Shown: in pieces, positions 1-64,000 of the stretch
How the letters are laid out: each line of letters begins with the position of its first letter
Numbering within the stretch: position 1 is the stretch's first letter
Assembly (NCBI RefSeq): GCF_014195545.1
Contig: NZ_JACIBX010000004.1
Location: forward strand, 124,001-188,000
DNA length: 64,000 bases
Source of the DNA: Limimaricola variabilis
GTDB taxonomy: Bacteria > Pseudomonadota > Alphaproteobacteria > Rhodobacterales > Rhodobacteraceae
Direction: 5' to 3'
Made by a program: the position numbers and the translations under genes
The notes under the pieces: model-generated
Seen by the model: the letters and a program-made list of their open reading frames with translations, nothing else
What the model was told of the DNA's origin: nothing
Database searches by the model: none

Positions 1-624
1 GCGCTCGGCGCGCATGCGCTGGCGGCCGGTCGCTCGGAGCAGATCCTCGCGCTCCGTCTCATCACCCTGATCACCGCACGTTACAACTGGGGCCGCGACG
101 AGCTCACCGTCGGTCAGCGCGAGATCGCGCGGCTGTGGTCGGTCGACGAGCGCACGGTCAAGCGCGAGATGGCCAAGCTCAGGGGGCGCGGCTGGCTCGA
201 GCTGTTGCGCGCCGGGGCGCGGGGCAGGGTGGCGGAATACCGGCTCGGGATCGAGCGTCTGATGCAGGACACCCGGCCGGGCTGGGAGCGGGTCGGCCCG
301 GATTTCGCGCACCGGCTCGAGGAGACGCCCGCCGACGACAAGGTCGTGCCGCTGCCGCTGAGGGGCGAGGTACCGCCGCCAGACCCGTCGGATGGCAGCG
401 AATGGTCGCTGGCCCGCACCGTGCTGCATGCCGAGGAGCCGGGGCTCTATGCCTCGTGGATCCGGGCGCTGACCCGAACCGGCAGGGCAGGGGGGCGGCT
501 GACGCTCGCGGCGCCGTCGCGGTTTCACGCCGCCTATGTCGAAACCCATCTGACGGCGCGGCTGCTCGCGGCCTGCCGCGCCGTCGATGATGGTGTCACC
601 GAGATCGTGCTGACCGTCGGCTGA
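1..624 (+). CDS. HTH protein with DnaA N-terminal-like C-terminus (5' truncated)
   Basis: The reading frame is open from the first base, so the start lies outside the window; 207 residues are visible. An N-terminal winged-helix segment is seen (LTVGQREIARLWSVDERTVK, then a recognition/wing region up to about residue 85). A proline/acidic linker follows. The last ~60 residues (LYASWIRALTR ... LTLAAPSRFHAAYVETHL) resemble the DnaA N-terminal domain, which in DnaA mediates oligomerisation and DnaB contact. No ATPase domain follows, so this is not DnaA. Similar HTH plus DnaA_N-like proteins occur in alphaproteobacteria, but I know no established function. A role in replication control or transcription is inference. 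The gene is followed after 3 bp by the end of a convergent small gene. Confidence 0.7.
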   Translation, partial: ALGAHALAAGRSEQILALRLITLITARYNWGRDELTVGQREIARLWSVDERTVKREMAKLRGRGWLELLRAGARGRVAEYRLGIERLMQDTRPGWERVGPDFAHRLEETPADDKVVPLPLRGEVPPPDPSDGSEWSLARTVLHAEEPGLYASWIRALTRTGRAGGRLTLAAPSRFHAAYVETHLTARLLAACRAVDDGVTEIVLTVG

Positions 625-627
625 GGT

Positions 628-963
628 TCAGACGATCAACGCGATCAGGGTCAGCACCAGCGCGGTGCCGACCGTGACCCCGATCATGATCATGCGGTTG
701 CGGCTTTCGCGCGTGGTGGTCTTGGAGGCGTAGCTGGTCGGGCGCGGCGCCTGCGCGCCTTTCGAGGCGTCGCCGCGCGCGGGGTTCTCTGTCTCGGCCG
801 CCTGCGCGCGTTTGACCTGATCCTCGCTGTTGGGAAATCCCGAGGCCTCGTCATCGGTGCCGAGGGGCGAGGCGGCGGTGTCGGGAAAGCCCTTCTTGTC
901 GCCGGCCTCGCCCGCGTCGATGTCGCTGCGCAGCCGGTCGGCGGTATGCGGTGTCTCGGCCAT
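628..963 (-). CDS. Small acidic C-tail-anchored hypothetical protein
   Basis: A 111-residue protein of unknown function. Residues 1-85 are hydrophilic and rich in Asp, Glu, Ala and Pro, without a recognisable domain. After a basic stretch (TTTRESRNR) the last ~20 residues (MIMIGVTVGTALVLTLIALIV) form one hydrophobic helix, so the protein is probably tail-anchored in the inner membrane with its N-terminus in the cytoplasm. The ATG at 963 is chosen because the coding character stops there; a longer open frame upstream is antisense to the oxidoreductase gene. It is divergent from that gene, with 138 bp between starts. Confidence 0.6.
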   Translation of the reverse strand: MAETPHTADRLRSDIDAGEAGDKKGFPDTAASPLGTDDEASGFPNSEDQVKRAQAAETENPARGDASKGAQAPRPTSYASKTTTRESRNRMIMIGVTVGTALVLTLIALIV

Positions 964-1101
964 GTGGTGGCTCCTTGATCTGCGTCGTCCTTCAACCGGG
1001 GCGCCGTCATGGGAGTTCCGTCCACGCCCCGCGCGGAACCCTCGCGCGCGCGTGTCGGTTTGGCCGGAGACGCAGCGCCGCAGCACGGGGAAGGACCGCA
1101 G

Positions 1102-3393
1102 ATGACCGACCGCAAGGAAACCCACCAGCGCGAGGAACTGCCGCATTACGACCACCCCGCGGGCGGGTGGGGCTCGCTGCAAAGCGTCGCCAAGCATATC
1201 GGGCAGGAGCGGCCCGACGCCGGCGTGCTCGAGACCCTGATGCGGCAGAACAAGCCCGGCGGCCACATGTGCACCTCCTGCGCCTGGACCAAGCCGCCCA
1301 ACCCGCACATCGCCGAGTTCTGCGAGAACGGCGCCAAGGCGACGCTGTGGGACCTGACCCGTGACCGCTGCACGCCGGAGTTCTTCGCCCATCATACCGT
1401 CAGCGAGCTGCGCGGCTGGTCGGATTATGACCTCGAGATGCAGGGCCGTCTGACCCACCCGATGCGCTACGACCCGGCGACCGACAAATATGTGGAGACC
1501 AGCTGGCAGGAGGCGTTCGACGGGATCGGCGCCAAGCTGCGCGAGATCCGCGCCCGCGATCCGAAATCGGTGGTCTTCTACGCCTCGGGGCGCGCCAGCC
1601 TCGAGACGTCGTATCTCTATGCGCTGCTGGCCCGGCTCTATGGCAACAACAACCTGCCCGACAGCTCCAACATGTGCCACGAGACCACCAGCGTCGGGCT
1701 CAAGAAGGTGACCGGCAGCCCGGTCGGCACCTGCGTGCTGTCGGATTTCGATCATTGCGACATGATCATCTTCATGGGGCAGAACACCGGCACCAACTCG
1801 CCGCGCTTTCTCCACCCTCTGCGGGCCGCCAAGAAGCGCGGATGTCAAATCGTCACATTCAACCCGGTGCGCGAGGCCGGTCTCGTCACCTTCCGCGACC
1901 CGCAGAACCCGGTCGAGATGCTGGCCGGCAAGGAGACGGTAATCTCGGACCGCTACCTCCAGCTCAAACCCGGCTCGGACGTCGCGGTGCTGGCGGGGCT
2001 GTGCAAGCGGGTCTTCGAGAACGACGACGAGCAGGGCGGCGGCGTGATCGACCGGACGTTCGTCGCCCAGCACACCAGCGGCTGGCCGGAATTCGAAGCG
2101 GCGATCCGCGCCGTGTCGTGGGACGAGATCGAGAAAGTCACGGGGCTGCGCCGCGAGGACATCGCCGAGGTCGGCGAGATGTACTGCAACTCCGAGAAGG
2201 TGATCGGCATCTATGGCATGGGCCTGACCCAGCACGTGCATGGCAGCCTGAACATCGCGATGTATGTGAACCTGCTGCTGATGCGCGGCAATATCGGCCG
2301 GGAAGGGGCGGGGATCTCGCCGGTGCGGGGCCATTCCAACGTGCAGGGCCAGCGCACCGTCGGCATCTCGGAAAAGCCGGAGCTGGTGCCGCTCGACAAG
2401 ATCGACGAGATGTTCGGCTTCAAGAGCCCGCGCGACGAGGGCACGACCACGGTCGAGGCGGTGAAGGGGATCCTCGACGGCTCGATCAAGGGCTTCGTGT
2501 CGCTGGGCGGCAACTTCGCGCGCGCGATCCCCGATCAGGGTCGGACCGACGACGCCTGGAAGGATCTGGAGATCAACGTCCAGATCGCGACCAAGCTCAA
2601 CCGCAGCCACACGCTGGTCGGCCGCGAGGCCTGGCTACTGCCCTGCTTGGTGCGCTCCGAGCTTGACCTGCAGGCCACCGGCCCGCAGGCGGTGTCGATG
2701 GAAGACAGCCTGTCGATGATCCATGGCAGCGAGGGGCGCCGCGAGCCGGCATCGAAGATGGTCCGCTCCGAGCCTTTCATCGTCGCCGGGATCGCCAAGG
2801 CGACGCTCGACCCCAACCCCAAGGTGAAATGGGACGAATGGGTCGGCGATTACGCCAAGGTGCGCGACCTGATCCAGGAGACCTATCCCGACAAGTTCGA
2901 ACGCTTCAACGAACGGCTGTTCCAGCCCGGCGGCTTCTACAAGGGCAACCCCGCGCGCGAGCGGCAGTGGAAGACCGAGACCGGCAAGGCGATCTTCACC
3001 GCGCCGCCGACGCTCTCGGCGCTGGGGCAGGTGCCGGGGGATGACAGCTACACCCTCGTCACGGTGCGGTCGAACGACCAGTTCAACACCACGATCTACG
3101 GCTTCAACGATCGGCTGCGCGGGCTCAAGACCGACCGCCACGTGGTGATGATGAACCCCGAGATGATCGCCCGCGCCGGGCTGCGCGAGGGGCAGGAGGT
3201 GACGCTGTCCTGCGCGATCGAGGATGGCGAGACCCGCGAGGTCGGCGGGCTCAGGGTTATCGCCTACGACCTGCCGGACGACACCGTCCTCGCCTATTAC
3301 CCGGAGACCAACCCGCTGGTGCCACTCGACTACCATGACGAGCTGTCGAAGACCCCGGCCTACAAGGGCGTACCGGTGCGGATCCGGGCCTGA
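1102..3393 (+). CDS. FdhF/YdeP family molybdopterin oxidoreductase
   Basis: A 763-residue member of the molybdopterin oxidoreductase superfamily, close in length to E. coli YdeP (~760 residues) and the FdhA-like family. The N-terminus carries Cys57, Cys60 and Cys74 (GGHMCTSCAW ... EFCENG), a possible iron-sulfur ligand set. The central part has typical Mo-bis-PGD features (ASGRASLETSY, GQNTGTNSPR, GMGLTQHVHG, RGNIGREGAGISPVRGHSN). The C-terminus has the molydopterin-dinucleotide-binding domain (TVRSNDQFNTTIYGFNDR). No signal peptide is seen, so it is probably cytoplasmic. The start at 1102 has AAGGA upstream; an earlier in-frame ATG at 1009 lacks one. The physiological substrate of this family is uncertain: formate is often assumed, and YdeP itself is linked to acid resistance. 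No fdhD or beta subunit lies nearby. Confidence 0.85.
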   Translation: MTDRKETHQREELPHYDHPAGGWGSLQSVAKHIGQERPDAGVLETLMRQNKPGGHMCTSCAWTKPPNPHIAEFCENGAKATLWDLTRDRCTPEFFAHHTVSELRGWSDYDLEMQGRLTHPMRYDPATDKYVETSWQEAFDGIGAKLREIRARDPKSVVFYASGRASLETSYLYALLARLYGNNNLPDSSNMCHETTSVGLKKVTGSPVGTCVLSDFDHCDMIIFMGQNTGTNSPRFLHPLRAAKKRGCQIVTFNPVREAGLVTFRDPQNPVEMLAGKETVISDRYLQLKPGSDVAVLAGLCKRVFENDDEQGGGVIDRTFVAQHTSGWPEFEAAIRAVSWDEIEKVTGLRREDIAEVGEMYCNSEKVIGIYGMGLTQHVHGSLNIAMYVNLLLMRGNIGREGAGISPVRGHSNVQGQRTVGISEKPELVPLDKIDEMFGFKSPRDEGTTTVEAVKGILDGSIKGFVSLGGNFARAIPDQGRTDDAWKDLEINVQIATKLNRSHTLVGREAWLLPCLVRSELDLQATGPQAVSMEDSLSMIHGSEGRREPASKMVRSEPFIVAGIAKATLDPNPKVKWDEWVGDYAKVRDLIQETYPDKFERFNERLFQPGGFYKGNPARERQWKTETGKAIFTAPPTLSALGQVPGDDSYTLVTVRSNDQFNTTIYGFNDRLRGLKTDRHVVMMNPEMIARAGLREGQEVTLSCAIEDGETREVGGLRVIAYDLPDDTVLAYYPETNPLVPLDYHDELSKTPAYKGVPVRIRA

Positions 3394-3402
3394 ACCAAAA
3401 CG

Positions 3403-3430
3403 CCCCCGGCGCCGCGCGGCGCCGGGGGGG
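3403..3430. terminator. GC-rich hairpin between convergent genes
   Basis: An 11-bp perfect stem (CCCCCGGCGCC / GGCGCCGGGGG) closes a GCGC loop just after the YdeP-like stop and before the end of the opposing gene. It lacks a clear U-tract on either strand. It could serve both transcripts. Confidence 0.6.
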
Positions 3431-3437
3431 TTGCGCC

Positions 3438-3707
3438 TCAGCGCTTGACCAGCTTGTTGAAGCGGCTCGCCGCGCCGTCGGCGGCCTGGTCCTGGTGCAG
3501 GAAGGCGAGCTTGCTCTCCTCGAAGATCTCGAACCATTCCTTCCAGTCGATCCGCTCCAGCCCCTCGGCCTGCGGTTCGAAGTCGATGCGCAGCACGCCG
3601 CCCTCGCCGTGATCGGCGGTCTCGGCCACCCGGGCGGGATGGCCGCCGCGCGCCTCGCACCACTGGCGGATCTCGTCGTGGTCGGTGGTGGTTTTCGCGT
3701 CGCTCAT
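3438..3707 (-). CDS. Conserved hypothetical protein, 89 aa
   Basis: A small soluble protein, convergent with the YdeP-like gene and divergent from purU. It opens with MSDAKTTTDHDEIRQWCEARGGHPARVAET and contains the aromatic stretch DWKEWFEIFEESKLAFLHQD, which is likely helical. The pattern of an N-terminal 'W..R.G.PA.V' and a central 'I.W.EWF..F' is familiar from conserved small proteins of unknown function in Proteobacteria. The ATG at 3707 has AGGAGA about 6 bases upstream. No function is proposed. Confidence 0.7.
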   Translation of the reverse strand: MSDAKTTTDHDEIRQWCEARGGHPARVAETADHGEGGVLRIDFEPQAEGLERIDWKEWFEIFEESKLAFLHQDQAADGAASRFNKLVKR

Positions 3708-3867
3708 CGCGTTCTCCTATCGGAAACATCCGCCGCCCAACGCGAAACCGCGGCACGGGTTTCGCCGCTCCGATGTCGCCAAACCGCGAAAGAGCGCCGC
3801 CGCCGTGCTGGCATCCCGCGCCGCGCCGGGTGACAAGGACGGCGAGCAAGCCAAGGGGCAAGACGCC

Positions 3868-4725
3868 ATGACCACCCATATCCTCACCCTCACCTGCCGC
3901 AACCGCCCCGGCATCGTTGCCGCGGTCGCCACAGCGCTGGCAGAGACCGGGGGCGACATCACCGAGGCGCGGCAGTTCGACGACACGCTCACCGGCACCT
4001 TCTTCATGCGGGTGGCGTTCCGGCTGCCGCAGGAGGTGGGTGGCGACGGCGCCTTCCGTGCCAAGATGGACGGCATCGGCACCGCCTTCGGCATGAACTG
4101 GACCCTGAGCCCGCAGGACTACCGCCAGAAGGTGCTGATCCTGGTATCGAAGTTCGACCATTGCCTCGCCGACCTGCTCTATCGCCAGCGCATCGGTGAA
4201 ATGCCGATGGATCTGGTCGCGGTGGCGGGCAACCACCCGGCGAGCGCGCTGTCGGTGCGGCTGCCCGAGGACGTGCCCTATCACCACCTGCCGATCACCA
4301 AGGAGACCAAGCCGCAGCAGGAGGCCGAGATCCGCGCGCTGGTGGAGGAGACCGGGGCCGAGCTGGTGGTGCTGGCGCGCTACATGCAGATCCTGTCGGA
4401 CGAGATGTCGGCCTGGCTGTCGGGGCGCTGCATCAACATCCACCACTCCTTCCTGCCCGGCTTCAAGGGCGCCAAGCCCTATCACCAGGCGCATGCGCGC
4501 GGCGTGAAGATGATCGGCGCCACCGCGCATTACGTGACCGAGGATCTCGACGAGGGGCCGATCATCAGCCAGGACGTCGAGCACGTCACCCATGCCGACA
4601 CCCCCGACGACCTCGTCGCCAAGGGCCGCGACATCGAGCGGCGGGTGCTGGCGCGGGCGGTGGCGCTGCATCTCGACCGGCGGGTGCTGGTCAATGGCAG
4701 CCGCACGGTGGTGTTCGGCAAGTGA
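3868..4725 (+). CDS. purU: Formyltetrahydrofolate deformylase
   Basis: A 285-residue enzyme that hydrolyses 10-formyl-THF to formate and THF in the cytoplasm, balancing one-carbon pools. Residues 1-~85 form an ACT regulatory domain (ILTLTCRNRPGIVAAVA). The rest is a formyltransferase-like catalytic domain with INIHHSFLPGFKGAKPYHQA and the conserved Asp region EDLDEGPIIS, which supply the Asn/His/Asp catalytic set of the family. Length matches the family (~280-290). The start at 3868 is chosen because the ACT domain begins there; the longer open frame has no homologous sequence. It is convergent with the downstream permease (4 bp between stops). Formate from PurU could feed the nearby YdeP-like oxidoreductase, which is inference only. 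Confidence 0.93.
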   Translation: MTTHILTLTCRNRPGIVAAVATALAETGGDITEARQFDDTLTGTFFMRVAFRLPQEVGGDGAFRAKMDGIGTAFGMNWTLSPQDYRQKVLILVSKFDHCLADLLYRQRIGEMPMDLVAVAGNHPASALSVRLPEDVPYHHLPITKETKPQQEAEIRALVEETGAELVVLARYMQILSDEMSAWLSGRCINIHHSFLPGFKGAKPYHQAHARGVKMIGATAHYVTEDLDEGPIISQDVEHVTHADTPDDLVAKGRDIERRVLARAVALHLDRRVLVNGSRTVVFGK

Positions 4726-4729
4726 GCCC

Positions 4730-6064
4730 TCAGTCGGCGGTCTTGGCTTCGCCGGGAGCGCCGAGCTGTTCGTCCACCCCGGCATAGTCGGTCTCGTCCG
4801 ACAGGCCGAGCGCGATCCAGCGCAGCCCCGGCACATGGGCGCAGGCGACCATCACCACCATGGTGATCGGCACCGCCAGAATCGCGCCCGCCACGCCCCA
4901 GACCCAGCCCCAGAACAGCAGCGCGCAGAGGATCACCAGCGCCGAGATCGACAGGTGCCGGCCCTGCACGCGCGGGTCGATGTAGTTGCCCATCACCTGC
5001 TCGATCGCCAGCACGCCCGCACCGACCATCACCGCGGTCCAGGGATCGCGGGTGGCAAATGCGTAGACCACCGGCAGGATGCCCGAGATCAGCGAGCCGA
5101 TCGAGGGCACGAAATTGAACACGAAGGTCAGCAACGCCCAGACGATCAGCAGGTCGAGCCCGAAGATCCACAGCCAGCCGACATAGAGCAGCGCGGTGAC
5201 GATGCCGAGGATGAAGCGCACCCACAGATAGCTGCGGGTCTTCTCGGCGACGAGGTCGACCGCGCCGCTGACCTCGGCGCGCTTGTCAGGGCGCAACATT
5301 GCGCCGAGTTTGGAATACCAGCGCGGTGCCTCGGACAGCATCAGTAGCGTCAGGAAGAAGATCAACACCAGCGCCAGCGCAATTGCCGAGATGGTGGAGA
5401 TCACCGTGGTGGCGAGGCCGGAGGCGCGCTCCATCAACGTGCCGCCGAAGCCCCCCGACCCAGCAAGGCCGCGGATCTGCTCGACCAGTCCGGTGGCGGC
5501 GGCGCCGCCCTGTGACGGGTCGGGCGCGTCGCTGGGGTTGAGCCCGGCGCCGGGCGTGGCCTGGATCGCGCTTTCGACCGCGGCGCCGGTGGCGCCCGCC
5601 GCGGCCTCGCCGGTCGCGGTCTCCTCGGCCGGCTCGGCATCCTCGTCGGGCACGTCTTGCGCGGTACCGTCGCCTTGCTCGGCGCTGCCGGCGTTGTCGC
5701 CGCCGCCCGAAAGCTGCTCCACCGCCTCGCTGGCCTGTTCGGCCGGAAAGCGGGCGAGGAATTGCTGGGCGGAGATCCATAGCGCGCCCATGAAGGCCGC
5801 CAGCACCAGCGCCAGGAGCGTCATCGCCGCGAGGTGGCCGACCCAGGCGCGGCCGCCGGCCCAGGAGGTGACGCGGGCGTCGACCGGTGAGAGCAGCAAC
5901 GCGAGGAAGAAGGCGAAGACGATCGGCAGGAAGACCGGCTGCATGACGTGCAGCGCCCAGCCCACCAGCACCAGCGTGATCACCCCCAGCATGCCGAGGG
6001 CAGGGTGGGCGAGGCCGCGCGGCAGCAGCCTGCGGGCCTCGGGTTCAGGCGCCTTGTCCGACAT
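4730..6064 (-). CDS. AI-2E/PerM family permease
   Basis: A 444-residue polytopic inner-membrane protein of the PerM/AI-2E exporter family (formerly UPF0118). Two N-terminal hydrophobic segments (MLGVITLVLVGWALHVM and the next) precede a third at about residue 95. C-terminal helices carry the family pattern (YLWVRFILGIVTALLYVGWL, PSIGSLISGILPVVYA, DPRVQGRHLSISALVI). Residues ~125-200 form a long Ala/Glu/Gly/Pro low-complexity loop that most family members lack. The cargo is not predictable; members transport AI-2, ions or other solutes. Its start overlaps the stop of the upstream SDR gene by 20 bp, suggesting a two-gene transcript. Confidence 0.85.
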   Translation of the reverse strand: MSDKAPEPEARRLLPRGLAHPALGMLGVITLVLVGWALHVMQPVFLPIVFAFFLALLLSPVDARVTSWAGGRAWVGHLAAMTLLALVLAAFMGALWISAQQFLARFPAEQASEAVEQLSGGGDNAGSAEQGDGTAQDVPDEDAEPAEETATGEAAAGATGAAVESAIQATPGAGLNPSDAPDPSQGGAAATGLVEQIRGLAGSGGFGGTLMERASGLATTVISTISAIALALVLIFFLTLLMLSEAPRWYSKLGAMLRPDKRAEVSGAVDLVAEKTRSYLWVRFILGIVTALLYVGWLWIFGLDLLIVWALLTFVFNFVPSIGSLISGILPVVYAFATRDPWTAVMVGAGVLAIEQVMGNYIDPRVQGRHLSISALVILCALLFWGWVWGVAGAILAVPITMVVMVACAHVPGLRWIALGLSDETDYAGVDEQLGAPGEAKTAD

Positions 6065-6824
6065 GCAACGATAGCCCCCCGTCGATGGTGAAGGTCTGGC
6101 CGGTGACGTAATCGGCCTCGGGCGAGGCGAGGTAGACGGCGAGATGGCCGATCTCCTCCGGCTTTCCGGCGCGCCGCCACGGGATGTTGCTGACCTGACG
6201 CTCGCGGGCGGCGGGGTCCTCCATCGCCTCCTGGTTCATCGCCGTCAGGATCATGCCGGGCGCGATGTTGTTGACCGCGATCCGGTCGGGGGCGAGTTCG
6301 AGGCAGAGCGTGCGGGTGAGGTTGCGCAGCCCGCCCTTGGCCGCGTCATAGGCGGCGGAGCCGATGCGGGGGATCTCCTCGTGCACCGAGGAAATGTTGA
6401 CGATCCGGCCGCCACCGCCGGCGGCGCGGCGGGCCCGGATGAAGGCGCGGCAGCACAGCATCGGCCCGAACAGATCGACCTTGAGCATCTTCTCCCAGGT
6501 TTCGTCCGACATCTCCGCCAGCTCCTCGCCGGGCGCGTCGAGCCCGGCGGAGTTGAGCAGGATGTCGGGCGGGCCGAAGGCGTCCGCCGCGGAGGCGAAC
6601 AGCCGTTCGACATCGTCGGGGCGGGTGTGGTCGCATTGCACGGTGATGGCGGCGCGGCCGGCCTCGCGGATCTTGGCTGCGGTCTCGGCGGCGCCGTCGG
6701 CATCCTCCAGATAGGCCAGCACGAGATCCGCGCCCTCGCGGCCGAAGGCCACGGCGCAGGCCTGGCCGATGCCGGACTCCGCCCCGGTGACGATCGCCGT
6801 CTTGTCCTGAAGTCTGCCGGTCAT
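6045..6824 (-). CDS. Short-chain dehydrogenase/reductase (glucose 1-dehydrogenase-like)
   Basis: A 259-residue classical SDR. The cofactor motif TGAESGIGQ (TGxxxGxG) lies at residues ~13-21, the NSAGLD segment near 90, the catalytic Ser in NISSVHE, and the YxxxK pair in AYDAAKGG. The C-terminus (YVTGQTFTIDGGLSLH) is typical of the family. The sequence is closest in feel to glucose 1-dehydrogenase/3-ketoacyl reductase-like members; the substrate cannot be decided. The ATG at 6824 has AAGGAGG just upstream. It probably shares a transcript with the following permease gene, whose start it overlaps. Confidence 0.85.
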   Translation of the reverse strand: MTGRLQDKTAIVTGAESGIGQACAVAFGREGADLVLAYLEDADGAAETAAKIREAGRAAITVQCDHTRPDDVERLFASAADAFGPPDILLNSAGLDAPGEELAEMSDETWEKMLKVDLFGPMLCCRAFIRARRAAGGGGRIVNISSVHEEIPRIGSAAYDAAKGGLRNLTRTLCLELAPDRIAVNNIAPGMILTAMNQEAMEDPAARERQVSNIPWRRAGKPEEIGHLAVYLASPEADYVTGQTFTIDGGLSLHVGQGA

Positions 6825-6919
6825 GGCCCCTCCTTGGCTTGGGGGCCATGCCGATCCGGCCCCGTCAGGGGGGCAACATCCGTGTCACGTCGGGGTTCCG
6901 ACGGGGGAGGGGGGAGCGA

Positions 6920-8365
6920 TCAGCTCCTGGCGTAGACATCCTCGTATCTGACGATGTCGTCCTCGCCGACATAGGTGCCGGTCTGGACCTCGATCAGCAC
7001 CATCGGCACCTTGCCGGGGTTCTCCATGCGGTGCACGGCGCCGAGCGGGATGTAGACCGACTGGTTCTCGGTCACGAGCTTGACCTCGTCGTCGACCGTG
7101 ACCTTCGCGGTGCCCTCGACCACGATCCAGTGCTCGGAGCGGTGGTGGTGGCTTTGCAGGCTGAGCGCGGCGCCGGGATGGACCATGATCCGCTTGACCT
7201 GGAACCGGCCGCCGACCACCAGGCTCTCGAACCAGCCCCAGGGGCGATGGTCCTTGGGGAAGGCGGTGGCCTGCACGGCCTTCTTGGCCCTCAGCGCCTC
7301 GACCGCCTTCTTCACGTCCTGCGCGCGGCGCATGTCGGCGACCAGCACCGCGTCGTTCATCGCGATCGCCATGACGTTCTCGAGCCCGATGCCGACGATC
7401 TCCAGCCGGTCGCTCTCCGAGCGCAAGAGCGTGTCGCGGCAGTCGATCGCGGTGGCGCCCTGCGAGGTCACCACGCCGCTCTCGTCGGGGCCGCTCTCGC
7501 GCCAGACCGCGTCCCAGCCGCCGAGGTCGGACCAGGCCGCCTGGTAGGGCACGACCGAGAGATTGCCGGCCCTTTCCATCACCGCGTAGTCGATCGAGAT
7601 GTCGGGCGCCTGCGCCCAGGCCGCGGGGTCGAGCCGCAGGAAGCCGAGATCGGTTTTCGCCTGCGACAGCGCCGCCTCGACCGGGGCGAAGATCTCGGGC
7701 GCGTGCTCGCGGAAGGCCGCGACCATGTCGGCGGCGCGGGCCATGAAGATGCCGGCGTTCCACAGGAAGTTGCCGGAGGCCAGCATGTCCTCGGCGCGGG
7801 CGGCGTCGGGCTTCTCGACGAAGCGGGTGAGCGGCTGCGGCGCGCCGTCACCGACCGGGCCCTCGAGCTCGAGATAGCCGTAGCCGGTCTCGGCATGGGT
7901 GGGTGCGATGCCGAAGGTGACAAGGCGACCTTCGGAGACCGGCCCGAGCCCGCGAGCGACGGCGGCGTGGAAAGCGGGCGCGTCTGGGACGACGTGATCG
8001 GAGGGCGCGACCAGCATCACCGCCTCGGGGTTCCCGGCCATCAGATGCAGCGCGGCAGCGAGGATCGCGGGGGCGGTGTTGCGCCCCTCGGGCTCGATCA
8101 GCACCGCGCCCGGGTCGATCCCGGCGAGGCCGAGCTGCTCGGTGACGATGAAGCGGAAGTCGGAGTTGGTGAGCACCAGGGGTGCCGCGAAGTCGAGCGC
8201 GCCCTCGGGCCCCATCGCGGTGCCGCTCAGCCGCCGCGCCGAGGCCTGGAACAGCGTCTCGGCGCCCATCAGCGGCACGAACTGCTTGGGGTAGCTCTTG
8301 CGCGACAGCGGCCAAAGCCGCGTGCCCGAGCCGCCGCACAGAAGGACGGGGGTGATGGTGGTCAT
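6920..8365 (-). CDS. manC: Mannose-1-phosphate guanylyltransferase / mannose-6-phosphate isomerase
   Basis: A 481-residue bifunctional enzyme (ManC/AlgA/XanB type) for GDP-mannose synthesis used in exopolysaccharide or LPS. The N-terminal nucleotidyltransferase begins with the signature LLCGGSGTRLWPLSRKSYPK (residues 8-27) and contains FVEKPD. The C-terminal ~120 residues are a type II mannose-6-phosphate isomerase cupin (LQSHHHRSEHWIVVEGTAKV, IPLGAVHRMENPG). The ATG at 8365 is chosen because the signature starts eight residues later. It stands alone here, without other polysaccharide genes, so it is probably a housekeeping copy. A weak hairpin (6888-6903) lies just after its stop. Confidence 0.93.
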   Translation of the reverse strand: MTTITPVLLCGGSGTRLWPLSRKSYPKQFVPLMGAETLFQASARRLSGTAMGPEGALDFAAPLVLTNSDFRFIVTEQLGLAGIDPGAVLIEPEGRNTAPAILAAALHLMAGNPEAVMLVAPSDHVVPDAPAFHAAVARGLGPVSEGRLVTFGIAPTHAETGYGYLELEGPVGDGAPQPLTRFVEKPDAARAEDMLASGNFLWNAGIFMARAADMVAAFREHAPEIFAPVEAALSQAKTDLGFLRLDPAAWAQAPDISIDYAVMERAGNLSVVPYQAAWSDLGGWDAVWRESGPDESGVVTSQGATAIDCRDTLLRSESDRLEIVGIGLENVMAIAMNDAVLVADMRRAQDVKKAVEALRAKKAVQATAFPKDHRPWGWFESLVVGGRFQVKRIMVHPGAALSLQSHHHRSEHWIVVEGTAKVTVDDEVKLVTENQSVYIPLGAVHRMENPGKVPMVLIEVQTGTYVGEDDIVRYEDVYARS

Positions 8366-8555
8366 GAGCGAAACTCCGAAAATCGTCTGAATACTGGTCA
8401 AGAAAGGGATGCCGCCGGGGCGGTGCATTCTTTCTGACCCGAAATCCGGAGGGATTCAAACGCCATTCCGCCATGCTGCGGTCCGAACCCGACAAACGCA
8501 CGGGCAGGCGGCGATTGGGGCGGTGGCTGCCGCATGGGGCAGCCGCCGAAAAGCA

Positions 8556-8582
8556 TCGGGCGGCGCTGGTCGCGCCGCCCGA
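8556..8582 (-). terminator. Rho-independent-like terminator of the DEAD-box helicase gene
   Basis: Read on the minus strand, an 11-bp perfect stem (TCGGGCGGCGC / GCGCCGCCCGA, loop GACCA) follows the helicase stop and is trailed by TGCTTTTC. A second weaker hairpin (8525-8544) follows. Confidence 0.65.
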
Positions 8583-8588
8583 GAGCCG

Positions 8589-10775
8589 TCAGTCGCGGCG
8601 GCGCGGCGTGTCGAAGCCGCCCTTGCGCGCGGGCTTGGCCCCGGGCTTGCCGCCCGGCTTGCCGGCCTTGCCCGGCGGGGTGAAGCGGCGCGAGGTGTCG
8701 GCGGCGCCGCGCGGCTTGGCCGGGCCCTCGGTCTTGCCGGGGCGATCGGCGCGGGCGGCGGGCTTGGCGCCCGGCTTGCCGGCCTTGGTCGGCTTGCCGC
8801 CGGGACGGCCCAGCTTGTCGGAAACGGCGCCGTCGCGGCTGCGGTCGAAGGGCTTGGCGTCCTTCTTCTTCCACGGCTTGGCGCCGCCATCCTCGTCCCG
8901 CTTCTTCCACGGCTTGTCGCCGGCACCGGCCTCGCGCGGCTTGTAGGGCTTGCCCTCAGGCTTGGCCGGGGCCTTGCGCAGCTTGTCGGCGCGGGGCGCA
9001 TCCTCGACGGGGCGATCCGCGCGGGCCGGGGCCGGGGTCGGGGCAGGGGCCACCGGGCGGGCATCGGCCTCGGGCCGGGCCTCGCGCTCGGGACGGGGGG
9101 CGCGATCCGGGCGCGGCTCACGCTCCTGCCGCTCGGGCCGGGGTCCGCGATCGGGGCGAGGGCCACGGTCGGGGCGCGGACCGCGATCGGGACGCGACAG
9201 GTCGGGGGCGGCGTCGAGCGGGGTCAGCTTCAGCCCCTCCTCGGGGGACATGCCGGGGCCGATCGCGGCGAGGAAGCCGGGCACGGCAGCCTCGGCGATC
9301 TCGACGAAGGTCTCGCTGTCCTGGATCCGGATCGCGCCGATCGCGTCCTTAGAGATGTCGCCGGCGCGGCACAGCAGCGGCAGCAGCCAGCGCGCCTCGG
9401 CCCGCTCGCTGCGGCCGACCGAGAGCGAGAACCACTTGCCAGGCCCGAAGGCGGCGGCGGGGCGCTTTTGCGGCTTGGCGTCGGGCGGCAGCAGCTCCTC
9501 GGGGGCGGAGCGACGGGCGCGGTAGAGCGCGAGATAGGCCGCCGCGATGGTCTCGGGCGCGTGGCGCTGCAAGAGCTTGGCGGCGAAGACCTTGGCGTCC
9601 TCGGAGATCTCGGCGTTCCAGACCGGATCGTCGAGTAGCCGCGCTTCGTCGGCGGCGAGGATGTCCTCGGCCGAGGGCGGCACGGTCCAGTCGGCCGAGA
9701 GCTTGGCGGTGCCGAGCAGCCGCTCGGCCTTCTTGCGGGCCTTCATCGGCACGATCAGGGCGCTGACGCCCTTGCGGCCGGCGCGGCCGGTGCGGCCCGA
9801 GCGGTGCAGCAGCGTCTCGGAGTTCGAGGGCAGCTCGGCATGGATGACCAGCTCGAGATCCGGCAGGTCGATGCCGCGCGCGGCGACATCGGTGGCGACG
9901 CAGATCCGGGCCCGGCCGTCGCGCATCGCCTGCAGCGCATGGGTGCGCTCGTTCTGGCTCAGCTCGCCCGAGAGCGAGACCACCGAGAAGCCCCGGTTGG
10001 ACAGCCGCGCGGTGAGGCGGGCGACCATGGCGCGGGTGTTGGCGAAGACGATGGCGTTGGCCGCGTCCTGGTGGCGCAGCGTGTTGATGATCGCCGCTTC
10101 CTCGTCGCCCTGGGCCACTTGCAGCGCCCGGTATTCGATATCGGCGTGCTGGCCGCCCTTGGTGGCGACGACGACGCGCTCGGCGTCGCGCTGGAATTCC
10201 TGCGCCAGCTTGGCGATGGCGGGCGGCACCGTGGCCGAGAACAGCAGCGTGCGGCGCGTCTCGGGGCAGGCAGAGAGGATGAATTCGAGATCCTCGCGGA
10301 AGCCGAGATCGAGCATCTCGTCGGCCTCGTCGAGCACCACGGCGCGGATGTCCGACAGGTCGATAACGCCGCGACGGACGTAATCGGCGAGACGGCCGGG
10401 GGTGGCGACGACGAAATGCGCGCCGCGGTCGAGCGCGCGGCGCTCGTCACGGATCTCCATGCCGCCGATGGCGGTGGCGAGGCGGGCGCCGGCGCCGCGA
10501 TAGAGCCATTCGAGCTCGCGCATCACCTGGCTGGCCAGCTCGCGCGTCGGCGCGATGGCGAGCGCCAGCGGCGCGGCGGCGCGGCCCAGCTCGCCGTTCT
10601 CGTCGAGGATGGTCGGGCCGATGGCGAGGCCGAAGCCCACCGTCTTGCCCGAGCCGGTCTGGGCCGAAACCAGCAGGTCGCGCTCCGCGAGCTCCGGTGC
10701 GGTCACCGCCTCCTGCACCGGGGTAAGCGTGTCGTAGCCGCGCGCGTCGAGCGCGTCCCTGAGGGTCTGCATCAT
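8589..10775 (-). CDS. DEAD-box ATP-dependent RNA helicase with DbpA-like domain and repetitive tail
   Basis: A 728-residue helicase. The motifs appear in order: Q-motif region (TLTPVQEAV), motif I AQTGSGKT (residues 38-45), Ia PTRELA, II VLDEADEML, III SAT, V ATDVAARGIDLPD, VI HRSGRTGRAGRKG. A linker is followed by a DbpA-type RNA-binding domain (FSLSVGRSERAEARWLLPLL, around residues 510-580). The last ~140 residues are low complexity: tandem RPDRGP units, then Lys/Pro/Gly-rich repeats (KPWKK), probably a disordered RNA-binding tail. Likely roles are ribosome assembly or RNA remodelling. Two adjacent ATGs (10775, 10772) are possible starts; the longer upstream frame lacks family similarity. 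Confidence 0.92.
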   Translation of the reverse strand: MMQTLRDALDARGYDTLTPVQEAVTAPELAERDLLVSAQTGSGKTVGFGLAIGPTILDENGELGRAAAPLALAIAPTRELASQVMRELEWLYRGAGARLATAIGGMEIRDERRALDRGAHFVVATPGRLADYVRRGVIDLSDIRAVVLDEADEMLDLGFREDLEFILSACPETRRTLLFSATVPPAIAKLAQEFQRDAERVVVATKGGQHADIEYRALQVAQGDEEAAIINTLRHQDAANAIVFANTRAMVARLTARLSNRGFSVVSLSGELSQNERTHALQAMRDGRARICVATDVAARGIDLPDLELVIHAELPSNSETLLHRSGRTGRAGRKGVSALIVPMKARKKAERLLGTAKLSADWTVPPSAEDILAADEARLLDDPVWNAEISEDAKVFAAKLLQRHAPETIAAAYLALYRARRSAPEELLPPDAKPQKRPAAAFGPGKWFSLSVGRSERAEARWLLPLLCRAGDISKDAIGAIRIQDSETFVEIAEAAVPGFLAAIGPGMSPEEGLKLTPLDAAPDLSRPDRGPRPDRGPRPDRGPRPERQEREPRPDRAPRPEREARPEADARPVAPAPTPAPARADRPVEDAPRADKLRKAPAKPEGKPYKPREAGAGDKPWKKRDEDGGAKPWKKKDAKPFDRSRDGAVSDKLGRPGGKPTKAGKPGAKPAARADRPGKTEGPAKPRGAADTSRRFTPPGKAGKPGGKPGAKPARKGGFDTPRRRD

Positions 10776-10902
10776 GTAAATTGAATGTCCGTTGGTCTGG
10801 AATCGGCCATGGCCGGGGAGTCGCGCCGGATCGCGCGGTATCAAGCTACGCCTCTTAGACCCATCGCAGCGCGCTGTATAGCGCCAATCAGGGCGTTTCG
10901 GC

Positions 10903-11133
10903 TCAGCGGAACTGGAAGCAGTCGATGCCGATCGCGGCCGGGGCGGGCGCGGGGGTGGCCTCGGCCCGGGGGGCGGGGCGCGGCACATCGCGCGGCGGCT
11001 TGGGCACGAGCGGGGTCACCGCAGCGGCGGGACGGGCGGGGCGGGGCGCCCGGATCAGGTCGGAGGCCAGCCGCGACAGCCAGCCCTGCTCGGCGGCGCA
11101 ATCCGGGAAGAAGTTGATCATGTCGTCCGGCAT
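10903..11133 (-). CDS. Hypothetical protein, 76 aa, Pro/Ala-rich
   Basis: The protein begins MPDDMINFFPDCAAEQGWLSRLASDLIRAP, continues with a Pro/Ala/Arg-rich linker, and ends IGIDCFQFR. It has no transmembrane segment and no domain I recognise. The ATG at 11133 has GGAGAA upstream (CAGGAGAACGCC before ATG), which supports this start. Codon pattern resembles the neighbours. The function is unknown and it is probably monocistronic. Confidence 0.5.
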   Translation of the reverse strand: MPDDMINFFPDCAAEQGWLSRLASDLIRAPRPARPAAAVTPLVPKPPRDVPRPAPRAEATPAPAPAAIGIDCFQFR

Positions 11134-11533
11134 GGCGTTCTCCTGCGGCGCGTCGTCGGGGCGTGCCGGTGGCGTCACCGCCCGCCGGGCCGGTCCGAAA
11201 TCGAGGTATCGGCGCCGCGATGCAAGCGTGGCGATCGGTCCTCGGCGAAAGCTCGCGCAGCAACGAGGCTGCGTCGAGGCGGCTTCGCGGGGTTCCCGCG
11301 ACGGGTGGCGCGGGGAGCGAGGCGGGGTCAGAAAGTCGGTTTCGCGGGCGATCCGAACGGCTTTGCCCGCCAACCGAGCGGGAGCGGGACGACGGACGGT
11401 AGTGCTGTCGTCGCAGCCCTGTCACCGGCGCATGGCACCTTTACCAATCTGGGGGTGGTCGGGGGGCGCGGCGCCCCCACTATCGAACCCATGCCAATGC
11501 CGCACTGCGGCGAAACCCAAACCGGAGACCGCC
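11134..11533. other. Intergenic region, no gene identified
   Basis: A 400-bp region between divergent small genes. Open frames here are shadows without coding character. A small hairpin (7-bp GGGGGCG / CGCCCCC, 11462-11478) lies about 55 bp before the DUF1127 start. No clear sigma-70 boxes could be chosen. Confidence 0.4.
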
Positions 11534-11752
11534 ATGACCCGATTCGACAATGATCGTTCCGTCATTCCTGCCCGTCTCGCGCTGCTGCGGGGCGACCTCG
11601 CAACCTCTTTCGAACGCCGCCGGATCTTCCGGCGCACCGTGGCCGAGCTGTCGCGGCTCTCGGATCGCGACCTCGCCGATCTCGGCTGCGACCGGCTCGG
11701 CATCGTGCAGATGGCGCGCGACGCGGCCCGGCGGGCCGTGCCGCGTCACTGA
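11534..11752 (+). CDS. DUF1127 (YjiS-like) small protein
   Basis: A 72-residue basic protein. Its C-terminal half has the DUF1127 pattern: a charged helix ([31 protein letters not shown]) with the characteristic 'L..LSDR.L.DLG..R..I' sequence. DUF1127 proteins in alphaproteobacteria are short RNA-binding or phosphate/nutrient-linked regulators in the few studied cases; the role here is unknown. The start at 11534 has GGAGA upstream. It is convergent with ureG, with only 4 bp between stops. Confidence 0.8.
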   Translation: MTRFDNDRSVIPARLALLRGDLATSFERRRIFRRTVAELSRLSDRDLADLGCDRLGIVQMARDAARRAVPRH

Positions 11753-11756
11753 AGGC

Positions 11757-12386
11757 TCAGGCGGGCTGGGGCTGCGCCAGCCCGCCGATCCGCCGCAGAT
11801 GCGACAGCACCTGCGCCACGCCCTCGCCGTGGCGCAGGGCGCAGAACTGGACCGGGCGTTCGCCGCGCATCCGCGCCGCGTCGCGCGCCATCACCTCGAG
11901 CGAGGCGCCGACATGCGGTGCCAGATCGGTCTTGTTGATCACCAGAAGGTCGGAGCGGGTGATCGCCGGGCCGCCCTTGCGCGGGATCTCCTCGCCCGCG
12001 GCGACGTCGATCACGTAGACCGTCACATCCGCGAGCTCGGGCGAAAAGGTGGCCGAGAGGTTGTCACCGCCCGATTCGATCAGCACCACCTCGATCCCCG
12101 GATGCCGCCGCTCCAGCTCCGCCACGGCGGCGAGGTTGAGGCTGGCATCCTCGCGGATCGCGGTGTGCGGGCAGCCGCCCGTCTCCACCCCGATCACCCG
12201 GTCGCCGGGCAGGATCTGCATTCGCATCAGTGCCTCTGCATCCTCCTGGGTGTAGATGTCGTTGGTGATCACGCCGATCGAATGGTCGGGGGCGAGCGCG
12301 CGGGCCAGCGCCGCCGTGAGCGTCGTCTTGCCCGCGCCGACCGGGCCGCCGATGCCGATCCGCAATGGTCCGTTCATGCTGCTCAT
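11757..12386 (-). CDS. ureG: Urease accessory GTPase UreG
   Basis: A 209-residue SIMIBI-class GTPase that powers nickel insertion into urease within the UreD-UreF-UreG(-UreE) complex. The P-loop [11 protein letters not shown] lies near residue 15, followed by [11 protein letters not shown] and the nickel-binding Cys-Pro-His motif ([16 protein letters not shown]). [17 protein letters not shown] and [10 protein letters not shown] (the G4 NKxD) complete the fold. Length is typical. Its ATG overlaps the ureF stop (ATGA), so it is the last gene of the urease operon. Confidence 0.97.
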
Positions 12387-13021
12387 GTCGCGAAGATCCT
12401 CGGTTGCTGGGTCTCGTGGCGCATCGCGGCGATGTCGCCCAGGAAGGTAGTGGAGGAGAGGTCGTCGAGCGTCGCGCCCTCGGCCCGTTCGGCCAGATCC
12501 GCGCAAAGCGGCGCCAGCGCGGCCTGGAGGCGCTGGCCCTCGGTCTGACCCAGCCCCATCAGCCGCTGCGCCGCCGAGACGAGGTTGGCCATGAAGGATT
12601 GCAGGTAGAGCGCGATCACCGGCCGCAGCGGCAACCCGTGCCGCGCCGCCGCGTGGCCGATCGCGACCGGGTGGGCGCGCGCGGTGTCGGAGACGTCGGA
12701 GACGCGCGATTCCGTGCGCGCGAAGGCCGCGCCTTGCCGCGTCATCTCGGCCAGCCGCTCGGCGCTCGCCGCCAGTGCCCGCGCGGTGGCGTCGATCCCC
12801 GCCGGGTCCGCCTCGCGATGCGCCGCCGCCAGCAGCAGCGCGTCGTTCCAGCCGGCACCATGTTCGAGCACGTCGCACAGCCAGCCCTCGAGCGAGGCGC
12901 GGTCCCGCACCCGCCCGTCGGCGATCATGCGCTCCAGCCCGTGCGAATAGGCGAAGGCGCCCACCGGGTAGCCGGGCGAGAGCCAGCGCGCGAGGGTGAG
13001 CGCCTGCGCGTCAGTGAGCAT
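12383..13021 (-). CDS. ureF: Urease accessory protein UreF
   Basis: A 212-residue all-helical chaperone that bridges UreD and UreG during nickel loading. Recognised by [21 protein letters not shown] (the P.G.F.YS.GLE signature near residue 15), the internal helix set and the [25 protein letters not shown] segment. The ATG at 13021 is chosen because the family sequence starts there ([17 protein letters not shown]). It overlaps the end of ureE by 11 bp and the start of ureG by 4 bp, indicating translational coupling. Confidence 0.95.
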
Positions 13022-13481
13022 GGGCGGTCGCCACGTGTTCATGCGCGTGGGTGCGGCCGTGGCCATAGGCGCCGCCCTCGGGGGTGAAGGGGCCGGTGGT
13101 GTCGCGCAGCTCGGCACCCAGATGCGCCAGCATATGCGCGATCACGTGGTCGCGGCGGATCACGAGGCAATCGGGCCGGATCTCGCAGGGGGTATGCCGG
13201 TTGCCGACATGCCAGGCGAGCCGAACGAGGTCGCCGCGCGCCTCGGTCAGCGGCTCGGGCGCGGCCTCGATCGCCACATGGCTGCCATCCGACAGCTCCA
13301 GCGCGTCGCCCGCCTCGAGCGAGGTGGTCTGCGCCAGATCGACGAGGAAGGGGCGGCCCGCGGCCGTCACCAGCCGCTTGCGGCGCAGGAAGCGCCCCTC
13401 GTAGTCGAGCGCGCATGTCTCGGCCGGGCCGGACCAGTGGCCCTTGCGGAGGAGGATTCGAGCGGTCGGAAGTTCGGTCAT
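13011..13481 (-). CDS. ureE: Urease accessory nickel chaperone UreE
   Basis: A 156-residue protein. An N-terminal peptide-binding domain (LDYEGRFLRRKRLVTAAGRPFLVDLAQT) is followed by the metal-binding domain with LAWHVGNRHTPCEI and HVIAHMLAHLGAEL. The C-terminus is His-rich ([16 protein letters not shown]), as expected for a nickel-delivering UreE. It lies 9 bp downstream of ureC in the operon and overlaps ureF by 11 bp. Family and role are well established; the His tail probably raises nickel capacity. Confidence 0.95.
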   Translation of the reverse strand: MTELPTARILLRKGHWSGPAETCALDYEGRFLRRKRLVTAAGRPFLVDLAQTTSLEAGDALELSDGSHVAIEAAPEPLTEARGDLVRLAWHVGNRHTPCEIRPDCLVIRRDHVIAHMLAHLGAELRDTTGPFTPEGGAYGHGRTHAHEHVATAHAH

Positions 13482-13490
13482 CGCGTCACC

Positions 13491-15200
13491 TCAGAACAGG
13501 AAGTAGCGCTGCGCCATCGGCAGCACCTCGGCGGGTTCGCAGGTCAGCAGCACGCCGTCGGCGCGGACCTCGTAGGTCTCGGGGTCGACCTCGACCGTGG
13601 GCAGCGCGTCGTTAAGCTTGAGGTCGCGCTTGGTCACGTGGCGTGTGTCCTCGATGGCGACGGTCTGTTTGGCGAGGCCGAGCCGCTCGCGCAGCCCGTC
13701 CTCCTGCGCCGCTTTCGAGACGAAGGTGACGCCGGCATGTTCGACCGCGCGGCCATAGGCGCCGAACATCGGGCGCAGATGCACCGGCTGCGGCGTCGGG
13801 ATCGAGGCGTTGGGATCGCCCATTTGCGCCATCACGATCTGCCCGCCCAAGAGCACCATCTCGGGCTTCACCCCGAAGAAGGCCGGGTGCCAGAGCACCA
13901 GATCGGCGCGCTTGCCCGGCTCGATCGAGCCGATCTCATGCGCGAGGCCATGCGCCAGCGCGGGGTTGATCGTGTATTTGGCGACGTAGCGGCGGGCGCG
14001 GAAATTGTCGTTCTCGCCCGTCTCCTCGGCCAGCCGCCCGCGCTGGCGCTTCATCTTGTCGGCGGTCTGCCAGGTGCGGATCAGCACCTCGCCGACTCGG
14101 CCCATCGCTTGGCTGTCCGAGGCGATGATCGAGAAGGCGCCCATGTCGTGCAGGATGTCCTCGGCGGCGATGGTCTCGCGCCGGATCCGGCTTTCGGCGA
14201 AGGCGATGTCCTCGGGCACCCGCTTGTCGAGGTGGTGGCAGACCATCAGCATGTCGAGATGCTCCTCGACCGTGTTGACGGTGAAGGGCCGGGTCGGGTT
14301 GGTCGAGGCGGGCAGAACCGACATCTCGCCGCAGATCTTGATGATGTCGGGGGCGTGGCCGCCGCCCGCGCCCTCGGTGTGGAAGGCGTGGATGGTGCGC
14401 CCGGCGATGGCCTTCACGGTGTTCTCGACGAAGCCCGCCTCGTTGAGCGTGTCGGTGTGGATCATCACCTGCACGCCGGTCTCGTCGGCAACCCGCAGGC
14501 AGCAGTCGATGGCCGCCGGTGTGGTGCCCCAGTCCTCGTGCAGCTTGAGCGCGCAGGCGCCGGCGAGGATCTGCTCGTGCAGCGCGCCGGGCAGGCTCGC
14601 ATTGCCCTTGCCCGCGAAGGCCAGGTTCATCGGGAAGGCGTCGGCCGATTGCAGCATCCGGGCGAGGTGCCACGGCCCCGGCGTGCAGGTGGTGGCCAGC
14701 GTGCCATGCGCGGGGCCGGTGCCGCCGCCGAGCATGGTGGTGACGCCCGAGGCCAGCGCCTCCTCGATCTGCTGCGGGCAGATGTAGTGGATGTGGCTGT
14801 CCATGCCGCCCGCGGTGAGAATGCGCCCCTCGCCGGCGATCACCTCGGTCCCCGGCCCGACGACGATGTCGACTCCGGGCTGGGTGTCGGGGTTGCCCGC
14901 CTTGCCGATGGCGGCGATGCGCCCGTCCTTGAGGCCGACATCGGCCTTGTAGATGCCGGTATGGTCGAGGATCAGCGCGTTGGTGATCAGCGTGTCGACC
15001 GCGCCCTCGGCGCGCGAGCGCTGGCTCTGGCCCATGCCATCGCGGATCGTCTTGCCGCCGCCGAACTTCACCTCCTCGCCATAGCTGGTGAGATCGCGCT
15101 CGACCTCGATCACGAGGTCGGTATCGGCGAGCCGGACCCGGTCGCCGGTGGTGGGGCCGTACATGGCGGCGTAATCGCCGCGAGAGATGCGCGTGGCCAT
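13491..15200 (-). CDS. ureC: Urease subunit alpha (catalytic)
   Basis: A 569-residue catalytic subunit that hydrolyses urea to ammonia and carbamate in the cytoplasm. Nickel ligands are in place: His136 and His138 (DSHIHYI), the carbamylated Lys219 (KLHEDWG), and downstream His residues in MIHTDTLNE and [14 protein letters not shown]. The flap ([20 protein letters not shown]) is intact. Length matches the family (~570). The stop of ureB overlaps its start (TGATG). All active-site motifs are present, so an active enzyme is expected once nickel is loaded. Confidence 0.98.
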
Positions 15201-15505
15201 CAGAGATCCCCCATCACGTTGCCCTGGAAGCCGTAGACCTTCCGGTCGCCGCCGATCTCGATCAGCCGCACCTCGCGGCGCTGGCCGGGCTCGAAGCGCA
15301 CCGCGGTGCCGGACGCGATGTCGAGCCTGCGGCCGCGCGCCGCCGCGCGGTCGAAGTCGAGGCCGGGATTGGCCTCGGCGAAATGGAAATGGCTGCCGAC
15401 CTGCACGGGACGGTCGCCGGTATTGGCGACCATCAGCGTGATCGCCTCGCGACCGGCGTTCAGCTCGATCTCGCCGTCCTTGGGCATCACCTCGCCGGGG
15501 ATCAT
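15200..15505 (-). CDS. ureB: Urease subunit beta
   Basis: A 101-residue structural subunit recognised by [20 protein letters not shown], the [20 protein letters not shown] signature, and [17 protein letters not shown]. Separate ureA and ureB genes are typical of Proteobacteria. The start at 15505 overlaps the stop of the upstream 50-codon ORF (ATGA), and its stop overlaps the ureC start. Confidence 0.97.
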
Positions 15506-15654
15506 GTGCGCAGCCCCCGGATCAGGGCCGCGGCGAGCAGCGCGAGGCCGAGGAGCGGACCGGTCCAACCGGCATGGAGATGCGCGGCCCCGGCATGGGC
15601 GAGCGCCGGGGCGGGGAGAACGAGCGGGGTGGCGAGGAGGATACGGGTCATCAT
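15502..15654 (-). CDS. Small His-containing hydrophobic protein inside the urease operon
   Basis: A 50-residue ORF between ureA and ureB: it starts [20 protein letters not shown], continues with [12 protein letters not shown] and ends with a hydrophobic helix and IRGLRT. The first segment looks like a signal peptide or membrane helix, the middle has three His (HAGAAHLH), and residues ~30-44 form a second helix. The start lies 21 bp after the ureA stop, and the stop overlaps the ureB ATG (ATGA), which strongly suggests translation. A nickel or small-solute membrane role recalling UreJ/HupE is inference; the protein is far shorter than those. Confidence 0.6.
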
Positions 15655-15675
15655 CGGTCCTTTCGAAAGCGCGGG

Positions 15676-15978
15676 TCAGCGGATCGGGTCGTGCACGGTG
15701 ACGAGCTTGGTGCCGTCGGGAAATGTCGCCTCGACCTGCACCTCGGGGATCATCTCGGGCACGCCCTCCATGCATTGCGCGCGGGTCACGACCTCGGCGC
15801 CCGCCTGCATCATTTCGGCCACCGAGCGGCCGTCGCGCGCACCCTCGACCACCGCGTCGGTGATCAGGGCGATCGCCTCGGGGTGGTTGAGCTTGACGCC
15901 GCGGGCGAGCCTGCGGCGCGCCACCTCGGCGGCCATCGCGACCAGCAGCTTGTCCTTTTCGCGGGGGGTGAGGTTCAT
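15676..15978 (-). CDS. ureA: Urease subunit gamma
   Basis: A 100-residue structural subunit with the full signature ([71 protein letters not shown]). It assembles with UreB and UreC. Length is exactly that of the family. It follows ureD with a 1-bp gap between the ureD stop and its ATG. Confidence 0.98.
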
Positions 15979-15979
15979 G

Positions 15980-16771
15980 TCAGAGTCTCCATGAGGCGGG
16001 CAGGGTGCGCCCCGTCAAAAGGTCGAGCACCGGTAGAAGCGTCTGGCGCAGTGCGAAGCCGTCCTCGGCCAGAAGCCGCATCACCAGAAGGTCGGGCGCA
16101 ACAAGCGAGGCGCCGCCGGTTTCGGGCAGCAGCGCGCGGATCGCGGCGAGGTGCGCTTCGGCCTCGGGCGTGGCGAGGATAACGCAGGCCATCGCGCCGG
16201 CGCCGTCGGCCACCGCCGGGCGGGCGAGATGGGCGGCGACGTCGCCCGAGAGCCGGATCGCGTCGAGATAGAGCGGCGCGCCCGCGCGGGTGATCTCGAT
16301 CCGGTCGCGGAAGCGCGCCGCGTCGAGCCGCTCGCCCATCGCCGTGCGGCCGAAGATCACCGGCTCCACCAAGAGCGCCCGGCCGCCCGGCGCGAGGTCG
16401 AGCGTCAGCTTCCGATCGAGATCGCAGCCGCGATAGAGGATCGTCTCCTGCGGCAACCAATCGAGCCGAGCCTCCGCCGCCACGGTGAGGCGGTTGCGGA
16501 TCCGGGCCGCCGGGCCGCCGGAGCTGCGATAGGCGCGCTCGGCCGCCTGGGTGGTCAGCCGCAAATGCGCGCCGGTATGGGCGTGGGCCGTGATCTCCAG
16601 CCGGTCGCCGCCGGTGGCGCCGCCGGAGGTGTTGAGGATCACCGCCTCGACATGCGGCTTGCGCGGGAAGAGCGCGCGCAGCGCACCCTCCTGGCGCAGC
16701 AGCGACAGGCCGGAGGCGGCGGCCTCGATCCGGAGCGCGCCCCGGGCGCGCGGCGGCGCGGCATATGGCAT
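15980..16771 (-). CDS. ureD: Urease accessory protein UreD
   Basis: A 263-residue scaffold that binds apo-urease and passes nickel with UreF and UreG. Recognised by the N-terminal [10 protein letters not shown] pattern, the strongly conserved [39 protein letters not shown] and [16 protein letters not shown]. It is the first gene of the minus-strand operon ureD-A-(50 aa)-B-C-E-F-G. The ATG at 16771 fits the family start, although its ribosome site is weak. Confidence 0.95.
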
Positions 16772-17169
16772 CTGGTGCAGGATGGCATCGCTCCCCGATG
16801 GTGGGCCTGCCGCTTTCCTGCGCCTTTCGGATATGGGGATTCCAGTGCGGCGGCGCCGATCGGCCCGGCCGCCGCGCCATTGCGGTCAGGATTGCGGCAC
16901 AACCGTAGGCATCTGCATAAAAACGCGGCAATCGTCGCAATCGCGCCGCGCCGTGGCGCCCGGAAGTTTGCCTCCGCGGCCCTCCTGCCCAAACCGTAGG
17001 CGCATCCGCCGCCGGGCCGTGGGGCACCGGGCAGGGGCGGGGAGTGGGGACGGCCGCAGGAATTGCAGCTCTCGGGCCGCCCCCGGATGCAACGAAGTTG
17101 CGGGACGAGATCTAGAGGCGCTTGCCCATTCCGGCAACGCCGACCCCGCGTCCCGCGGGAGACAGTGAC
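16772..17169. promoter_or_regulatory. Divergent control region of ureD and urtA
   Basis: A 398-bp non-coding region that must hold the promoters of both urea operons. It contains a perfect 10-bp direct repeat (AACCGTAGGC at 16901-16910 and 16992-17001) and a short inverted repeat (GCAAC-GAA-GTTGC, 17089-17101). Control by nitrogen status (NtrC) would be expected from other urt systems, but no convincing NtrC or sigma-54 site could be assigned by eye. Confidence 0.5.
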
Positions 17170-18456
17170 ATGAAGACGCGCATTTCCACCCTCGCCATCG
17201 CCGCGGGCCTCGGCTTTGCCGCAGCCCCCGCCTTCGCGCAGGACGCCGCCTGTCCGATCAAGGTCGGCGTACTGCACTCGCTCTCGGGCACCATGGCGAT
17301 CTCCGAGACGACGCTGAAAGACACGGTGCTGATGCTGGTCGAGGACCAGAACGAGAAGGGCGGCCTTCTGGGCTGCGAGCTCGAGGCGGTGGTGGTCGAC
17401 CCGGCCTCCGACTGGCCGCTCTTCGCCGAGAAGGCGCGCGAGCTTCTGACCGTGCACGAGGTCGACGTGATCTTCGGCAACTGGACCTCGGTCAGCCGCA
17501 AGTCGGTGCTGCCGGTGGTCGAGGAGCTGAACGGCCTGCTGTTCTACCCGGTCCAGTACGAGGGCGAGGAATCCTCGAAGAACGTGTTCTATACCGGCGC
17601 CGCGCCGAACCAGCAGGCGATCCCCGCGACCGACTACATGATCGAGGAGCTGGGCGTCGAGAAGTTCGCGCTCCTGGGCACCGACTACGTCTATCCGCGC
17701 ACCACCAACAACATCCTCGAGGCCTATCTCAAGGATCAGGGCGTGGCCGATGCCGACATCTTCGTCAACTACACCCCCTTCGGCCATTCCGACTGGTCCA
17801 AGATCGTCTCCGACGTCGTCGCGCTCGGCGCCGACGGCAAGAAGGTCGGCGTGATCTCCACCATCAACGGCGACGCCAATATCGGCTTCTACAAGGAGCT
17901 GGCGGCGCAGGGCGTCTCGGCCGAGGACATTCCCGTCATCGCCTTCTCGGTGGGCGAGGAGGAGCTGTCGGGCCTCGACACCTCGAACCTGGTCGGCCAC
18001 CTCGCAGCCTGGAACTACTTCCAGTCGGCCGATGGCGAAGCGAACGAGGCCTTCGTCGCCAAGTGGAAGGAAAAGATGGGCGGTGAGCGGGTCACCAACG
18101 ACCCGATGGAGGCCCATTACATCGGCTTCAACATGTGGGCGCAGGCGGTCGAGCAGGCCGGCACCACCGATGTCGACGCGGTGCGCGAGGCGATGTACGG
18201 CCAGACCTTCCCGAACCTCACCGGGTCGGTCGCCGAGATGCTGCCGAACCACCACCTGACCAAGCCGGTGCTGATCGGCGAGATCACCGAGGACGGGCAG
18301 TTCGACATCCTGACCCAGACCGACCCGGTGCCGGGCGATGCCTGGACCGACTTCCTCCCCGAGAGCGCGATGCTGACCTCGGATTGGAAGGATCTCGGCT
18401 GCGGCATGTACAACACCCAGACCGAGACCTGCGTGCAGACCAAGTCGAACTACTGA
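17170..18456 (+). CDS. urtA: Urea ABC transporter substrate-binding protein
   Basis: A 428-residue periplasmic binding protein of the branched-chain amino-acid/amide type. A Sec signal peptide is cleaved after about residue 23 (AAPAFA-QDA). UrtA hallmarks are IKVGVLHSLSGTMAISE, FGNWTSVSRKSVLPVVEE, FYPVQYEGEESSKNVFYTGA and TNNILEAYLK. It delivers urea to UrtBC. The ATG at 17170 follows GGGAGA. It is the first gene of urtABCDE, divergent from the urease operon. Confidence 0.97.
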   Translation: MKTRISTLAIAAGLGFAAAPAFAQDAACPIKVGVLHSLSGTMAISETTLKDTVLMLVEDQNEKGGLLGCELEAVVVDPASDWPLFAEKARELLTVHEVDVIFGNWTSVSRKSVLPVVEELNGLLFYPVQYEGEESSKNVFYTGAAPNQQAIPATDYMIEELGVEKFALLGTDYVYPRTTNNILEAYLKDQGVADADIFVNYTPFGHSDWSKIVSDVVALGADGKKVGVISTINGDANIGFYKELAAQGVSAEDIPVIAFSVGEEELSGLDTSNLVGHLAAWNYFQSADGEANEAFVAKWKEKMGGERVTNDPMEAHYIGFNMWAQAVEQAGTTDVDAVREAMYGQTFPNLTGSVAEMLPNHHLTKPVLIGEITEDGQFDILTQTDPVPGDAWTDFLPESAMLTSDWKDLGCGMYNTQTETCVQTKSNY

Positions 18457-18465
18457 CCATGGACC

Positions 18466-18490
18466 GGCCGGGGTGCCTCGCGTCCCGGCC
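18466..18490 (+). terminator. Hairpin between urtA and urtB (possible attenuator)
   Basis: A 7-bp stem (GGCCGGG / CCCGGCC) with an 11-base loop lies 10 bp after the urtA stop. No U-run follows. Such hairpins after binding-protein genes often stabilise or partly terminate the mRNA, giving more UrtA than permease. Confidence 0.45.
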
Positions 18491-18505
18491 CGCCACGGGG
18501 GCGGG

Positions 18506-20461
18506 ATGATGATACGGACATTCAAGACGGCGCTGGTGGTGACCTGGCTGGCGCTCGGCGCGGTTCAGGCGCAGGCCGGGCCGGTGCAGGACCTGCTGCA
18601 GGAACAGGGCGCGTTGATCGAGGAAAGCTCGCGGCGCACGATCGGGCCGGCGATCGAGGCGATCGTCGACAGCGGGCTGGAGCGGGTGCAGCCCGTGCTC
18701 CAGGCCTGGCAGGACAAGGCGTTGTGGATCGACGCCGAGGGACGCTTCTGGCGGGTGATCGAGAAGGACGGGGACGAGATCCTCGTCGATGTCGACACCG
18801 GCGCCGAGGCGGGCCCCGCCGACACCGCCGCGATGGAGCAGATCAAGCCCAACAGCGGCATCCGCGCGCTGATCGGCACCGCGCTGGTGCAGTTCCAGCT
18901 CTCCGACCCGAACCCGGCGCGCCGCCGCGCCGCGCTTGAATCGATCACCCGCGATCCCGAGCCCGAGCTTCTCGCGCCGCTGCGCGCCTCGATCGAGACC
19001 GAGGACGACGCCGACCTGCTGGCCCGCAAGGTCCGGCTCGAGCGGCTGCTCACCGCCCGCTTCGACGAGGACGAGGCCGCGCGCGTTGCCGCCATCGAGG
19101 CGCTGTCGACCGATGCCGCGGTCGAGACCCGCGCCGCGCTCAACCCGCTGCTGGCGAGCCGGATGGTGGCGCTGCCCGACGGCGAGACGCCCGAGGGCAA
19201 CGTCGCCCGCGAGCTGAGCCCCGGCGGCGACCGGCTGTCGCGCGCCGCCGCCTATGGCGCGCTGGTCGATGCCGGTCTCGCGCCGCCGCGCCCGAGCGAT
19301 GCCGAGATCCGCGCCGCGCTCGAGGCCAACCGGGCGAATGGCGAAGTGGGCGGGGTCGCCGTCGCCGCGCTCGGCGATCCGCAGGCCCGCGCCCGTGCCT
19401 ATGACGCGCTGGCCGCCGAAGGTCTCGTGGCCCCTCGCGTCGAGGAGGCCGATGTCGAGGCCGCGCTCGCCGCGCATGCCTTCTTCGACGTCTATGCCGA
19501 ACCGAGCGCCGCCGTCACCGACGCCGCCCGCGCGGCGCTGACCTCGATCGGCATCCGGGTCGGCGCGATGAAGGGGGTCGATATCGGTCTCGACGCGCTC
19601 TCGCTCGCCTCGATCTACTTCCTCGCCGCGATCGGCCTCGCCGTCACCTTCGGGGTGATGGGGGTGATCAACATGGCGCATGGCGAGTTCATCATGATGG
19701 GCGCCTACACCGCCTATCTCGTGCAGCAGATCATCCCCGACCGGACGCTGTCGCTGATCGCGGCGCTGCCGGCGGCCTTCGTGGTCACCTTCGTCGCCGG
19801 GGTGGCGATGGAGCGGCTGGTGATCCGCCATCTCTACAAACGGCCGCTCGAGACGCTGCTGGCCACCTTCGGCATCTCGATCGCGCTGCAGCAGCTGGCC
19901 AAGATCGTGTTCGGCACCCAGGCCCGCCCGCTGACCGCGCCCGACTGGCTCGGTGGTGCATGGATCATCAACGACGTGGTCGGCATCAGCCATATCCGGA
20001 TCGCGATCTTCGTGCTGGCGCTGATGTTCCTCGGCTTCTTCCTTTTCCTGATGAAGCGCACCCGGCTCGGGCTGGAGACCCGCTCGGTGACCCAGAACCC
20101 CGGCATGGCGGCCTCGGTCGGCATCGATCCGGGCCGGGTCAACATGCTGACCTTCGGGCTCGGCTCGGGCATCGCCGGCATCGCCGGCGTGGCGATCGGC
20201 CTCTACGCCAAGGTCACCTCCGAGATGGGCGCCGACTACATCGTGCAGAGCTTCATGACCGTGGTGGTCGGCGGCGTCGGCAACATCTGGGGCACGCTGG
20301 CGGGTGCGGCGATGATCGGCGGCCTGCAGAAGGGCATCGAGGTGCTCAACCCCTCGAACACGCTGGCGGCGCAGACCTGGATGATCGTCGCCGTCATCAT
20401 CTTCATCCAGTTCCGGCCGCGCGGGATCATCGCGCTCCGGGGCCGCGCGGCGGGGGACTGA
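18506..20461 (+). CDS. urtB: Urea ABC transporter permease UrtB with long N-terminal domain
   Basis: A 651-residue permease. After a signal-like N-terminus (residues 1-25), residues ~30-355 form a soluble, Ala/Glu/Arg-rich, HEAT-repeat-like region (ARRRAALESITRDPEPELLAPL). The membrane domain starts near residue 365 (LASIYFLAAIGLAVTFGVMGV) with the LivH-like NMAHGEFIMMGAYTAYLVQQ. The extension is known in UrtB and probably faces the periplasm. It pairs with UrtC. Two ATGs (18506, 18509) are possible starts. Confidence 0.95.
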   Translation: MMIRTFKTALVVTWLALGAVQAQAGPVQDLLQEQGALIEESSRRTIGPAIEAIVDSGLERVQPVLQAWQDKALWIDAEGRFWRVIEKDGDEILVDVDTGAEAGPADTAAMEQIKPNSGIRALIGTALVQFQLSDPNPARRRAALESITRDPEPELLAPLRASIETEDDADLLARKVRLERLLTARFDEDEAARVAAIEALSTDAAVETRAALNPLLASRMVALPDGETPEGNVARELSPGGDRLSRAAAYGALVDAGLAPPRPSDAEIRAALEANRANGEVGGVAVAALGDPQARARAYDALAAEGLVAPRVEEADVEAALAAHAFFDVYAEPSAAVTDAARAALTSIGIRVGAMKGVDIGLDALSLASIYFLAAIGLAVTFGVMGVINMAHGEFIMMGAYTAYLVQQIIPDRTLSLIAALPAAFVVTFVAGVAMERLVIRHLYKRPLETLLATFGISIALQQLAKIVFGTQARPLTAPDWLGGAWIINDVVGISHIRIAIFVLALMFLGFFLFLMKRTRLGLETRSVTQNPGMAASVGIDPGRVNMLTFGLGSGIAGIAGVAIGLYAKVTSEMGADYIVQSFMTVVVGGVGNIWGTLAGAAMIGGLQKGIEVLNPSNTLAAQTWMIVAVIIFIQFRPRGIIALRGRAAGD

Positions 20462-20492
20462 CCATGACCGCCATTCAAAGATCGGAGGCCGC

Positions 20493-21716
20493 ATGACCGG
20501 CTCGTTTCTCAAGCGCAACCCGTCGGTGCCGGTGGTGCTGGGCCTGCTGCTCCTCGGCACGCTCGCGGTCGCCGCGATGGCGGCATCGGGGGGGCTGTCG
20601 ACCAGCTTCGTCAAGACGCTGGGCATGACGCTCTGCCTCGCGCTGGCCGCGCTCGCCATGGACCTGGTCTGGGGCTATGCCGGCATCCTCAGCCTCGGCA
20701 ACATCGCCTTCTTCGCGCTCGGCGGCTACATGATCGGCATGTGGCTGATGACCGCGCGGACCGAGATCATCGTCGCCGAAAGCCTTGCGGGTCAGGCGAT
20801 CCCGGCCACCCCGCAGGAGATCCGCGACGCGGTGGGCGGTCAGATCTTCGGGGTGGTCGGTTCGGCCGACTTTCCCGCGATCTGGGCCTTCTCGGGCTCG
20901 CTGCCGGCGCAGCTCGCCCTCGTCGTGCTGGTGCCCTCGCTGCTGGCGTTGGTCTTCGGCTGGCTGGCCTTCCGCTCGCGCGTGACCGGGGTCTATCTGT
21001 CGATCCTGACCCAGGCGATGACGCTGGCGCTGGCGCTCTACCTGTTCCAGAACGACGCCGGTTTGCGCGGCAATAACGGGCTGTCGGGGCTGCAGAACCT
21101 GCCGGGCCTGTCGGCGGTGCCGCAGGCCACCGTCTCGCTGTGGTTCCTGTGGGGCTCGGCGCTGGCGCTGGGGCTGGGCTACCTGCTCTGCGCCTGGGTG
21201 GTGTCGGGCAAGTTCGGGGCGATCCTGCGCGGCATCCGCGACAACGAGGCGCGGGTGCGGTTCCTCGGCTACCCGGTCGAAGGGTTCAAGCTGGCGGTAT
21301 TCACCCTGTCGGCGGCGATCACCGGGATCGCGGGCGCGCTCTACTACCCGCAGGCGGGGATCGTGAACCCGGCCGAGATGATGCCGATCGCGTCGATCTA
21401 CCTTGCGGTCTGGGTGGCGATCGGCGGGCGCGGACGGCTCTATGGCGCTGTGATCGGCGCCATCGCGGTGAGCCTGATCTCCTCCTTCTTCACCTCGGGC
21501 AAGCTGCCCGATCTCGATCTCGGCCCGGTCCGGCTGGTCTGGGTCGACTGGTGGCTGGTGATGCTGGGCTTCAGCTTCGTGCTGGTCACGCTGCTGGCGC
21601 CCAAGGGGCTGGGCGGTCTGGTCGATCTGTGGACCCAGCGCCGCCGCCCCGAGCGCCACGGCGCCGATCTCGGCCCGGACACCGGCGCGTTCCGCGAAAA
21701 GGAGGCCGAGGCATGA
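20493..21716 (+). CDS. urtC: Urea ABC transporter permease UrtC
   Basis: A 407-residue LivM-type permease with about ten hydrophobic segments and the motif DLVWGYAGILSLGNIAFFAL near residue 60. LSILTQAMTLALALYLFQND, the EAA-like region (FGAILRGIRDNEARVRFLGY) and YPQAGIVNPAEMMPIASIYL follow. It starts after GGAGG and forms the membrane channel with UrtB. The stop overlaps the urtD start (ATGA). Confidence 0.96.
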   Translation: MTGSFLKRNPSVPVVLGLLLLGTLAVAAMAASGGLSTSFVKTLGMTLCLALAALAMDLVWGYAGILSLGNIAFFALGGYMIGMWLMTARTEIIVAESLAGQAIPATPQEIRDAVGGQIFGVVGSADFPAIWAFSGSLPAQLALVVLVPSLLALVFGWLAFRSRVTGVYLSILTQAMTLALALYLFQNDAGLRGNNGLSGLQNLPGLSAVPQATVSLWFLWGSALALGLGYLLCAWVVSGKFGAILRGIRDNEARVRFLGYPVEGFKLAVFTLSAAITGIAGALYYPQAGIVNPAEMMPIASIYLAVWVAIGGRGRLYGAVIGAIAVSLISSFFTSGKLPDLDLGPVRLVWVDWWLVMLGFSFVLVTLLAPKGLGGLVDLWTQRRRPERHGADLGPDTGAFREKEAEA

Positions 21717-22453
21717 ACACGCTTCTCGAGGTATCCGGCGTTTCGGTGAGCTTCGACGGCTTCCGCGCCATCAACAACCTGTCCTTCCACATGGGCGCGG
21801 CGGAGCTGCGCGCGGTGATCGGCCCGAACGGCGCGGGCAAGACCACCTTCATGGACATCGTCACCGGCAAGACCCGTCCCGACAAGGGCACGATCCGCTG
21901 GGGCGAGAAAGGGATCTCGCTTCTGGGCCTGTCGGAGGCCCGCATCGCCCGCGAGGGGGTGGGGCGCAAGTTCCAGAAGCCCACCGTCTTCGAGGACCAG
22001 ACCGTGCGCGCCAACCTGCTGGTGGCGCTGCGCAACCGGCGCGGCCCCTTCGCGGCGCTGTGGTGGAAGCCCAAGCCCGCCGAGCTGGAGCGGGTCGACG
22101 CGCTGGCCGAGACGATCGGCCTCGCCGCGCATCTCGACCGCAAGTCGGGCGAGCTGAGCCACGGCCAGAAGCAGTGGCTGGAGATCGGCATGCTGCTGGC
22201 GCAGGAGCCCAAGCTGCTGCTGGTCGACGAGCCCGCCGCCGGGATGACCGTGGCCGAGCGCGAGAAGACCACCGCGATCCTGGTCGAGGCTGCCAAGACC
22301 CGCGCGGTCGTGGTGGTCGAGCACGACATGGAGTTCGTGCGCCGGCTGAACTGCCGCGTGACGGTGCTGCATGAAGGCTCGGTTCTGGCCGAGGGCAGCC
22401 TCGATCACGTGACCTCCAACAAGGACGTCATCGACGTCTATCTGGGACGATAA
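21713..22453 (+). CDS. urtD: Urea ABC transporter ATP-binding protein UrtD
   Basis: A 246-residue ATPase with Walker A GPNGAGKTT (about residue 39), a Q-loop region (KFQKPTVFEDQTVRANL), the signature LSHGQKQWLEIGM, Walker B LLLVDEPAAGM and the switch His in VVVEHDMEFV. The LivG-like class fits its pairing with UrtE. The ATG at 21713 overlaps the urtC stop, consistent with coupled translation. Confidence 0.97.
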   Translation: MNTLLEVSGVSVSFDGFRAINNLSFHMGAAELRAVIGPNGAGKTTFMDIVTGKTRPDKGTIRWGEKGISLLGLSEARIAREGVGRKFQKPTVFEDQTVRANLLVALRNRRGPFAALWWKPKPAELERVDALAETIGLAAHLDRKSGELSHGQKQWLEIGMLLAQEPKLLLVDEPAAGMTVAEREKTTAILVEAAKTRAVVVVEHDMEFVRRLNCRVTVLHEGSVLAEGSLDHVTSNKDVIDVYLGR

Positions 22454-22455
22454 CC

Positions 22456-23151
22456 ATGCTCGAAGTGAACGGTCTCGACCTGCATTACGGACACAGCCAG
22501 ATCCTCGACGCGGTCTCGCTCGAGGCGCGGCCCGGCGAGGTGACCTGCGTGATGGGCACCAATGGCGTCGGCAAGACCAGCCTGCTCAAGGCGCTGGCCG
22601 GGCGGCACCCGGCCAGTCGGGGCGAGATCCGGCTCGACGGCGACGCGGTCACCGGGCTGTCGGCCCATGCCAAGGCCCGGCGCGGCATCGGCTACGTGCC
22701 GCAGGGGCGCGAGGTGTTCCCGCTGCTGACGGTGCGCGAGAACCTCGAAACCGCCTTTGCCGGGCTGCCGCGCGCCGAACGCCGGGTGCCGGACGAGATC
22801 TTCGACCTGTTCCCGGTGCTGCACGAGATGCGGCATCGGCGCGGCGGCGACCTGTCGGGCGGGCAGCAGCAGCAGCTCGCCATCGCGCGGGCGCTGATCC
22901 TCAAGCCGCGGGTGCTGTTGCTCGACGAGCCGACCGAGGGCATCCAGCCCAACATCATCCAGCAGATCGGCCGGGTGATCGGCAAGCTGCGCGACCGGGG
23001 CGACATTGCGATCGTGCTGGTCGAGCAGTATTTCGACTTTGCCTACCAGCTCGCCGACCGCTTCGTGGTGATGCGGCGCGGCGCGGTGACGCTGTCGGGC
23101 GCGCGCGACGACGTGGCGCGCGAGCGGCTGCTTGCCGAGGTCTCGGTCTGA
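22456..23151 (+). CDS. urtE: Urea ABC transporter ATP-binding protein UrtE
   Basis: A 231-residue LivF-like ATPase: Walker [10 protein letters not shown] near residue 36, [18 protein letters not shown], signature [16 protein letters not shown], Walker [16 protein letters not shown], switch [10 protein letters not shown]. It is the last urt gene, 2 bp after urtD. Only 4 bp separate its stop from the stop of the convergent DUF2252 gene. Confidence 0.97.
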
Positions 23152-23155
23152 GCGC

Positions 23156-24610
23156 CTAGCGGTAGCTGCGGTTCATGTCCTCGAAGGCGCCGCGCGCGTG
23201 GTCGCGGCGGAACGCCTCGTGGTCGCGGGCGAGGCGTTCGCAGGCGGCCACGGCGAAATCGAGGATGTCGTCGATGAACAGCGCCTCGGGGCCGACCGCC
23301 TCGAGGATGCGCGGCTCGACGTCGTAATCGATCTGCCCGACCTCGTCCGAACGGGCATGGGCCAGCGCCAGCGCCCGGCCGCAGACCCGCGCATAGGCCT
23401 TCCACCCCTTCTTCGACAAATCGTCGAGATCCATGTCCTCGCGGAACGGCGCGCGTTCGCGGGTCATGAAGCTCTCGCCGTCCAGCTCGGCCGCGCCGTA
23501 GAACACGTCGCCTTGGGCAAGATGCACCGACTGGCCATGCGCGATACGGTCGCCGGTCTCGCCCGCGTCGAAGGGGCCGGAGGGCGCCAGCCCCTCGAGC
23601 GCCGAACGGCGGGCCTTCTTGAACTCGACGATCAGGTCGTCGGTGGCGTCGCCGGAAGGCCCCTCGAGCAGCACGTAGTAGCGCGGCAGGCCGAGCGAGG
23701 CGGTACCCTGACCGTGCCGGATCGCCACGTCCTTGACGGTGAGCCCCTCGGCCCGGCGCGAGCGGGCGACCCGTTCGCCCTGCGCCAGCCGGTCAATCTG
23801 TTCCTGGAACTCGGGGACGCGGCGCGAGACCGGGGTCAGCTCCTCATTGGCGCGAAAGCCGCGCCCGGTCTCGTCGAGATAGCGGTCGGACAGCCATTCG
23901 GCGCGGGGCTTGCGGGCTTCCTCGAACAGCGCGCGGATGATCTTGGGGCTGTTGTCGGCGCGCAGCTCCTCGTCGTCTTCGGTGCCGCGCGCGGCGTAGC
24001 GGCGCATCGCGTCGAGATAGCCCGCGACGAAGCAGCGCGCGATCTTGCGGCTGTGCTTGCGCTTGTGCCCGCCCATCTCCTCGGCGGCGAGCATGAAGCC
24101 AACCGCGCCGCGCTTGAGATCCCAGGTGAAGGGGCCGTAGGCCACGTCGTCGAAATCGTTGACGCCGAAGATCGGCACGTTGTCGGCATTGGGCATGATG
24201 CCGAAATTGCCGGGATGCACGTCGCCCAGCAGCAGCACCGTCGGCATCCGCGCATCCTCGCCCGCCATGTCGCGGTGGAACAGCAGCGAGGTGCCGCGAA
24301 AGAAGGCGAAGCGCGAGCCCGCGAGCTTGTCGAACTTCTCGCGCGCGCCCTGCGCGGCGCTGGCGATGCGGGTGGCGTGATCCTCGATGATGGTGTCGCG
24401 CACATGCAGGTGCCGGTCGAGTCCGTGCAGCTGGCCGGGCCGCATCACCGGCTCGCCCGCCGCGACCCGGCGCGCCAGCCCGCGGAACGCCTCGACGCGC
24501 GGGGCGAGCTCGGTGACCACCGGCCGGTCCGTCTTCCTGCCGCCGCCCTTCTTGGGGGTGGCGCGGCGCGATGCGCCCTTCGCCTTCTTCGCTGTGCCGC
24601 CATCCGCCAT
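23156..24610 (-). CDS. DUF2252 family protein
   Basis: A 484-residue protein of the DUF2252 family, which has a distant kinase/phosphotransferase-like fold. Typical motifs are [49 protein letters not shown] and, near the C-terminus, [18 protein letters not shown] and ALAHARSDE. The N-terminal ~30 residues are Lys/Ala/Gly-rich and probably disordered. No biochemical role is established; the HP-GN and DFDD segments recall the catalytic His/Asp loops of aminoglycoside phosphotransferases. The ATG at 24610 has GGAGG upstream. It is divergent from xylA. Confidence 0.85.
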
Positions 24611-24745
24611 GATCGCCTCCGCGCCCGAACCCGAGCTTCAACGCCGCAGGCGGGGGGGCGGTTGCCGGGCGTGACAATCGCGCGGGCGGGCGACATGCTC
24701 CCGCCATCCGGGCCGGTCCGGCCCGCCAACAGACGAGACGACATC

Positions 24746-26053
24746 ATGAGCACCGGTTTTTTCGACGGCATCGATCCCGTCCGGTTCCAGGGCGCCGGGT
24801 CCGACGACCCGCTGGCCTTTCGCCATTACGACCCCGACGAGATCGTCATGGGCAAGCGGATGGAGGAGCATCTGCGTTTCGGCGTGGCGTGGTGGCACAG
24901 CTTTGCGTGGGAGGGCGGCGATCCCTTCGGCGGCCGCACCTTCGAACGGCCCTGGCATCCGCAGGACAACATGGCCAACGCCCGGCTCAAAGCCGATGTC
25001 GCCTTCGAGATGTTCGAGATCCTGAACGTCCCGTTCTTCTGCTGGCACGATGTCGACCTGCGCCCCGACATGGGCAATTTCGCCGACAACCTCGCCACGT
25101 TGAACGAGATCACCGACTATATCGGCGACAAGATGGCCGCCTCGCGCACCCGCTGCCTGTGGGGCACCGCCAACATGTTCAGCCATGCCCGCTGGATGGC
25201 CGGGGCCGCGACCAACCCCGATCCGGAGGTCTTCGCCTTCGCTGCCGCGACGGTGAAATCCTGCCTCGACGCCACCCACAAGCTGGGCGGCGAGAACTAC
25301 GTGCTGTGGGGCGGGCGCGAGGGCTACGAGACGCTGCTCAACACCGATATGGGCCGCGAGCTCGACCAGATGGGGCGCTTCCTCGCCATGGTGGTCGACT
25401 ACAAGCACAAGATCGGCTTCGAGGGCCAGATCTTGGTCGAGCCCAAGCCGCAGGAGCCGTCCAAGCATCAGTATGATTTCGACGCCGCGACCTGCATAGG
25501 TTTCCTGCGCAAATACGGGCTGGAGGGCGAGGTGAAGCTCAATCTCGAGCAGGGGCACGCGATCCTCGCCGGTCACAGCTTCGAGCACGAGCTGGCGGTG
25601 GCGGCGAGCGAGGGGATGCTCGGCTCGATCGACATGAACCGCAACGACTACCAGTCGGGCTGGGACACCGACCAGTTCCCCAACAACGTGCCAGAGACGG
25701 CGCTGGCCTATTACCAGGTGATCCGGGCGGGCGGCTTCGGGAAAGGCGGCACCAATTTCGACGCCAAGCTGCGCCGGCAGTCGATCGGCCCCGAGGATCT
25801 GATCGCCGCCCATGTCGGCGGCATGGATGTCTGCGCCCGCGGCTTCAAGGCGGCGGCGGCGATGATCGAGGATGGCGGTCTCGAGGCGGCGCTGGCGGAG
25901 CGCTATGCCGGCTGGGACGGGGCCGAGGCCAAGGCGATGCTCGATGGCGACCTCGCCGCAATCTCGGAGCGGGTGCTGCGCGAGAACATCAACCCCGCGC
26001 CGCGCTCGGGCCGGCAGGAGCGGCTGGAGAACTACGTCAACCGCTTCGTCTGA
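24746..26053 (+). CDS. xylA: Xylose isomerase
   Basis: A 435-residue class II xylose isomerase converting D-xylose to D-xylulose in the cytoplasm. Catalytic and metal-binding regions are intact: [12 protein letters not shown] (catalytic His-Asp), [53 protein letters not shown] and [19 protein letters not shown]. Length is typical (~435-440). No xylulokinase, transporter or xylose regulator is adjacent, so it stands apart from a normal xyl operon. The start follows AGACGAGACGACATC without a strong ribosome site. Confidence 0.96.
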
Positions 26054-26069
26054 GGCGAAAGGGCGGGGG

Positions 26070-26684
26070 TCAGGCCAGCTCGGCGCTGACCCGCCCGGCC
26101 TGTGCCCGCCAGGCGCGGAGCAGCCAGCCGCCCAGGCCCGCCACGGCGGCGACGGCGAGGATCAGCCCCAGCGCGTTGCCGATCAGCGCCGCGATCTCGG
26201 TGATGCGATGGGCGAAGACGTAGCCGAGCCCGGCATAGCCGGTGGCCCAGATCGCCCCGCCGGTCAGCGCCACCGCGCTGTAGCGTCCCCAGCGCAGCCC
26301 GAGCGCGCCGCACAGATAGGCGACATAGGGGCCGAGCGGGCTGAGCAGCGTCCGGCTGAGCAGCACCGCCCAGAGGCCGCGCCGGTCGATCAGCGCCTCG
26401 GCGCGGCCGATCACCGGCCCGGCGCGGCCGCGCCCGAGCCGGGCGATCACCGGCGCGCCGCCGAGCCGGGCGAGGTGATAGGCCGCCTGGTCGCCGATCA
26501 CCTGACCCGCCAACACCGCGAGCAGCAGCTGCCACAGCGTCAGGTCGCCCGCCGCCGCGAAACCGCCGCCGGTCATCACCAGGATCGAGGCCGGGACCGG
26601 CAGCGCGAGGCAGGACAGCGCCACCGCGACGAGGATCAGCCAGAGCCCGTAGGTCGGCACCAGCGCCAGCAGCATCTCGGTCAT
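26070..26684 (-). CDS. DedA family (SNARE-associated) membrane protein
   Basis: A 204-residue inner-membrane protein. Family signs are an N-terminal helix (YGLWLILVAVALSCLALPVP), a re-entrant region with GQVIGDQAAYHLARLGG, the conserved Arg/Gly segment LLSRTLLSPLGPYVAYLCGA, and a C-terminal helix pair. DedA proteins act in membrane-lipid (undecaprenyl-phosphate or phosphatidyl) transport and proton-motive homeostasis. Its start overlaps the stop of the upstream small membrane protein (ATGA), implying a shared transcript. It is convergent with xylA. Confidence 0.82.
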   Translation of the reverse strand: MTEMLLALVPTYGLWLILVAVALSCLALPVPASILVMTGGGFAAAGDLTLWQLLLAVLAGQVIGDQAAYHLARLGGAPVIARLGRGRAGPVIGRAEALIDRRGLWAVLLSRTLLSPLGPYVAYLCGALGLRWGRYSAVALTGGAIWATGYAGLGYVFAHRITEIAALIGNALGLILAVAAVAGLGGWLLRAWRAQAGRVSAELA

Positions 26685-27049
26685 GGCCGGTTCTCCCGCA
26701 GCAATGCGGCGGCGGCCGCGACCCGGTACTGCAGCTCGGCGAGCGTCAGCCCCTCGCGCGCCATCACCTCGGCCAGCGTGCGCGGCCCGGCATGGGGCGG
26801 GGTGTCGGGGTCGATGCCCATGAGTTCGAGCACCACCGGCTTGGGCAGGCCCCAGGCATGACCGACGAGGCGCGGCGACATCCACGGCTCGAGCGGGCGG
26901 TCATGCGCGACGGGGCCGAGCATCTGCAGCGCGTCCGAGATCAGCCCGGCCAGCAGCATCCCCAGCGCCACCAGCGCTACGGCCAGCAGCGCGATGACCA
27001 CCGGGTGGCGGCGCAGCGCGTAGCGCAGGAACGCCCCGGCGCGGGTCAT
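26681..27049 (-). CDS. Small membrane protein of unknown function
   Basis: A 122-residue protein with a basic N-terminus (RYALRRHP) and one clear transmembrane helix at ~16-40 (VVIALLAVALVALGMLLAGL). A soluble C-terminal region follows (PRLVGHAWGLPKPVVLELMG, then TLAEVMAREGLTLAELQYRV). The last part reads like a short helix-turn segment seen in small DUF proteins, but I cannot name a family. It overlaps the DedA gene by 4 bp and probably works with it. Confidence 0.65.
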   Translation of the reverse strand: MTRAGAFLRYALRRHPVVIALLAVALVALGMLLAGLISDALQMLGPVAHDRPLEPWMSPRLVGHAWGLPKPVVLELMGIDPDTPPHAGPRTLAEVMAREGLTLAELQYRVAAAAALLRENRP

Positions 27050-27111
27050 GCGCCCGCCAATGCGCCGGTCGCGCGGGCGCGGGCCGTCGCGGCGGGGGTC
27101 GCGGTGGTCAT
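27046..27111 (-). CDS. Possible 21-codon leader ORF coupled to the membrane protein
   Basis: The ORF MTTATPAATARARATGALAG(A) has AAGGA ten bases before its ATG, and its stop overlaps the next ATG (ATGA). An in-frame upstream ATG at 27168 would give 40 residues. The product is Ala/Thr/Arg-rich and may be only a leader for translational coupling. Chance occurrence in GC-rich DNA is possible. Confidence 0.25.
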   Translation of the reverse strand: MTTATPAATARARATGALAGA

Positions 27112-27499
27112 GCTCGGGTCATCCTTTGGTCGGGGCGCGGTCGCCGCGCGGCTGTCGGTGCCCAACATGTCATGCGTTTCGGTGCGGGGCGAGAGCCCTC
27201 CTGTCGCGGCACGTCGCAGGCCGCGGCTCCGGTTACGCCTTGCGACAAGTTCGGGCCGCCGCGCGGTGTCGAAGCCGGATGGCTGGCGGCGCGTCATCCG
27301 CGCCAGCGGGCGATCTTCAACGGGATGCAGAAAGTCATCACCGGAAAGGTGGAAACAGGGCGTCGCGGCATGAAAAATTCAAGTCACTGATATGGCGTAT
27401 ATTTTCCGATTAAAAAGAAAAAGAAAAACGATTTCAAAAATATATACCGGCGCCGATCCGCGTCCTAACCTGTCTCCAGATACTCCCATGGAGGATAGG
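27112..27499. promoter_or_regulatory. Upstream region of bhcA with an AT-rich stretch
   Basis: A 388-bp region without a clear gene. Its last ~120 bp (27370-27450) are strikingly AT-rich against the GC-rich background: a run of A/G (taaaaagaaaaagaaaaacg) is flanked by TATATTTT (27398-27405) and AAAATATA (27437-27444). This is the expected promoter/regulator region of the bhc operon. No regulator gene sits here. Confidence 0.5.
27398..27446. promoter_or_regulatory. Inverted repeat TATATTTT/AAAATATA upstream of bhcA
   Basis: Two perfectly complementary 8-base arms, 31 bases apart, end about 55 bp before the bhcA start. The position suits a regulator site or UP-like promoter element. The IclR-type regulator BhcR binds upstream of bhcA in Paracoccus denitrificans; that this is such a site is inference. 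Confidence 0.35.
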
Positions 27500-28690
27500 A
27501 TGAGCTTTCAGAACCCGGTCTTCATTCCAGGCCCGACCAACATGCCCGAGGTGCTGCGCCAGGCCTGTGACATGCCGACGATCGACCATCGCTCGCCGGT
27601 CTTCGGAAAGATCCTGCACCCCTGCCTCGACGGGGTCCGCCGCGTGCTGAAGTCGGAGAGCGCGCAGATCTTCATCTTTCCCTCCACCGGCACCGGCGGC
27701 TGGGAGACGGCGCTGACCAACACGCTCTCGCCGGGCGACGGCGTGCTGGCGGCGCGCAACGGGATGTTCAGCCATCGCTGGATCGACATGTGCCAGCGCC
27801 ATGGGCTCGACGTCACGGTGGTCGAGGCCGGCTGGGGCGAGGGCATCCCCGCCGACCGCTACGAGGCGATCCTGCGCGCCGATGGCGGCCAACGGATCAA
27901 GGCGGTGCTCGCCACGCATAACGAGACCGCGACCGGGGTGCGCTCCGACATCGCGGCGCTGCGCCGCGCGCTCGACGCGGCCAAGCATCCGGCGCTGCTT
28001 TTCGTCGACGGGGTCAGCTCGATCGCCTCGATGGATTTCCGGTTCGACGAATGGGGCGTCGATGTCGCCGTGACCGGCAGCCAGAAGGGCTTCATGCTGC
28101 CCGCGGGTCTCGCCATCGTCGGCTTCTCCGGCAAGGCCATGTCGGCGGTCGAGACCGCCGGGCTGCCGCGCACCTTCTTCGACCTGCGCGACATGGCGCG
28201 GGGCTACGCCAATAACGGCTATCCCTATACGCCGCCGGTCGGCTTGATGAACGGGCTGAAGCTGTCGCTCGACATGCTGCTCGGAGAGGGGCTGGAGGAG
28301 GTCTATGCCCGTCACCACCGGATCGCCGAGGGCGTGCGCCGGGCGGTGGCGGCCTGGGGGCTGCGACCCTGCGCGGTGTCGCCCGATCTCTATTCCGACA
28401 CGGTGACGGCGGTGCGGGTGCCCGAGGGCTTCGACGCGACCCGGATCGTCACAGTCGCGGCCGAACGTTACGGCATGGCTTTCGGCGTCGGGCTGGGCGA
28501 GGTTGCGGGCAAGGTGTTCCGGATCGGGCATCTCGGGTCGCTCACCGATGCGATGATGCTGTCGGGCCTCGGCGTGGCGGAGATGGTGATGGTCGATCTC
28601 GGCCTGCCGGTCCGGCTCGGCTCGGGCGTCGCGGCGGCGCAGGAATATTACCGCCATGGCGCGGCCCGGCAGACCGAGGCGGCGGCGTGA
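27500..28690 (+). CDS. bhcA: L-aspartate:glyoxylate aminotransferase (beta-hydroxyaspartate cycle)
   Basis: A 396-residue fold-type I PLP aminotransferase of the alanine-glyoxylate/serine-glyoxylate group. It starts FIPGPTNMPEVLRQAC. The PLP Lys is Lys196 in VTGSQKGFMLPAG, with FVDGVSSIASMDF before it. In the cycle it transfers the amino group of aspartate to glyoxylate, giving oxaloacetate and glycine. The sequence alone would also fit serine-glyoxylate transaminase; the following bhcB, bhcC and bhcD genes settle the assignment. The ATG at 27500 has GGAGG/AGG upstream. It is the first gene of the operon. Confidence 0.9.
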   Translation: MSFQNPVFIPGPTNMPEVLRQACDMPTIDHRSPVFGKILHPCLDGVRRVLKSESAQIFIFPSTGTGGWETALTNTLSPGDGVLAARNGMFSHRWIDMCQRHGLDVTVVEAGWGEGIPADRYEAILRADGGQRIKAVLATHNETATGVRSDIAALRRALDAAKHPALLFVDGVSSIASMDFRFDEWGVDVAVTGSQKGFMLPAGLAIVGFSGKAMSAVETAGLPRTFFDLRDMARGYANNGYPYTPPVGLMNGLKLSLDMLLGEGLEEVYARHHRIAEGVRRAVAAWGLRPCAVSPDLYSDTVTAVRVPEGFDATRIVTVAAERYGMAFGVGLGEVAGKVFRIGHLGSLTDAMMLSGLGVAEMVMVDLGLPVRLGSGVAAAQEYYRHGAARQTEAAA

Positions 28691-29673
28691 TGAAGGACCA
28701 TAGCGAGATGCACATCCCGACCTTTGACGACGTGATCGCGGCGCATGAGCGTATCCGCCCGCATGTCCACCGCACCCCGGTGCTGACCTCGTCCTACCTG
28801 AACGATCTTTCCGGCTGCGAGCTGTTCTTCAAATGCGAGAACTTCCAGAAGGCCGGGGCCTTCAAGGTGCGCGGCGCGTCGAACGCGGTCTTCGGCCTGT
28901 CGGACGCGCAGGCGGCGCGCGGGGTGGCGACGCACAGCTCGGGCAACCACGCGCTGTCGCTCAGCTACGCGGCCGGGCGGCGCGGCATCCCGTGCCACGT
29001 GGTCATGCCGCGCACCGCGCCGCAGGCCAAGAAGGACGCGGTGCGCGGCTATGGCGGCATCATCACCGAATGCGAGCCTTCGACCTCCTCGCGCGAGGAA
29101 TACTTCGCCCGCGTCCAGCAGGAGACCGGCGCCGACTTCGTGCATCCCTACAACGATCCGCGGGTGATCGCGGGGCAGGGGACCTGCGCGTGCGAGCTAA
29201 TGGAGCAGATGCAGGAAAGGGGCGGCGGCCTCGATTGCGTGGTCGCGCCGATCGGCGGCGGCGGCATGATCTCGGGCACCTGCCTGACCCTGTCGCGGAT
29301 TGCGCCCGAGGTGAAAATCTACGCCGCCGAGCCCGAGCAGGCCGATGATGCGGCGCGCAGCTTCCGCGCCGGTCACATCATCGCCGACGACGCGCCCGAG
29401 ACCGTGGCCGACGGGCTGAAGGTGCCGCTCAAGGATCTGACCTGGCACTTCGTGTCGCGCCACGTGACCGACATCCTCACCGCTTCCGAGCAGGAGATCG
29501 TCGATGCGATGGAGCTGATCTGGAAGCGCATGAAGATCGTGATGGAGCCGTCGAGCGCGGTGCCGCTCGCCACCATCCTGAAGAATCCGGACGTCTTCGC
29601 GGGAAAGCGCGTGGGCGTCGTCATCACCGGCGGCAATGTCGATCTCGGCAAGCTGCCCTGGATGCAGAAATGA
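28690..29673 (+). CDS. bhcB: beta-Hydroxyaspartate dehydratase
   Basis: A 327-residue fold-type II PLP enzyme of the threonine dehydratase/serine racemase group. The PLP Lys is Lys59 (FQKAGAFKVRGA), with SSGNHALSLSYAA, the phosphate-binding loop IGGGGMISG and VVITGGNVDLGKL. It converts beta-hydroxyaspartate to iminosuccinate in the cycle. Start: the ATG at 28690 overlaps the last base of the bhcA stop; a second ATG at 28708 (MHIPTFDD) would also fit the family N-terminus. The ATG of the next frame overlaps its stop. Confidence 0.9.
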   Translation: MKDHSEMHIPTFDDVIAAHERIRPHVHRTPVLTSSYLNDLSGCELFFKCENFQKAGAFKVRGASNAVFGLSDAQAARGVATHSSGNHALSLSYAAGRRGIPCHVVMPRTAPQAKKDAVRGYGGIITECEPSTSSREEYFARVQQETGADFVHPYNDPRVIAGQGTCACELMEQMQERGGGLDCVVAPIGGGGMISGTCLTLSRIAPEVKIYAAEPEQADDAARSFRAGHIIADDAPETVADGLKVPLKDLTWHFVSRHVTDILTASEQEIVDAMELIWKRMKIVMEPSSAVPLATILKNPDVFAGKRVGVVITGGNVDLGKLPWMQK

Positions 29674-29684
29674 AAGGCCACGCC

Positions 29685-30845
29685 ATGAAAGACCTGAACC
29701 TTGACGAGCTCGATGTCGGCTTCGATGTGCCCGCCGTGCCGGGCATGGACGAGAGCGAGATCCAGACGCCCTGCCTGATCCTCGATCTCGACGCGCTGGA
29801 GCGCAACATCAGGAAGATGGGCGACTATGCCCGCGCGCATGGCATGCGCCACCGCAGCCATGGCAAGATGCACAAGTCGGTCGACGTGCAGAAGCTGCAG
29901 GAGAGCCTCGGCGGCGCGGTCGGGGTCTGCTGCCAGAAGGTGTCGGAGGCCGAGGTTTTCGTGCGCGGCGGCATCGAGGACGTGCTGGTCTCGAACCAGG
30001 TGCGCGATCCGGCCAAGATCGACCGGCTGGCCCGGCTGCCGAAATTCGGATCGAAAATCACCGTCTGCGTCGACGACGTGGCCAACGTGGCCGAGCTGTC
30101 GACGGCGGCCGAGAAGCACGGCACCACCCTCCACTGCTTCGTCGAGATCGACTGCGGCGCCGGGCGTTGCGGCGTGACGACGACCCCGGCGGTGGTCGAG
30201 ATCGCGCGCGCGATCGCCGCCGCGCCGGGGCTGAACTTCGCCGGCATCCAGGCCTATCAGGGCGCGATGCAGCATCTCGACAGCTATGCCGAGCGCAAGG
30301 CCAAGCTCGACGCCGCGATCGCCCAGGTGCGCGACGCCGTCGACGCGCTGACCGAAGTGGGGCTGAAGCCCGAATTCGTCTCGGGCGGCGGCACCGGCAG
30401 CTATTACTTCGAGAGCAATTCGGGCCTCTACAACGAGCTGCAATGCGGCTCCTACGCCTTCATGGATGCCGATTACGGCCGCATCCACGACAAGAACGGC
30501 AAGCGTATCGACCAGGGCGAATGGGAGAACGCGCTGTTCATCCTGACCTCGGTGATGAGCCATGCCAAGGCGGACAAGGCAATCGTCGATGGGGGTCTCA
30601 AGGCGCAATCGGTCGATAGCGGTTTGCCGGTCATCTTCGGGCGCGCGGATGTCGAGTACGTCAAATGCTCGGACGAGCATGGCGTCGTGGCCGACCCGAA
30701 GGGCGTGCTCGCGATCAACGAGAAGCTGCGGCTGGTGCCGGGCCATTGCGACCCGACCTGCAACGTGCACGATTGGTATGTCGGCGTGCGCGGCGGCAAG
30801 GTCGAGACGCTCTGGCCGGTCTCGGCCCGCGGCAAGGCCTACTGA
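29685..30845 (+). CDS. bhcC: beta-Hydroxyaspartate aldolase
   Basis: A 386-residue fold-type III (alanine racemase-like, D-threonine aldolase family) PLP enzyme that condenses glycine and glyoxylate to (2R,3S)-beta-hydroxyaspartate. It shows TPCLILDLDALERNI, the PLP Lys61 in RHRSHGKMHKS (the R.H.K..K pattern), EIDCGAGRCGV, and the C-terminal metal site PGHCDPTCN. The start at 29685 is preferred because AAAGG lies 7 bases before; an ATG at 29670 overlapping the bhcB stop would add five residues. It is the carbon-carbon-bond-forming step of the cycle. Confidence 0.92.
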   Translation: MKDLNLDELDVGFDVPAVPGMDESEIQTPCLILDLDALERNIRKMGDYARAHGMRHRSHGKMHKSVDVQKLQESLGGAVGVCCQKVSEAEVFVRGGIEDVLVSNQVRDPAKIDRLARLPKFGSKITVCVDDVANVAELSTAAEKHGTTLHCFVEIDCGAGRCGVTTTPAVVEIARAIAAAPGLNFAGIQAYQGAMQHLDSYAERKAKLDAAIAQVRDAVDALTEVGLKPEFVSGGGTGSYYFESNSGLYNELQCGSYAFMDADYGRIHDKNGKRIDQGEWENALFILTSVMSHAKADKAIVDGGLKAQSVDSGLPVIFGRADVEYVKCSDEHGVVADPKGVLAINEKLRLVPGHCDPTCNVHDWYVGVRGGKVETLWPVSARGKAY

Positions 30846-30862
30846 GCTTCGGCAAGCAGATC

Positions 30863-30886
30863 GCCGGAGGCGCCCGCGCCTCCGGC
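30863..30886 (+). terminator. Perfect hairpin between bhcC and bhcD
   Basis: An 11-bp perfect stem (GCCGGAGGCGC / GCGCCTCCGGC) closes a 2-base centre in the 66-bp bhcC-bhcD gap. No U-tract follows. It may be a partial terminator or an mRNA-processing/stability element setting the level of bhcD and the downstream gene. Confidence 0.5.
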
Positions 30887-30911
30887 CCGGACAAACGACA
30901 GGACGCATTTC

Positions 30912-31877
30912 ATGATCATCGTGCCCGAAGCGGTTATCGCCGATCTCATCACCCCGGAAGCGAGCTTCGATGCGGTCGAGAAGGTATTCGCCTCCATGGC
31001 CGCGAAATCGGCCAGCAATTTCCCGGTCATCCGCGAGGCGATCGGCCATGCCGACGCGCTCTACGGCTTCAAGTCGGGCTTCGACCGCGCCGCGTTGAAC
31101 CTCGGGCTGAAATCCGGTGGCTACTGGCCGGGCAATGCCGAGAAGGGCCTGACCAATCACCAATCGACCGTGTTCCTGTTCGACGCCGACACCGGCAGAT
31201 GCCGCGCCGTGGTCGGGGGCAACCTGCTGACCGCGTTGCGCACCGCCGCCGCCGCCGCCGTCTCGGTGGCGCATCTGGCGCGCCCAGACGCGCGCGTGCT
31301 CGGCATCGTCGGTGCCGGCCACCAGGCCGCGTTCCAGCTGCGCGCGGTCGCGGCGCAGCGCGATTTCGCGCGCGTGGTGGCGTGGAACCGCAGCCCCGCG
31401 AAGCTCGACCGGCTCGCGGCGGTGGCGGCGGAGCTGGGCCTGCCCTTCGAGAGCGTCAGCCTCGACGATCTGGGCGCGCAGGCGGATGTCATCGTCACCA
31501 TCACCTCGAGCTTCGACGCGATCCTGCGGGCCGATCAGGTCAGGCCGGGCACGCATCTGGCCTGCATGGGCACCGACACGCGCGGCAAGCAGGAGATCGA
31601 GGCAGCGCTGCTGGCGCGGGCGCGTGTCTTCACCGACGAGGTCGCGCAATCGATCAGCATCGGCGAGGCGCAGCACGCGGTCGCCGGAGGGAGCCTTCGC
31701 GCGGACGAGATCACCGAGCTGGGCGCGGTGATCAACGGCCGCCACGGCGGCCGCACCTCGGCCGAGGAGATCACGCTGTTCGACGGCACCGGCGTCGGGC
31801 TGCAGGACCTCGCCGTGGCGGCCGCGGTGGTCGATCTCGCGGTGGAGAGGGGCGTCGCCATCGACGTCGACTTCTGA
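30912..31877 (+). CDS. bhcD: Iminosuccinate reductase
   Basis: A 321-residue member of the ornithine cyclodeaminase/mu-crystallin family. The Rossmann motif GIVGAGHQAAFQLRAV lies near residue 130, preceded by GVVGGN-like GGNLLTALRTAAAAAVS. NAD(P)-binding and substrate segments (ITSSFDAILRADQV, HLACMGTDTRGKQEI) follow. In the cycle it reduces iminosuccinate to aspartate, regenerating the BhcA amino donor. The ATG at 30912 is well placed after the hairpin. Without its neighbours it would be called only an OCD-family protein. Confidence 0.9.
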   Translation: MIIVPEAVIADLITPEASFDAVEKVFASMAAKSASNFPVIREAIGHADALYGFKSGFDRAALNLGLKSGGYWPGNAEKGLTNHQSTVFLFDADTGRCRAVVGGNLLTALRTAAAAAVSVAHLARPDARVLGIVGAGHQAAFQLRAVAAQRDFARVVAWNRSPAKLDRLAAVAAELGLPFESVSLDDLGAQADVIVTITSSFDAILRADQVRPGTHLACMGTDTRGKQEIEAALLARARVFTDEVAQSISIGEAQHAVAGGSLRADEITELGAVINGRHGGRTSAEEITLFDGTGVGLQDLAVAAAVVDLAVERGVAIDVDF

Positions 31878-31880
31878 GCC

Positions 31881-32864
31881 ATGGCCCTGCGCGTCGCCAT
31901 CAACGGCTTTGGCCGGATCGGCCGCACCATCCTGCGGCTGCTGAGCACGCAGCGGCAGGCGGACGGCATCGAGATCGCCTGCATCAACGACATCGCGCCG
32001 CTCGACACCTGCGCCTATCTGTTCGAGTTCGACAGCGTGTTCGGGCCGTTTCCGGGCCGGGTCGAGGCGGGTGAGGAGGTGCTCGCGGTTGATGGGCGGG
32101 CGATCCCGTTTCATCGCGAGACAGACCTGTCGCGGCTCGATCTGGCGGGCGTCGACGTGCTGCTCGAATGCACGGGTCACGCCAATGATCCGGCGGTGGC
32201 GGCACGCGGGCTCGCGGCGGGGGCGCGGCGGGTGCTGATCTCAGGGCCGTCCGACGCCGCCGAGGCGACCGTGGTGCTCGGCGCCAACGAAGCGGTTCTC
32301 GCCGATCAGCGCATCCTGTCCTGCGGCTCCTGCACGACCAACGCGCTGGCGCCGCTGCTCCGGCTGCTCGACGATCTATTTGGCGTCGAGAGCGGCCACA
32401 TGACGACGATCCACTGCTATACCGGGGCGCAGCCGACGGTCGACGCGCCGCGCGGCGATCCGGCGCGCAGCCGGGCGGCGGCGCTGTCGATGGTGCCGAC
32501 CACATCGAGCGCGATGCGGCTCACCGACACGGTGCTGCCGCAGCTCGCCGGGCGCATTACCGGGGCGGCGCTGCGGGTGCCGGTGGCCAGCGTCTCGGCG
32601 GTGGATCTCACCGTGCGCCTGCGCGACCGGCGCGATGTCGATACGAGGCTGCGCGCCGGCGTGGCGGCCTCCGAGGTGATGGGCTGGACCGATCGGCCGC
32701 TGGCCTCGACCGATCTGCGGGCGCGGCCGGAATCGCTGGTGCTGGCCGGGCCCGAGACGCTGCACGGCCCCGACATGACCCGCATCCTGGGCTGGTACGA
32801 CAACGAGTGGGGCTTTTCGAACCGGATGATCGACCTGGCACTGCGCATGGCCCTGCGGCCCTAG
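31881..32864 (+). CDS. GAPDH-family dehydrogenase linked to the bhc operon
   Basis: A 327-residue glyceraldehyde-3-phosphate/erythrose-4-phosphate dehydrogenase family protein, slightly shorter than usual (~333-340). It has the Rossmann start AINGFGRIGRTILR, the adenine-binding Asp in CINDIAP, the nucleophile Cys151 in LSCGSCTTNALAP with His178 (TIHCYTGAQPTVDAP), the phosphate Arg in ALRVPVASVSAVDLT, and WYDNEWGFSNRM. Canonical NIIPTSTGAA is changed to SMVPTTSSAM. It starts 3 bp after bhcD, so it is co-transcribed. It could be a gluconeogenic GAPDH for growth on C2 substrates, or an erythrose-4-phosphate dehydrogenase. The activity is not decided by sequence. Confidence 0.85.
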   Translation: MALRVAINGFGRIGRTILRLLSTQRQADGIEIACINDIAPLDTCAYLFEFDSVFGPFPGRVEAGEEVLAVDGRAIPFHRETDLSRLDLAGVDVLLECTGHANDPAVAARGLAAGARRVLISGPSDAAEATVVLGANEAVLADQRILSCGSCTTNALAPLLRLLDDLFGVESGHMTTIHCYTGAQPTVDAPRGDPARSRAAALSMVPTTSSAMRLTDTVLPQLAGRITGAALRVPVASVSAVDLTVRLRDRRDVDTRLRAGVAASEVMGWTDRPLASTDLRARPESLVLAGPETLHGPDMTRILGWYDNEWGFSNRMIDLALRMALRP

Positions 32865-32915
32865 CCGGGCGATTGGCTTGCGCGGCAGGCGTTGAAAGCT
32901 TCCGATGAATGGCGA

Positions 32916-32942
32916 AAGGGCGGCGGTCATCCCGCCGCCCTT
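32916..32942. terminator. Bidirectional terminator between the bhc operon and NCS1 permease
   Basis: An 11-bp perfect stem (AAGGGCGGCGG / CCGCCGCCCTT, loop TCATC) lies between convergent stops. It is followed by TCTTATT on the plus strand, and preceded by TTTCGCC when read for the minus-strand gene. Confidence 0.75.
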
Positions 32943-32961
32943 CTTATTGGCCCGGATGCGC

Positions 32962-34413
32962 TCAGGTGGCGCGGGGCTGCGGCGCGCGGCGGCGCGACAG
33001 CGCGAGGTGCAGCACCCCGCCCAGGGCCGCGCCGAAGATCCAGCCGAAGCCCGAGAGCTGCGCCAGCGCCGGCAGCCAGACCGTGCCGGTCGAGAACACC
33101 GCCGCCACCGCAAAGGCGATGATCGCGTCCCGGTTCCAGCCCGCATCGTAGTAATAGCGTCCCGAGGGGTCGTTGCTGAACAGGTCGTCCACCGACAGCT
33201 CGCCGCGCTGCACGAGGTAGTAGTCGACGACGAGGATGCCGTAGAGCGGTGCCAGCAGCGCGCCCAGCGTGTCGACGAAGCCGGTGATGCCGATCTTCGA
33301 GATCAGGCTGACCCAGAGCGCGCCGATGAAGAAGGCGATCAGCGCGGTGATCACGCCGCCCGCCTTGGCGCTGATCCGCTCCGGCGCGAGGTTGGCGATG
33401 TCGTAGGCCGGCGGGATGAAGTTGGCCACTAGGTTGATGCCGACGGTCGCCGCAAAGAAGGTGATGGCGGCGATCACTGTGAGCGCGAGGTTGTCGACCC
33501 GCTCGACGATCTCGGCGGGGTTGGTCAGCGCCTCGCCGAACAGCACCACCGTGCCGGCGGTGACGAACAGCGCGATGAAGGAGAACACCGCGATCGAGAC
33601 CGGCAGGCCCCAGAAATTGCCGCGCTTCATCGCGCTCTCGCTCTTCACGAAGCGGGAGAAGTCGCCGAAGTTGATCACCACGGCGGCGAAGTAGGCGATC
33701 ATCGTGCCGATCACCGCGAGGAAGGCCATCACCGGCCCCGGCCCGACGACCTCGGCGCGCCCTTCGAAGATCGAGCCGAGCGCCGGGAATATGGCGTTGC
33801 CGGCCTTGGCCCAGATCACCAGCATCAGCGCGATCATCACCACGTAGACGAAGGGTCCGGCCCAGTTCAGGAAGCGGCCGATCCAGTCGATGCCCTTCAT
33901 GAACAGCGCCACCTGGAAGACGCAGACGATCAGGTAGCTGAGCCAGCCCACGGCGGTCATGCCGAGGAACTCCGCCCCGCCCTCGAGCCCGAGCAGCGCG
34001 TTCAGCAGCAGCGCCACGGCGGTCGAGGCGAAGTAGGTCTGCACCCCGTACCAGAAGATCGCGACGACGCCGCGCACCAGCGCCGGGAACTTGGCGCCCT
34101 GCACCCCCATCGCGGCGCGGGCGATGACCGGGTAGGGCACGCCGTAGCGCACGCTCGGCCGGCCGGTGAGGTTGACCAGCCACATCACGATCGCGCCGGC
34201 GATCACGATGGCGGCGAACACCGCCCAGCCGTTCAGCCCGTAGGACAGGAACAGCGAGGCGGCGAGGGTGTAGCCGAACAGGCTCTGGATGTCGTTGTTC
34301 CAGACGTTGAAGATTTCGAAGGCGCCCCAGCCGCGCTTGTCTGAGGGCAGCGGCGCGAGGTCGGCGTTGTGCAGCCCGGCATCGGGCGCGCGGCGCAGAT
34401 CTGTGTCGATCAT
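32962..34413 (-). CDS. NCS1 family nucleobase/hydantoin permease (1)
   Basis: A 483-residue NCS1 symporter with about twelve helices. Family motifs: FNVWNNDIQSLFGYTLAASL near residue 35, RYGVPYPVIARAAMGVQGAK (R-x-G-x-P-F/Y-P signature), FWYGVQTYFASTAV and NFGDFSRFVKS. Such carriers take up purines, pyrimidines, allantoin or hydantoins with a cation. The start at 34413 has GGGAAA upstream; the longer frame lacks support. It follows a second, distinct NCS1 gene (84 bp) and a racemase, suggesting uptake of a cyclic ureide or hydantoin. Confidence 0.85.
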   Translation of the reverse strand: MIDTDLRRAPDAGLHNADLAPLPSDKRGWGAFEIFNVWNNDIQSLFGYTLAASLFLSYGLNGWAVFAAIVIAGAIVMWLVNLTGRPSVRYGVPYPVIARAAMGVQGAKFPALVRGVVAIFWYGVQTYFASTAVALLLNALLGLEGGAEFLGMTAVGWLSYLIVCVFQVALFMKGIDWIGRFLNWAGPFVYVVMIALMLVIWAKAGNAIFPALGSIFEGRAEVVGPGPVMAFLAVIGTMIAYFAAVVINFGDFSRFVKSESAMKRGNFWGLPVSIAVFSFIALFVTAGTVVLFGEALTNPAEIVERVDNLALTVIAAITFFAATVGINLVANFIPPAYDIANLAPERISAKAGGVITALIAFFIGALWVSLISKIGITGFVDTLGALLAPLYGILVVDYYLVQRGELSVDDLFSNDPSGRYYYDAGWNRDAIIAFAVAAVFSTGTVWLPALAQLSGFGWIFGAALGGVLHLALSRRRAPQPRAT

Positions 34414-34497
34414 CGGAATTTCCCTGTTGAGATGGCGGCCGACCCTCTGGCGGGCCGGTCCGGTCATGCGCGGCCCGGGCGGGCCGCGCCGCAAGTC

Positions 34498-35880
34498 TCA
34501 GCGGTCCATGAAGCGCTGCGCGGCCGGCAGGTGCCGCATCAGCAACCAGTAGGCGATCCCGGCGGGCAGAAGACTGGCGTACCAGGAAACGCTCGAGAAG
34601 ATCAGCGCCGCGACCACGCCGATGGCCATCGCGATGACGGCGGCCCAGTTGGTACCCGCATAGGGCCCGGCCTCGTCGTAGAGCTTGCCGAGATCGAGCT
34701 CCTGGCGGCGCAGCACGAAGTAGTCGACCACCAGGATCGCGAAGATCGGCCCGAGGAAGGCGCTGTAGGTGCGGATGAACAGCCCCAGCCCGTCGGCGCT
34801 CTCGTCCTTGACCAGCTCCCAGGGGAAGGTGGCGAAGGCCAGCAGGCCGACGATGACGGCGGAGGTCCTGAAGTTGATCTTGAAGACGTCCATCAGCGCG
34901 TAGGCCGGGGGCACCACGTTGTTGAGAATGTTGGTCGTCACCTGGGCGAAGGCAATGAACAGCAGGGTGATGACCAGGAGCGGCTTGTTGTCGACCGCGC
35001 TGGAGAAGACCTTGATCGGGTCGACCTCGCCAGTGGCGCCCGAAACCATCAGGCCGATCATTCCCATGAACAGCGTCGCGGGCAGGATCGAGTTGGCGTA
35101 GATCGCGACTTGCCGGAACGGGCCGACATCGCGCTTGAGTTCGCGCGCATAGTCCGAGACGTTGAGCATCATGGTCGAGTAGATGCCCAAAAACAGCATC
35201 GTCGCCGACCAGAAGGGCGCGCCCCAGGTGCCCTCGACGTTGATCAGGTTGGCCGAGATCTCGTCGCCATATTTGCCGATCACGCTGAAGAACATGTAGA
35301 TCAGCGATCCGATGATGAAGACCGAGCCGATGTTCTCGAGCCACTTGATGCCGTGGAAGCCCAGCACCGACAGGCCGATCTGCAGGAACTGGAAGCCCAC
35401 GAAGAACAGCACCATGTTGTCGTAGCCGAACAGCGTCGCCGAGACGAGGTTGAGCGCGCCGGCACCGATCCAGCTCTGGAAGCCGTACCAGACGATCGCG
35501 GGCACCGAGCGGACGAGGGCGGGAATGCGGGTGCCGGTGAAGCCGAAGGCCGAGCGGGCCTGCACCATGAAGGGGATGCCGTAGCGATGCCCGGCCATGC
35601 CGTTGATCATCAACGCGAGGCCGATCACCGTGCAGCCGATGGCGATCGCCACGACGGTCTGCAGCAGGTTCAGCGTGCCCACCAGCCCCGAGCCGATGGT
35701 GAAGGTGCCGATCGAGACGCAGCCCCCCAGCCAGGCGAAGAGATAGGACCAGCTGCCCATGATCCGGGTCTGCTGCGGCGCGAGGCTCTCCTCCCCGAGG
35801 CCCTTGCCGCCCTGATCGATCCGGTCGTCGGCGAGGGGTGCGCCTCCCGCCACGCCCTCCAGTTCTGCTTGCATCGTCAT
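34498..35880 (-). CDS. NCS1 family nucleobase/hydantoin permease (2)
   Basis: A 460-residue NCS1 carrier. Family signs: SWSYLFAWLGGCVSIGTFTI, RYGIPFMVQARSAFGFTGTR (the R-x-G-I-P-F signature), VWYGFQSWIGAGALNLVS and NVSDYARELKRD. The C-terminal helices include PIFAILVVDYFVLRR. It is only distantly like the downstream NCS1 gene, so it is not a recent duplication; the two may carry different but related compounds. It lies 24 bp downstream of the racemase gene and probably shares its promoter. Confidence 0.85.
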   Translation of the reverse strand: MTMQAELEGVAGGAPLADDRIDQGGKGLGEESLAPQQTRIMGSWSYLFAWLGGCVSIGTFTIGSGLVGTLNLLQTVVAIAIGCTVIGLALMINGMAGHRYGIPFMVQARSAFGFTGTRIPALVRSVPAIVWYGFQSWIGAGALNLVSATLFGYDNMVLFFVGFQFLQIGLSVLGFHGIKWLENIGSVFIIGSLIYMFFSVIGKYGDEISANLINVEGTWGAPFWSATMLFLGIYSTMMLNVSDYARELKRDVGPFRQVAIYANSILPATLFMGMIGLMVSGATGEVDPIKVFSSAVDNKPLLVITLLFIAFAQVTTNILNNVVPPAYALMDVFKINFRTSAVIVGLLAFATFPWELVKDESADGLGLFIRTYSAFLGPIFAILVVDYFVLRRQELDLGKLYDEAGPYAGTNWAAVIAMAIGVVAALIFSSVSWYASLLPAGIAYWLLMRHLPAAQRFMDR

Positions 35881-35904
35881 CTTTCCCCTCCCTTGAATAT
35901 ATGA

Positions 35905-36603
35905 CTATTTGGCGATCGGTGTCGCGTAGGCATTGACCTTGCTGGTGGCGAGGCCGGCGCCGACCAGCGCCTCGATCATCCGCGTGGCGACGGTGACGCC
36001 GTCGATCACCGGAATGCCGGTCTCCTCGCTGAGCGAACGGGCGAGATCCGACATGCCGGCGCAGCCCAGAACCACCGCCTCGCAGCGATCCTCCTCGACG
36101 GCGCGCAGGATCTCGTCGCGGATCCGGGCACGGGCGTTCGAGCCGGCCTCCTCCAGCGCCAGCACCGGGATCTCGGCGGAGCGGACGCGGCGGCACTGGT
36201 GCGACAGGCCGTAGCCATGCACCAGCCGCTCGATCACCGGCACCGAGCGCGGCAGCGTGGTCACGACGCTGAAGGAGGTGGCGATCATGCTCGCCGCCTT
36301 CACCGCCGCCTCGCAGATGCCGAGCACCGGGCCGGAAGCCACCTCGCGGCAGGCACCGATGCCGGGATCGTCGAAGCAGGCGACGACAACCCCGTCGATG
36401 CCGCGCGCCTCGTGCGCGCGGATCTCGGCCAGCAGGCCGGGCACCGACATCGCCTCGTCGTGATGCCCCTCGATGCTGGCGGGGCCGCCCTTGGCGGTGG
36501 CGCCGTGGATCGTGACCCCGGCGCCCGCCACGGCGCGGGCCGAGGTCAGGATCTTGTCGGTCATCGACGCGGTGGAGTTGGGATTTACGACCAGAATCTG
36601 CAT
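35905..36603 (-). CDS. Asp/Glu/hydantoin racemase family protein
   Basis: A 232-residue cofactor-independent racemase-fold enzyme like HyuE/allantoin racemase. Typical start: ILVVNPNSTASMTDKIL. The two catalytic Cys are in VVACFDDPGIGACREVA and VVLGCAGMSDLARSL, both present. It would interconvert D/L-5-substituted hydantoins or allantoin. It heads the minus-strand operon racemase-NCS1-NCS1 and is divergent from a GntR regulator. The expected hydrolase (hydantoinase or allantoinase) is absent from the window. Confidence 0.82.
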   Translation of the reverse strand: MQILVVNPNSTASMTDKILTSARAVAGAGVTIHGATAKGGPASIEGHHDEAMSVPGLLAEIRAHEARGIDGVVVACFDDPGIGACREVASGPVLGICEAAVKAASMIATSFSVVTTLPRSVPVIERLVHGYGLSHQCRRVRSAEIPVLALEEAGSNARARIRDEILRAVEEDRCEAVVLGCAGMSDLARSLSEETGIPVIDGVTVATRMIEALVGAGLATSKVNAYATPIAK

Positions 36604-36610
36604 GGGGCAC

Positions 36611-36639
36611 CTATTGTTTTCCAAGATTGTTAACAATAG
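36611..36639. promoter_or_regulatory. Palindromic operator candidate for the FCD regulator
   Basis: A perfect 12-bp palindrome ATTGTTAACAAT (36626-36637) overlaps a wider inverted repeat CTATTGTT (36611-36618) / AACAATAG (36632-36639). It sits 8 bp before the racemase start and ~90 bp before the divergent GntR/FCD gene, in an AT-rich promoter region. This is the classic position for an autoregulated GntR-family operator. Confidence 0.6.
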
Positions 36640-36729
36640 ATGTTATTCAGTCAACAAAATCTTGCAGCCAAAGCCGCGCCAAGGCGCCTCGCGCTTGTTT
36701 GCAAAAGGCAAAAACTTTAGATCCGGCGG

Positions 36730-37410
36730 ATGAACAGCGCACCCGAAGACCAGATCGTCACCTCCGTGCTCGACGCCATCGCCGAGCAGCGGCTGCCCGC
36801 GGGGACCAAGCTCGGCGAGCAGGCGCTGAGCGATCTGTTCGGCTGCAACCGCGCCAATGTCCGGCGCGCCTTTGCGGCGCTGGCGGCGCAGGCGGTGGTG
36901 GAGCTGCGCCCCAACCGCGGCGCCTTCGTCGCCACGCCCTCGCCCGAGGAGGCGCGTGACGTGTTCCAGGCGCGGCGCACGATCGAGGACACCGTTGCCC
37001 GGCATGCCAGCGGCAAGGCCACCCCCGAGGACATCGCCTTTCTGCGTCGAGCTATCCGCGAAGAGCGCGAGGCGCGCGAGCAACACGACAAACCGCGCGA
37101 GCTGCGGCTGTCGCGGCAGTTCCACATGCGGCTGGCCGAGATCGCGGGCAACAAGGTGCTGGAGCGGTTCCTGTCCGAGCTGACGATGCGCTCGACCCTG
37201 ATCCTCGGGCTCTACGGCACCAAGGGGCGGGTGCTGTGCGGCGACGAGGAGCATGGCGAGATCGTCGACGCGCTGGAGGCGGGGGATACCGACCGGCTGC
37301 GCGGGCTGATGGACCGGCACCTGCGCCATCTCGAGGGCGGGCTGCAGTTCGACAGCCCCCCACCGAGCCATCTCAGCCTGCGCGAGCAGCTGCTGACCGG
37401 CCAGTCCTGA
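36730..37410 (+). CDS. GntR family regulator with FCD domain
   Basis: A 226-residue regulator. The N-terminal winged helix (residues ~5-70: LPAGTKLGEQALSDLFGCNR, VRRAFAALAAQAVVELRPNR, GAFVATPS) is followed by an all-helical FCD ligand domain. Metal-binding-type Asp/His positions are present (RQFHMRLAEIAGN; EHGEIVDALEAGD; LMDRHLRHLEGG). It is divergent from the racemase-permease operon, which it likely controls through the palindromes between them. The effector is probably the transported compound or a product. Confidence 0.88.
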   Translation: MNSAPEDQIVTSVLDAIAEQRLPAGTKLGEQALSDLFGCNRANVRRAFAALAAQAVVELRPNRGAFVATPSPEEARDVFQARRTIEDTVARHASGKATPEDIAFLRRAIREEREAREQHDKPRELRLSRQFHMRLAEIAGNKVLERFLSELTMRSTLILGLYGTKGRVLCGDEEHGEIVDALEAGDTDRLRGLMDRHLRHLEGGLQFDSPPPSHLSLREQLLTGQS

Positions 37411-37494
37411 CGACGGGTTGTCGCTCAGCCGCGATGGCGGCTCGAGAGCGGCGTTCGAGGGAGATGGCGACCGACCGTGGCGGGTCGTGCCCCG

Positions 37495-40335
<2,841 letters not shown>

Positions 40336-40351
40336 CGCGGGCTCCCGGGGC

Positions 40352-40711
40352 TCAGCCGATCAGGGCGGTATAGGCGGCTTCGTCCATGCAATCGTCCATC
40401 TGGGACGGGTCGGAAGGCCGGATCTTGAAGAACCATCCCGCGCCAGTGGCGTCCTGGTTGGCGAGGGCCGGGTTCGCGGCGAGCTCTTCGTTGACCTCGA
40501 CGATCTCGCCGTCGATCGGCGCCATGATCTCGGAGGCGGCCTTGACGCTCTCGATCACCACGATCTCGTCGCCCTTGGAAACCGTGGCGCCGACCTCGGG
40601 CAGTTCGACGAAGACGATGTCGCCGAGCTGGGTGGTGGCGTGCTGGGTGATGCCCACGGTGACGATGTCGCCCTCGGGGCGCAGCCATTCGTGCTCTTGG
40701 GTGTATTTCAT
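40352..40711 (-). CDS. gcvH: Glycine cleavage system H protein
   Basis: A 119-residue lipoyl carrier protein starting [20 protein letters not shown]. The lipoylated Lys is Lys57 in [10 protein letters not shown]. It shuttles the aminomethyl intermediate between P, T and L proteins. Length and motifs are standard. It sits between gcvT (17 bp) and gcvP (16 bp). Confidence 0.97.
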
Positions 40712-40728
40712 CGAAGTCTCCCTTTGGG

Positions 40729-41850
40729 TCAGCGTTTGAAATTCGCGGGGGTGAAGGGCAGGGCGGTGACCGTGAGCGGCAGGCGTTTGCCGCGCAGTTC
40801 GCCATGGACGGTGGTGCCCGGCGTGGCCAGTTCGACGGGCAGGTAACCCATCGCCACCGGGCCGCCGACGGTCGGGCCGAAGCCGCCGGAGGTGATCCGG
40901 CCCGTCGGCGTTTCCGCTTCGGCATCGGCAAAGAGCGTCACCCCTTCGCGCATCGGCGCGCGGCCCTCGGGGCGCAGGCCGACGCGTTTGCGAGGCGGGC
41001 CCTCGGCGAGCTGCGACAGGATGGTCTCTGCCCCGGGAAAGCCGCCCTCGCGCGCGCCACCCTGCCGCCGCAGCTTTTGAATCGACCAGCCGAGATCGGC
41101 CTCCACGGGGGTCGTGTCCTCGTCGATGTCGTGGCCATGGAGACAAAGCCCGGCCTCGAGCCGCAGGCTGTCGCGCGCGCCCAGCCCGATCGGGGCCACC
41201 TCCTCATGCGCCAGCAGCTTTCGCGCCAGCTCTTCCGACTGGTCCGCCGGGACCGAGAGTTCGAAGCCGTCCTCGCCGGTATAGCCCGAGCGCGACACCC
41301 AGCAGTCGACCCCGTCGATCCGCAGCGAGGCCACATCCATGAACCGCATCCCGGCGACCTCGGGCGCAAGGGGCGCCAGCACCTTTTCGGCCGCGGGCCC
41401 CTGCAGGGCGAGCAGCGCGCGGTCGGGGATCTCGGTGATCTCGACGCCGTCCATCCGCGCGCGCAAATGCGCGAGATCGTCGGCCTTGCGCGCGGCATTG
41501 ACGACGAGGAACAGGTGATCGCCCCGGTTAGCCAGCATCAGGTCGTCGAGAATGCCGCCCTCATCGGAGGTGAGCAGGCCGTAACGCTGCCGGTTCTCCG
41601 TCAGCCCTAGGATATCCGCCGGGATCAGCGCTTCGAGCGCCCGCGCCGCGTCGGCATAGCCATCGCCCCGGATCACGACCTGGCCCATATGGCTCACATC
41701 GAACAGGCCGGCATGGGCGCGCGTGTGCTGGTGTTCCTGCATCACGCCCATCGGGTATTGCACCGGCAGCTCGTAGCCGGCGAAGGAGACCATCTTTGCC
41801 CCCAGTTCGAGGTGCAGCGCGTGCAGCGGCGTGCGTCGCGGATCGGGCAT
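40729..41850 (-). CDS. gcvT: Aminomethyltransferase (glycine cleavage T protein)
   Basis: A 373-residue THF-dependent T protein that releases ammonia and forms 5,10-methylene-THF. Motifs: [46 protein letters not shown], and [18 protein letters not shown]. The C-terminal beta-barrel ([20 protein letters not shown]) is complete. The ATG at 41850 is chosen because the family N-terminus starts there; an upstream in-frame start (41904) adds 18 unrelated residues. It is the first gene of gcvTHP. No glycine riboswitch was found in the ~220 bp upstream. Confidence 0.96.
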
Positions 41851-42073
41851 GTCGGTGTCCTCTTTCAGCCAGTTGGCCGCAATCGGGAAATCGCGCCGGG
41901 ACACCCTAGCGCGAAATCCAAAATTTTTTCAGATCTTGCGTGGGTTACGTTCCATGGGCGGAAACAGGCCGAACCCGGTCGTCACCCCTGCCTGCGAGGA
42001 GCGGCGCCGGGCCCGCCGGTTCGGGGACATGCGCGCGGCGCCGGGGGCGCCTCGTTTGCCTGCGTGGCGCCGG

Positions 42074-42859
42074 TCAGCTCTGCTTGCGCTCGATCTCGAT
42101 CGAGGTGCCCCAGGGATCGGTGGCGATCCGCGCGGCCTCCGTCTCGCTGCGCAGCACCACCCCGTCGAGGCCGGTGCTGCCGGGCTGCCGGGGTCCCGCG
42201 CCATGGCTGTTCCAGGTGTTGGTTGCGAGGTGGTGATGATAGCCGCCCGAGCCGTAGAACGACGCCTTCGGGATGCGGTAGGTCACCTCGAAGCCGAGGT
42301 TCTCGGCGTAGAAGGCCTCGGCCGTCGATACGTCGCCGACCTGCAGGTGAACATGGCCGATCACCGTCCCTTCGGGCGCATCCCGCCATGGGCCGTCGGC
42401 GGCGGCGAGCAGGTCGGGCCCGTCCAGCGGCTCCGTGGTCATGGTGATCCCGCGCGCGTCGCGGTGCCAGGCCGATCGCGGCCGGTCAGCATAGACCTCG
42501 ATGCCGTTGCCCTCGGGATCGGCAAGGTAGATCGCCTCGCTGACGATATGGTCGGAGGCGCCCTGAAGCTGCAGGCCGGTATCGGCAGCATGCCGCAGCC
42601 AGCTTCCCAGCGCGGCGCGCGATGGCAGCAGGAAGGCGGTGTGGAAGAGACCCGCGGCGCGGGGATCGCGTGGCCGTGCGGCGGTGTCACGGCGCAGCTC
42701 CAGCAAGGGCTTGCCATCGACGCCGAGCGTCGCGCTCTCGCGGTCCGCAGCCAGCTCGGACAGGCCGAGCGCGGCGGTGTAGAATCCCCGCAGGCGGTCC
42801 AGATCGCGGGTGACGAGACGCACGCGGTCGATCTCGGTGGGGGCATCGCTGGTGGCCAT
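42074..42859 (-). CDS. VOC family (glyoxalase/CatE-like dioxygenase) protein
   Basis: A 261-residue protein of two tandem vicinal-oxygen-chelate modules. Module 1 starts IDRVRLVTRDLDRLRGFYTA and contains FHTAFLLPSR and LADPEGNGIEVYADRP. Module 2 begins at ~165 (IGHVHLQVGDVSTAEAFYAE), with GGYHHHLATNTWNS and a terminal DPWGTSIEI. Metal ligands His/Glu are present (H in IGHVHLQV, HHH, E in IEIE). CatE-type catechol-2,3-dioxygenase or glyoxalase-like chemistry is possible; the substrate is unknown. It lies upstream of gcvT and downstream of a LysR gene on the same strand. Confidence 0.78.
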   Translation of the reverse strand: MATSDAPTEIDRVRLVTRDLDRLRGFYTAALGLSELAADRESATLGVDGKPLLELRRDTAARPRDPRAAGLFHTAFLLPSRAALGSWLRHAADTGLQLQGASDHIVSEAIYLADPEGNGIEVYADRPRSAWHRDARGITMTTEPLDGPDLLAAADGPWRDAPEGTVIGHVHLQVGDVSTAEAFYAENLGFEVTYRIPKASFYGSGGYHHHLATNTWNSHGAGPRQPGSTGLDGVVLRSETEAARIATDPWGTSIEIERKQS

Positions 42860-43001
42860 GTCAGGCTCCTCCGTCAGTGCTTGGGCGCGGGTGATCGGCG
42901 ACCCGGCATGTGGCCGGGCCGGCGCCGTGGTCACAAGCTGGGCCGATTCCCGTCGATGTATTAGGGGGCCAAACAGAAGATGATTGCTTCCATATCGGAA
43001 G

Positions 43002-43919
43002 CTATCCCGGCCAGCCCTCGTCCCATTCCGGCTCGTCCCTGAAGGCCTCGGCGAGGAAGTCGATCAGCGCGCGCGACTTGGCTGCGAGGTGACGGGAGGG
43101 CGGGTAGATGGCGTGCAGAGCCAACGGCTCGGCCTCGAATTCGGTCAGGATCGGGACCAGCTCCCCCGCCCGGATCATCGGGCCGGTCACGAAGCTCGGC
43201 CCGAAGCAGATGCCGAGCCCGGCGCGCGCGGCGATGGCGCAGGCCTCGGCATTGGCGAAGCCCAGCCTTCCGGTCACCTGGGTGGGACGGGGCGCGCCGT
43301 CGGGGGCGCGCAGCGGCCAGGTGCCGGGCTGGGCCAGATTGCCGTCGAGGATGCAGTCGTGACCTGCGAGATCCTCGGGCCGTGTGGGGTGGCCGCGCAG
43401 CGCGAGGTAGGTCGGCGCCGCGCAGGTCACCAGCCGGATCGGGCAGAGCCGCTTGGCGATCAGCGCGCTGTCACGCGGCTGGCCGATCCGCAGCGCCATG
43501 TCGAAGCCGTCCTCGACCAGATGGGCAAGCCGGTCCGAGAAGGCGACGTCGAGCGCCACGCCGGGATGGCGCGCGGCGAAATCGCCGAGCATCGGCGCGA
43601 GCACCGCCGTGCCGAAGCTGAGCGGAACGGTAAGCCGCAGCAAGCCACGCGGCTCGTGTCCGGTGCGGCGCATGTCGGCATCCAGCGCGTCGAACGCCTC
43701 GAGCAGCGGGCGCAGCCGCTCATGATAGGCCCGTCCGGCTTCGGTCAGGGACAGCGCCCGCGTCGATCGCTGCAGCAGTTGCGCGCCGAGCTCGGCCTCG
43801 AGCCGGGCGACCAGCTTGGAAGCCTGGCCCGAGCTGGTGCCAAGCCGTTGCGCCGCGGCCGAGAAGCTTCCCTGTTCGACCACGGCGGCGAACATCCTGT
43901 CACAGCTCAGCCGGTCCAT
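43002..43919 (-). CDS. LysR family transcriptional regulator
   Basis: A 305-residue regulator. The N-terminal winged HTH (residues 1-60: MFAAVVEQGSFSAAAQRLGT, LVARLEAELGAQLLQR, STRALSLTEAG) is followed by a LysR substrate-binding domain (GLLRLTVPLSFGTAVLAPML onward). The sequence belongs to the CrgA/AaeR-like group. The start at 43919 is chosen by the family; an ATG at 43937 is possible. It is upstream of and co-directional with the VOC gene (142 bp apart), which may be its target. Confidence 0.88.
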   Translation of the reverse strand: MDRLSCDRMFAAVVEQGSFSAAAQRLGTSSGQASKLVARLEAELGAQLLQRSTRALSLTEAGRAYHERLRPLLEAFDALDADMRRTGHEPRGLLRLTVPLSFGTAVLAPMLGDFAARHPGVALDVAFSDRLAHLVEDGFDMALRIGQPRDSALIAKRLCPIRLVTCAAPTYLALRGHPTRPEDLAGHDCILDGNLAQPGTWPLRAPDGAPRPTQVTGRLGFANAEACAIAARAGLGICFGPSFVTGPMIRAGELVPILTEFEAEPLALHAIYPPSRHLAAKSRALIDFLAEAFRDEPEWDEGWPG

Positions 43920-44125
43920 GCCCGCTCCCTCCGTCATGCCGGGGCAGGCTAGGCCGCGGCGGGGCAGGTATCCAGCCGAGGTGAGTGTGACCAAGCCGAT
44001 GTGATGCCCGGTGCCGCCGTTCCGGGCGGATGTCGTGGAGTCGGACTTGGTCGAAATCACTATGCAGCCGGTCGCGACTTCGATCCCAGGCGATCGGGAC
44101 CGGCAGACGAGACCAACGAGTGTCT

Positions 44126-44153
44126 GGTCCTCCCCGCGGGCGCGGGGAGGACC
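44126..44153 (-). terminator. Perfect 12-bp hairpin after the BCCT gene
   Basis: GGTCCTCCCCGC / GCGGGGAGGACC with a four-base centre forms a perfect palindromic stem just beyond the BCCT stop (minus strand). No U-run follows. A transcription stop or mRNA 3' end protector is the simplest reading. Confidence 0.6.
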
Positions 44154-44159
44154 TGTCGT

Positions 44160-45815
44160 TCACTCGGCCGCGCGGTTCGACACGCGCGCCCCGGCAGTGT
44201 CGAGCTGGGCATAGGCGTCATGCGTCTCGGTACCCATGTTGTGCTCGGCCTCGGCATCGCTGCGGAAGCGCTGGCGGTGGCGGTGCACCATCAGGTCGTC
44301 CCAGCGCAGCGCCCGCACCAGCCCCAAGGCCACCAGCCCGAGCACCACCGCGAAGGGAAAGCCCGCGATCACCGCCGCTGCCTGCAGCGCGCCCAGACCC
44401 CCGGCGAGCAGCAGCACCGAGGCCACGGCGCCCTCCGAGATGGCCCAGAAGATGCGCTGCACCTTGGGCGGATTGGGGTCGCCGCCGGCGGTCAGCATGT
44501 CGATCACGAAGCTGCCGGAGTCGGACGACGTCACGAACCACAGCACGATCAGGATCGTCGCGAAGAGCGAGGTCACGCCCGAGAAGGGGAAGTAGTCGAG
44601 CAGCACGAACATCGTGTTGGCGTAGTCCTCGCGCGTTGCCTCGACGAGCGCCGGATCGCCCGAGAGCGAGATCGAGATCGCGGTGCCGCCGAAGGCGGTG
44701 AACCAGAAGAACATGATCGAGCAGGGCAGCAGCATCACCCCGAACATGAACTCGCGCACGGTGCGGCCGCGGCTGATGCGGGCCACGAAGACGCCGACGA
44801 AGGGCGCCCAGCTGACCCACCAGGCCCAGTAGAAGATGGTCCAGCTTTCCTGCCAGTTGGCGTTCTCGTTGCCGCCCTGCCAGCCCTCGTTCCAGGTGCC
44901 GAGCTGGATGAAGCGGCTGAGATAGTAGCCGTAATTGTCGACGAAGCTGTCGAGGATGAACAGCGTCGGCCCGACGATCACCATGAAGGCGAGGAAAATC
45001 AGCGTCAGGATGATGTTGATGTTGGACAGCCGCTTGATGCCGCCATCGAGGCCCGCGACCACCGAAAGCGTGGCCATGCCGGTGATCGCGGCGATGATCG
45101 CGATCTGCACCGCGACGTTGTTGGGCACGCCGAACAGCTCTTCGAGGCCGGCATTGACCTGCGTGGCGCCCAGCCCCAGCGAGGTGACGATGCCGAACAT
45201 CGTGCCGAACACCGCGACGATGTCGACGAGATCGCCCCAGCGGCCGTAGATGCGGTCGCCGATCAGCGGGTAGAGCGCCGAGCGGATCGCCAGCGGCAGC
45301 CCCTTGCGGAAGTGGAAATAGGCCAGCGCCAGCGCCACCACCGCGTAGATCGCCCAGGCGTGGAAGCCCCAATGCATGAAGCTGATCGCCATCGCCTCCT
45401 GGGCCGCGCGCACGGTCTCGGGCTCGGCGCCCGGCGGGGCGAAGTAGTGATACATCGGCTCGGCCACGCCCCAGTAGATCAGGCCGATGCCGATGCCCGC
45501 CGAGAACAGCATCGCCGTCCAAGAAAACAGCGAGTATTCCGGGCTTTCGTCCATCCGGCCGAGCCGTATGTCGCCGAAGGGTCCGACGGCCATGAAGACC
45601 ACGAAGACCAGCAGCAGGTTGATGAGGATGATCATCGCCCAGCCGAAATAACCGGCGAGCCATCCCTGGACGCCGGTGAAGACGGTGTTGGCGAGATCGT
45701 CGAAGATCGCGCCGAACAGGATGAAGGCGACGATCAGGGCCGCCGAGACGATGAAGACCGGCCGATTGACCTTCGGAAAGATCCAGAACCGCTCCTGCGG
45801 TCGCATGCCTGGCAT
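44160..45815 (-). CDS. BCCT family betaine/carnitine/choline transporter
   Basis: A 551-residue secondary transporter with twelve helices. The BCCT signature is intact: FYWAWWVSWAPFVGVFVARI then SRGRTVREFMFG. The Gly-rich first-site region FSAGIGIGLIYWGVAEPMYH and the HWGFHAWAIYAVVAL segment are also typical. The C-terminal ~50 residues are charged and cytoplasmic, as in osmosensing members. The substrate is probably glycine betaine or a related quaternary amine. Uptake could feed glycine for the nearby gcv and bhc systems, which is inference. The start at 45815 follows a run of AAAGGGGGAAATGCC. Confidence 0.92.
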   Translation of the reverse strand: MPGMRPQERFWIFPKVNRPVFIVSAALIVAFILFGAIFDDLANTVFTGVQGWLAGYFGWAMIILINLLLVFVVFMAVGPFGDIRLGRMDESPEYSLFSWTAMLFSAGIGIGLIYWGVAEPMYHYFAPPGAEPETVRAAQEAMAISFMHWGFHAWAIYAVVALALAYFHFRKGLPLAIRSALYPLIGDRIYGRWGDLVDIVAVFGTMFGIVTSLGLGATQVNAGLEELFGVPNNVAVQIAIIAAITGMATLSVVAGLDGGIKRLSNINIILTLIFLAFMVIVGPTLFILDSFVDNYGYYLSRFIQLGTWNEGWQGGNENANWQESWTIFYWAWWVSWAPFVGVFVARISRGRTVREFMFGVMLLPCSIMFFWFTAFGGTAISISLSGDPALVEATREDYANTMFVLLDYFPFSGVTSLFATILIVLWFVTSSDSGSFVIDMLTAGGDPNPPKVQRIFWAISEGAVASVLLLAGGLGALQAAAVIAGFPFAVVLGLVALGLVRALRWDDLMVHRHRQRFRSDAEAEHNMGTETHDAYAQLDTAGARVSNRAAE

Positions 45816-45955
45816 GGCATTTCCCCCTTTGACATGCGGGCCGGACAGGGTCCTGCGCCGCGGTTTGGGCGCTCAACGCCCGGCGGGGAGTTGCCGTTCA
45901 CATTTTTTCGGAGGAACCGGACGTGCCGTTGCGGCGCCGCAAACGGGGCGCCGGG

Positions 45956-46312
45956 CTATTCGGGCGCCGAGAAATGCGTTTCGCGCGCCTCGAGCGTGTA
46001 GCCCGATTCCGCGATCATGATCCCCATGAACACGATCGCGGCCAGCGGCGGCAGCAGGATCGCGTAGACCAGCGCCAGCCGCTCCCAGGCCATGTGCATG
46101 AAGACCGCGATGATCAGCCCGGCCTTGAGCGCCATGAAGAGCAGGATCAGGCCCCAGCGCAGCAGCCCCTGAAGCTGCGCGTAATCGACCATGTAGGAGG
46201 CCAGCGACAGCACGAACAGAAGGCCCCAGCAGACCAGATAAAGCCGGATCGGATGCGCCTGCCCCTCATGCGCGGTGGCGGGGGCGGTCTGTCGTGCGGA
46301 AGCTTGGGTCAT
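45956..46312 (-). CDS. Cytochrome c oxidase subunit IV-like (CyoD/COX4 bacterial type)
   Basis: A 118-residue membrane protein with three helices (LYLVCWGLLFVLSLASYMVD, LLRWGLILLFMALKAGLIIA, LVYAILLPPLAAIVFMGIMI). The KAGLIIAVFMHMAWE motif marks prokaryotic COX4/CaoD-like subunits. It is the last gene of the oxidase operon, 7 bp after subunit III. It has a structural or assembly role in the inner membrane. Confidence 0.85.
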   Translation of the reverse strand: MTQASARQTAPATAHEGQAHPIRLYLVCWGLLFVLSLASYMVDYAQLQGLLRWGLILLFMALKAGLIIAVFMHMAWERLALVYAILLPPLAAIVFMGIMIAESGYTLEARETHFSAPE

Positions 46313-46319
46313 GTCGGCC

Positions 46320-47039
46320 TCACCACAGGTAGAAGAATGCGAAGATGAACACCCAGACGAGATCAACGAAGTGCCAGTAGAGGCCCATGATCTCGACCGC
46401 CTCGTAGTCGCCTTTTTCGCGGCACAGCCAGGTGCGGCGGCCGCTGTCGAACTCACCCTTGCGGACCTTGTTCGCGACGATCAGCAGGAACAGCACGCCG
46501 AAGCTGACATGGGTGCCGTGAAAGCCGGTGATCATGAAGAAGGCCGCGCCGAACTGCTCGGCGCCGAACGGGTTGCCCCAGGGGCGGACGCCCTCGTGGA
46601 TCAGCTTGGACCATTCGAAGGCCTGCATGCCGACGAACAGCGCCCCGAGCGCCGCGGTGGCGTACATCAGCGCGGCGGTCTTCCTGCGGTCGCGCGCATA
46701 GGCGCAGTTCACCGCCATCGCCATCGTGCCCGAGGACGAGATCAGCACGAAGGTCATGATCGCGATCAACGCCAGCGGCAGGTCGGCGCCGCCGACATGC
46801 AGCGAGAAGACCTCGCTGGCATTGGGCCATTCCGCCTCGGTCGAGCTGCGGGCCGACATGTAGGAGATCAGGAAGATCGCGAAGACGAAGGTGTCGCTGA
46901 GCAGAAAGATCCACATCATCGCCTTGCCCCAGGACGCGCTCTTGAAGGCGCGCTGGTCGGAGGCCCAGTCGGCGGCGAGCCCCTCGAGCCCGTCGGGGCG
47001 GGGGCGATGGCGGTGTCCGGAAGCGGTGGCGTCGGTCAT
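46320..47039 (-). CDS. Cytochrome c oxidase subunit III
   Basis: A 239-residue subunit III with helices starting at WGKAMMWIFLLSDTFVFAIF. The family segments LQAFEWSKLI-like MQAFEWSKLIHEGVRPWGNP, FFMITGFHGTHVSFGVLFLL and LYWHFVDLVWVFIFAFFYLW carry the conserved His/Glu residues. It stabilises the proton-pumping core. It follows a second, shorter subunit-III-like gene. The start at 47039 is set by the family N-terminus (MTDATASGHRHRPRPDG). Confidence 0.92.
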   Translation of the reverse strand: MTDATASGHRHRPRPDGLEGLAADWASDQRAFKSASWGKAMMWIFLLSDTFVFAIFLISYMSARSSTEAEWPNASEVFSLHVGGADLPLALIAIMTFVLISSSGTMAMAVNCAYARDRRKTAALMYATAALGALFVGMQAFEWSKLIHEGVRPWGNPFGAEQFGAAFFMITGFHGTHVSFGVLFLLIVANKVRKGEFDSGRRTWLCREKGDYEAVEIMGLYWHFVDLVWVFIFAFFYLW

Positions 47040-47050
47040 GCTCGTCTCCC

Positions 47051-47743
47051 TCAGCTCAGGATCGCGCGGCACAGCGCGGCGGCGTCGGCGGCCCAGCCGG
47101 TGAGGATCGCCAGCATGGCGATCCAGACGATCAGCAGGAAATGCCAGTAGATAGCGCAAAGCCCGATGGCGGGCGCGGCCACGGCAGGTCCTCGGCCGTG
47201 CCGCGCCGCCACCCGCGCCAGCGCCGCCAGGCCGCCCAGCACGTGCAGCACGTGCAACCCCGAGATCAGGTAGAAGAAGCTCGCCCCCGGCGTGGCGGCG
47301 AGGCTCTGCCCGCTCTCGGCCAGCCGCACCCAGGCGAGGCCCTGCGCCATGAGAAAGCCGGCCATGGCGACCGTGCCTGCGCCGAGCCAGCGCGCGAGGC
47401 CGCGCGCGTCACCGCGTCGCGCGGCGAAAGAGGCCGCCTGCAGCGCGAGGCTGCTCAGCACCAAAAGCGCCAGCCCGATCCAGACCACGCCGGGGAGCCG
47501 CATCTCGAACCAGTCGGCATAGCCCATCCGCATGCTCACCGCGCTGCCCGACAGCGCGAAGAGCCCGCCCGCCACGATCAGGAAGATGCCGAGCCCGGCG
47601 CGCCCGGTGGGCTGCCCGCCGGGGGAGGGGATGCGGGTGACGGCGCCGGTTTCGAGCCATGGTCGATCCGCCACGCCCTGCTTCCACAGCCATGTCAGCG
47701 CGACGATGGCAACCAGCGCGACGAAGCCCAGCACGATGCTCAT
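47051..47743 (-). CDS. Second subunit III-like protein of the oxidase operon
   Basis: A 230-residue polytopic protein weakly similar to subunit III/NorE. Helices include LGIFLIVAGGLFALSGSAVS, VVWIGLALLVLSSLALQAAS and LHVLHVLGGLAALARVA. It ends with the subunit-III-like IGLCAIYWHFLLIVWIAM. The order II-I-III'-III-IV matches coxMNOP-type operons, where two subunit III genes occur. The start at 47743 overlaps the subunit I stop (ATGA). Confidence 0.75.
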   Translation of the reverse strand: MSIVLGFVALVAIVALTWLWKQGVADRPWLETGAVTRIPSPGGQPTGRAGLGIFLIVAGGLFALSGSAVSMRMGYADWFEMRLPGVVWIGLALLVLSSLALQAASFAARRGDARGLARWLGAGTVAMAGFLMAQGLAWVRLAESGQSLAATPGASFFYLISGLHVLHVLGGLAALARVAARHGRGPAVAAPAIGLCAIYWHFLLIVWIAMLAILTGWAADAAALCRAILS

Positions 47744-49512
47744 GGCACGTGGCTCCAGCTGGCGGGATGGCCGGGATCGTCCTGCGCGATGAAGTCGCGG
47801 CTCGCGCCGGGCACGCTGTACTCATAGGCCCAGCGATAGACCACGGGCAGTTCCTTGCCCCAGTTGCCATGGCGGGGCGGCATCTCGGGCGTCTGCCATT
47901 CGAGCGAGGCGGCGCGCCACGGGTTCGGCTCGGCCTTGCGGCCGTAGCGCAGGCTCCAGGCGAAGTTGAACAGGAACAGGATCTGCGCCGCACCGACGGT
48001 CAACGCCGCCACCGAAATGAAGGCGTTGAGCGTGGCGACGCTGTCGGGCACGAAGCTCGCCGAGATGTCCGGGTAGCGGCGCGGCACGCCGACGAGGCCG
48101 ACGTAATGCATCGGGAAGAAGATCGCATAGGCGCCGATGAAGGTGACCCAGAAATGGATCAGCCCGAGCCGGTGCGACAGCATCCGCCCCGAGATCAGCG
48201 GGAACCAGTGATAGATCGCGCCGAAGATCACCATGATCGGCGCGACGCCCATCACCATGTGGAAATGCGCCACCACGAACATCGTGTCCGACAGCGGCAC
48301 GTCGACCACCACGTTGCCGAGAAAGAGGCCGGTGAGGCCGCCATTGAGGAAGGTGACGATGAAGCCGAGCGCGAAGAGCATCGGCAATGTCAGGTGGATG
48401 TCGCCGCGCCAGAGCGTCAGGATCCAGTTGTAGACCTTGAGCGCGGTGGGCACCGCGATGATCAGCGTCGTGGTGGCGAAGAAGAAGCCGAAATAGGGGT
48501 GCATTCCCGAGACGTACATGTGGTGCGCCCAGACGATGAAGGACAGCGCGCCGATGATGACGATCGCCCAGACCATCATCCGGTAGCCGAAGATGTTCTT
48601 GCGCGCATGCACCGCGATCAGGTCCGACACGATGCCGAAGGCCGGCAGGGCGACGATGTAGACCTCCGGGTGGCCGAAGAACCAGAACAGGTGCTGGAAC
48701 ACGATCGGCGAGCCGCCGCCATAGCTCAGCTGCTGGCCCATCTCGACCAGCGCCGGCATGAAGAACGACGTGCCTAGGAGGCGGTCGAACAGCATCATCA
48801 CGGCCGCCACGAAGAGCGCCGGAAAGGCCAGGAGGGCCATCACCGTGGCGGTGAAGATGCCCCAGATGGTGAGCGGCATGCGCATCAGCGTCATGCCCCG
48901 CGTGCGCGCCTGCAGCACGGTGACGGCGTAGTTCAGACCGCCCATGGTGAAGCCGATGATGAACAGGATCAGCGAGACCAGCATCAGCACGATGCCCCAG
49001 CCGGTGCCGCCCGGCGTGCCCGACAGGATCGCCTGCGGCGGGTAGAGCGTCCAGCCCGCCCCGGTGGGTCCGCCCGGCGCGAAGAAGCTCGCCACCAGTA
49101 CCACCACGGCGGCGAAATACATCCAGAAGCTCAGCATGTTGACGAAGGGAAACACCATGTCCCGCGCGCCGACCATCAACGGGATCAGGTAGTTGCCGAA
49201 ACCGCCGAGGAAGATCGCGGTGAGCAGGTAGACCACCATGATCATGCCGTGCATGGTGATGAACTGGTAATACGCCTCGGCCGAGATGAAATCGAACACG
49301 CCGGGAAAGCCGAGCTGCATCCGGATCAGCCATGACAGGACCAGCGCGACCATGCCGATGGCGATCGCGGTGCCGGAATATTGCAGCGCGATGTATTTGG
49401 CGTCCTGGCTGAACACCCAGCGCGACCACCAGCCATGCGCGTGCGGCGGCGGAAGGTCGGGAACTTCGGCGGGCGGGATGCCGCTGTCTGGGTCTTCGCT
49501 GACGCTGCTCAT
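47740..49512 (-). CDS. Cytochrome c oxidase subunit I
   Basis: A 590-residue haem-copper oxidase core. Motifs: ITMHGMIMVVYLLTAIFLGG (low-spin haem His), WFFGHPEVYIVALPAFGIVS (CuB His, cross-linked Tyr and the E-278/286-type Glu of the D-channel), WAHHMYVSGMHP (CuB His pair) and VVAHFHMVMGVAP (haem a/a3 His). The Glu in GHPEVYI marks a type A1 proton-pumping enzyme. It acts in aerobic respiration at the inner membrane. It overlaps the subunit II stop by 4 bp. Confidence 0.96.
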   Translation of the reverse strand: MSSVSEDPDSGIPPAEVPDLPPPHAHGWWSRWVFSQDAKYIALQYSGTAIAIGMVALVLSWLIRMQLGFPGVFDFISAEAYYQFITMHGMIMVVYLLTAIFLGGFGNYLIPLMVGARDMVFPFVNMLSFWMYFAAVVVLVASFFAPGGPTGAGWTLYPPQAILSGTPGGTGWGIVLMLVSLILFIIGFTMGGLNYAVTVLQARTRGMTLMRMPLTIWGIFTATVMALLAFPALFVAAVMMLFDRLLGTSFFMPALVEMGQQLSYGGGSPIVFQHLFWFFGHPEVYIVALPAFGIVSDLIAVHARKNIFGYRMMVWAIVIIGALSFIVWAHHMYVSGMHPYFGFFFATTTLIIAVPTALKVYNWILTLWRGDIHLTLPMLFALGFIVTFLNGGLTGLFLGNVVVDVPLSDTMFVVAHFHMVMGVAPIMVIFGAIYHWFPLISGRMLSHRLGLIHFWVTFIGAYAIFFPMHYVGLVGVPRRYPDISASFVPDSVATLNAFISVAALTVGAAQILFLFNFAWSLRYGRKAEPNPWRAASLEWQTPEMPPRHGNWGKELPVVYRWAYEYSVPGASRDFIAQDDPGHPASWSHVP

Positions 49513-50345
49513 GGATCGCTTTCCTCCGCCGTTTCCGCCACCCGGACCGCGCCGCCCGCGGGCAGCCCCGCGAAGGTGACCTGCTCGCCGAGCCAACTGT
49601 CGAAATCCTCCGGCTCGTCGATCGACACGTAGCCGCGCATGACCCCGTGCCCGACGCCGCAAAGCTCGGCGCAGAGCACCTCGAACTCTCCGGTGCGGGT
49701 GGGGGTGAACCAGAAATAGGTGACCATGCCGGGCACCATGTCCATCTTGGCGCGGAACTCGGGCACGTAGAAATCATGCAGCACATCGACCGAGCGCAGA
49801 TTGACCCTGACCGGCTGGCCCAGCGGCAGATGCAGGTCGCCGCTGTCGATCACCACGTCGTCTGCGCCGAAGCGGTCATGCGGGTTGATGCCCAGCGGGT
49901 TGTCAAAATCGATCCATTCGGTGCCCGAACTGCCGAGCCGGCCGTCGGCGCCGGGCAGGCGGTAGCTCCAGTACCACTGCTGCGCCACCACCTCGATCTC
50001 GGTGGCGTCGTCGGGGACGGTGATGAAGCGCTTCCACACCACCAGCCCCGGCGCCAGCATCGCCGCCACCCCGAGCGCGGTGAGCGCGGTGAGCCAGATC
50101 TCGAGCTTGCGGCTCTCGGGTTCGTAATGCGCGACGCGCCCCGGCTTGTGGCGGTAGCGGAACACGCACCACGCCATGAACAGCACCACCGCGACAAAGA
50201 CCGCGCCGGTGATCCAGAAGGTGATGACGAGGGTGGTGTCGATATAGCCCCAGTTCGAGGCGATCGGGGTCCACCACCAGGGGCTGAAGAGGTGAAAGCC
50301 GACGGAAAAGAGAACAATCAGTACCAGACTGGCCGCAACGATCAT
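49509..50345 (-). CDS. Cytochrome c oxidase subunit II
   Basis: A 278-residue subunit with two N-terminal helices (residues ~3-20 and ~40-60) and possibly a third at 85-103. The periplasmic cupredoxin domain has the complete CuA site: His190 (LHDFY), Cys225, Glu227, Cys229, His233 and Met236 (CAELCGVGHGVM). The aromatic path QQWYWSYRLPG is present. No haem motif is fused. It is the first gene of the five-gene operon and receives electrons from cytochrome c. Confidence 0.95.
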   Translation of the reverse strand: MIVAASLVLIVLFSVGFHLFSPWWWTPIASNWGYIDTTLVITFWITGAVFVAVVLFMAWCVFRYRHKPGRVAHYEPESRKLEIWLTALTALGVAAMLAPGLVVWKRFITVPDDATEIEVVAQQWYWSYRLPGADGRLGSSGTEWIDFDNPLGINPHDRFGADDVVIDSGDLHLPLGQPVRVNLRSVDVLHDFYVPEFRAKMDMVPGMVTYFWFTPTRTGEFEVLCAELCGVGHGVMRGYVSIDEPEDFDSWLGEQVTFAGLPAGGAVRVAETAEESDP

Positions 50346-50509
50346 CGCGATACCCTCTCGCGCGACCAGCGGTATAATTGCGTGCCAGTCGGGGGACGCT
50401 TAGGCAGTGTCGGCGAGCATAGCCGAATTTCGGAAAGTTTTCCAGCAACCTGCACTGGACCGTCCGGAGCGGCGCGCGGTCGGTCGGAACAGGGCTGGAC
50501 GGCGTCGCG

Positions 50510-51199
50510 TCAGCGCCGGGGCAGGTTCCTGTTCACCGAGGACAGATGCGTCCGCATCCGGTCCGCCGCCTGCGCAGGGTTTCGGGCGACGAGCGCCTCG
50601 ACGATGGCGTCATGTTCGTCAAAGGCGAAATGGTCCTGCGGCGGGCGCATGCTGGCGCGTTTCAGATCCCACAGCACCGCCCGTCGCACCGTGTTCAGCT
50701 CGTTGAACAGGTGGATCAGCAGCTTGTTGTGGGTCGCATGCGCGATGCAGTTGTGCAGGTTGGTGTCCGCGGCCTCGTAGAGCCGCCAGTCCGAGGCCTG
50801 CCGGCCCCGTTCGGCCCAGGAACGGATCTTCTCCAGATCGGCGGCCGTGGCCTGCAAAGCCGCCAGCCGGGCCAGTTCGGGTTCGATGGCAAGCCGGGCT
50901 TCGAGAAGCTGGGCCGGGCGGGCAAGATCGCGCAGATAGGCCAGATCGTTGAGGTTGTGGACCGGTCGCGCCCCGACGAAGGTGCCGCGCCCCACATGGC
51001 GCCAGATCAGCCCGTCCCGCTCGAGCTCGGCCAGCGCCTTGCGAAGTTCAAAGCGTGACACGCCGAACTCCGCGATCAGCTGCCGTTCGGGCGGGATGCG
51101 GTCGCTGGGGGAGAAGCCGCGCGCGATCAGGTATTGCCGCATCCGCGCGGCCAGCGATGGCTCCGCTTGGGACACGCCGTCATCGACCAATTTGCTCAT
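50510..51199 (-). CDS. FadR-type GntR regulator
   Basis: A 229-residue regulator with an N-terminal winged HTH (FSPSDRIPPERQLIAEFGVS, FELRKALAELERDGLIWR, GRGTFVG) and an FCD domain (ARLAIEPELARLAALQATAA; ADTNLHNCIAHATHNKLLIH; FDEHDAIVEALVARNPAQAA). The Asp and three His expected to bind metal are present. The start at 51199 (MSKLVDDG) is chosen because GGGGAAAG lies upstream; earlier starts add unrelated sequence. It is divergent from the FAH-ABC-Ldh operon, with a perfect palindrome in between. Confidence 0.88.
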   Translation of the reverse strand: MSKLVDDGVSQAEPSLAARMRQYLIARGFSPSDRIPPERQLIAEFGVSRFELRKALAELERDGLIWRHVGRGTFVGARPVHNLNDLAYLRDLARPAQLLEARLAIEPELARLAALQATAADLEKIRSWAERGRQASDWRLYEAADTNLHNCIAHATHNKLLIHLFNELNTVRRAVLWDLKRASMRPPQDHFAFDEHDAIVEALVARNPAQAADRMRTHLSSVNRNLPRR

Positions 51200-51305
51200 T
51201 GGGCGAACTTTCCCCTGCCGCTTAAACCGTTGTGGATACGCGGTTTTCCTGTGTCGTCCCGCCATCGGCGAGAGAACCCGTATGCCATGCATCGACCCCA
51301 CCGTA

Positions 51306-51323
51306 ACCAATCCGCGGATTGGT
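51306..51323. promoter_or_regulatory. Perfect 18-bp palindrome, operator candidate
   Basis: ACCAATCCGCGGATTGGT is a perfect palindrome. It lies 107 bp upstream of the GntR start and 72 bp upstream of the FAH gene start. The location and symmetry fit the operator of the divergent GntR/FCD regulator. Confidence 0.6.
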
Positions 51324-51394
51324 GTCACCGCTGCGACCGGGTTTTCGATCTAGCCTGCAGGGACAACCCGCTTTGTTTCGTGGAGGAAGACGGA

Positions 51395-52276
51395 ATGCGT
51401 ATCGCGACGGCCAATCTGGGAGCCGGTCTGGAGACCGTGCTGCTGCAGGAGGATGGCTCGGCCCATGTTCTGGGAATGCCCATCGCCGAGCTGATCGGGA
51501 AGGGCCCTGCCGCGCTCGACCGGCTTCGGACGAGCGGGGGCCTGCCGCTGCTGGCGCCCGGTGAATTCACGCTGGCGGCCCCGATCCCGGCGCCGGCCAA
51601 GAACGTGTTCTGCGTCGGCCGGAACTACATGGAGCACATCGCCGAGGGCGACCGGGCGCAGAAGCAGGAAGTCGGCGTCACCCAGGTGCCGGTCTTCTTC
51701 ACCAAGCCGCCCACGGCGGTGACCGCCCCCGATGGCGAGGTTCCCATCTTCCCGCATCTCTCGACGCATATCGACTACGAGGTCGAACTGGCCGTGGTGA
51801 TCGGCAAGCCGGGGCGGGACATCCCGCGCGAACGGGCGATGGAGCATGTCTTCGGCTACACCATCATCAACGACGTCACCGCGCGCGACATCCAGCGCAA
51901 GCATGGCGGCCAGTACTTCAAGGGGAAGGGGCTGGACGGGTCCTGCCCGATGGGGCCCTGGATCGTCACCGCCGACGCGATCGCGGACCCGCATGATCTC
52001 GGCATCCGCTGCTTGGTGAACGGGGAGCTGCGCCAGGACGGCAATACGCGCGACATGGTGTTCGACATCCCGACTTTGATCGCGGCGCTGTCGGCGGGCA
52101 TGACGCTCGAGCCGGGTGACATCCTCGCCACGGGCACGCCCTCGGGCGTAGGCTATGCGATGGAGCCGCCGCAATACCTGCGCGATGGCGATATCGTCAC
52201 CTGCGAGATCGACGGCATCGGCCGCCTGACGAACCGGATGCGGGCCATGGGCAGCGCGGCCAAGCGCGTCGCCTGA
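51395..52276 (+). CDS. Fumarylacetoacetate hydrolase (FAH) family protein
   Basis: A 293-residue FAH-fold enzyme. After an ~75-residue N-terminal domain come VFCVGRNYMEHIAEG, the metal-binding Glu pair in DYEVELAVVIGKPG, NDVTARDIQRKHGGQYFKGK, LDGSCPMGPWIV and GDILATGTPSGVGY. All catalytic positions of the family are intact. It hydrolyses or decarboxylates a 2-keto or beta-diketo acid; which one is unknown, and some relatives are annotated as ureidoglycolate lyase. The start at 51395 follows GGAGGA. It is the first gene of a five-gene operon. Confidence 0.85.
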   Translation: MRIATANLGAGLETVLLQEDGSAHVLGMPIAELIGKGPAALDRLRTSGGLPLLAPGEFTLAAPIPAPAKNVFCVGRNYMEHIAEGDRAQKQEVGVTQVPVFFTKPPTAVTAPDGEVPIFPHLSTHIDYEVELAVVIGKPGRDIPRERAMEHVFGYTIINDVTARDIQRKHGGQYFKGKGLDGSCPMGPWIVTADAIADPHDLGIRCLVNGELRQDGNTRDMVFDIPTLIAALSAGMTLEPGDILATGTPSGVGYAMEPPQYLRDGDIVTCEIDGIGRLTNRMRAMGSAAKRVA

Positions 52277-52340
52277 ACCCGGTCGCACCCCGGCGGAGGA
52301 GGCCGTGGTGCATTCAGCCAAATCTAGGAGGAGGAAACCC

Positions 52341-53363
52341 ATGACGATGTCGAAACTGCTCGGACGCGCCGCCGCGACGGCGATCACGCTTGCGCTCACC
52401 GCCGGGACCGGCCTGAGCCAGGAGCTGCGCGAGATCACCTTCGCGCAGCCAAGCGCCTCGGCGATCAACTCCTTCCCGGTCTATGTCGCGATCGGCGAAG
52501 GCTATTTCGCCGAAGAAGGGCTCGAGGTTCAGGTGGAGACGGTCAACGGCTCGGGCTCGGTGCTGCAGGCGCTCGCCGCTGGTCAGGCCGATTTCGGCCG
52601 TCCCGGGCCCGGCCCGCTGCTGACGGCACGGGCGCGCGGCGTCGATGCGGTGTTCATCTACAACGTCGCGGCGCGGGCCAATTTCGGCCTCATGGTCGAG
52701 GAGGACAGCCCCTACCAGACCCCTGAGGATCTGGCCGGCAAGGTGGTCGGCACCGGGACCGCCGACGGCGCGGAGGTGGGTTTCGCGCGCAACGTGCTCA
52801 GCAGCGCGGGCATGTCGCCGGGCGAGGATTACGAGCTGCTCACCGTCGGCGATGGCGGGCCGGCGACGGCGGCCTTCCTGCGCGACGAGATCGCGGCCTA
52901 TTCCGCATCCGTCGCCGATGCCGCCGTGCTCGGCCAGCGGGGGGTCGCGCTGCGCGACATCACCCCGGCGGAATTCGCGCGGTTCTTCGGCAACGGCCTG
53001 GTCACGATGGGCGACACCATCCGCGACGAGCCGGAGCTGATCGAGAAGTTCGTCCGGGCCTTCATGAAGGGTCAGAAATTCGCGATGGACGAGGCCAATC
53101 GCGAGGCCAGCCTCGACCACTTCGCGGCGGGCTTTCCGCAGGAGATCGAGGACCGCGACTTCGCCTCGGCGCTGTTCACCGCCGTGCGCTCGAAATCCGT
53201 CCCGCTGGAGACCGACAAGGGCCTGGGCTACCTGCCGCCCGCCGTGTGGGAAGAATGGCAGGCCAGCCTGATCGCCAATGGCGACCTGCCCGCCCCGCTG
53301 GACGATCTGAACGCCGCCTTCACCAACGACTTCGTCACCAAGATCAGCGCGGAGCTGGAGTGA
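52341..53363 (+). CDS. ABC transporter substrate-binding protein (NMT1/SsuA-like)
   Basis: A 340-residue periplasmic binding protein with a signal peptide (residues 1-~27, ending TAGTGLSQ). The NMT1/THI5-SsuA-TauA fold shows in SAINSFPVYVAIGEGYFAEEGLEV, SGSVLQALAAGQADFGRPGPGP and TPEDLAGKVVGTGTADGAEV. A strong ribosome site (AGGAGGAGG) precedes the ATG. Ligands of this group include sulfonates, nitrate and pyrimidine-like compounds; the one here is unknown. Confidence 0.88.
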   Translation: MTMSKLLGRAAATAITLALTAGTGLSQELREITFAQPSASAINSFPVYVAIGEGYFAEEGLEVQVETVNGSGSVLQALAAGQADFGRPGPGPLLTARARGVDAVFIYNVAARANFGLMVEEDSPYQTPEDLAGKVVGTGTADGAEVGFARNVLSSAGMSPGEDYELLTVGDGGPATAAFLRDEIAAYSASVADAAVLGQRGVALRDITPAEFARFFGNGLVTMGDTIRDEPELIEKFVRAFMKGQKFAMDEANREASLDHFAAGFPQEIEDRDFASALFTAVRSKSVPLETDKGLGYLPPAVWEEWQASLIANGDLPAPLDDLNAAFTNDFVTKISAELE

Positions 53364-54175
53364 TGATGGCGACGGCCAGGGTGTCGCAGTTGCGTGCGTC
53401 GACGGGGGGCGAGACCGTCTATGAACTGACGGGCGTAGGGAAAACCTACGCCCGCAACCGGGTCCGCGCGCTCGAGGGGATCTCGCTGTCGCTGGAGCGG
53501 GGGAGCTTTTCCTCGGTGATCGGATCTTCGGGCTGCGGCAAGTCCACGCTCCTGAAGATCATGGCGGGTCTCATCCCGCCATCCCAGGGAAGGGTCACGA
53601 TCAACAACCAGCCGGTCCGGGGGCCGCGCCGCGACATCGGCATGATGTTCCAGCATGCCACGCTGTTCCCGTGGCGCACCACGATCGAGAACGTGCTGCT
53701 GCCGATCGAGATCCGGGACGGAAAGGCTGCCGCCAAGGCGGCTTGGGGGCGGGGCGAGAAGCTGCTCGATCTCGTCGGGCTCGGCGGGTTCGAGTCGGTC
53801 TATCCCGACGAACTTTCGGGCGGCATGGCCCAGCGGGCGGCGATCTGCCGGATGCTGGTGACGCAGCCGGACATGATCCTGCTGGACGAGCCGTTCTCGG
53901 CGCTGGACGAGATCTCGCGCGATTTCATGAACATGGAATTGCAGCGCATCTGCACCGAGACGAACGCGACGGCGTTCCTCGTGACCCATTCCATCGCGGA
54001 AGCGGTGATCCTCTCGGACCGGGTCTATGTCCTCGCCCCACGCCCGGGCCGGATCGCCGAGGTCGTGGAGATCGACCTGCCGCGCCCCCGGACGCTGGAC
54101 ATGATCACGACGCCGAAATTTGGCGCTCTGGTCGAACGCATCCGTACCCGCCTCGACAAGGGAGACTTCGAATGA
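53363..54175 (+). CDS. ABC transporter ATP-binding protein (SsuB/TauB-like)
   Basis: A 270-residue ATPase: Walker A IGSSGCGKSTLLK near residue 54, Q-loop MMFQHATLFPWRT, signature DELSGGMAQRAAICRML, Walker B MILLDEPFSALDE, switch FLVTHSIAEAVILSDRV. It belongs to the nitrate/sulfonate/taurine class, matching its neighbours. Two ATGs (53363, overlapping the previous stop, and 53366) are possible. Confidence 0.93.
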   Translation: MMATARVSQLRASTGGETVYELTGVGKTYARNRVRALEGISLSLERGSFSSVIGSSGCGKSTLLKIMAGLIPPSQGRVTINNQPVRGPRRDIGMMFQHATLFPWRTTIENVLLPIEIRDGKAAAKAAWGRGEKLLDLVGLGGFESVYPDELSGGMAQRAAICRMLVTQPDMILLDEPFSALDEISRDFMNMELQRICTETNATAFLVTHSIAEAVILSDRVYVLAPRPGRIAEVVEIDLPRPRTLDMITTPKFGALVERIRTRLDKGDFE

Positions 54176-55020
54176 CCGATACCGCGCCGGACCAACTCGA
54201 CGATACCGTCTGGGTCGAGAAGGCCAGCCTGATCGACAGCATTCCCCGGCCGGTCCAGATCGCCTCGGTCGCGGTGGTGTTCATCACGGTCTGGCAGCTG
54301 ATCACCCTGTCCGACCTGGTGCCGCCGATCATCCTGCCGACGCCGCTGGAGACGTGGAACGACATGATGTTCGTGGGGGCCAATGTCCTGTCGGGCGGCT
54401 ACATGCTCGACTCGCTCTGGACCACGGTGAAGACCGTCCTCTACGGCTATGCGTTGGCCATCGCCATCGGCCTGACGCTGGGCATCATCGTGGGCGAGAC
54501 CGCCTTCGGCGAGCGCGCGATCATGCCCTATCTCGTGGCGATCGACACCATGCCCAAGGTCGCCTTCGCGCCGCTCTTCGTGGCCTGGCTGGGCTTCGAC
54601 ATCGACAGCAAGGTCGCGCTGGCCGCCTTCATCGCCACCTTCCCGATCGTGGTGGGTACGGCGGCGGGGCTGCACGCGCCCGACGCCAACGCGCGGATGC
54701 TGTTCAAGACCATGGGGGCGAGCCGCTGGCAGACGCTCTACAAGATGAAGCTGCCGACCGGCCTGCCGCAGATCTTCACCGGCCTGAAGATCGGCTCGGT
54801 CGGGGTCATGGCGGGGGCGATCACCGGCGAGTTCCTCGGTGGCGGCAATGGCTTCGGCGAGCTGATCCGCGTCGCCGCGTCGCAACTCAACACGCCGCGC
54901 GTTTTCTCGCTGATCCTGTATCTGAGCCTCGTGGGCCTGGCGCTCTTCGCCGCGACCTCCTACGCGCAGCGGGTGCTGGTGTTCTGGCACAAGGACCGCG
55001 TCATCGGGGCCGAGGGCTAG
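54172..55020 (+). CDS. ABC transporter permease (SsuC/TauC-like)
   Basis: A 282-residue permease with six hydrophobic segments. The family features are TVKTVLYGYALAIAIGLTLG, the LVAIDTMPKVAFAPLFVAWL region and the EAA-like loop after FKTMGASRWQTLYKMKLPTG. It overlaps the ATPase stop by 4 bp. Together the three genes encode one importer. Confidence 0.92.
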   Translation: MTDTAPDQLDDTVWVEKASLIDSIPRPVQIASVAVVFITVWQLITLSDLVPPIILPTPLETWNDMMFVGANVLSGGYMLDSLWTTVKTVLYGYALAIAIGLTLGIIVGETAFGERAIMPYLVAIDTMPKVAFAPLFVAWLGFDIDSKVALAAFIATFPIVVGTAAGLHAPDANARMLFKTMGASRWQTLYKMKLPTGLPQIFTGLKIGSVGVMAGAITGEFLGGGNGFGELIRVAASQLNTPRVFSLILYLSLVGLALFAATSYAQRVLVFWHKDRVIGAEG

Positions 55021-55024
55021 GGAC

Positions 55025-56086
55025 ATGGACGTGCGGCGCGTCCCGGCTGATGCATTGACCGATTTCGTGACGCGTGCCTTCGAGGCTGCGGGCGTCGACG
55101 GGCGGGCCGCACGCGACGTCGCCCGGACCATGGTCGAGGCGGATCTGCTCGGCTACGACACCCATGGCGTGTTCCGGCTCGGCCAGTACCTCGACCGTCT
55201 GCGCGACGGAGGCAGCAATGCCATGGCCTCGCCGCGCCTGGTGCGGGAGACCGCCGCGACGGCGCTGATAGACGGCGATGACGGGCTCGGCCATCTCGCG
55301 ATGAACCTCGCCGTGCGGACGGCGATGGACAAGGCGCGCAGCGCCGGCATCGGCTGGGTCGGCGTCCGCCGTTCGAACCACGCCGGGCCGGCCGCGCTCT
55401 ATGTCCGGCCGCAGGCGGCGGCGGGCATGATCGGGATCGCGGGCGCGGTGGGCAGCGCCAATCACATGCCACCCTGGGGCGGCACGGAGCTTCTGCTCGG
55501 CACCAATCCATTGGCCGTATCGGCGCCCTCCGGCGCGGGCGCGCCCTTCGTTCTGGACATGGCGACGACGGTGGCGGCCATGGGGAAGATCAAGACGCTC
55601 GCGCAGCGTGGCGAGAGAATGCCGGAGGGCTGGATGATCGGGCGCGACGGCCTGCCGCTGACCGATCCCGCGCGGCGGCAGGAGGGATTCCTGATGCCGA
55701 TCGGTGGCGCCAAGGGCTATGGCCTGGCGCTGGCGATCGGGCTTCTGGGCGGAGTTCTGAACGGTGCGGCACTCGGTCAGACGGTGGTGGACTTCACCTC
55801 GGACACTAGCAGCCCGACCAACACCGGGCAGTTCGTTGTGGCCATCGACATCGCGGCCTTCATCGACCTGCAAAGCTTCACGGCCGAAGCGGACCGGGTC
55901 TTTGCCGAGCTGCGCGCCGCGCCTCCACTGCCGGGCACCGATGGTCCACGCATCCCGGGGGAGCAGCGCGAGGAGATCATGGCGAGGAACGTGGCGGACG
56001 GCGTGCCGCTGCATCCCTCGCTCGTCACGGCGCTGAACACGCTTGCCGAGGAGCTTCACGTCGCGGGGCTCGATGGTATGGGCTAG
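55025..56086 (+). CDS. Ldh family (malate/L-lactate dehydrogenase-like) oxidoreductase
   Basis: A 353-residue NAD(P)H-dependent 2-hydroxyacid dehydrogenase of the YlbC/ComC/AllD family, which has a non-Rossmann cofactor fold. Motifs: ADLLGYDTHGVFRLGQYLDR, GIGWVGVRRSNHAGPAALYV (catalytic His), GTNPLAVSAPS, LDMATTVAAMGKI and GAKGYGLALAIGLLGG. Family members act on malate, sulfolactate, ureidoglycolate or diketogulonate. It starts 4 bp after the permease stop. With the FAH gene it suggests import, oxidation and cleavage of a hydroxy/keto acid. Confidence 0.87.
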   Translation: MDVRRVPADALTDFVTRAFEAAGVDGRAARDVARTMVEADLLGYDTHGVFRLGQYLDRLRDGGSNAMASPRLVRETAATALIDGDDGLGHLAMNLAVRTAMDKARSAGIGWVGVRRSNHAGPAALYVRPQAAAGMIGIAGAVGSANHMPPWGGTELLLGTNPLAVSAPSGAGAPFVLDMATTVAAMGKIKTLAQRGERMPEGWMIGRDGLPLTDPARRQEGFLMPIGGAKGYGLALAIGLLGGVLNGAALGQTVVDFTSDTSSPTNTGQFVVAIDIAAFIDLQSFTAEADRVFAELRAAPPLPGTDGPRIPGEQREEIMARNVADGVPLHPSLVTALNTLAEELHVAGLDGMG

Positions 56087-56834
56087 GGGCGGCGGTCCGG
56101 GGGCCTCGGCGCTCACGCATGATCCTGCACCTTGGCAGCCTGCATGGCGACGAAATCCCTGAAGGCCGACGATCCTTCGATTGCAGGGGCTCAGGTATCG
56201 AGCCGGCGACTGGCGGACAGGGAGGTCCGACCTTGCTGCCCGCAGAGAACGCCCAGGAGAGGGATGGTGGATCACTCCTGAGTGATCTTTCAAGTGCCGG
56301 TATTTGCCGGCATTTTTGTTTCGAAGGGAGCCAGACGGGCCGTTGAAACCTGGTGCTGACGTAGGGTCCTAAACCGCACGGGGGAACCTGAGCCGTCGAT
56401 CGTGGTTTCAGGTTTACTGTTCCGACACTGGCATGAAGGGGCAGCGCGCGCCGGTCAGGGATCCATTCCCCGCCCGGCGCGCGTGGCGTCTGTCACAGCC
56501 GGATCCCCGCCCGAAGCGTCATGCAAGAACCCCGCTTCGGGTGGCAAGCTCCCTATGTTTTGCGAAGGGCCGATCAGGACATCGCTCTCTGCCGGAGAAC
56601 GGCCGACGAGGTCTCACCCTTTAGGATCTCAGCTATGTGAGAGGACAGCCCAAGCCTCCGGTCGCGTGCCTTCGGCGCATGTCCGCGCGATGGATCAGAT
56701 GGCCGGACCATGGTCCGATTATTTCCCGATCAATCTGTGTCAAGAATCAGCACATACCGACACGGGCTTCCCCCAGCCCGGATCGGCACCCGACGATTTG
56801 ACGTTTGTCTGAAGCTTATGACCGGAGATTCATC
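56087..56834. other. Long intergenic region with lower GC and several hairpins
   Basis: A 748-bp stretch with no gene I can support. It has noticeably lower GC than its surroundings. It holds a hairpin GATCACTC/GAGTGATC (56270-56287), a proper terminator (56295-56317) and a hairpin CGGGCT/AGCCCG (56763-56780). Short open frames here have no domain and atypical codons. It may be decayed mobile DNA or the long control region of the next gene. Confidence 0.45.
56295..56317 (+). terminator. Rho-independent terminator
   Basis: TGCCGG-tatttg-CCGGCA followed by TTTTTG, about 210 bp beyond the Ldh-family stop on the same strand. It is the best canonical terminator in the window. Another 8-bp hairpin lies immediately before it. 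Confidence 0.8.
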
Positions 56835-57323
56835 ATGAAACTTTCCCAACTTCTGCTCACCACGTCCCTTTGCGCCGTGACTGCTTTGCCCGCGTCGGCG
56901 CAGCCGCGGACCTTTGCCTCGATCGACCAGAACCGTGACGGCAACCTGTCCATGAAGGAACTGACGGATGCCTTCGGCACCGCCGGTGCGGAGAGCTTCC
57001 TGGCCTATGCCGACCGCAATCGCGACGGCAGCGTCAGCGTTGCCGAAGCGCAGATCTCGCAGGATGACGAGGACGACGAGGACGACGAAGACGACGAGGA
57101 CGACGACGAGAATGATCGCGACAAGCGCGACGAGCGCGACGACGAGGAGGACGACGACGAGGACGATGACGACGACGAGGACGACGACGAGGACGACGAC
57201 GAGGACGACGACGAGGACGAGGACGACGACGAGGACGACGACGAGGATGACGACGAGGATGATGACGAGGACGACGAGGAGGATGACGAAGACGACGAGG
57301 ACGACGAGAAGGACGATAAGTGA
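56835..57323 (+). CDS. Secreted EF-hand protein with poly-Asp/Glu tail
   Basis: A 162-residue protein. Residues 1-23 are a Sec signal peptide (LLLTTSLCAVTALPASA-QPR). Two canonical EF-hand loops follow: D31QNRDGNLSMKE42 and D60RNRDGSVSVAE71, both with all Ca-coordinating positions. Residues ~77-162 are almost only Asp and Glu, broken by one basic patch (NDRDKRDERDD, 93-103) and two late Lys. The start at 56835 has GGAGA upstream. It acts in the periplasm or outside the cell, and high-capacity binding of Ca or other cations is expected. The tail is far longer than in typical EF-hand domain proteins. I know no characterised homologue. A perfect hairpin follows the stop. Confidence 0.85.
   Translation: MKLSQLLLTTSLCAVTALPASAQPRTFASIDQNRDGNLSMKELTDAFGTAGAESFLAYADRNRDGSVSVAEAQISQDDEDDEDDEDDEDDDENDRDKRDERDDEEDDDEDDDDDEDDDEDDDEDDDEDEDDDEDDDEDDDEDDDEDDEEDDEDDEDDEKDDK
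57063..57318 (+). repeat. GAC/GAG tandem triplet repeat coding for Asp/Glu
   Basis: About 255 bp built from GAC, GAG and a few GAT/GAA codons in 6-, 9- and 12-base units, interrupted near 57110-57145 by codons for N/R/K. The strand bias is extreme: the plus strand has almost no T. Such DNA is prone to slippage, so tail length may vary between strains. Confidence 0.9.
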
Positions 57324-57361
57324 TCTGATCGCGTCAGTTCAGCTCTGAGATCACCACTCTG

Positions 57362-57388
57362 GGCAGCCGCGAGTTTCTCGCGGCTGCC
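57362..57388 (+). terminator. Perfect 12-bp hairpin after the EF-hand gene
   Basis: GGCAGCCGCGAG-TTT-CTCGCGGCTGCC lies 39 bp after the EF-hand stop and 40 bp before the oxygenase start. No U-run follows. It may partly terminate or protect the mRNA so that the EF-hand protein is made in excess of the oxygenase. Confidence 0.6.
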
Positions 57389-57427
57389 ACCATCGGCAGG
57401 ATTGCGCATTCTTGAAGGAGGCCCGGA

Positions 57428-58087
57428 GTGGCGACACCTCTCTCGCAGACCAAGTTTGAAAAGCTCTTCTCGACGCCGCTGTTCCGTTTCGCCCTGGACG
57501 ATGCCGACAGCTTCAATGCCGAGCTCCTCGCCGAAGGGGAGCGCCTGCGATCTGAATCGGAGGGTGCGTCGAAATCGAACCGGGGCGGATGGCATTCGTC
57601 CGGCAACCTGTTCGACAACGAGGCGACCTGTTTCCAGCGTCTCAGATCCCACGCGGTGGAGGCCGTCATGACCGCGACCGACAAGATCGGCGCAAAGGCG
57701 GAAACGAGCCGGCTCGATCTCAAGATGTTTTCCTGGATGAACATCAACCCGCCGGGCGGATACAACGCGCCGCATACCCATCCTGGCGCGCATTGGTCGG
57801 GCGTCTATTACGTTGCGCAGCCGGAAGCCGAAACCGAATCCTCGGGGAAAGTCGAATTCCTCGATCCGCGAACCGACCTGCCGAATTGGCGGCTTCTCAA
57901 GGCGCCGTCCTTTTCCGCGAAGAAGACGATCCGGCCGGAGCCCGGGGAGCTGATCCTGTTCCCGTCCTATCTCGTCCACTGGGTCTATCCCAACGACACC
58001 GAAGAGAACCGGGTCTCGATCGCCTTCAACGCGACGTTCCGCAAGGCCGTCAAGAAGACCAAGGCCAAGGCGAAGACCAGCGCCTAG
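57428..58087 (+). CDS. Putative 2OG-Fe(II) oxygenase (TIGR02466-like)
   Basis: A 219-residue double-stranded beta-helix protein. It starts with LFSTPLFRFALDD, then MFSWMNINPPGGYNAPHTHP with the first His, GAHWSGVYYVAQP, GKVEFLDPR, and ELILFPSYLVHWVYPN with the distal His; RVSIAFN carries the 2OG-binding Arg. The C-terminus is Lys-rich (KKTKAKAKTSA). No signal peptide is seen. The GTG start at 57428 is favoured by AAGGAGG six bases upstream. The family is predicted, not well characterised; relatives may hydroxylate proteins or small molecules. Position next to the EF-hand/poly-Asp gene suggests that protein as a target, which is inference. Confidence 0.8.
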   Translation: MATPLSQTKFEKLFSTPLFRFALDDADSFNAELLAEGERLRSESEGASKSNRGGWHSSGNLFDNEATCFQRLRSHAVEAVMTATDKIGAKAETSRLDLKMFSWMNINPPGGYNAPHTHPGAHWSGVYYVAQPEAETESSGKVEFLDPRTDLPNWRLLKAPSFSAKKTIRPEPGELILFPSYLVHWVYPNDTEENRVSIAFNATFRKAVKKTKAKAKTSA

Positions 58088-58136
58088 GGCAGGGCGCCGC
58101 TGCGGGACAAGGGGCCGTCAGCCCCGGTCCCGTCGC

Positions 58137-58781
58137 TCACTCACCGAGGCCCCAGCCCTCATGTGCGATCAGCGCGGCTTCGACGCGATTGCGGGCGTGA
58201 AGCTTGCCCATGATACCGGTCATGTAGTGCTTCACCGTCTTCTCCTGCAGGCCGAGCGCTTCGGCCACCTCCTTGTTGCTCTGGCCCTTGGCGACGCATC
58301 GCAGGATATCCTCCTCGCGCTTCGTCAAATCCTCGAGCGGCGAGTTCGGCGCGCGCTGCGGGGGCTGCGACATGTAGTTGAGAACCCGTTCGGCGAATTG
58401 CGGCGAGACATGCGCCTCGCCCCGCGCGACGCCTTTCAGGATCTCGCGCAATTCACTCGCTGAGATGCCCTTCAGGATATAGGCGATCGCGCCGAATTTC
58501 AGCGCGCTCGCGACGTTCTCATCCTCTTCCGACACGGTGAGCATGGCGACATGCGTCGCGCTGCCCGCTGCGGAGATTGCCTTGACGGCGGCCAGCCCTC
58601 CGCCGGGCATGGAGAGGTCGAGAAGCGCGATGTCGGGTCGGGTCTGATCCGCGATCTGCACGGCTTCTTCCGCAGAGCTTGCGGCACCCACGACCTGGAA
58701 TTCCCCGGTTTCCTCGAGGCTGGTGATGACCCCTGCCCGAAAGATCGGATGATCATCGGCGACAACAATACGAACCGTCAT
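58137..58781 (-). CDS. NarL/FixJ family response regulator
   Basis: A 214-residue regulator. The receiver domain has the acidic pair VVADDHPIFRAGV, the phospho-Asp in DIALLDLSMPGG, Thr in AMLTVSEED and Lys in YILKGISA. The C-terminal LuxR-type HTH is LTKREEDILRCVAKGQSNKE, VAEALGLQEKTVKHYM. Its start overlaps the stop of the histidine kinase gene (ATGA). It likely controls genes of this block; target sites cannot be read from sequence. Confidence 0.93.
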   Translation of the reverse strand: MTVRIVVADDHPIFRAGVITSLEETGEFQVVGAASSAEEAVQIADQTRPDIALLDLSMPGGGLAAVKAISAAGSATHVAMLTVSEEDENVASALKFGAIAYILKGISASELREILKGVARGEAHVSPQFAERVLNYMSQPPQRAPNSPLEDLTKREEDILRCVAKGQSNKEVAEALGLQEKTVKHYMTGIMGKLHARNRVEAALIAHEGWGLGE

Positions 58782-60169
58782 TTCTGATCCTCCGAGATTG
58801 GCAGGCGCAGGCGAAGCTCGCTGCCCTTGCCCAGTTCCGATTTGATTGAGACCTCGCCGCCCAGCGTGGCCGCGCGATCCGACAATCCGGGCAATCCCTG
58901 TCCGCCGTCATCGCGCAATTCGGACCGGAGCTGCGGATCGAAGCCTGGCCCATTGTCCGACACGACGACATTGATCCAATCGCCCTGCATTTTCAGAGCC
59001 ACCCTGATTTGCGTGGCTTGTGCATGTCGGCTGGCATTCGAGAGCGCCTCCTGCACGAAACGATATATGCAAAGCTTTGTCGCATATGACGCGTCGATCG
59101 CGCCTATTGAATCGCTCTGCAACTCCGCTTGAGATCCGAAACTCTTGTTATGGTCGCGGACGGCCTGCGCGGCGCATTGCCCGAGATCGAGCCTGGCAAG
59201 ATCCGGAAGCGCCAATCCGCGCGAAATCGCCCTCAGCTCCGACATCGCACTCGCGAGCGCTTGCCTGACGGTATCGGCGTCCTTAGAGGGCCCGATCCCC
59301 GCGCTTTCGAGGCGCAGGCTGACGAGCGACAGGTGCTGCGCCACGCCGTCATGCAGATCCTGTCCGATGCGCTGCATGATCTTTTCCGATTGCGCGGCCG
59401 CGCGTTGGGCGGCCCCGGACACGTGCTTGCGCAGCGCATCGTTGGTCTGGGACAGCCTTCGGCTCTCATAGAGCTGCGACTGAAGCTGCTCGCGTTGGCG
59501 CTCGATGAGCCGGCTGCCGATATGCACGATGATGAACAGCAGCGCACCGCTCAGCCCCAGAATGCCGGCCACCAGCATCCAGCTTTCGCGGCGCGCCTCG
59601 ACCAGCTCCAGAGCGAGATCTTCGGCGCGCTGATAGAACTCGACGACCGCGAGGACGTCACCCGTTACCGTGTCCCGGATCGGCACATACACCTCGAGCA
59701 GTGGCAGGCTCACCGCCACCTCGGGATGATCGCCCGAGACCTGCAGCGCCTGAAACTGCGAGGCCACCTCGCCCGCCCAGGCCTTCTCCAATGCCTGGGA
59801 CGGCTCGTAGGAGCGCCCCCGCAGCTCCGGCCGGTAGGACTCCAGGATCTCTCCGGATTGGCTCCAGACGTTGTAGGTCACGACCCGCTCGCTCAGCCGG
59901 CCTTCGCGAAACACCTCGCGCAGAGCAAGCCCGGCCTCGCGAGAGAGAGTCTCTCGATCCCCCTGGCCCCAGGATTGGTTGGGGATCAGGCTCTCGATGT
60001 AGAGCGCGGCCGAGGTGCCCGAGTTCTGCACGACGCCCTGTTCGATACGATCGGCGACCCAGCTGCCCACCACATAGGCGGCCACGAAAATCACCGCCCC
60101 ACCCGCGAACAGGAAGCGGAAGGAAAGCGAGTGAAAAAGAGGCGAAAGCGCGCTGAGCATGGCTGTCAT
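58778..60169 (-). CDS. NarL-type sensor histidine kinase (HisKA_3)
   Basis: A 463-residue membrane kinase. TM1 (FLFAGGAVIFVAAYVVGSWV) lies at ~15-35, followed by a ~165-residue periplasmic sensor region (ALYIESLIPNQSWGQGDRE; VVTYNVWSQSGEILESYRPE). TM2 (MLVAGILGLSGALLFIIVHI) precedes a coiled coil, the phospho-His in IGQDLHDGVAQHLSLVSLRL, and an HATPase domain (YRFVQEALSNASRHAQAT; VVSDNGPGFDP; GQGLPGLSDRA). The sensor region has no recognised fold. The ATG at 60169 is chosen as the first Met before TM1. It pairs with the next gene, the regulator. Confidence 0.9.
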   Translation of the reverse strand: MTAMLSALSPLFHSLSFRFLFAGGAVIFVAAYVVGSWVADRIEQGVVQNSGTSAALYIESLIPNQSWGQGDRETLSREAGLALREVFREGRLSERVVTYNVWSQSGEILESYRPELRGRSYEPSQALEKAWAGEVASQFQALQVSGDHPEVAVSLPLLEVYVPIRDTVTGDVLAVVEFYQRAEDLALELVEARRESWMLVAGILGLSGALLFIIVHIGSRLIERQREQLQSQLYESRRLSQTNDALRKHVSGAAQRAAAQSEKIMQRIGQDLHDGVAQHLSLVSLRLESAGIGPSKDADTVRQALASAMSELRAISRGLALPDLARLDLGQCAAQAVRDHNKSFGSQAELQSDSIGAIDASYATKLCIYRFVQEALSNASRHAQATQIRVALKMQGDWINVVVSDNGPGFDPQLRSELRDDGGQGLPGLSDRAATLGGEVSIKSELGKGSELRLRLPISEDQK

Positions 60170-60463
60170 CAGCCCTTGATGCGGTGAATTCGCGCGTTTT
60201 GCTACCGACCAAGGTCCGAGGTTGGCGGATGACCGCCTGCGGCGGGGCCATCGCCTGATGTGCAGGGGAAGGGTGGGCCGAGAGGGCATGACAGGGGGAT
60301 GCGAAGGCTCGTTCACCGCTCAGCTCCGGCCGAACGCAGGCGGCGTGGTGACGTGGGTTGGCGCGTGGAGTGCTTTCGAATGACGTGCGTCGCGCACCGT
60401 GATGCGCAGGGCCGCGCAAGTGGTGGCGGAGCTGCGGCGCTCCCGCGCTCGATCACCCCGCGC

Positions 60464-61465
60464 TCAATGCACGTGGCCGGCCAGCTCATGGTCATGATCG
60501 TGATCTGTCGAGGCGCCGCGATCCATATCGCCCGCGGCCTCCGTCTCGTCCGGTAGCGCTTCGAGCCGCAGTGTTTCGGAATGCAGGTAGACGATCAGGT
60601 CCGCCACGTCGTTCTCGCTGAGGCCGAACCGCGGCATGCGGACCGCGGGAAACGCCTGGTCGAGCTTGACCGCGATCGGGTCCCCTTGCGCCAGCATCCG
60701 GTCCGGCGATCTGATGTAGCGCATGAGCCAGTCGCGATCCCGCCGCAGCGTGACGCCCTCGAGATCGGGGCCGACGCGCACCCCGGCGCCGATCGAATGG
60801 CAGGCGGCGCAGGCCTTGTTGAACAGGCCTTCGCCCACCCGGTTCTGCGCGGCGAAGCTTTGCAGCGTGCGGCCGTCGATCACCCTCGCCGGGGCTCGCG
60901 GCGGTGCCCAGTCCGGGTCGAGCGCGAGAATGTCGGCCGTCGCGGCGGCAAGGTTGCCCATCAGCGAGGTGCGCCGCCATTCGCCCGTGCCGGCGTTGCC
61001 GATCAGGATGTCGCTGCGGTGATCGCTCAACCGCTTGCTGCGCTCGCCGAGCTTGTAGCGCAGCAGGGCGACGTCGTCCGGCGCGCCGGTGAGAAAGTAC
61101 CAGCCCTCGCCAGCGCCGAAGGCTTCGGCATAGGCGGCCAGCTCCTCCGGCGCGTCGCGCTCGGGCGTGAGGGAGATCGAAATGAAGACGATCTCATCCT
61201 CCATCCGGTCTTCCAGCCATTCGTGGACCTTGGCCAAACGCGCGGTGGCGAGGCCGCAGATGTCGGGGCAGTCGAGGTAGAAGAAATTGACCACGGCGAT
61301 CCGCCCGTCGAGCACGTCATCGACGAAGCGCAGCTCCCGCCCCTGTTGATCCAGAAGCCGCGTGTTCGGGAAGTAGTCGAGGTCCCAGCGGCCGGGCATC
61401 GCTGGCGAGGCTGCGAGCGTGGTCGCAAGCGCGACCACGCCCAGCCAGAAGCGATGCATGGTCAT
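60464..61465 (-). CDS. Sco family protein fused to cytochrome c, with His/Asp tail
   Basis: A 333-residue exported protein. Signal peptide 1-~22 (FWLGVVALATTLAASPAMPG). The Sco/SenC thioredoxin domain has the copper/redox motif FYLDCPDICGLA (CxxxC) and a conserved late His (SDHRSDILIGNAG). From ~residue 205 a class I cytochrome c follows: haem motif CAACHSIG and axial Met in RMPRFGLSENDVADLIVYLH. The tail (DHDHDHELAGHVH) is a likely metal-binding site. Sco proteins deliver copper or act in redox; the fusion suggests electron transfer with a copper enzyme. It overlaps the multicopper oxidase stop by 4 bp, so they are co-transcribed. Confidence 0.88.
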   Translation of the reverse strand: MTMHRFWLGVVALATTLAASPAMPGRWDLDYFPNTRLLDQQGRELRFVDDVLDGRIAVVNFFYLDCPDICGLATARLAKVHEWLEDRMEDEIVFISISLTPERDAPEELAAYAEAFGAGEGWYFLTGAPDDVALLRYKLGERSKRLSDHRSDILIGNAGTGEWRRTSLMGNLAAATADILALDPDWAPPRAPARVIDGRTLQSFAAQNRVGEGLFNKACAACHSIGAGVRVGPDLEGVTLRRDRDWLMRYIRSPDRMLAQGDPIAVKLDQAFPAVRMPRFGLSENDVADLIVYLHSETLRLEALPDETEAAGDMDRGASTDHDHDHELAGHVH

Positions 61466-63843
61466 CCACGCCTCCGGGAACGCCGCCCCGACCGCGAGTC
61501 GTCGTCATCATCATCGTCGTCATCATCCTCGGCCTGCGGGTTTCCGGAGAACTGCTTGGAGAACGGGTTGCCCTCGGGCAGGATCTCGGGATCCCGGTAG
61601 CTCACACCGTATTTCGATGGATCCGGCGTCGGGATCACGCTGACATGCTGGTAGGACTGGTTCGGGTCCTTGGGATCGGTCAGCAGGTCATAGCGCGCCA
61701 GCATCGCCCAATCCTCGTGGACGGTGTTGTGGCAATGCGTGACATAGGCCCCGCCATACTCCCCGAAGGTCACCTGGATCCGGACCTGGCCGCCCGCGCC
61801 TGTGCGCCAGACGTCCTTGCGCGCGCCGCGCTCGAGCGCCGACATGCGTGCCCCGCCACGATCGATCGTGATCCCCTCCTCGAAGTGGAGGTGGACCGGG
61901 TGGTCCCAGCCGCCGCTGCTGTTCTCGATGATCCAGTGCTCGGTCACGCCCGGCTCGGGGACGAGCAGGCTGACCCGGTTGGCGTTGAGGAAGTGGTTGG
62001 ACTCGCCGTTGACGCGGACCGACCAGCCGAATCCCTCGATGTTGCGATCGGCGCAGTCGGGGAAGCATTCGCCGGTCATCAGCTCGTCCTGCTGATCCGT
62101 TCCCTTGAACTCCAGATGGCGGACGCGCACCGGCTCCACGATCGGGATCGGATCGGTCAGCTGGGCGGGAACGCGGCTGTAGTCGGGGTCGGAGGCGCGG
62201 TGGATCTTGCCCGGGTTGTCGACCGACTCCACTTCGCGCACCACCCGGAATTCGAGGAAGGTGCCCACCGCCGGATCGTCGGTTTCCTGATTGATGGCCT
62301 CGAGCCGGGGCAGATACTCCTTGGGCTTGGCGCCGTCCTGATGCTCGGCGACGTTCAACATCCGGAGCTTGGCGCCGATCGGGAAGGCCGAGAAGTCGAC
62401 GATCACGTCGAAGCGTTCGGCGGTGCCCATAGGGTCGAGCTGGTTCACGGTGACCGGATTGACCAGCAGGTTGCCGTCGGTCGAGATGACCTGCATCGGC
62501 ACCCAGCGGTTGCGACTGTCGAGCAGCCCGAGCCGGATGAAGCGCGACATGCAGGCATTGAGCAGTCGGAACCGGTACTTGCGCGGCAGCACTTCGAAGA
62601 ACGGCTTGTAGGCGAAGTTGACCAATAGCAGGTCGCCGAGGAAACCGACCGTGTCGAAGATGTCGAAGAAGTACTGGCCGTCGGGGTTGAGCGCCGCGTC
62701 AGAGATCATCAGGTTGACGTCGAAATCGATGTTGCCCCAATCAAGCTCGCTGCCGCTCGGCAGCTGCAGGTTCACGCCGTCCCAGAGCCGTTCGTTGCCC
62801 CGGTCTGGTCCGCTGTAATAGTTGAGCGCGCCGAGATGCCCCTTGTAGACGTTCTCGGCCGTGAAGAAGAAGCGGTGGTCATGCATCCACAGTGAACCCT
62901 GAAGCTCACGGTAGTCGCCCTTCACCTGCACCAGACCGCCATAGCCGTCCGGACCCGACGCACGCGGGTCGGTGGCATCGGTGTTGATCATGTCGGCACG
63001 CGCCAGCGTCGTCGACCAGTGGTAGTCGTAGAACTGGCCGGGATAGAAATGCGCGTTCGAGGCGCCGTCGCTCGCCGAGGCATTGTGACCGTTGTGGTTA
63101 TGGGTGGCCTGGCTGAGGGAGCCGAAAATGCTATTCTCCTCGGCGTCCTCGGGCAGCAGGTTGTAATGCCGGAAGATCACCGGCTCGCCGTAACGGAGCT
63201 TCATCAACGGTGGCGGCAGCACCGACTTGCGGTTCTGGCCCGAATTGAAGGTCCATACGCTGTCACGGTCCTGATCCGGAAACTCGGGGTGGAAGGAAAC
63301 CCCTCCGTCCAGCTGGCCGAGAGACATTACGAAGGCCTTCTTCGGCAGGTATTCCTGCCATCGCTGATGTGCGAAATACTCGCCCGGCGGCCGCCCTTCC
63401 ATCGGTCCGTGCGAGAACTCGGGATTCCGGCAGTCCTTGCCGTCCGACATGGTGAAATCGGTGTGGTAGGACAGGCGCCGCGCCGGCGGCTCGTCGAGCT
63501 CTTCGGGGAAATGCAGATCCAATTCGTAGCCGCGGTAACGGGGCTCGAGCGGGTGCGGCTCCTCCAGGCGGAGCCGCGGCATTTTCTGGGTGAAGGGCCG
63601 CGCCCCGAAGGTCGGGCTGCGCGGGACCCCGGTCGGAATGCCCTGCGCATATGCGCTGGAAGCGAACGGGCTCAGCCCGTTGATATTGGCCAGCGTGCCG
63701 GCGCTGGTGAAGATCCCCCACTTGAAGAGTTCACGGCGGGTGACCTGCCCCCGAGACAAGGCCATGACGATCTCGGCACGATTTTTCCGGGCGTTCTCCG
63801 CTTCCCTGATGCGGTGACGCGATGCATGGCGCATTAGATACAT
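61462..63843 (-). CDS. Tat-exported multicopper oxidase with poly-Asp tail
   Basis: A 793-residue multicopper oxidase. A long basic n-region leads to a Tat motif (TRRELFKWG, Arg36-Arg37) and h-region, cleaved near AYA-Q (~66). Copper motifs: THNHNGHNA, LWMHDHRFFF, HPVHLHFEEG and VTHCHNTVHEDWAM; the last gives T1 Cys/His with axial Met. Three cupredoxin domains are likely, with inserts making it longer than CotA/CueO. The C-terminus has ten consecutive Asp, then SRSGRRSRRRG. A possible Mn, Fe or Cu oxidase; the substrate is unknown. The ATG at 63843 has GGAGG nine bases upstream; a later ATG at residue 27 is possible. It is the first gene of the pair with the Sco-cytochrome. Confidence 0.9.
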   Translation of the reverse strand: MYLMRHASRHRIREAENARKNRAEIVMALSRGQVTRRELFKWGIFTSAGTLANINGLSPFASSAYAQGIPTGVPRSPTFGARPFTQKMPRLRLEEPHPLEPRYRGYELDLHFPEELDEPPARRLSYHTDFTMSDGKDCRNPEFSHGPMEGRPPGEYFAHQRWQEYLPKKAFVMSLGQLDGGVSFHPEFPDQDRDSVWTFNSGQNRKSVLPPPLMKLRYGEPVIFRHYNLLPEDAEENSIFGSLSQATHNHNGHNASASDGASNAHFYPGQFYDYHWSTTLARADMINTDATDPRASGPDGYGGLVQVKGDYRELQGSLWMHDHRFFFTAENVYKGHLGALNYYSGPDRGNERLWDGVNLQLPSGSELDWGNIDFDVNLMISDAALNPDGQYFFDIFDTVGFLGDLLLVNFAYKPFFEVLPRKYRFRLLNACMSRFIRLGLLDSRNRWVPMQVISTDGNLLVNPVTVNQLDPMGTAERFDVIVDFSAFPIGAKLRMLNVAEHQDGAKPKEYLPRLEAINQETDDPAVGTFLEFRVVREVESVDNPGKIHRASDPDYSRVPAQLTDPIPIVEPVRVRHLEFKGTDQQDELMTGECFPDCADRNIEGFGWSVRVNGESNHFLNANRVSLLVPEPGVTEHWIIENSSGGWDHPVHLHFEEGITIDRGGARMSALERGARKDVWRTGAGGQVRIQVTFGEYGGAYVTHCHNTVHEDWAMLARYDLLTDPKDPNQSYQHVSVIPTPDPSKYGVSYRDPEILPEGNPFSKQFSGNPQAEDDDDDDDDDDSRSGRRSRRRG

Positions 63844-64000
63844 GAAACCCTACCTCCAAACCGCCTGTCGTCACGCAAAAGGGAACCGGAGACGAATGCC
63901 GGGCAGCGAAAATTACAGGCATCCATTGTGAGAAAACCACCGCCTGCGTCCATACTTCAAACGGATTAACGCCCTATCCTAAATATAAGGGGGAGGTTTA
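63844..64000. promoter_or_regulatory. Upstream region of the oxidase and possible RBS of a gene beyond the edge
   Basis: The 157 bp before the oxidase start are less GC-rich and must contain its promoter, though no clear boxes could be chosen. The last bases (ATAAGGGGGAGGTTTA) look like a strong plus-strand ribosome site, implying a divergent gene starting just past the window. Confidence 0.35.

What the first reader, a model, noticed from the sequence alone, without database searches (positions are those of the whole stretch)
56835..63843. Candidate undescribed metal-handling or mineralising module
EF-hand/poly-Asp protein, 2OG oxygenase, NarL-type kinase and regulator, Sco-cytochrome c and poly-Asp multicopper oxidase are clustered, while surrounding genes are ordinary metabolism. 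A lower-GC 748-bp gap separates the block from the operon before it. The shared acidic tails are the link. A sensing, sequestration and oxidation system is a coherent hypothesis but rests on adjacency.
Basis: inference. Interest (0 to 1): 0.75.

Follow-up and report, generated by a model that had tools for sequence, protein, structure and literature searches.

The report
Manganese-oxidising enzyme island on a plasmid
The copper oxidase and its copper-delivery partner in this stretch belong to a bacterial enzyme family with one member reported to turn dissolved manganese into mineral, and they sit in the same kind of secretion-and-oxidation gene island; two of the six genes first grouped with them look like chance neighbours.

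Summary
All six genes are present as described. The proposed grouping is partly right, and the window's end cuts it. The conserved core is the multicopper oxidase (MCO, 61462-63843) and its Sco-cytochrome c partner (60464-61465): a Sco-haem gene follows the MCO in 62 of 75 relatives with enough downstream DNA. Just past the window lie a 2,514-aa MopA-like haem peroxidase with a type I exporter, then type II secretion genes. The same parts stand together in Aurantimonas manganoxydans and in a genome that carries both published primer sites of ge001273, a Georhizobium MCO reported to oxidise Mn(II) in vitro; that protein and the window's are 56.7% identical over 767 aa. Kinase-regulator pairs of the window's family recur beside such MCOs (7 of 48 loci) and beside peroxidases. 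The EF-hand/poly-Asp protein and the 2OG oxygenase were found beside none of 80 MCO relatives, and the long acidic MCO tail only in Limimaricola among 17 rows examined. Best reading: a plasmid-borne extracellular Mn(II)-oxidation island, a new member of a known kind. Mn is inferred from homology and neighbourhood; halide or phenol oxidation is not excluded, and the peroxidase also occurs without the MCO.

The parts
61462..63843 (-). Multicopper oxidase, 793 aa, twin-arginine motif near the N-terminus, four copper-ligand motifs
   Evidence: PF07731 E 4.5e-13; copper ligands H248, H250, H321, H323, H648, H651, H653, H703, C704, H705, H709 invariant and M714 nearly so in 15 relatives; 56.7% identical over 767 aa to the product of the gene with both ge001273 primer sites
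60464..61465 (-). Sco1/SenC-cytochrome c fusion, overlaps the MCO gene by 4 bp; likely copper chaperone of the MCO
   Evidence: PF02630 E 2.1e-17, PF00034 E 2.2e-9; C66, C70, H149, haem C219xxC222H223 and M277 invariant in 15 relatives; such a gene right after the MCO in 62 of 75 loci with at least 1.2 kb downstream
58778..60316 (-). HisKA_3-type sensor histidine kinase (start uncertain; the L. variabilis annotation begins about 50 codons later)
   Evidence: PF07730 and PF02518; L. variabilis annotation; kinase tree
58137..58781 (-). NarL/LuxR-type response regulator, overlaps the kinase gene by 4 bp; candidate regulator of the island
   Evidence: PF00072 E 3.3e-21, PF00196 E 1.2e-19; pair recurs at 7 of 48 MCO loci and upstream of the peroxidase at 8 of 10 plasmid loci without MCO
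57428..58087 (+). TIGR02466 2OG-Fe(II) oxygenase; probably a neighbour, not a part
   Evidence: beside 0 of 80 MCO relatives; in 1 of 8 Limimaricola genomes
56835..57323 (+). Secreted-looking EF-hand protein with an acidic tail of about 85 residues; probably a neighbour, not a part
   Evidence: beside 0 of 80 MCO relatives
56292..56315 (+). Terminator-like hairpin in the 748-bp gap, after the preceding gene
   Evidence: Consensus match only

Best explanation
The MCO and its Sco-cytochrome c partner are one half of a plasmid-borne island for extracellular oxidation of Mn(II). SHOWN here: gene content, copper and haem ligands, the conserved MCO-Sco pair, the adjoining MopA-like peroxidase with a type I exporter, the type II secretion genes, and the same set in A. 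manganoxydans and in the genome with the ge001273 primer sites. INFERRED: the MCO is exported folded by Tat; the Sco domain loads its copper in the periplasm while the cytochrome domain handles electrons; the type II system moves the loaded enzyme outside, where it oxidises Mn(II) with O2 as acceptor. The peroxidase, exported by the type I system through its calcium-binding repeats, oxidises Mn(II) directly or through superoxide. The kinase-regulator pair switches the MCO side, and perhaps the peroxidase, on. The EF-hand and 2OG genes are bystanders.
For: Family: a pattern from the start of ge001273 matched 3 of 394 genomes; in one, G832, both published primer sites are exact and the MCO (777 aa, 87.2 kDa; the paper gives 100.7 kDa with a SUMO tag) is 56.7% identical to the window's. 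Around it within about 34 kb: regulator-kinase, peroxidase, T1SS ABC, HlyD, Sco-cytochrome c, MCO, GspG, GspE, GspD, kinase-regulator. A. manganoxydans has T1SS ABC, a 3,331-aa peroxidase, GspD, GspE, Sco-cytochrome c and a 58% identical MCO within about 28 kb. That peroxidase is the genome's only match to the query, and MopA of this species is a published Mn(II) oxidase (PMC6247904, passages). Own genome. Co-occurrence: peroxidase at E<=1e-40 in 24 of 29 MCO genomes against 2 of 385 in a class sample, one of the 2 being the window's own; peroxidase and MCO within 20 kb on one contig in at least 12 of 29. Fuscovulum ytuae has gsp, MCO-Sco, a regulator, peroxidase and T1SS on one plasmid.
Against: No Mn oxidation is reported for this organism in what I could search. 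The published GE001273 activity is low (about 6 Mn per enzyme overnight, copper in the buffer). The peroxidase is within the flank of only 4 of the 48 fully flanked MCO loci (7 of all 80) and occurs on 32 plasmid records, of which only Limimaricola and Fuscovulum also gave a full-length MCO match. The window peroxidase is closer to Azospirillum (66%) and Paracoccus (64%) ones without an MCO nearby than to that of A. manganoxydans (49%). G001 and G005 have the MCO but no peroxidase match. IoxA, an iodide oxidase with Sco and gsp neighbours, could not be compared. The 24 of 29 and the 2 of 385 come from differently drawn samples.
Confidence: 0.6

Rival explanations
1. An extracellular halide (iodide) oxidation system: the MCO, like IoxA, and the peroxidase, like a haloperoxidase, make I2 or hypoiodite that act against competitors.
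For: The iox cluster of Iodidimonas also joins an MCO with SCO1/SenC genes and is flanked by gsp genes; IOX is extracellular and uses O2; iodide oxidation is also known in Roseovarius (PMC9415286, passages).
Against: IoxA is given as 62 kDa with three Sco homologues and IoxC; here the MCO is 89.8 kDa with its leader, with one Sco fused to cytochrome c and no second Sco match in the 40 kb beyond the window. The characterised relative was assayed for Mn, not iodide, so iodide is untested rather than excluded.
Confidence: 0.15
2. A laccase-type or cuprous oxidase: the MCO oxidises phenols or Cu(I) and serves copper tolerance or breakdown of organics, and Mn oxidation is a side activity.
For: Closest solved structures by sequence are bilirubin oxidase, CotA and CueO; the published Mn activity of GE001273 is low; weak CueO profile match below its cut-off.
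Against: NCBIfam CueO and CopA scores lie far below cut-off (90.8 of 525 and 19.8 of 478.95 bits); type II secretion genes lie close to 19 of 48 relatives, which suits an enzyme acting outside the cell; linkage to a MopA-like peroxidase.
Confidence: 0.13
3. Two unrelated cassettes side by side: a peroxidase with its type I exporter serving some other purpose (adhesion, antagonism), and the MCO cassette.
For: Peroxidase cassettes occur on plasmids without an MCO nearby. The peroxidase body differs sharply between two otherwise near-identical plasmids.
Against: Peroxidase in 24 of 29 MCO genomes against 2 of 385, and within 20 kb of the MCO in at least 12 of 29, A. manganoxydans among them.
Confidence: 0.06

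Closest known systems
GE001273 multicopper oxidase of Georhizobium sp. MAB10 (PMC11708043)
   Same: Same family by sequence (56.7% over 767 aa), Sco-cytochrome c next door, same set of secretion and peroxidase genes in the genome with its primer sites
   Different: Window member lies on a plasmid-like replicon, has a long Asp tail, and is untested; the genome with the primer sites is unnamed, so identity with strain MAB10 is not shown
MopA heme peroxidases (A. manganoxydans, Erythrobacter sp. SD-21, P. putida GB-1)
   Same: Animal haem peroxidase domain plus calcium-binding repeats, very long (PMC6247904, passages)
   Different: About 49% identical to the A. manganoxydans one over 1,001 aa; lies beyond the window
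iox iodide oxidase cluster of Iodidimonas (PMC9415286)
   Same: MCO with SCO1/SenC partner and gsp genes nearby
   Different: 62-kDa IoxA, three Sco homologues and IoxC there; one Sco-cytochrome c fusion here; IoxA sequence not available to compare
mnxG operon of P. putida GB-1 and mofABC of Leptothrix (PMC8218464, passages)
   Same: Mn-linked MCO with an SCO-family gene (mnxG) or a cytochrome c gene (mofC)
   Different: Separate genes instead of a Sco-cytochrome c fusion; mnxG is controlled by MnxS1/MnxS2/MnxR; sequence kinship to McoA, MnxG or MofA was not measured

Membership tests
GE001273-type multicopper oxidase | Full-length homology with all copper-ligand motifs | tested here: met
   56.7% over 767 aa; ligands conserved in 15 relatives
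GE001273-type multicopper oxidase | Same gene neighbourhood | tested here: met
GE001273-type multicopper oxidase | Mn(II) oxidation by the enzyme | not testable with these tools
   Needs an assay
MopA-type peroxidase (gene beyond the window) | Animal haem peroxidase domain with hemolysin-type calcium-binding repeats | tested here: met
   PF03098 E 2.3e-62, PF00353 E 5.7e-62
MopA-type peroxidase (gene beyond the window) | PERCAL calcium motifs | not tested
   Named in PMC6247904; not searched
MopA-type peroxidase (gene beyond the window) | Mn(II) oxidation | not testable with these tools
   Needs an assay
iox iodide oxidase cluster | Three Sco homologues in the cluster | tested here: not met
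   One Sco in the cluster; no further match in the 40 kb beyond the window
iox iodide oxidase cluster | gsp genes nearby | tested here: met
iox iodide oxidase cluster | Sequence kinship to IoxA and presence of IoxC | not tested
   No IoxA or IoxC sequence reached; a plasmid search listed none among 40 of 196 records
mnx system of P. putida | MnxS1/MnxS2/MnxR-type regulation | tested here: inconclusive
   The regulator here is NarL/LuxR-type; that MnxR is of another type is recalled, not compared
   EF-hand 0 and 2OG 0 of 48 fully flanked loci, Sco 38, kinase-regulator pair 7; all six together only in L. variabilis among the loci examined

The most novel reading that the evidence does not exclude
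The MCO-Sco-T2SS cassette and the peroxidase-T1SS cassette are two oxidases of one transferable programme: a dual-enzyme extracellular oxidation island, plasmid-borne in Limimaricola and Fuscovulum. The copper enzyme uses O2 while the haem enzyme uses or makes reactive oxygen, and kinase-regulator pairs of one family set each half. The peroxidase body is exchanged between otherwise near-identical plasmids, as for a gene under diversifying selection.
Probability: 0.3. Interest if true: 0.7.

Novelty: new member of a known kind. Interest (0 to 1): 0.5.

Why it matters
Why bacteria oxidise manganese, and with which enzyme, is still open. MCO and MopA-type enzymes are mostly studied one at a time. 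Their linkage in one island with their own exporters suggests that they may work together. It also names a regulator to delete, and a genus in which two genomes carry the MCO without a peroxidase match and three carry both, so that each part can be tested.

Tried and rejected
EF-hand and 2OG genes as parts of the system: rejected, with the reserve that the EF-hand query is short and low-complexity. Poly-Asp tails as the link: rejected as a conserved feature. A RepABC-type replicon: PF03428 gave no match in the genome, but that search rang in only 1 of 14 control genomes; the plasmid reading rests on similarity to NZ_CP139694. IoxA as closest kin: could not be tested. Tying the kinase-regulator pair to the peroxidase alone: an idea, weakened (the G832 island has two pairs, the closer match flanking the gsp genes) and by the kinase tree, where the window's side (support 100/99) holds all 5 MCO-context rows and 3 of 8 peroxidase-only rows; the regulator tree is weakly supported and does not separate the contexts. 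Sigma-70 promoter scan: 0 found. Structure prediction: none obtained. An earlier count said 13 of 29 genomes have peroxidase and MCO within 20 kb; recounted it is 12 (G425, 426, 427, 429, 431, 433, 435, 438, 440, 444, 446, 448), a lower bound because one search's list was cut.

Caveats on counts. The ten peroxidase plasmid loci are ten that I chose of the 30 records other than Limimaricola and Fuscovulum (32). Neighbours were sought with my own blastp queries at E 1e-8, so distant versions can be missed. The 20 control stretches come from six genomes.

Papers: PMC4082002, PMC5122683 and PMC5854784 read whole. PMC9415286, PMC5928188, PMC8218464, PMC6247904, PMC11930936, PMC6839870, PMC9765421 and PMC11708043 seen as passages. 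Others seen as search listings. That I did not find the island described rests on the searches only.
Full report
WHAT IS THERE. The window is G000:C4:124001-188000. Its genus is Limimaricola by similarity: its last 25 kb match plasmid unnamed03 of L. variabilis OXR-209 at 96.6% over 100%, and 91% of its first 25 kb match it at 97.5%. The six genes of the finding are real and rightly named. MCO and Sco-cytochrome c overlap by 4 bp, as do kinase and regulator; all four are on the minus strand. The EF-hand and 2OG genes are on the plus strand and convergent with them. The 748-bp gap is real and of lower GC (0.616 against 0.682).

WHAT THE WINDOW CUT OFF. Along C4 the next large gene, divergent from the MCO, is a 2,514-aa peroxidase (from C4:188917) with an animal haem peroxidase domain and calcium-binding repeats. 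It is followed by a type I secretion ABC protein, a cadherin-like protein with calcium-binding repeats, an HlyD protein, and GspE, GspF, GspG and GspD homologues (GspD only 26% identical). The L. variabilis plasmid has the same order from EF-hand to peroxidase and type I exporter, with a GspE-like gene beyond.

THE CONSERVED CORE. Of 75 loci with at least 1.2 kb downstream of the MCO, 62 have a Sco gene with a haem motif right there. Of 48 loci with at least 7 kb on both sides, 38 have Sco, 19 two or more gsp genes, 4 the peroxidase (7 of all 80), 7 a kinase-regulator pair, 0 the 2OG and 0 the EF-hand protein. In 20 control stretches of 20 kb from six genomes, Sco, gsp, peroxidase and the kinase-regulator pair gave 0, while the exporter query hit 7, so exporter hits alone mean little. 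Copper and haem ligands are invariant or nearly so in 15 aligned relatives of each protein.

DISTRIBUTION. In the genus 5 of 8 genomes carry the full-length MCO; the peroxidase at E<=1e-20 is in 3 of these 5 (G000, G006, G007) and in none of the other 3. In a sample of the window's family the MCO is in 3 of 394 genomes, in a class sample in 1 of 385, the window's own: patchy, as for transferred genes. Among 29 MCO-bearing genomes the peroxidase is in 25 at E<=1e-20 and in 24 at E<=1e-40, against 2 of 385 in the class sample at 1e-40, one being the window's own genome. In at least 12 of the 29, peroxidase and MCO lie within 20 kb on one contig. The samples were not drawn alike; see the caveats. 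Against a tight bond, the peroxidase occurs on 32 plasmid records of which only Limimaricola and Fuscovulum gave a full-length MCO match, and the window peroxidase is closer to Azospirillum (66%) and Paracoccus (64%) ones without an MCO nearby than to that of A. manganoxydans (49%).

THE LINK TO MANGANESE. A. manganoxydans SI85-9A1, whose MopA is a published Mn(II)-oxidising peroxidase (PMC6247904, passages), has T1SS ABC, a 3,331-aa peroxidase, GspD, GspE, Sco-cytochrome c and an MCO 58% identical to the window's within about 28 kb. That peroxidase gene is the only place matched in its genome, so it is taken to be MopA by inference. Independently, PMC11708043 (passages) reports that recombinant GE001273, an MCO of Georhizobium sp. 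MAB10 with homologues over 70% identical in Rhizobium, Aurantimonas and Ensifer, forms Mn oxide in vitro. A pattern taken from the start of that gene matched 3 of 394 genomes of the family of G433, a Rhizobium. In one of them, the unnamed G832, both published primer sites are present exactly and the protein ends as the reverse primer encodes. That protein is 56.7% identical to the window MCO over 767 aa and 75.8% to the A. manganoxydans one. Around it, within about 34 kb, stand regulator-kinase, peroxidase, T1SS ABC, HlyD, Sco-cytochrome c, MCO, GspG, GspE, GspD and a second kinase-regulator pair. The window island thus has the same parts as two islands that each hold a published type of Mn(II)-oxidising enzyme. 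The published GE001273 activity is low and was measured with free copper present, so Mn as the physiological substrate stays an inference.

THE REGULATOR. On ten plasmid loci with the peroxidase but no MCO nearby, a kinase and regulator of this family stand upstream of the peroxidase in 8. In MCO loci such a pair occurs at 7 of 48, two of them alike only in the kinase domain. In the kinase tree the window's side, support 100/99, holds all 5 MCO-context rows and 3 of 8 peroxidase-only rows; the regulator tree does not separate the contexts. The family goes with both halves; which promoter it binds is not shown.

WHAT PROBABLY DOES NOT BELONG. The 2OG oxygenase has its best plasmid relative outside L. 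variabilis near katG in Sulfitobacter. The EF-hand protein keeps its EF-hand part in L. variabilis but differs in the make-up and length of its acidic tail. Neither was found beside any of the 80 MCO relatives.

VERDICT. A new member of a known kind, Mn(II)-oxidising MCO and MopA-type peroxidase loci, with an island structure that I did not find described in the papers that I could search. Confidence 0.6 for Mn(II) oxidation as the main role; iodide oxidation 0.15; phenol or copper oxidation 0.13; unrelated cassettes 0.06.

Noticed in passing
G000:C4, about 1,000 to 7,000 bases beyond the window's right end (L025), compared with L021: Between the two near-identical plasmids the flanks and the last 1.4 kb of the peroxidase gene are about 96-99% identical, but most of the peroxidase body is only 72-87% identical with one stretch missing in L. 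variabilis, as if the allele had been exchanged.
   Followed up: partly
L150, L151, L155, L156, L158, L159, L160, L161: A recurring plasmid cassette without MCO: kinase and NarL/LuxR-type regulator upstream of a giant peroxidase, then a type I exporter (ABC in all eight, cadherin-like and HlyD genes where the stretch and annotation reach that far).
   Followed up: partly
L048 and L092 (Nitrospira-type genomes): A second, distant MCO (about 28-30% identical) with a short Sco gene and GspG/GspE close by, near the window-type MCO; a possible kin of the IoxA type, not tested.
   Followed up: no
window 46004-50289: A set of haem-copper cytochrome oxidase genes with two subunit III-type proteins, alike in Rhizobium and Sinorhizobium plasmids at about 78-80% DNA identity.
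   Followed up: no
L166: The MCO of this close relative of the ge001273-type gene reads in two overlapping frames (456 and 390 aa), so it is either a broken copy or an assembly error.
   Followed up: no
L084, L113: Two MCO-Sco pairs in tandem on one stretch, pointing to duplication of the pair in Burkholderiales and Acidobacteriota.
   Followed up: no
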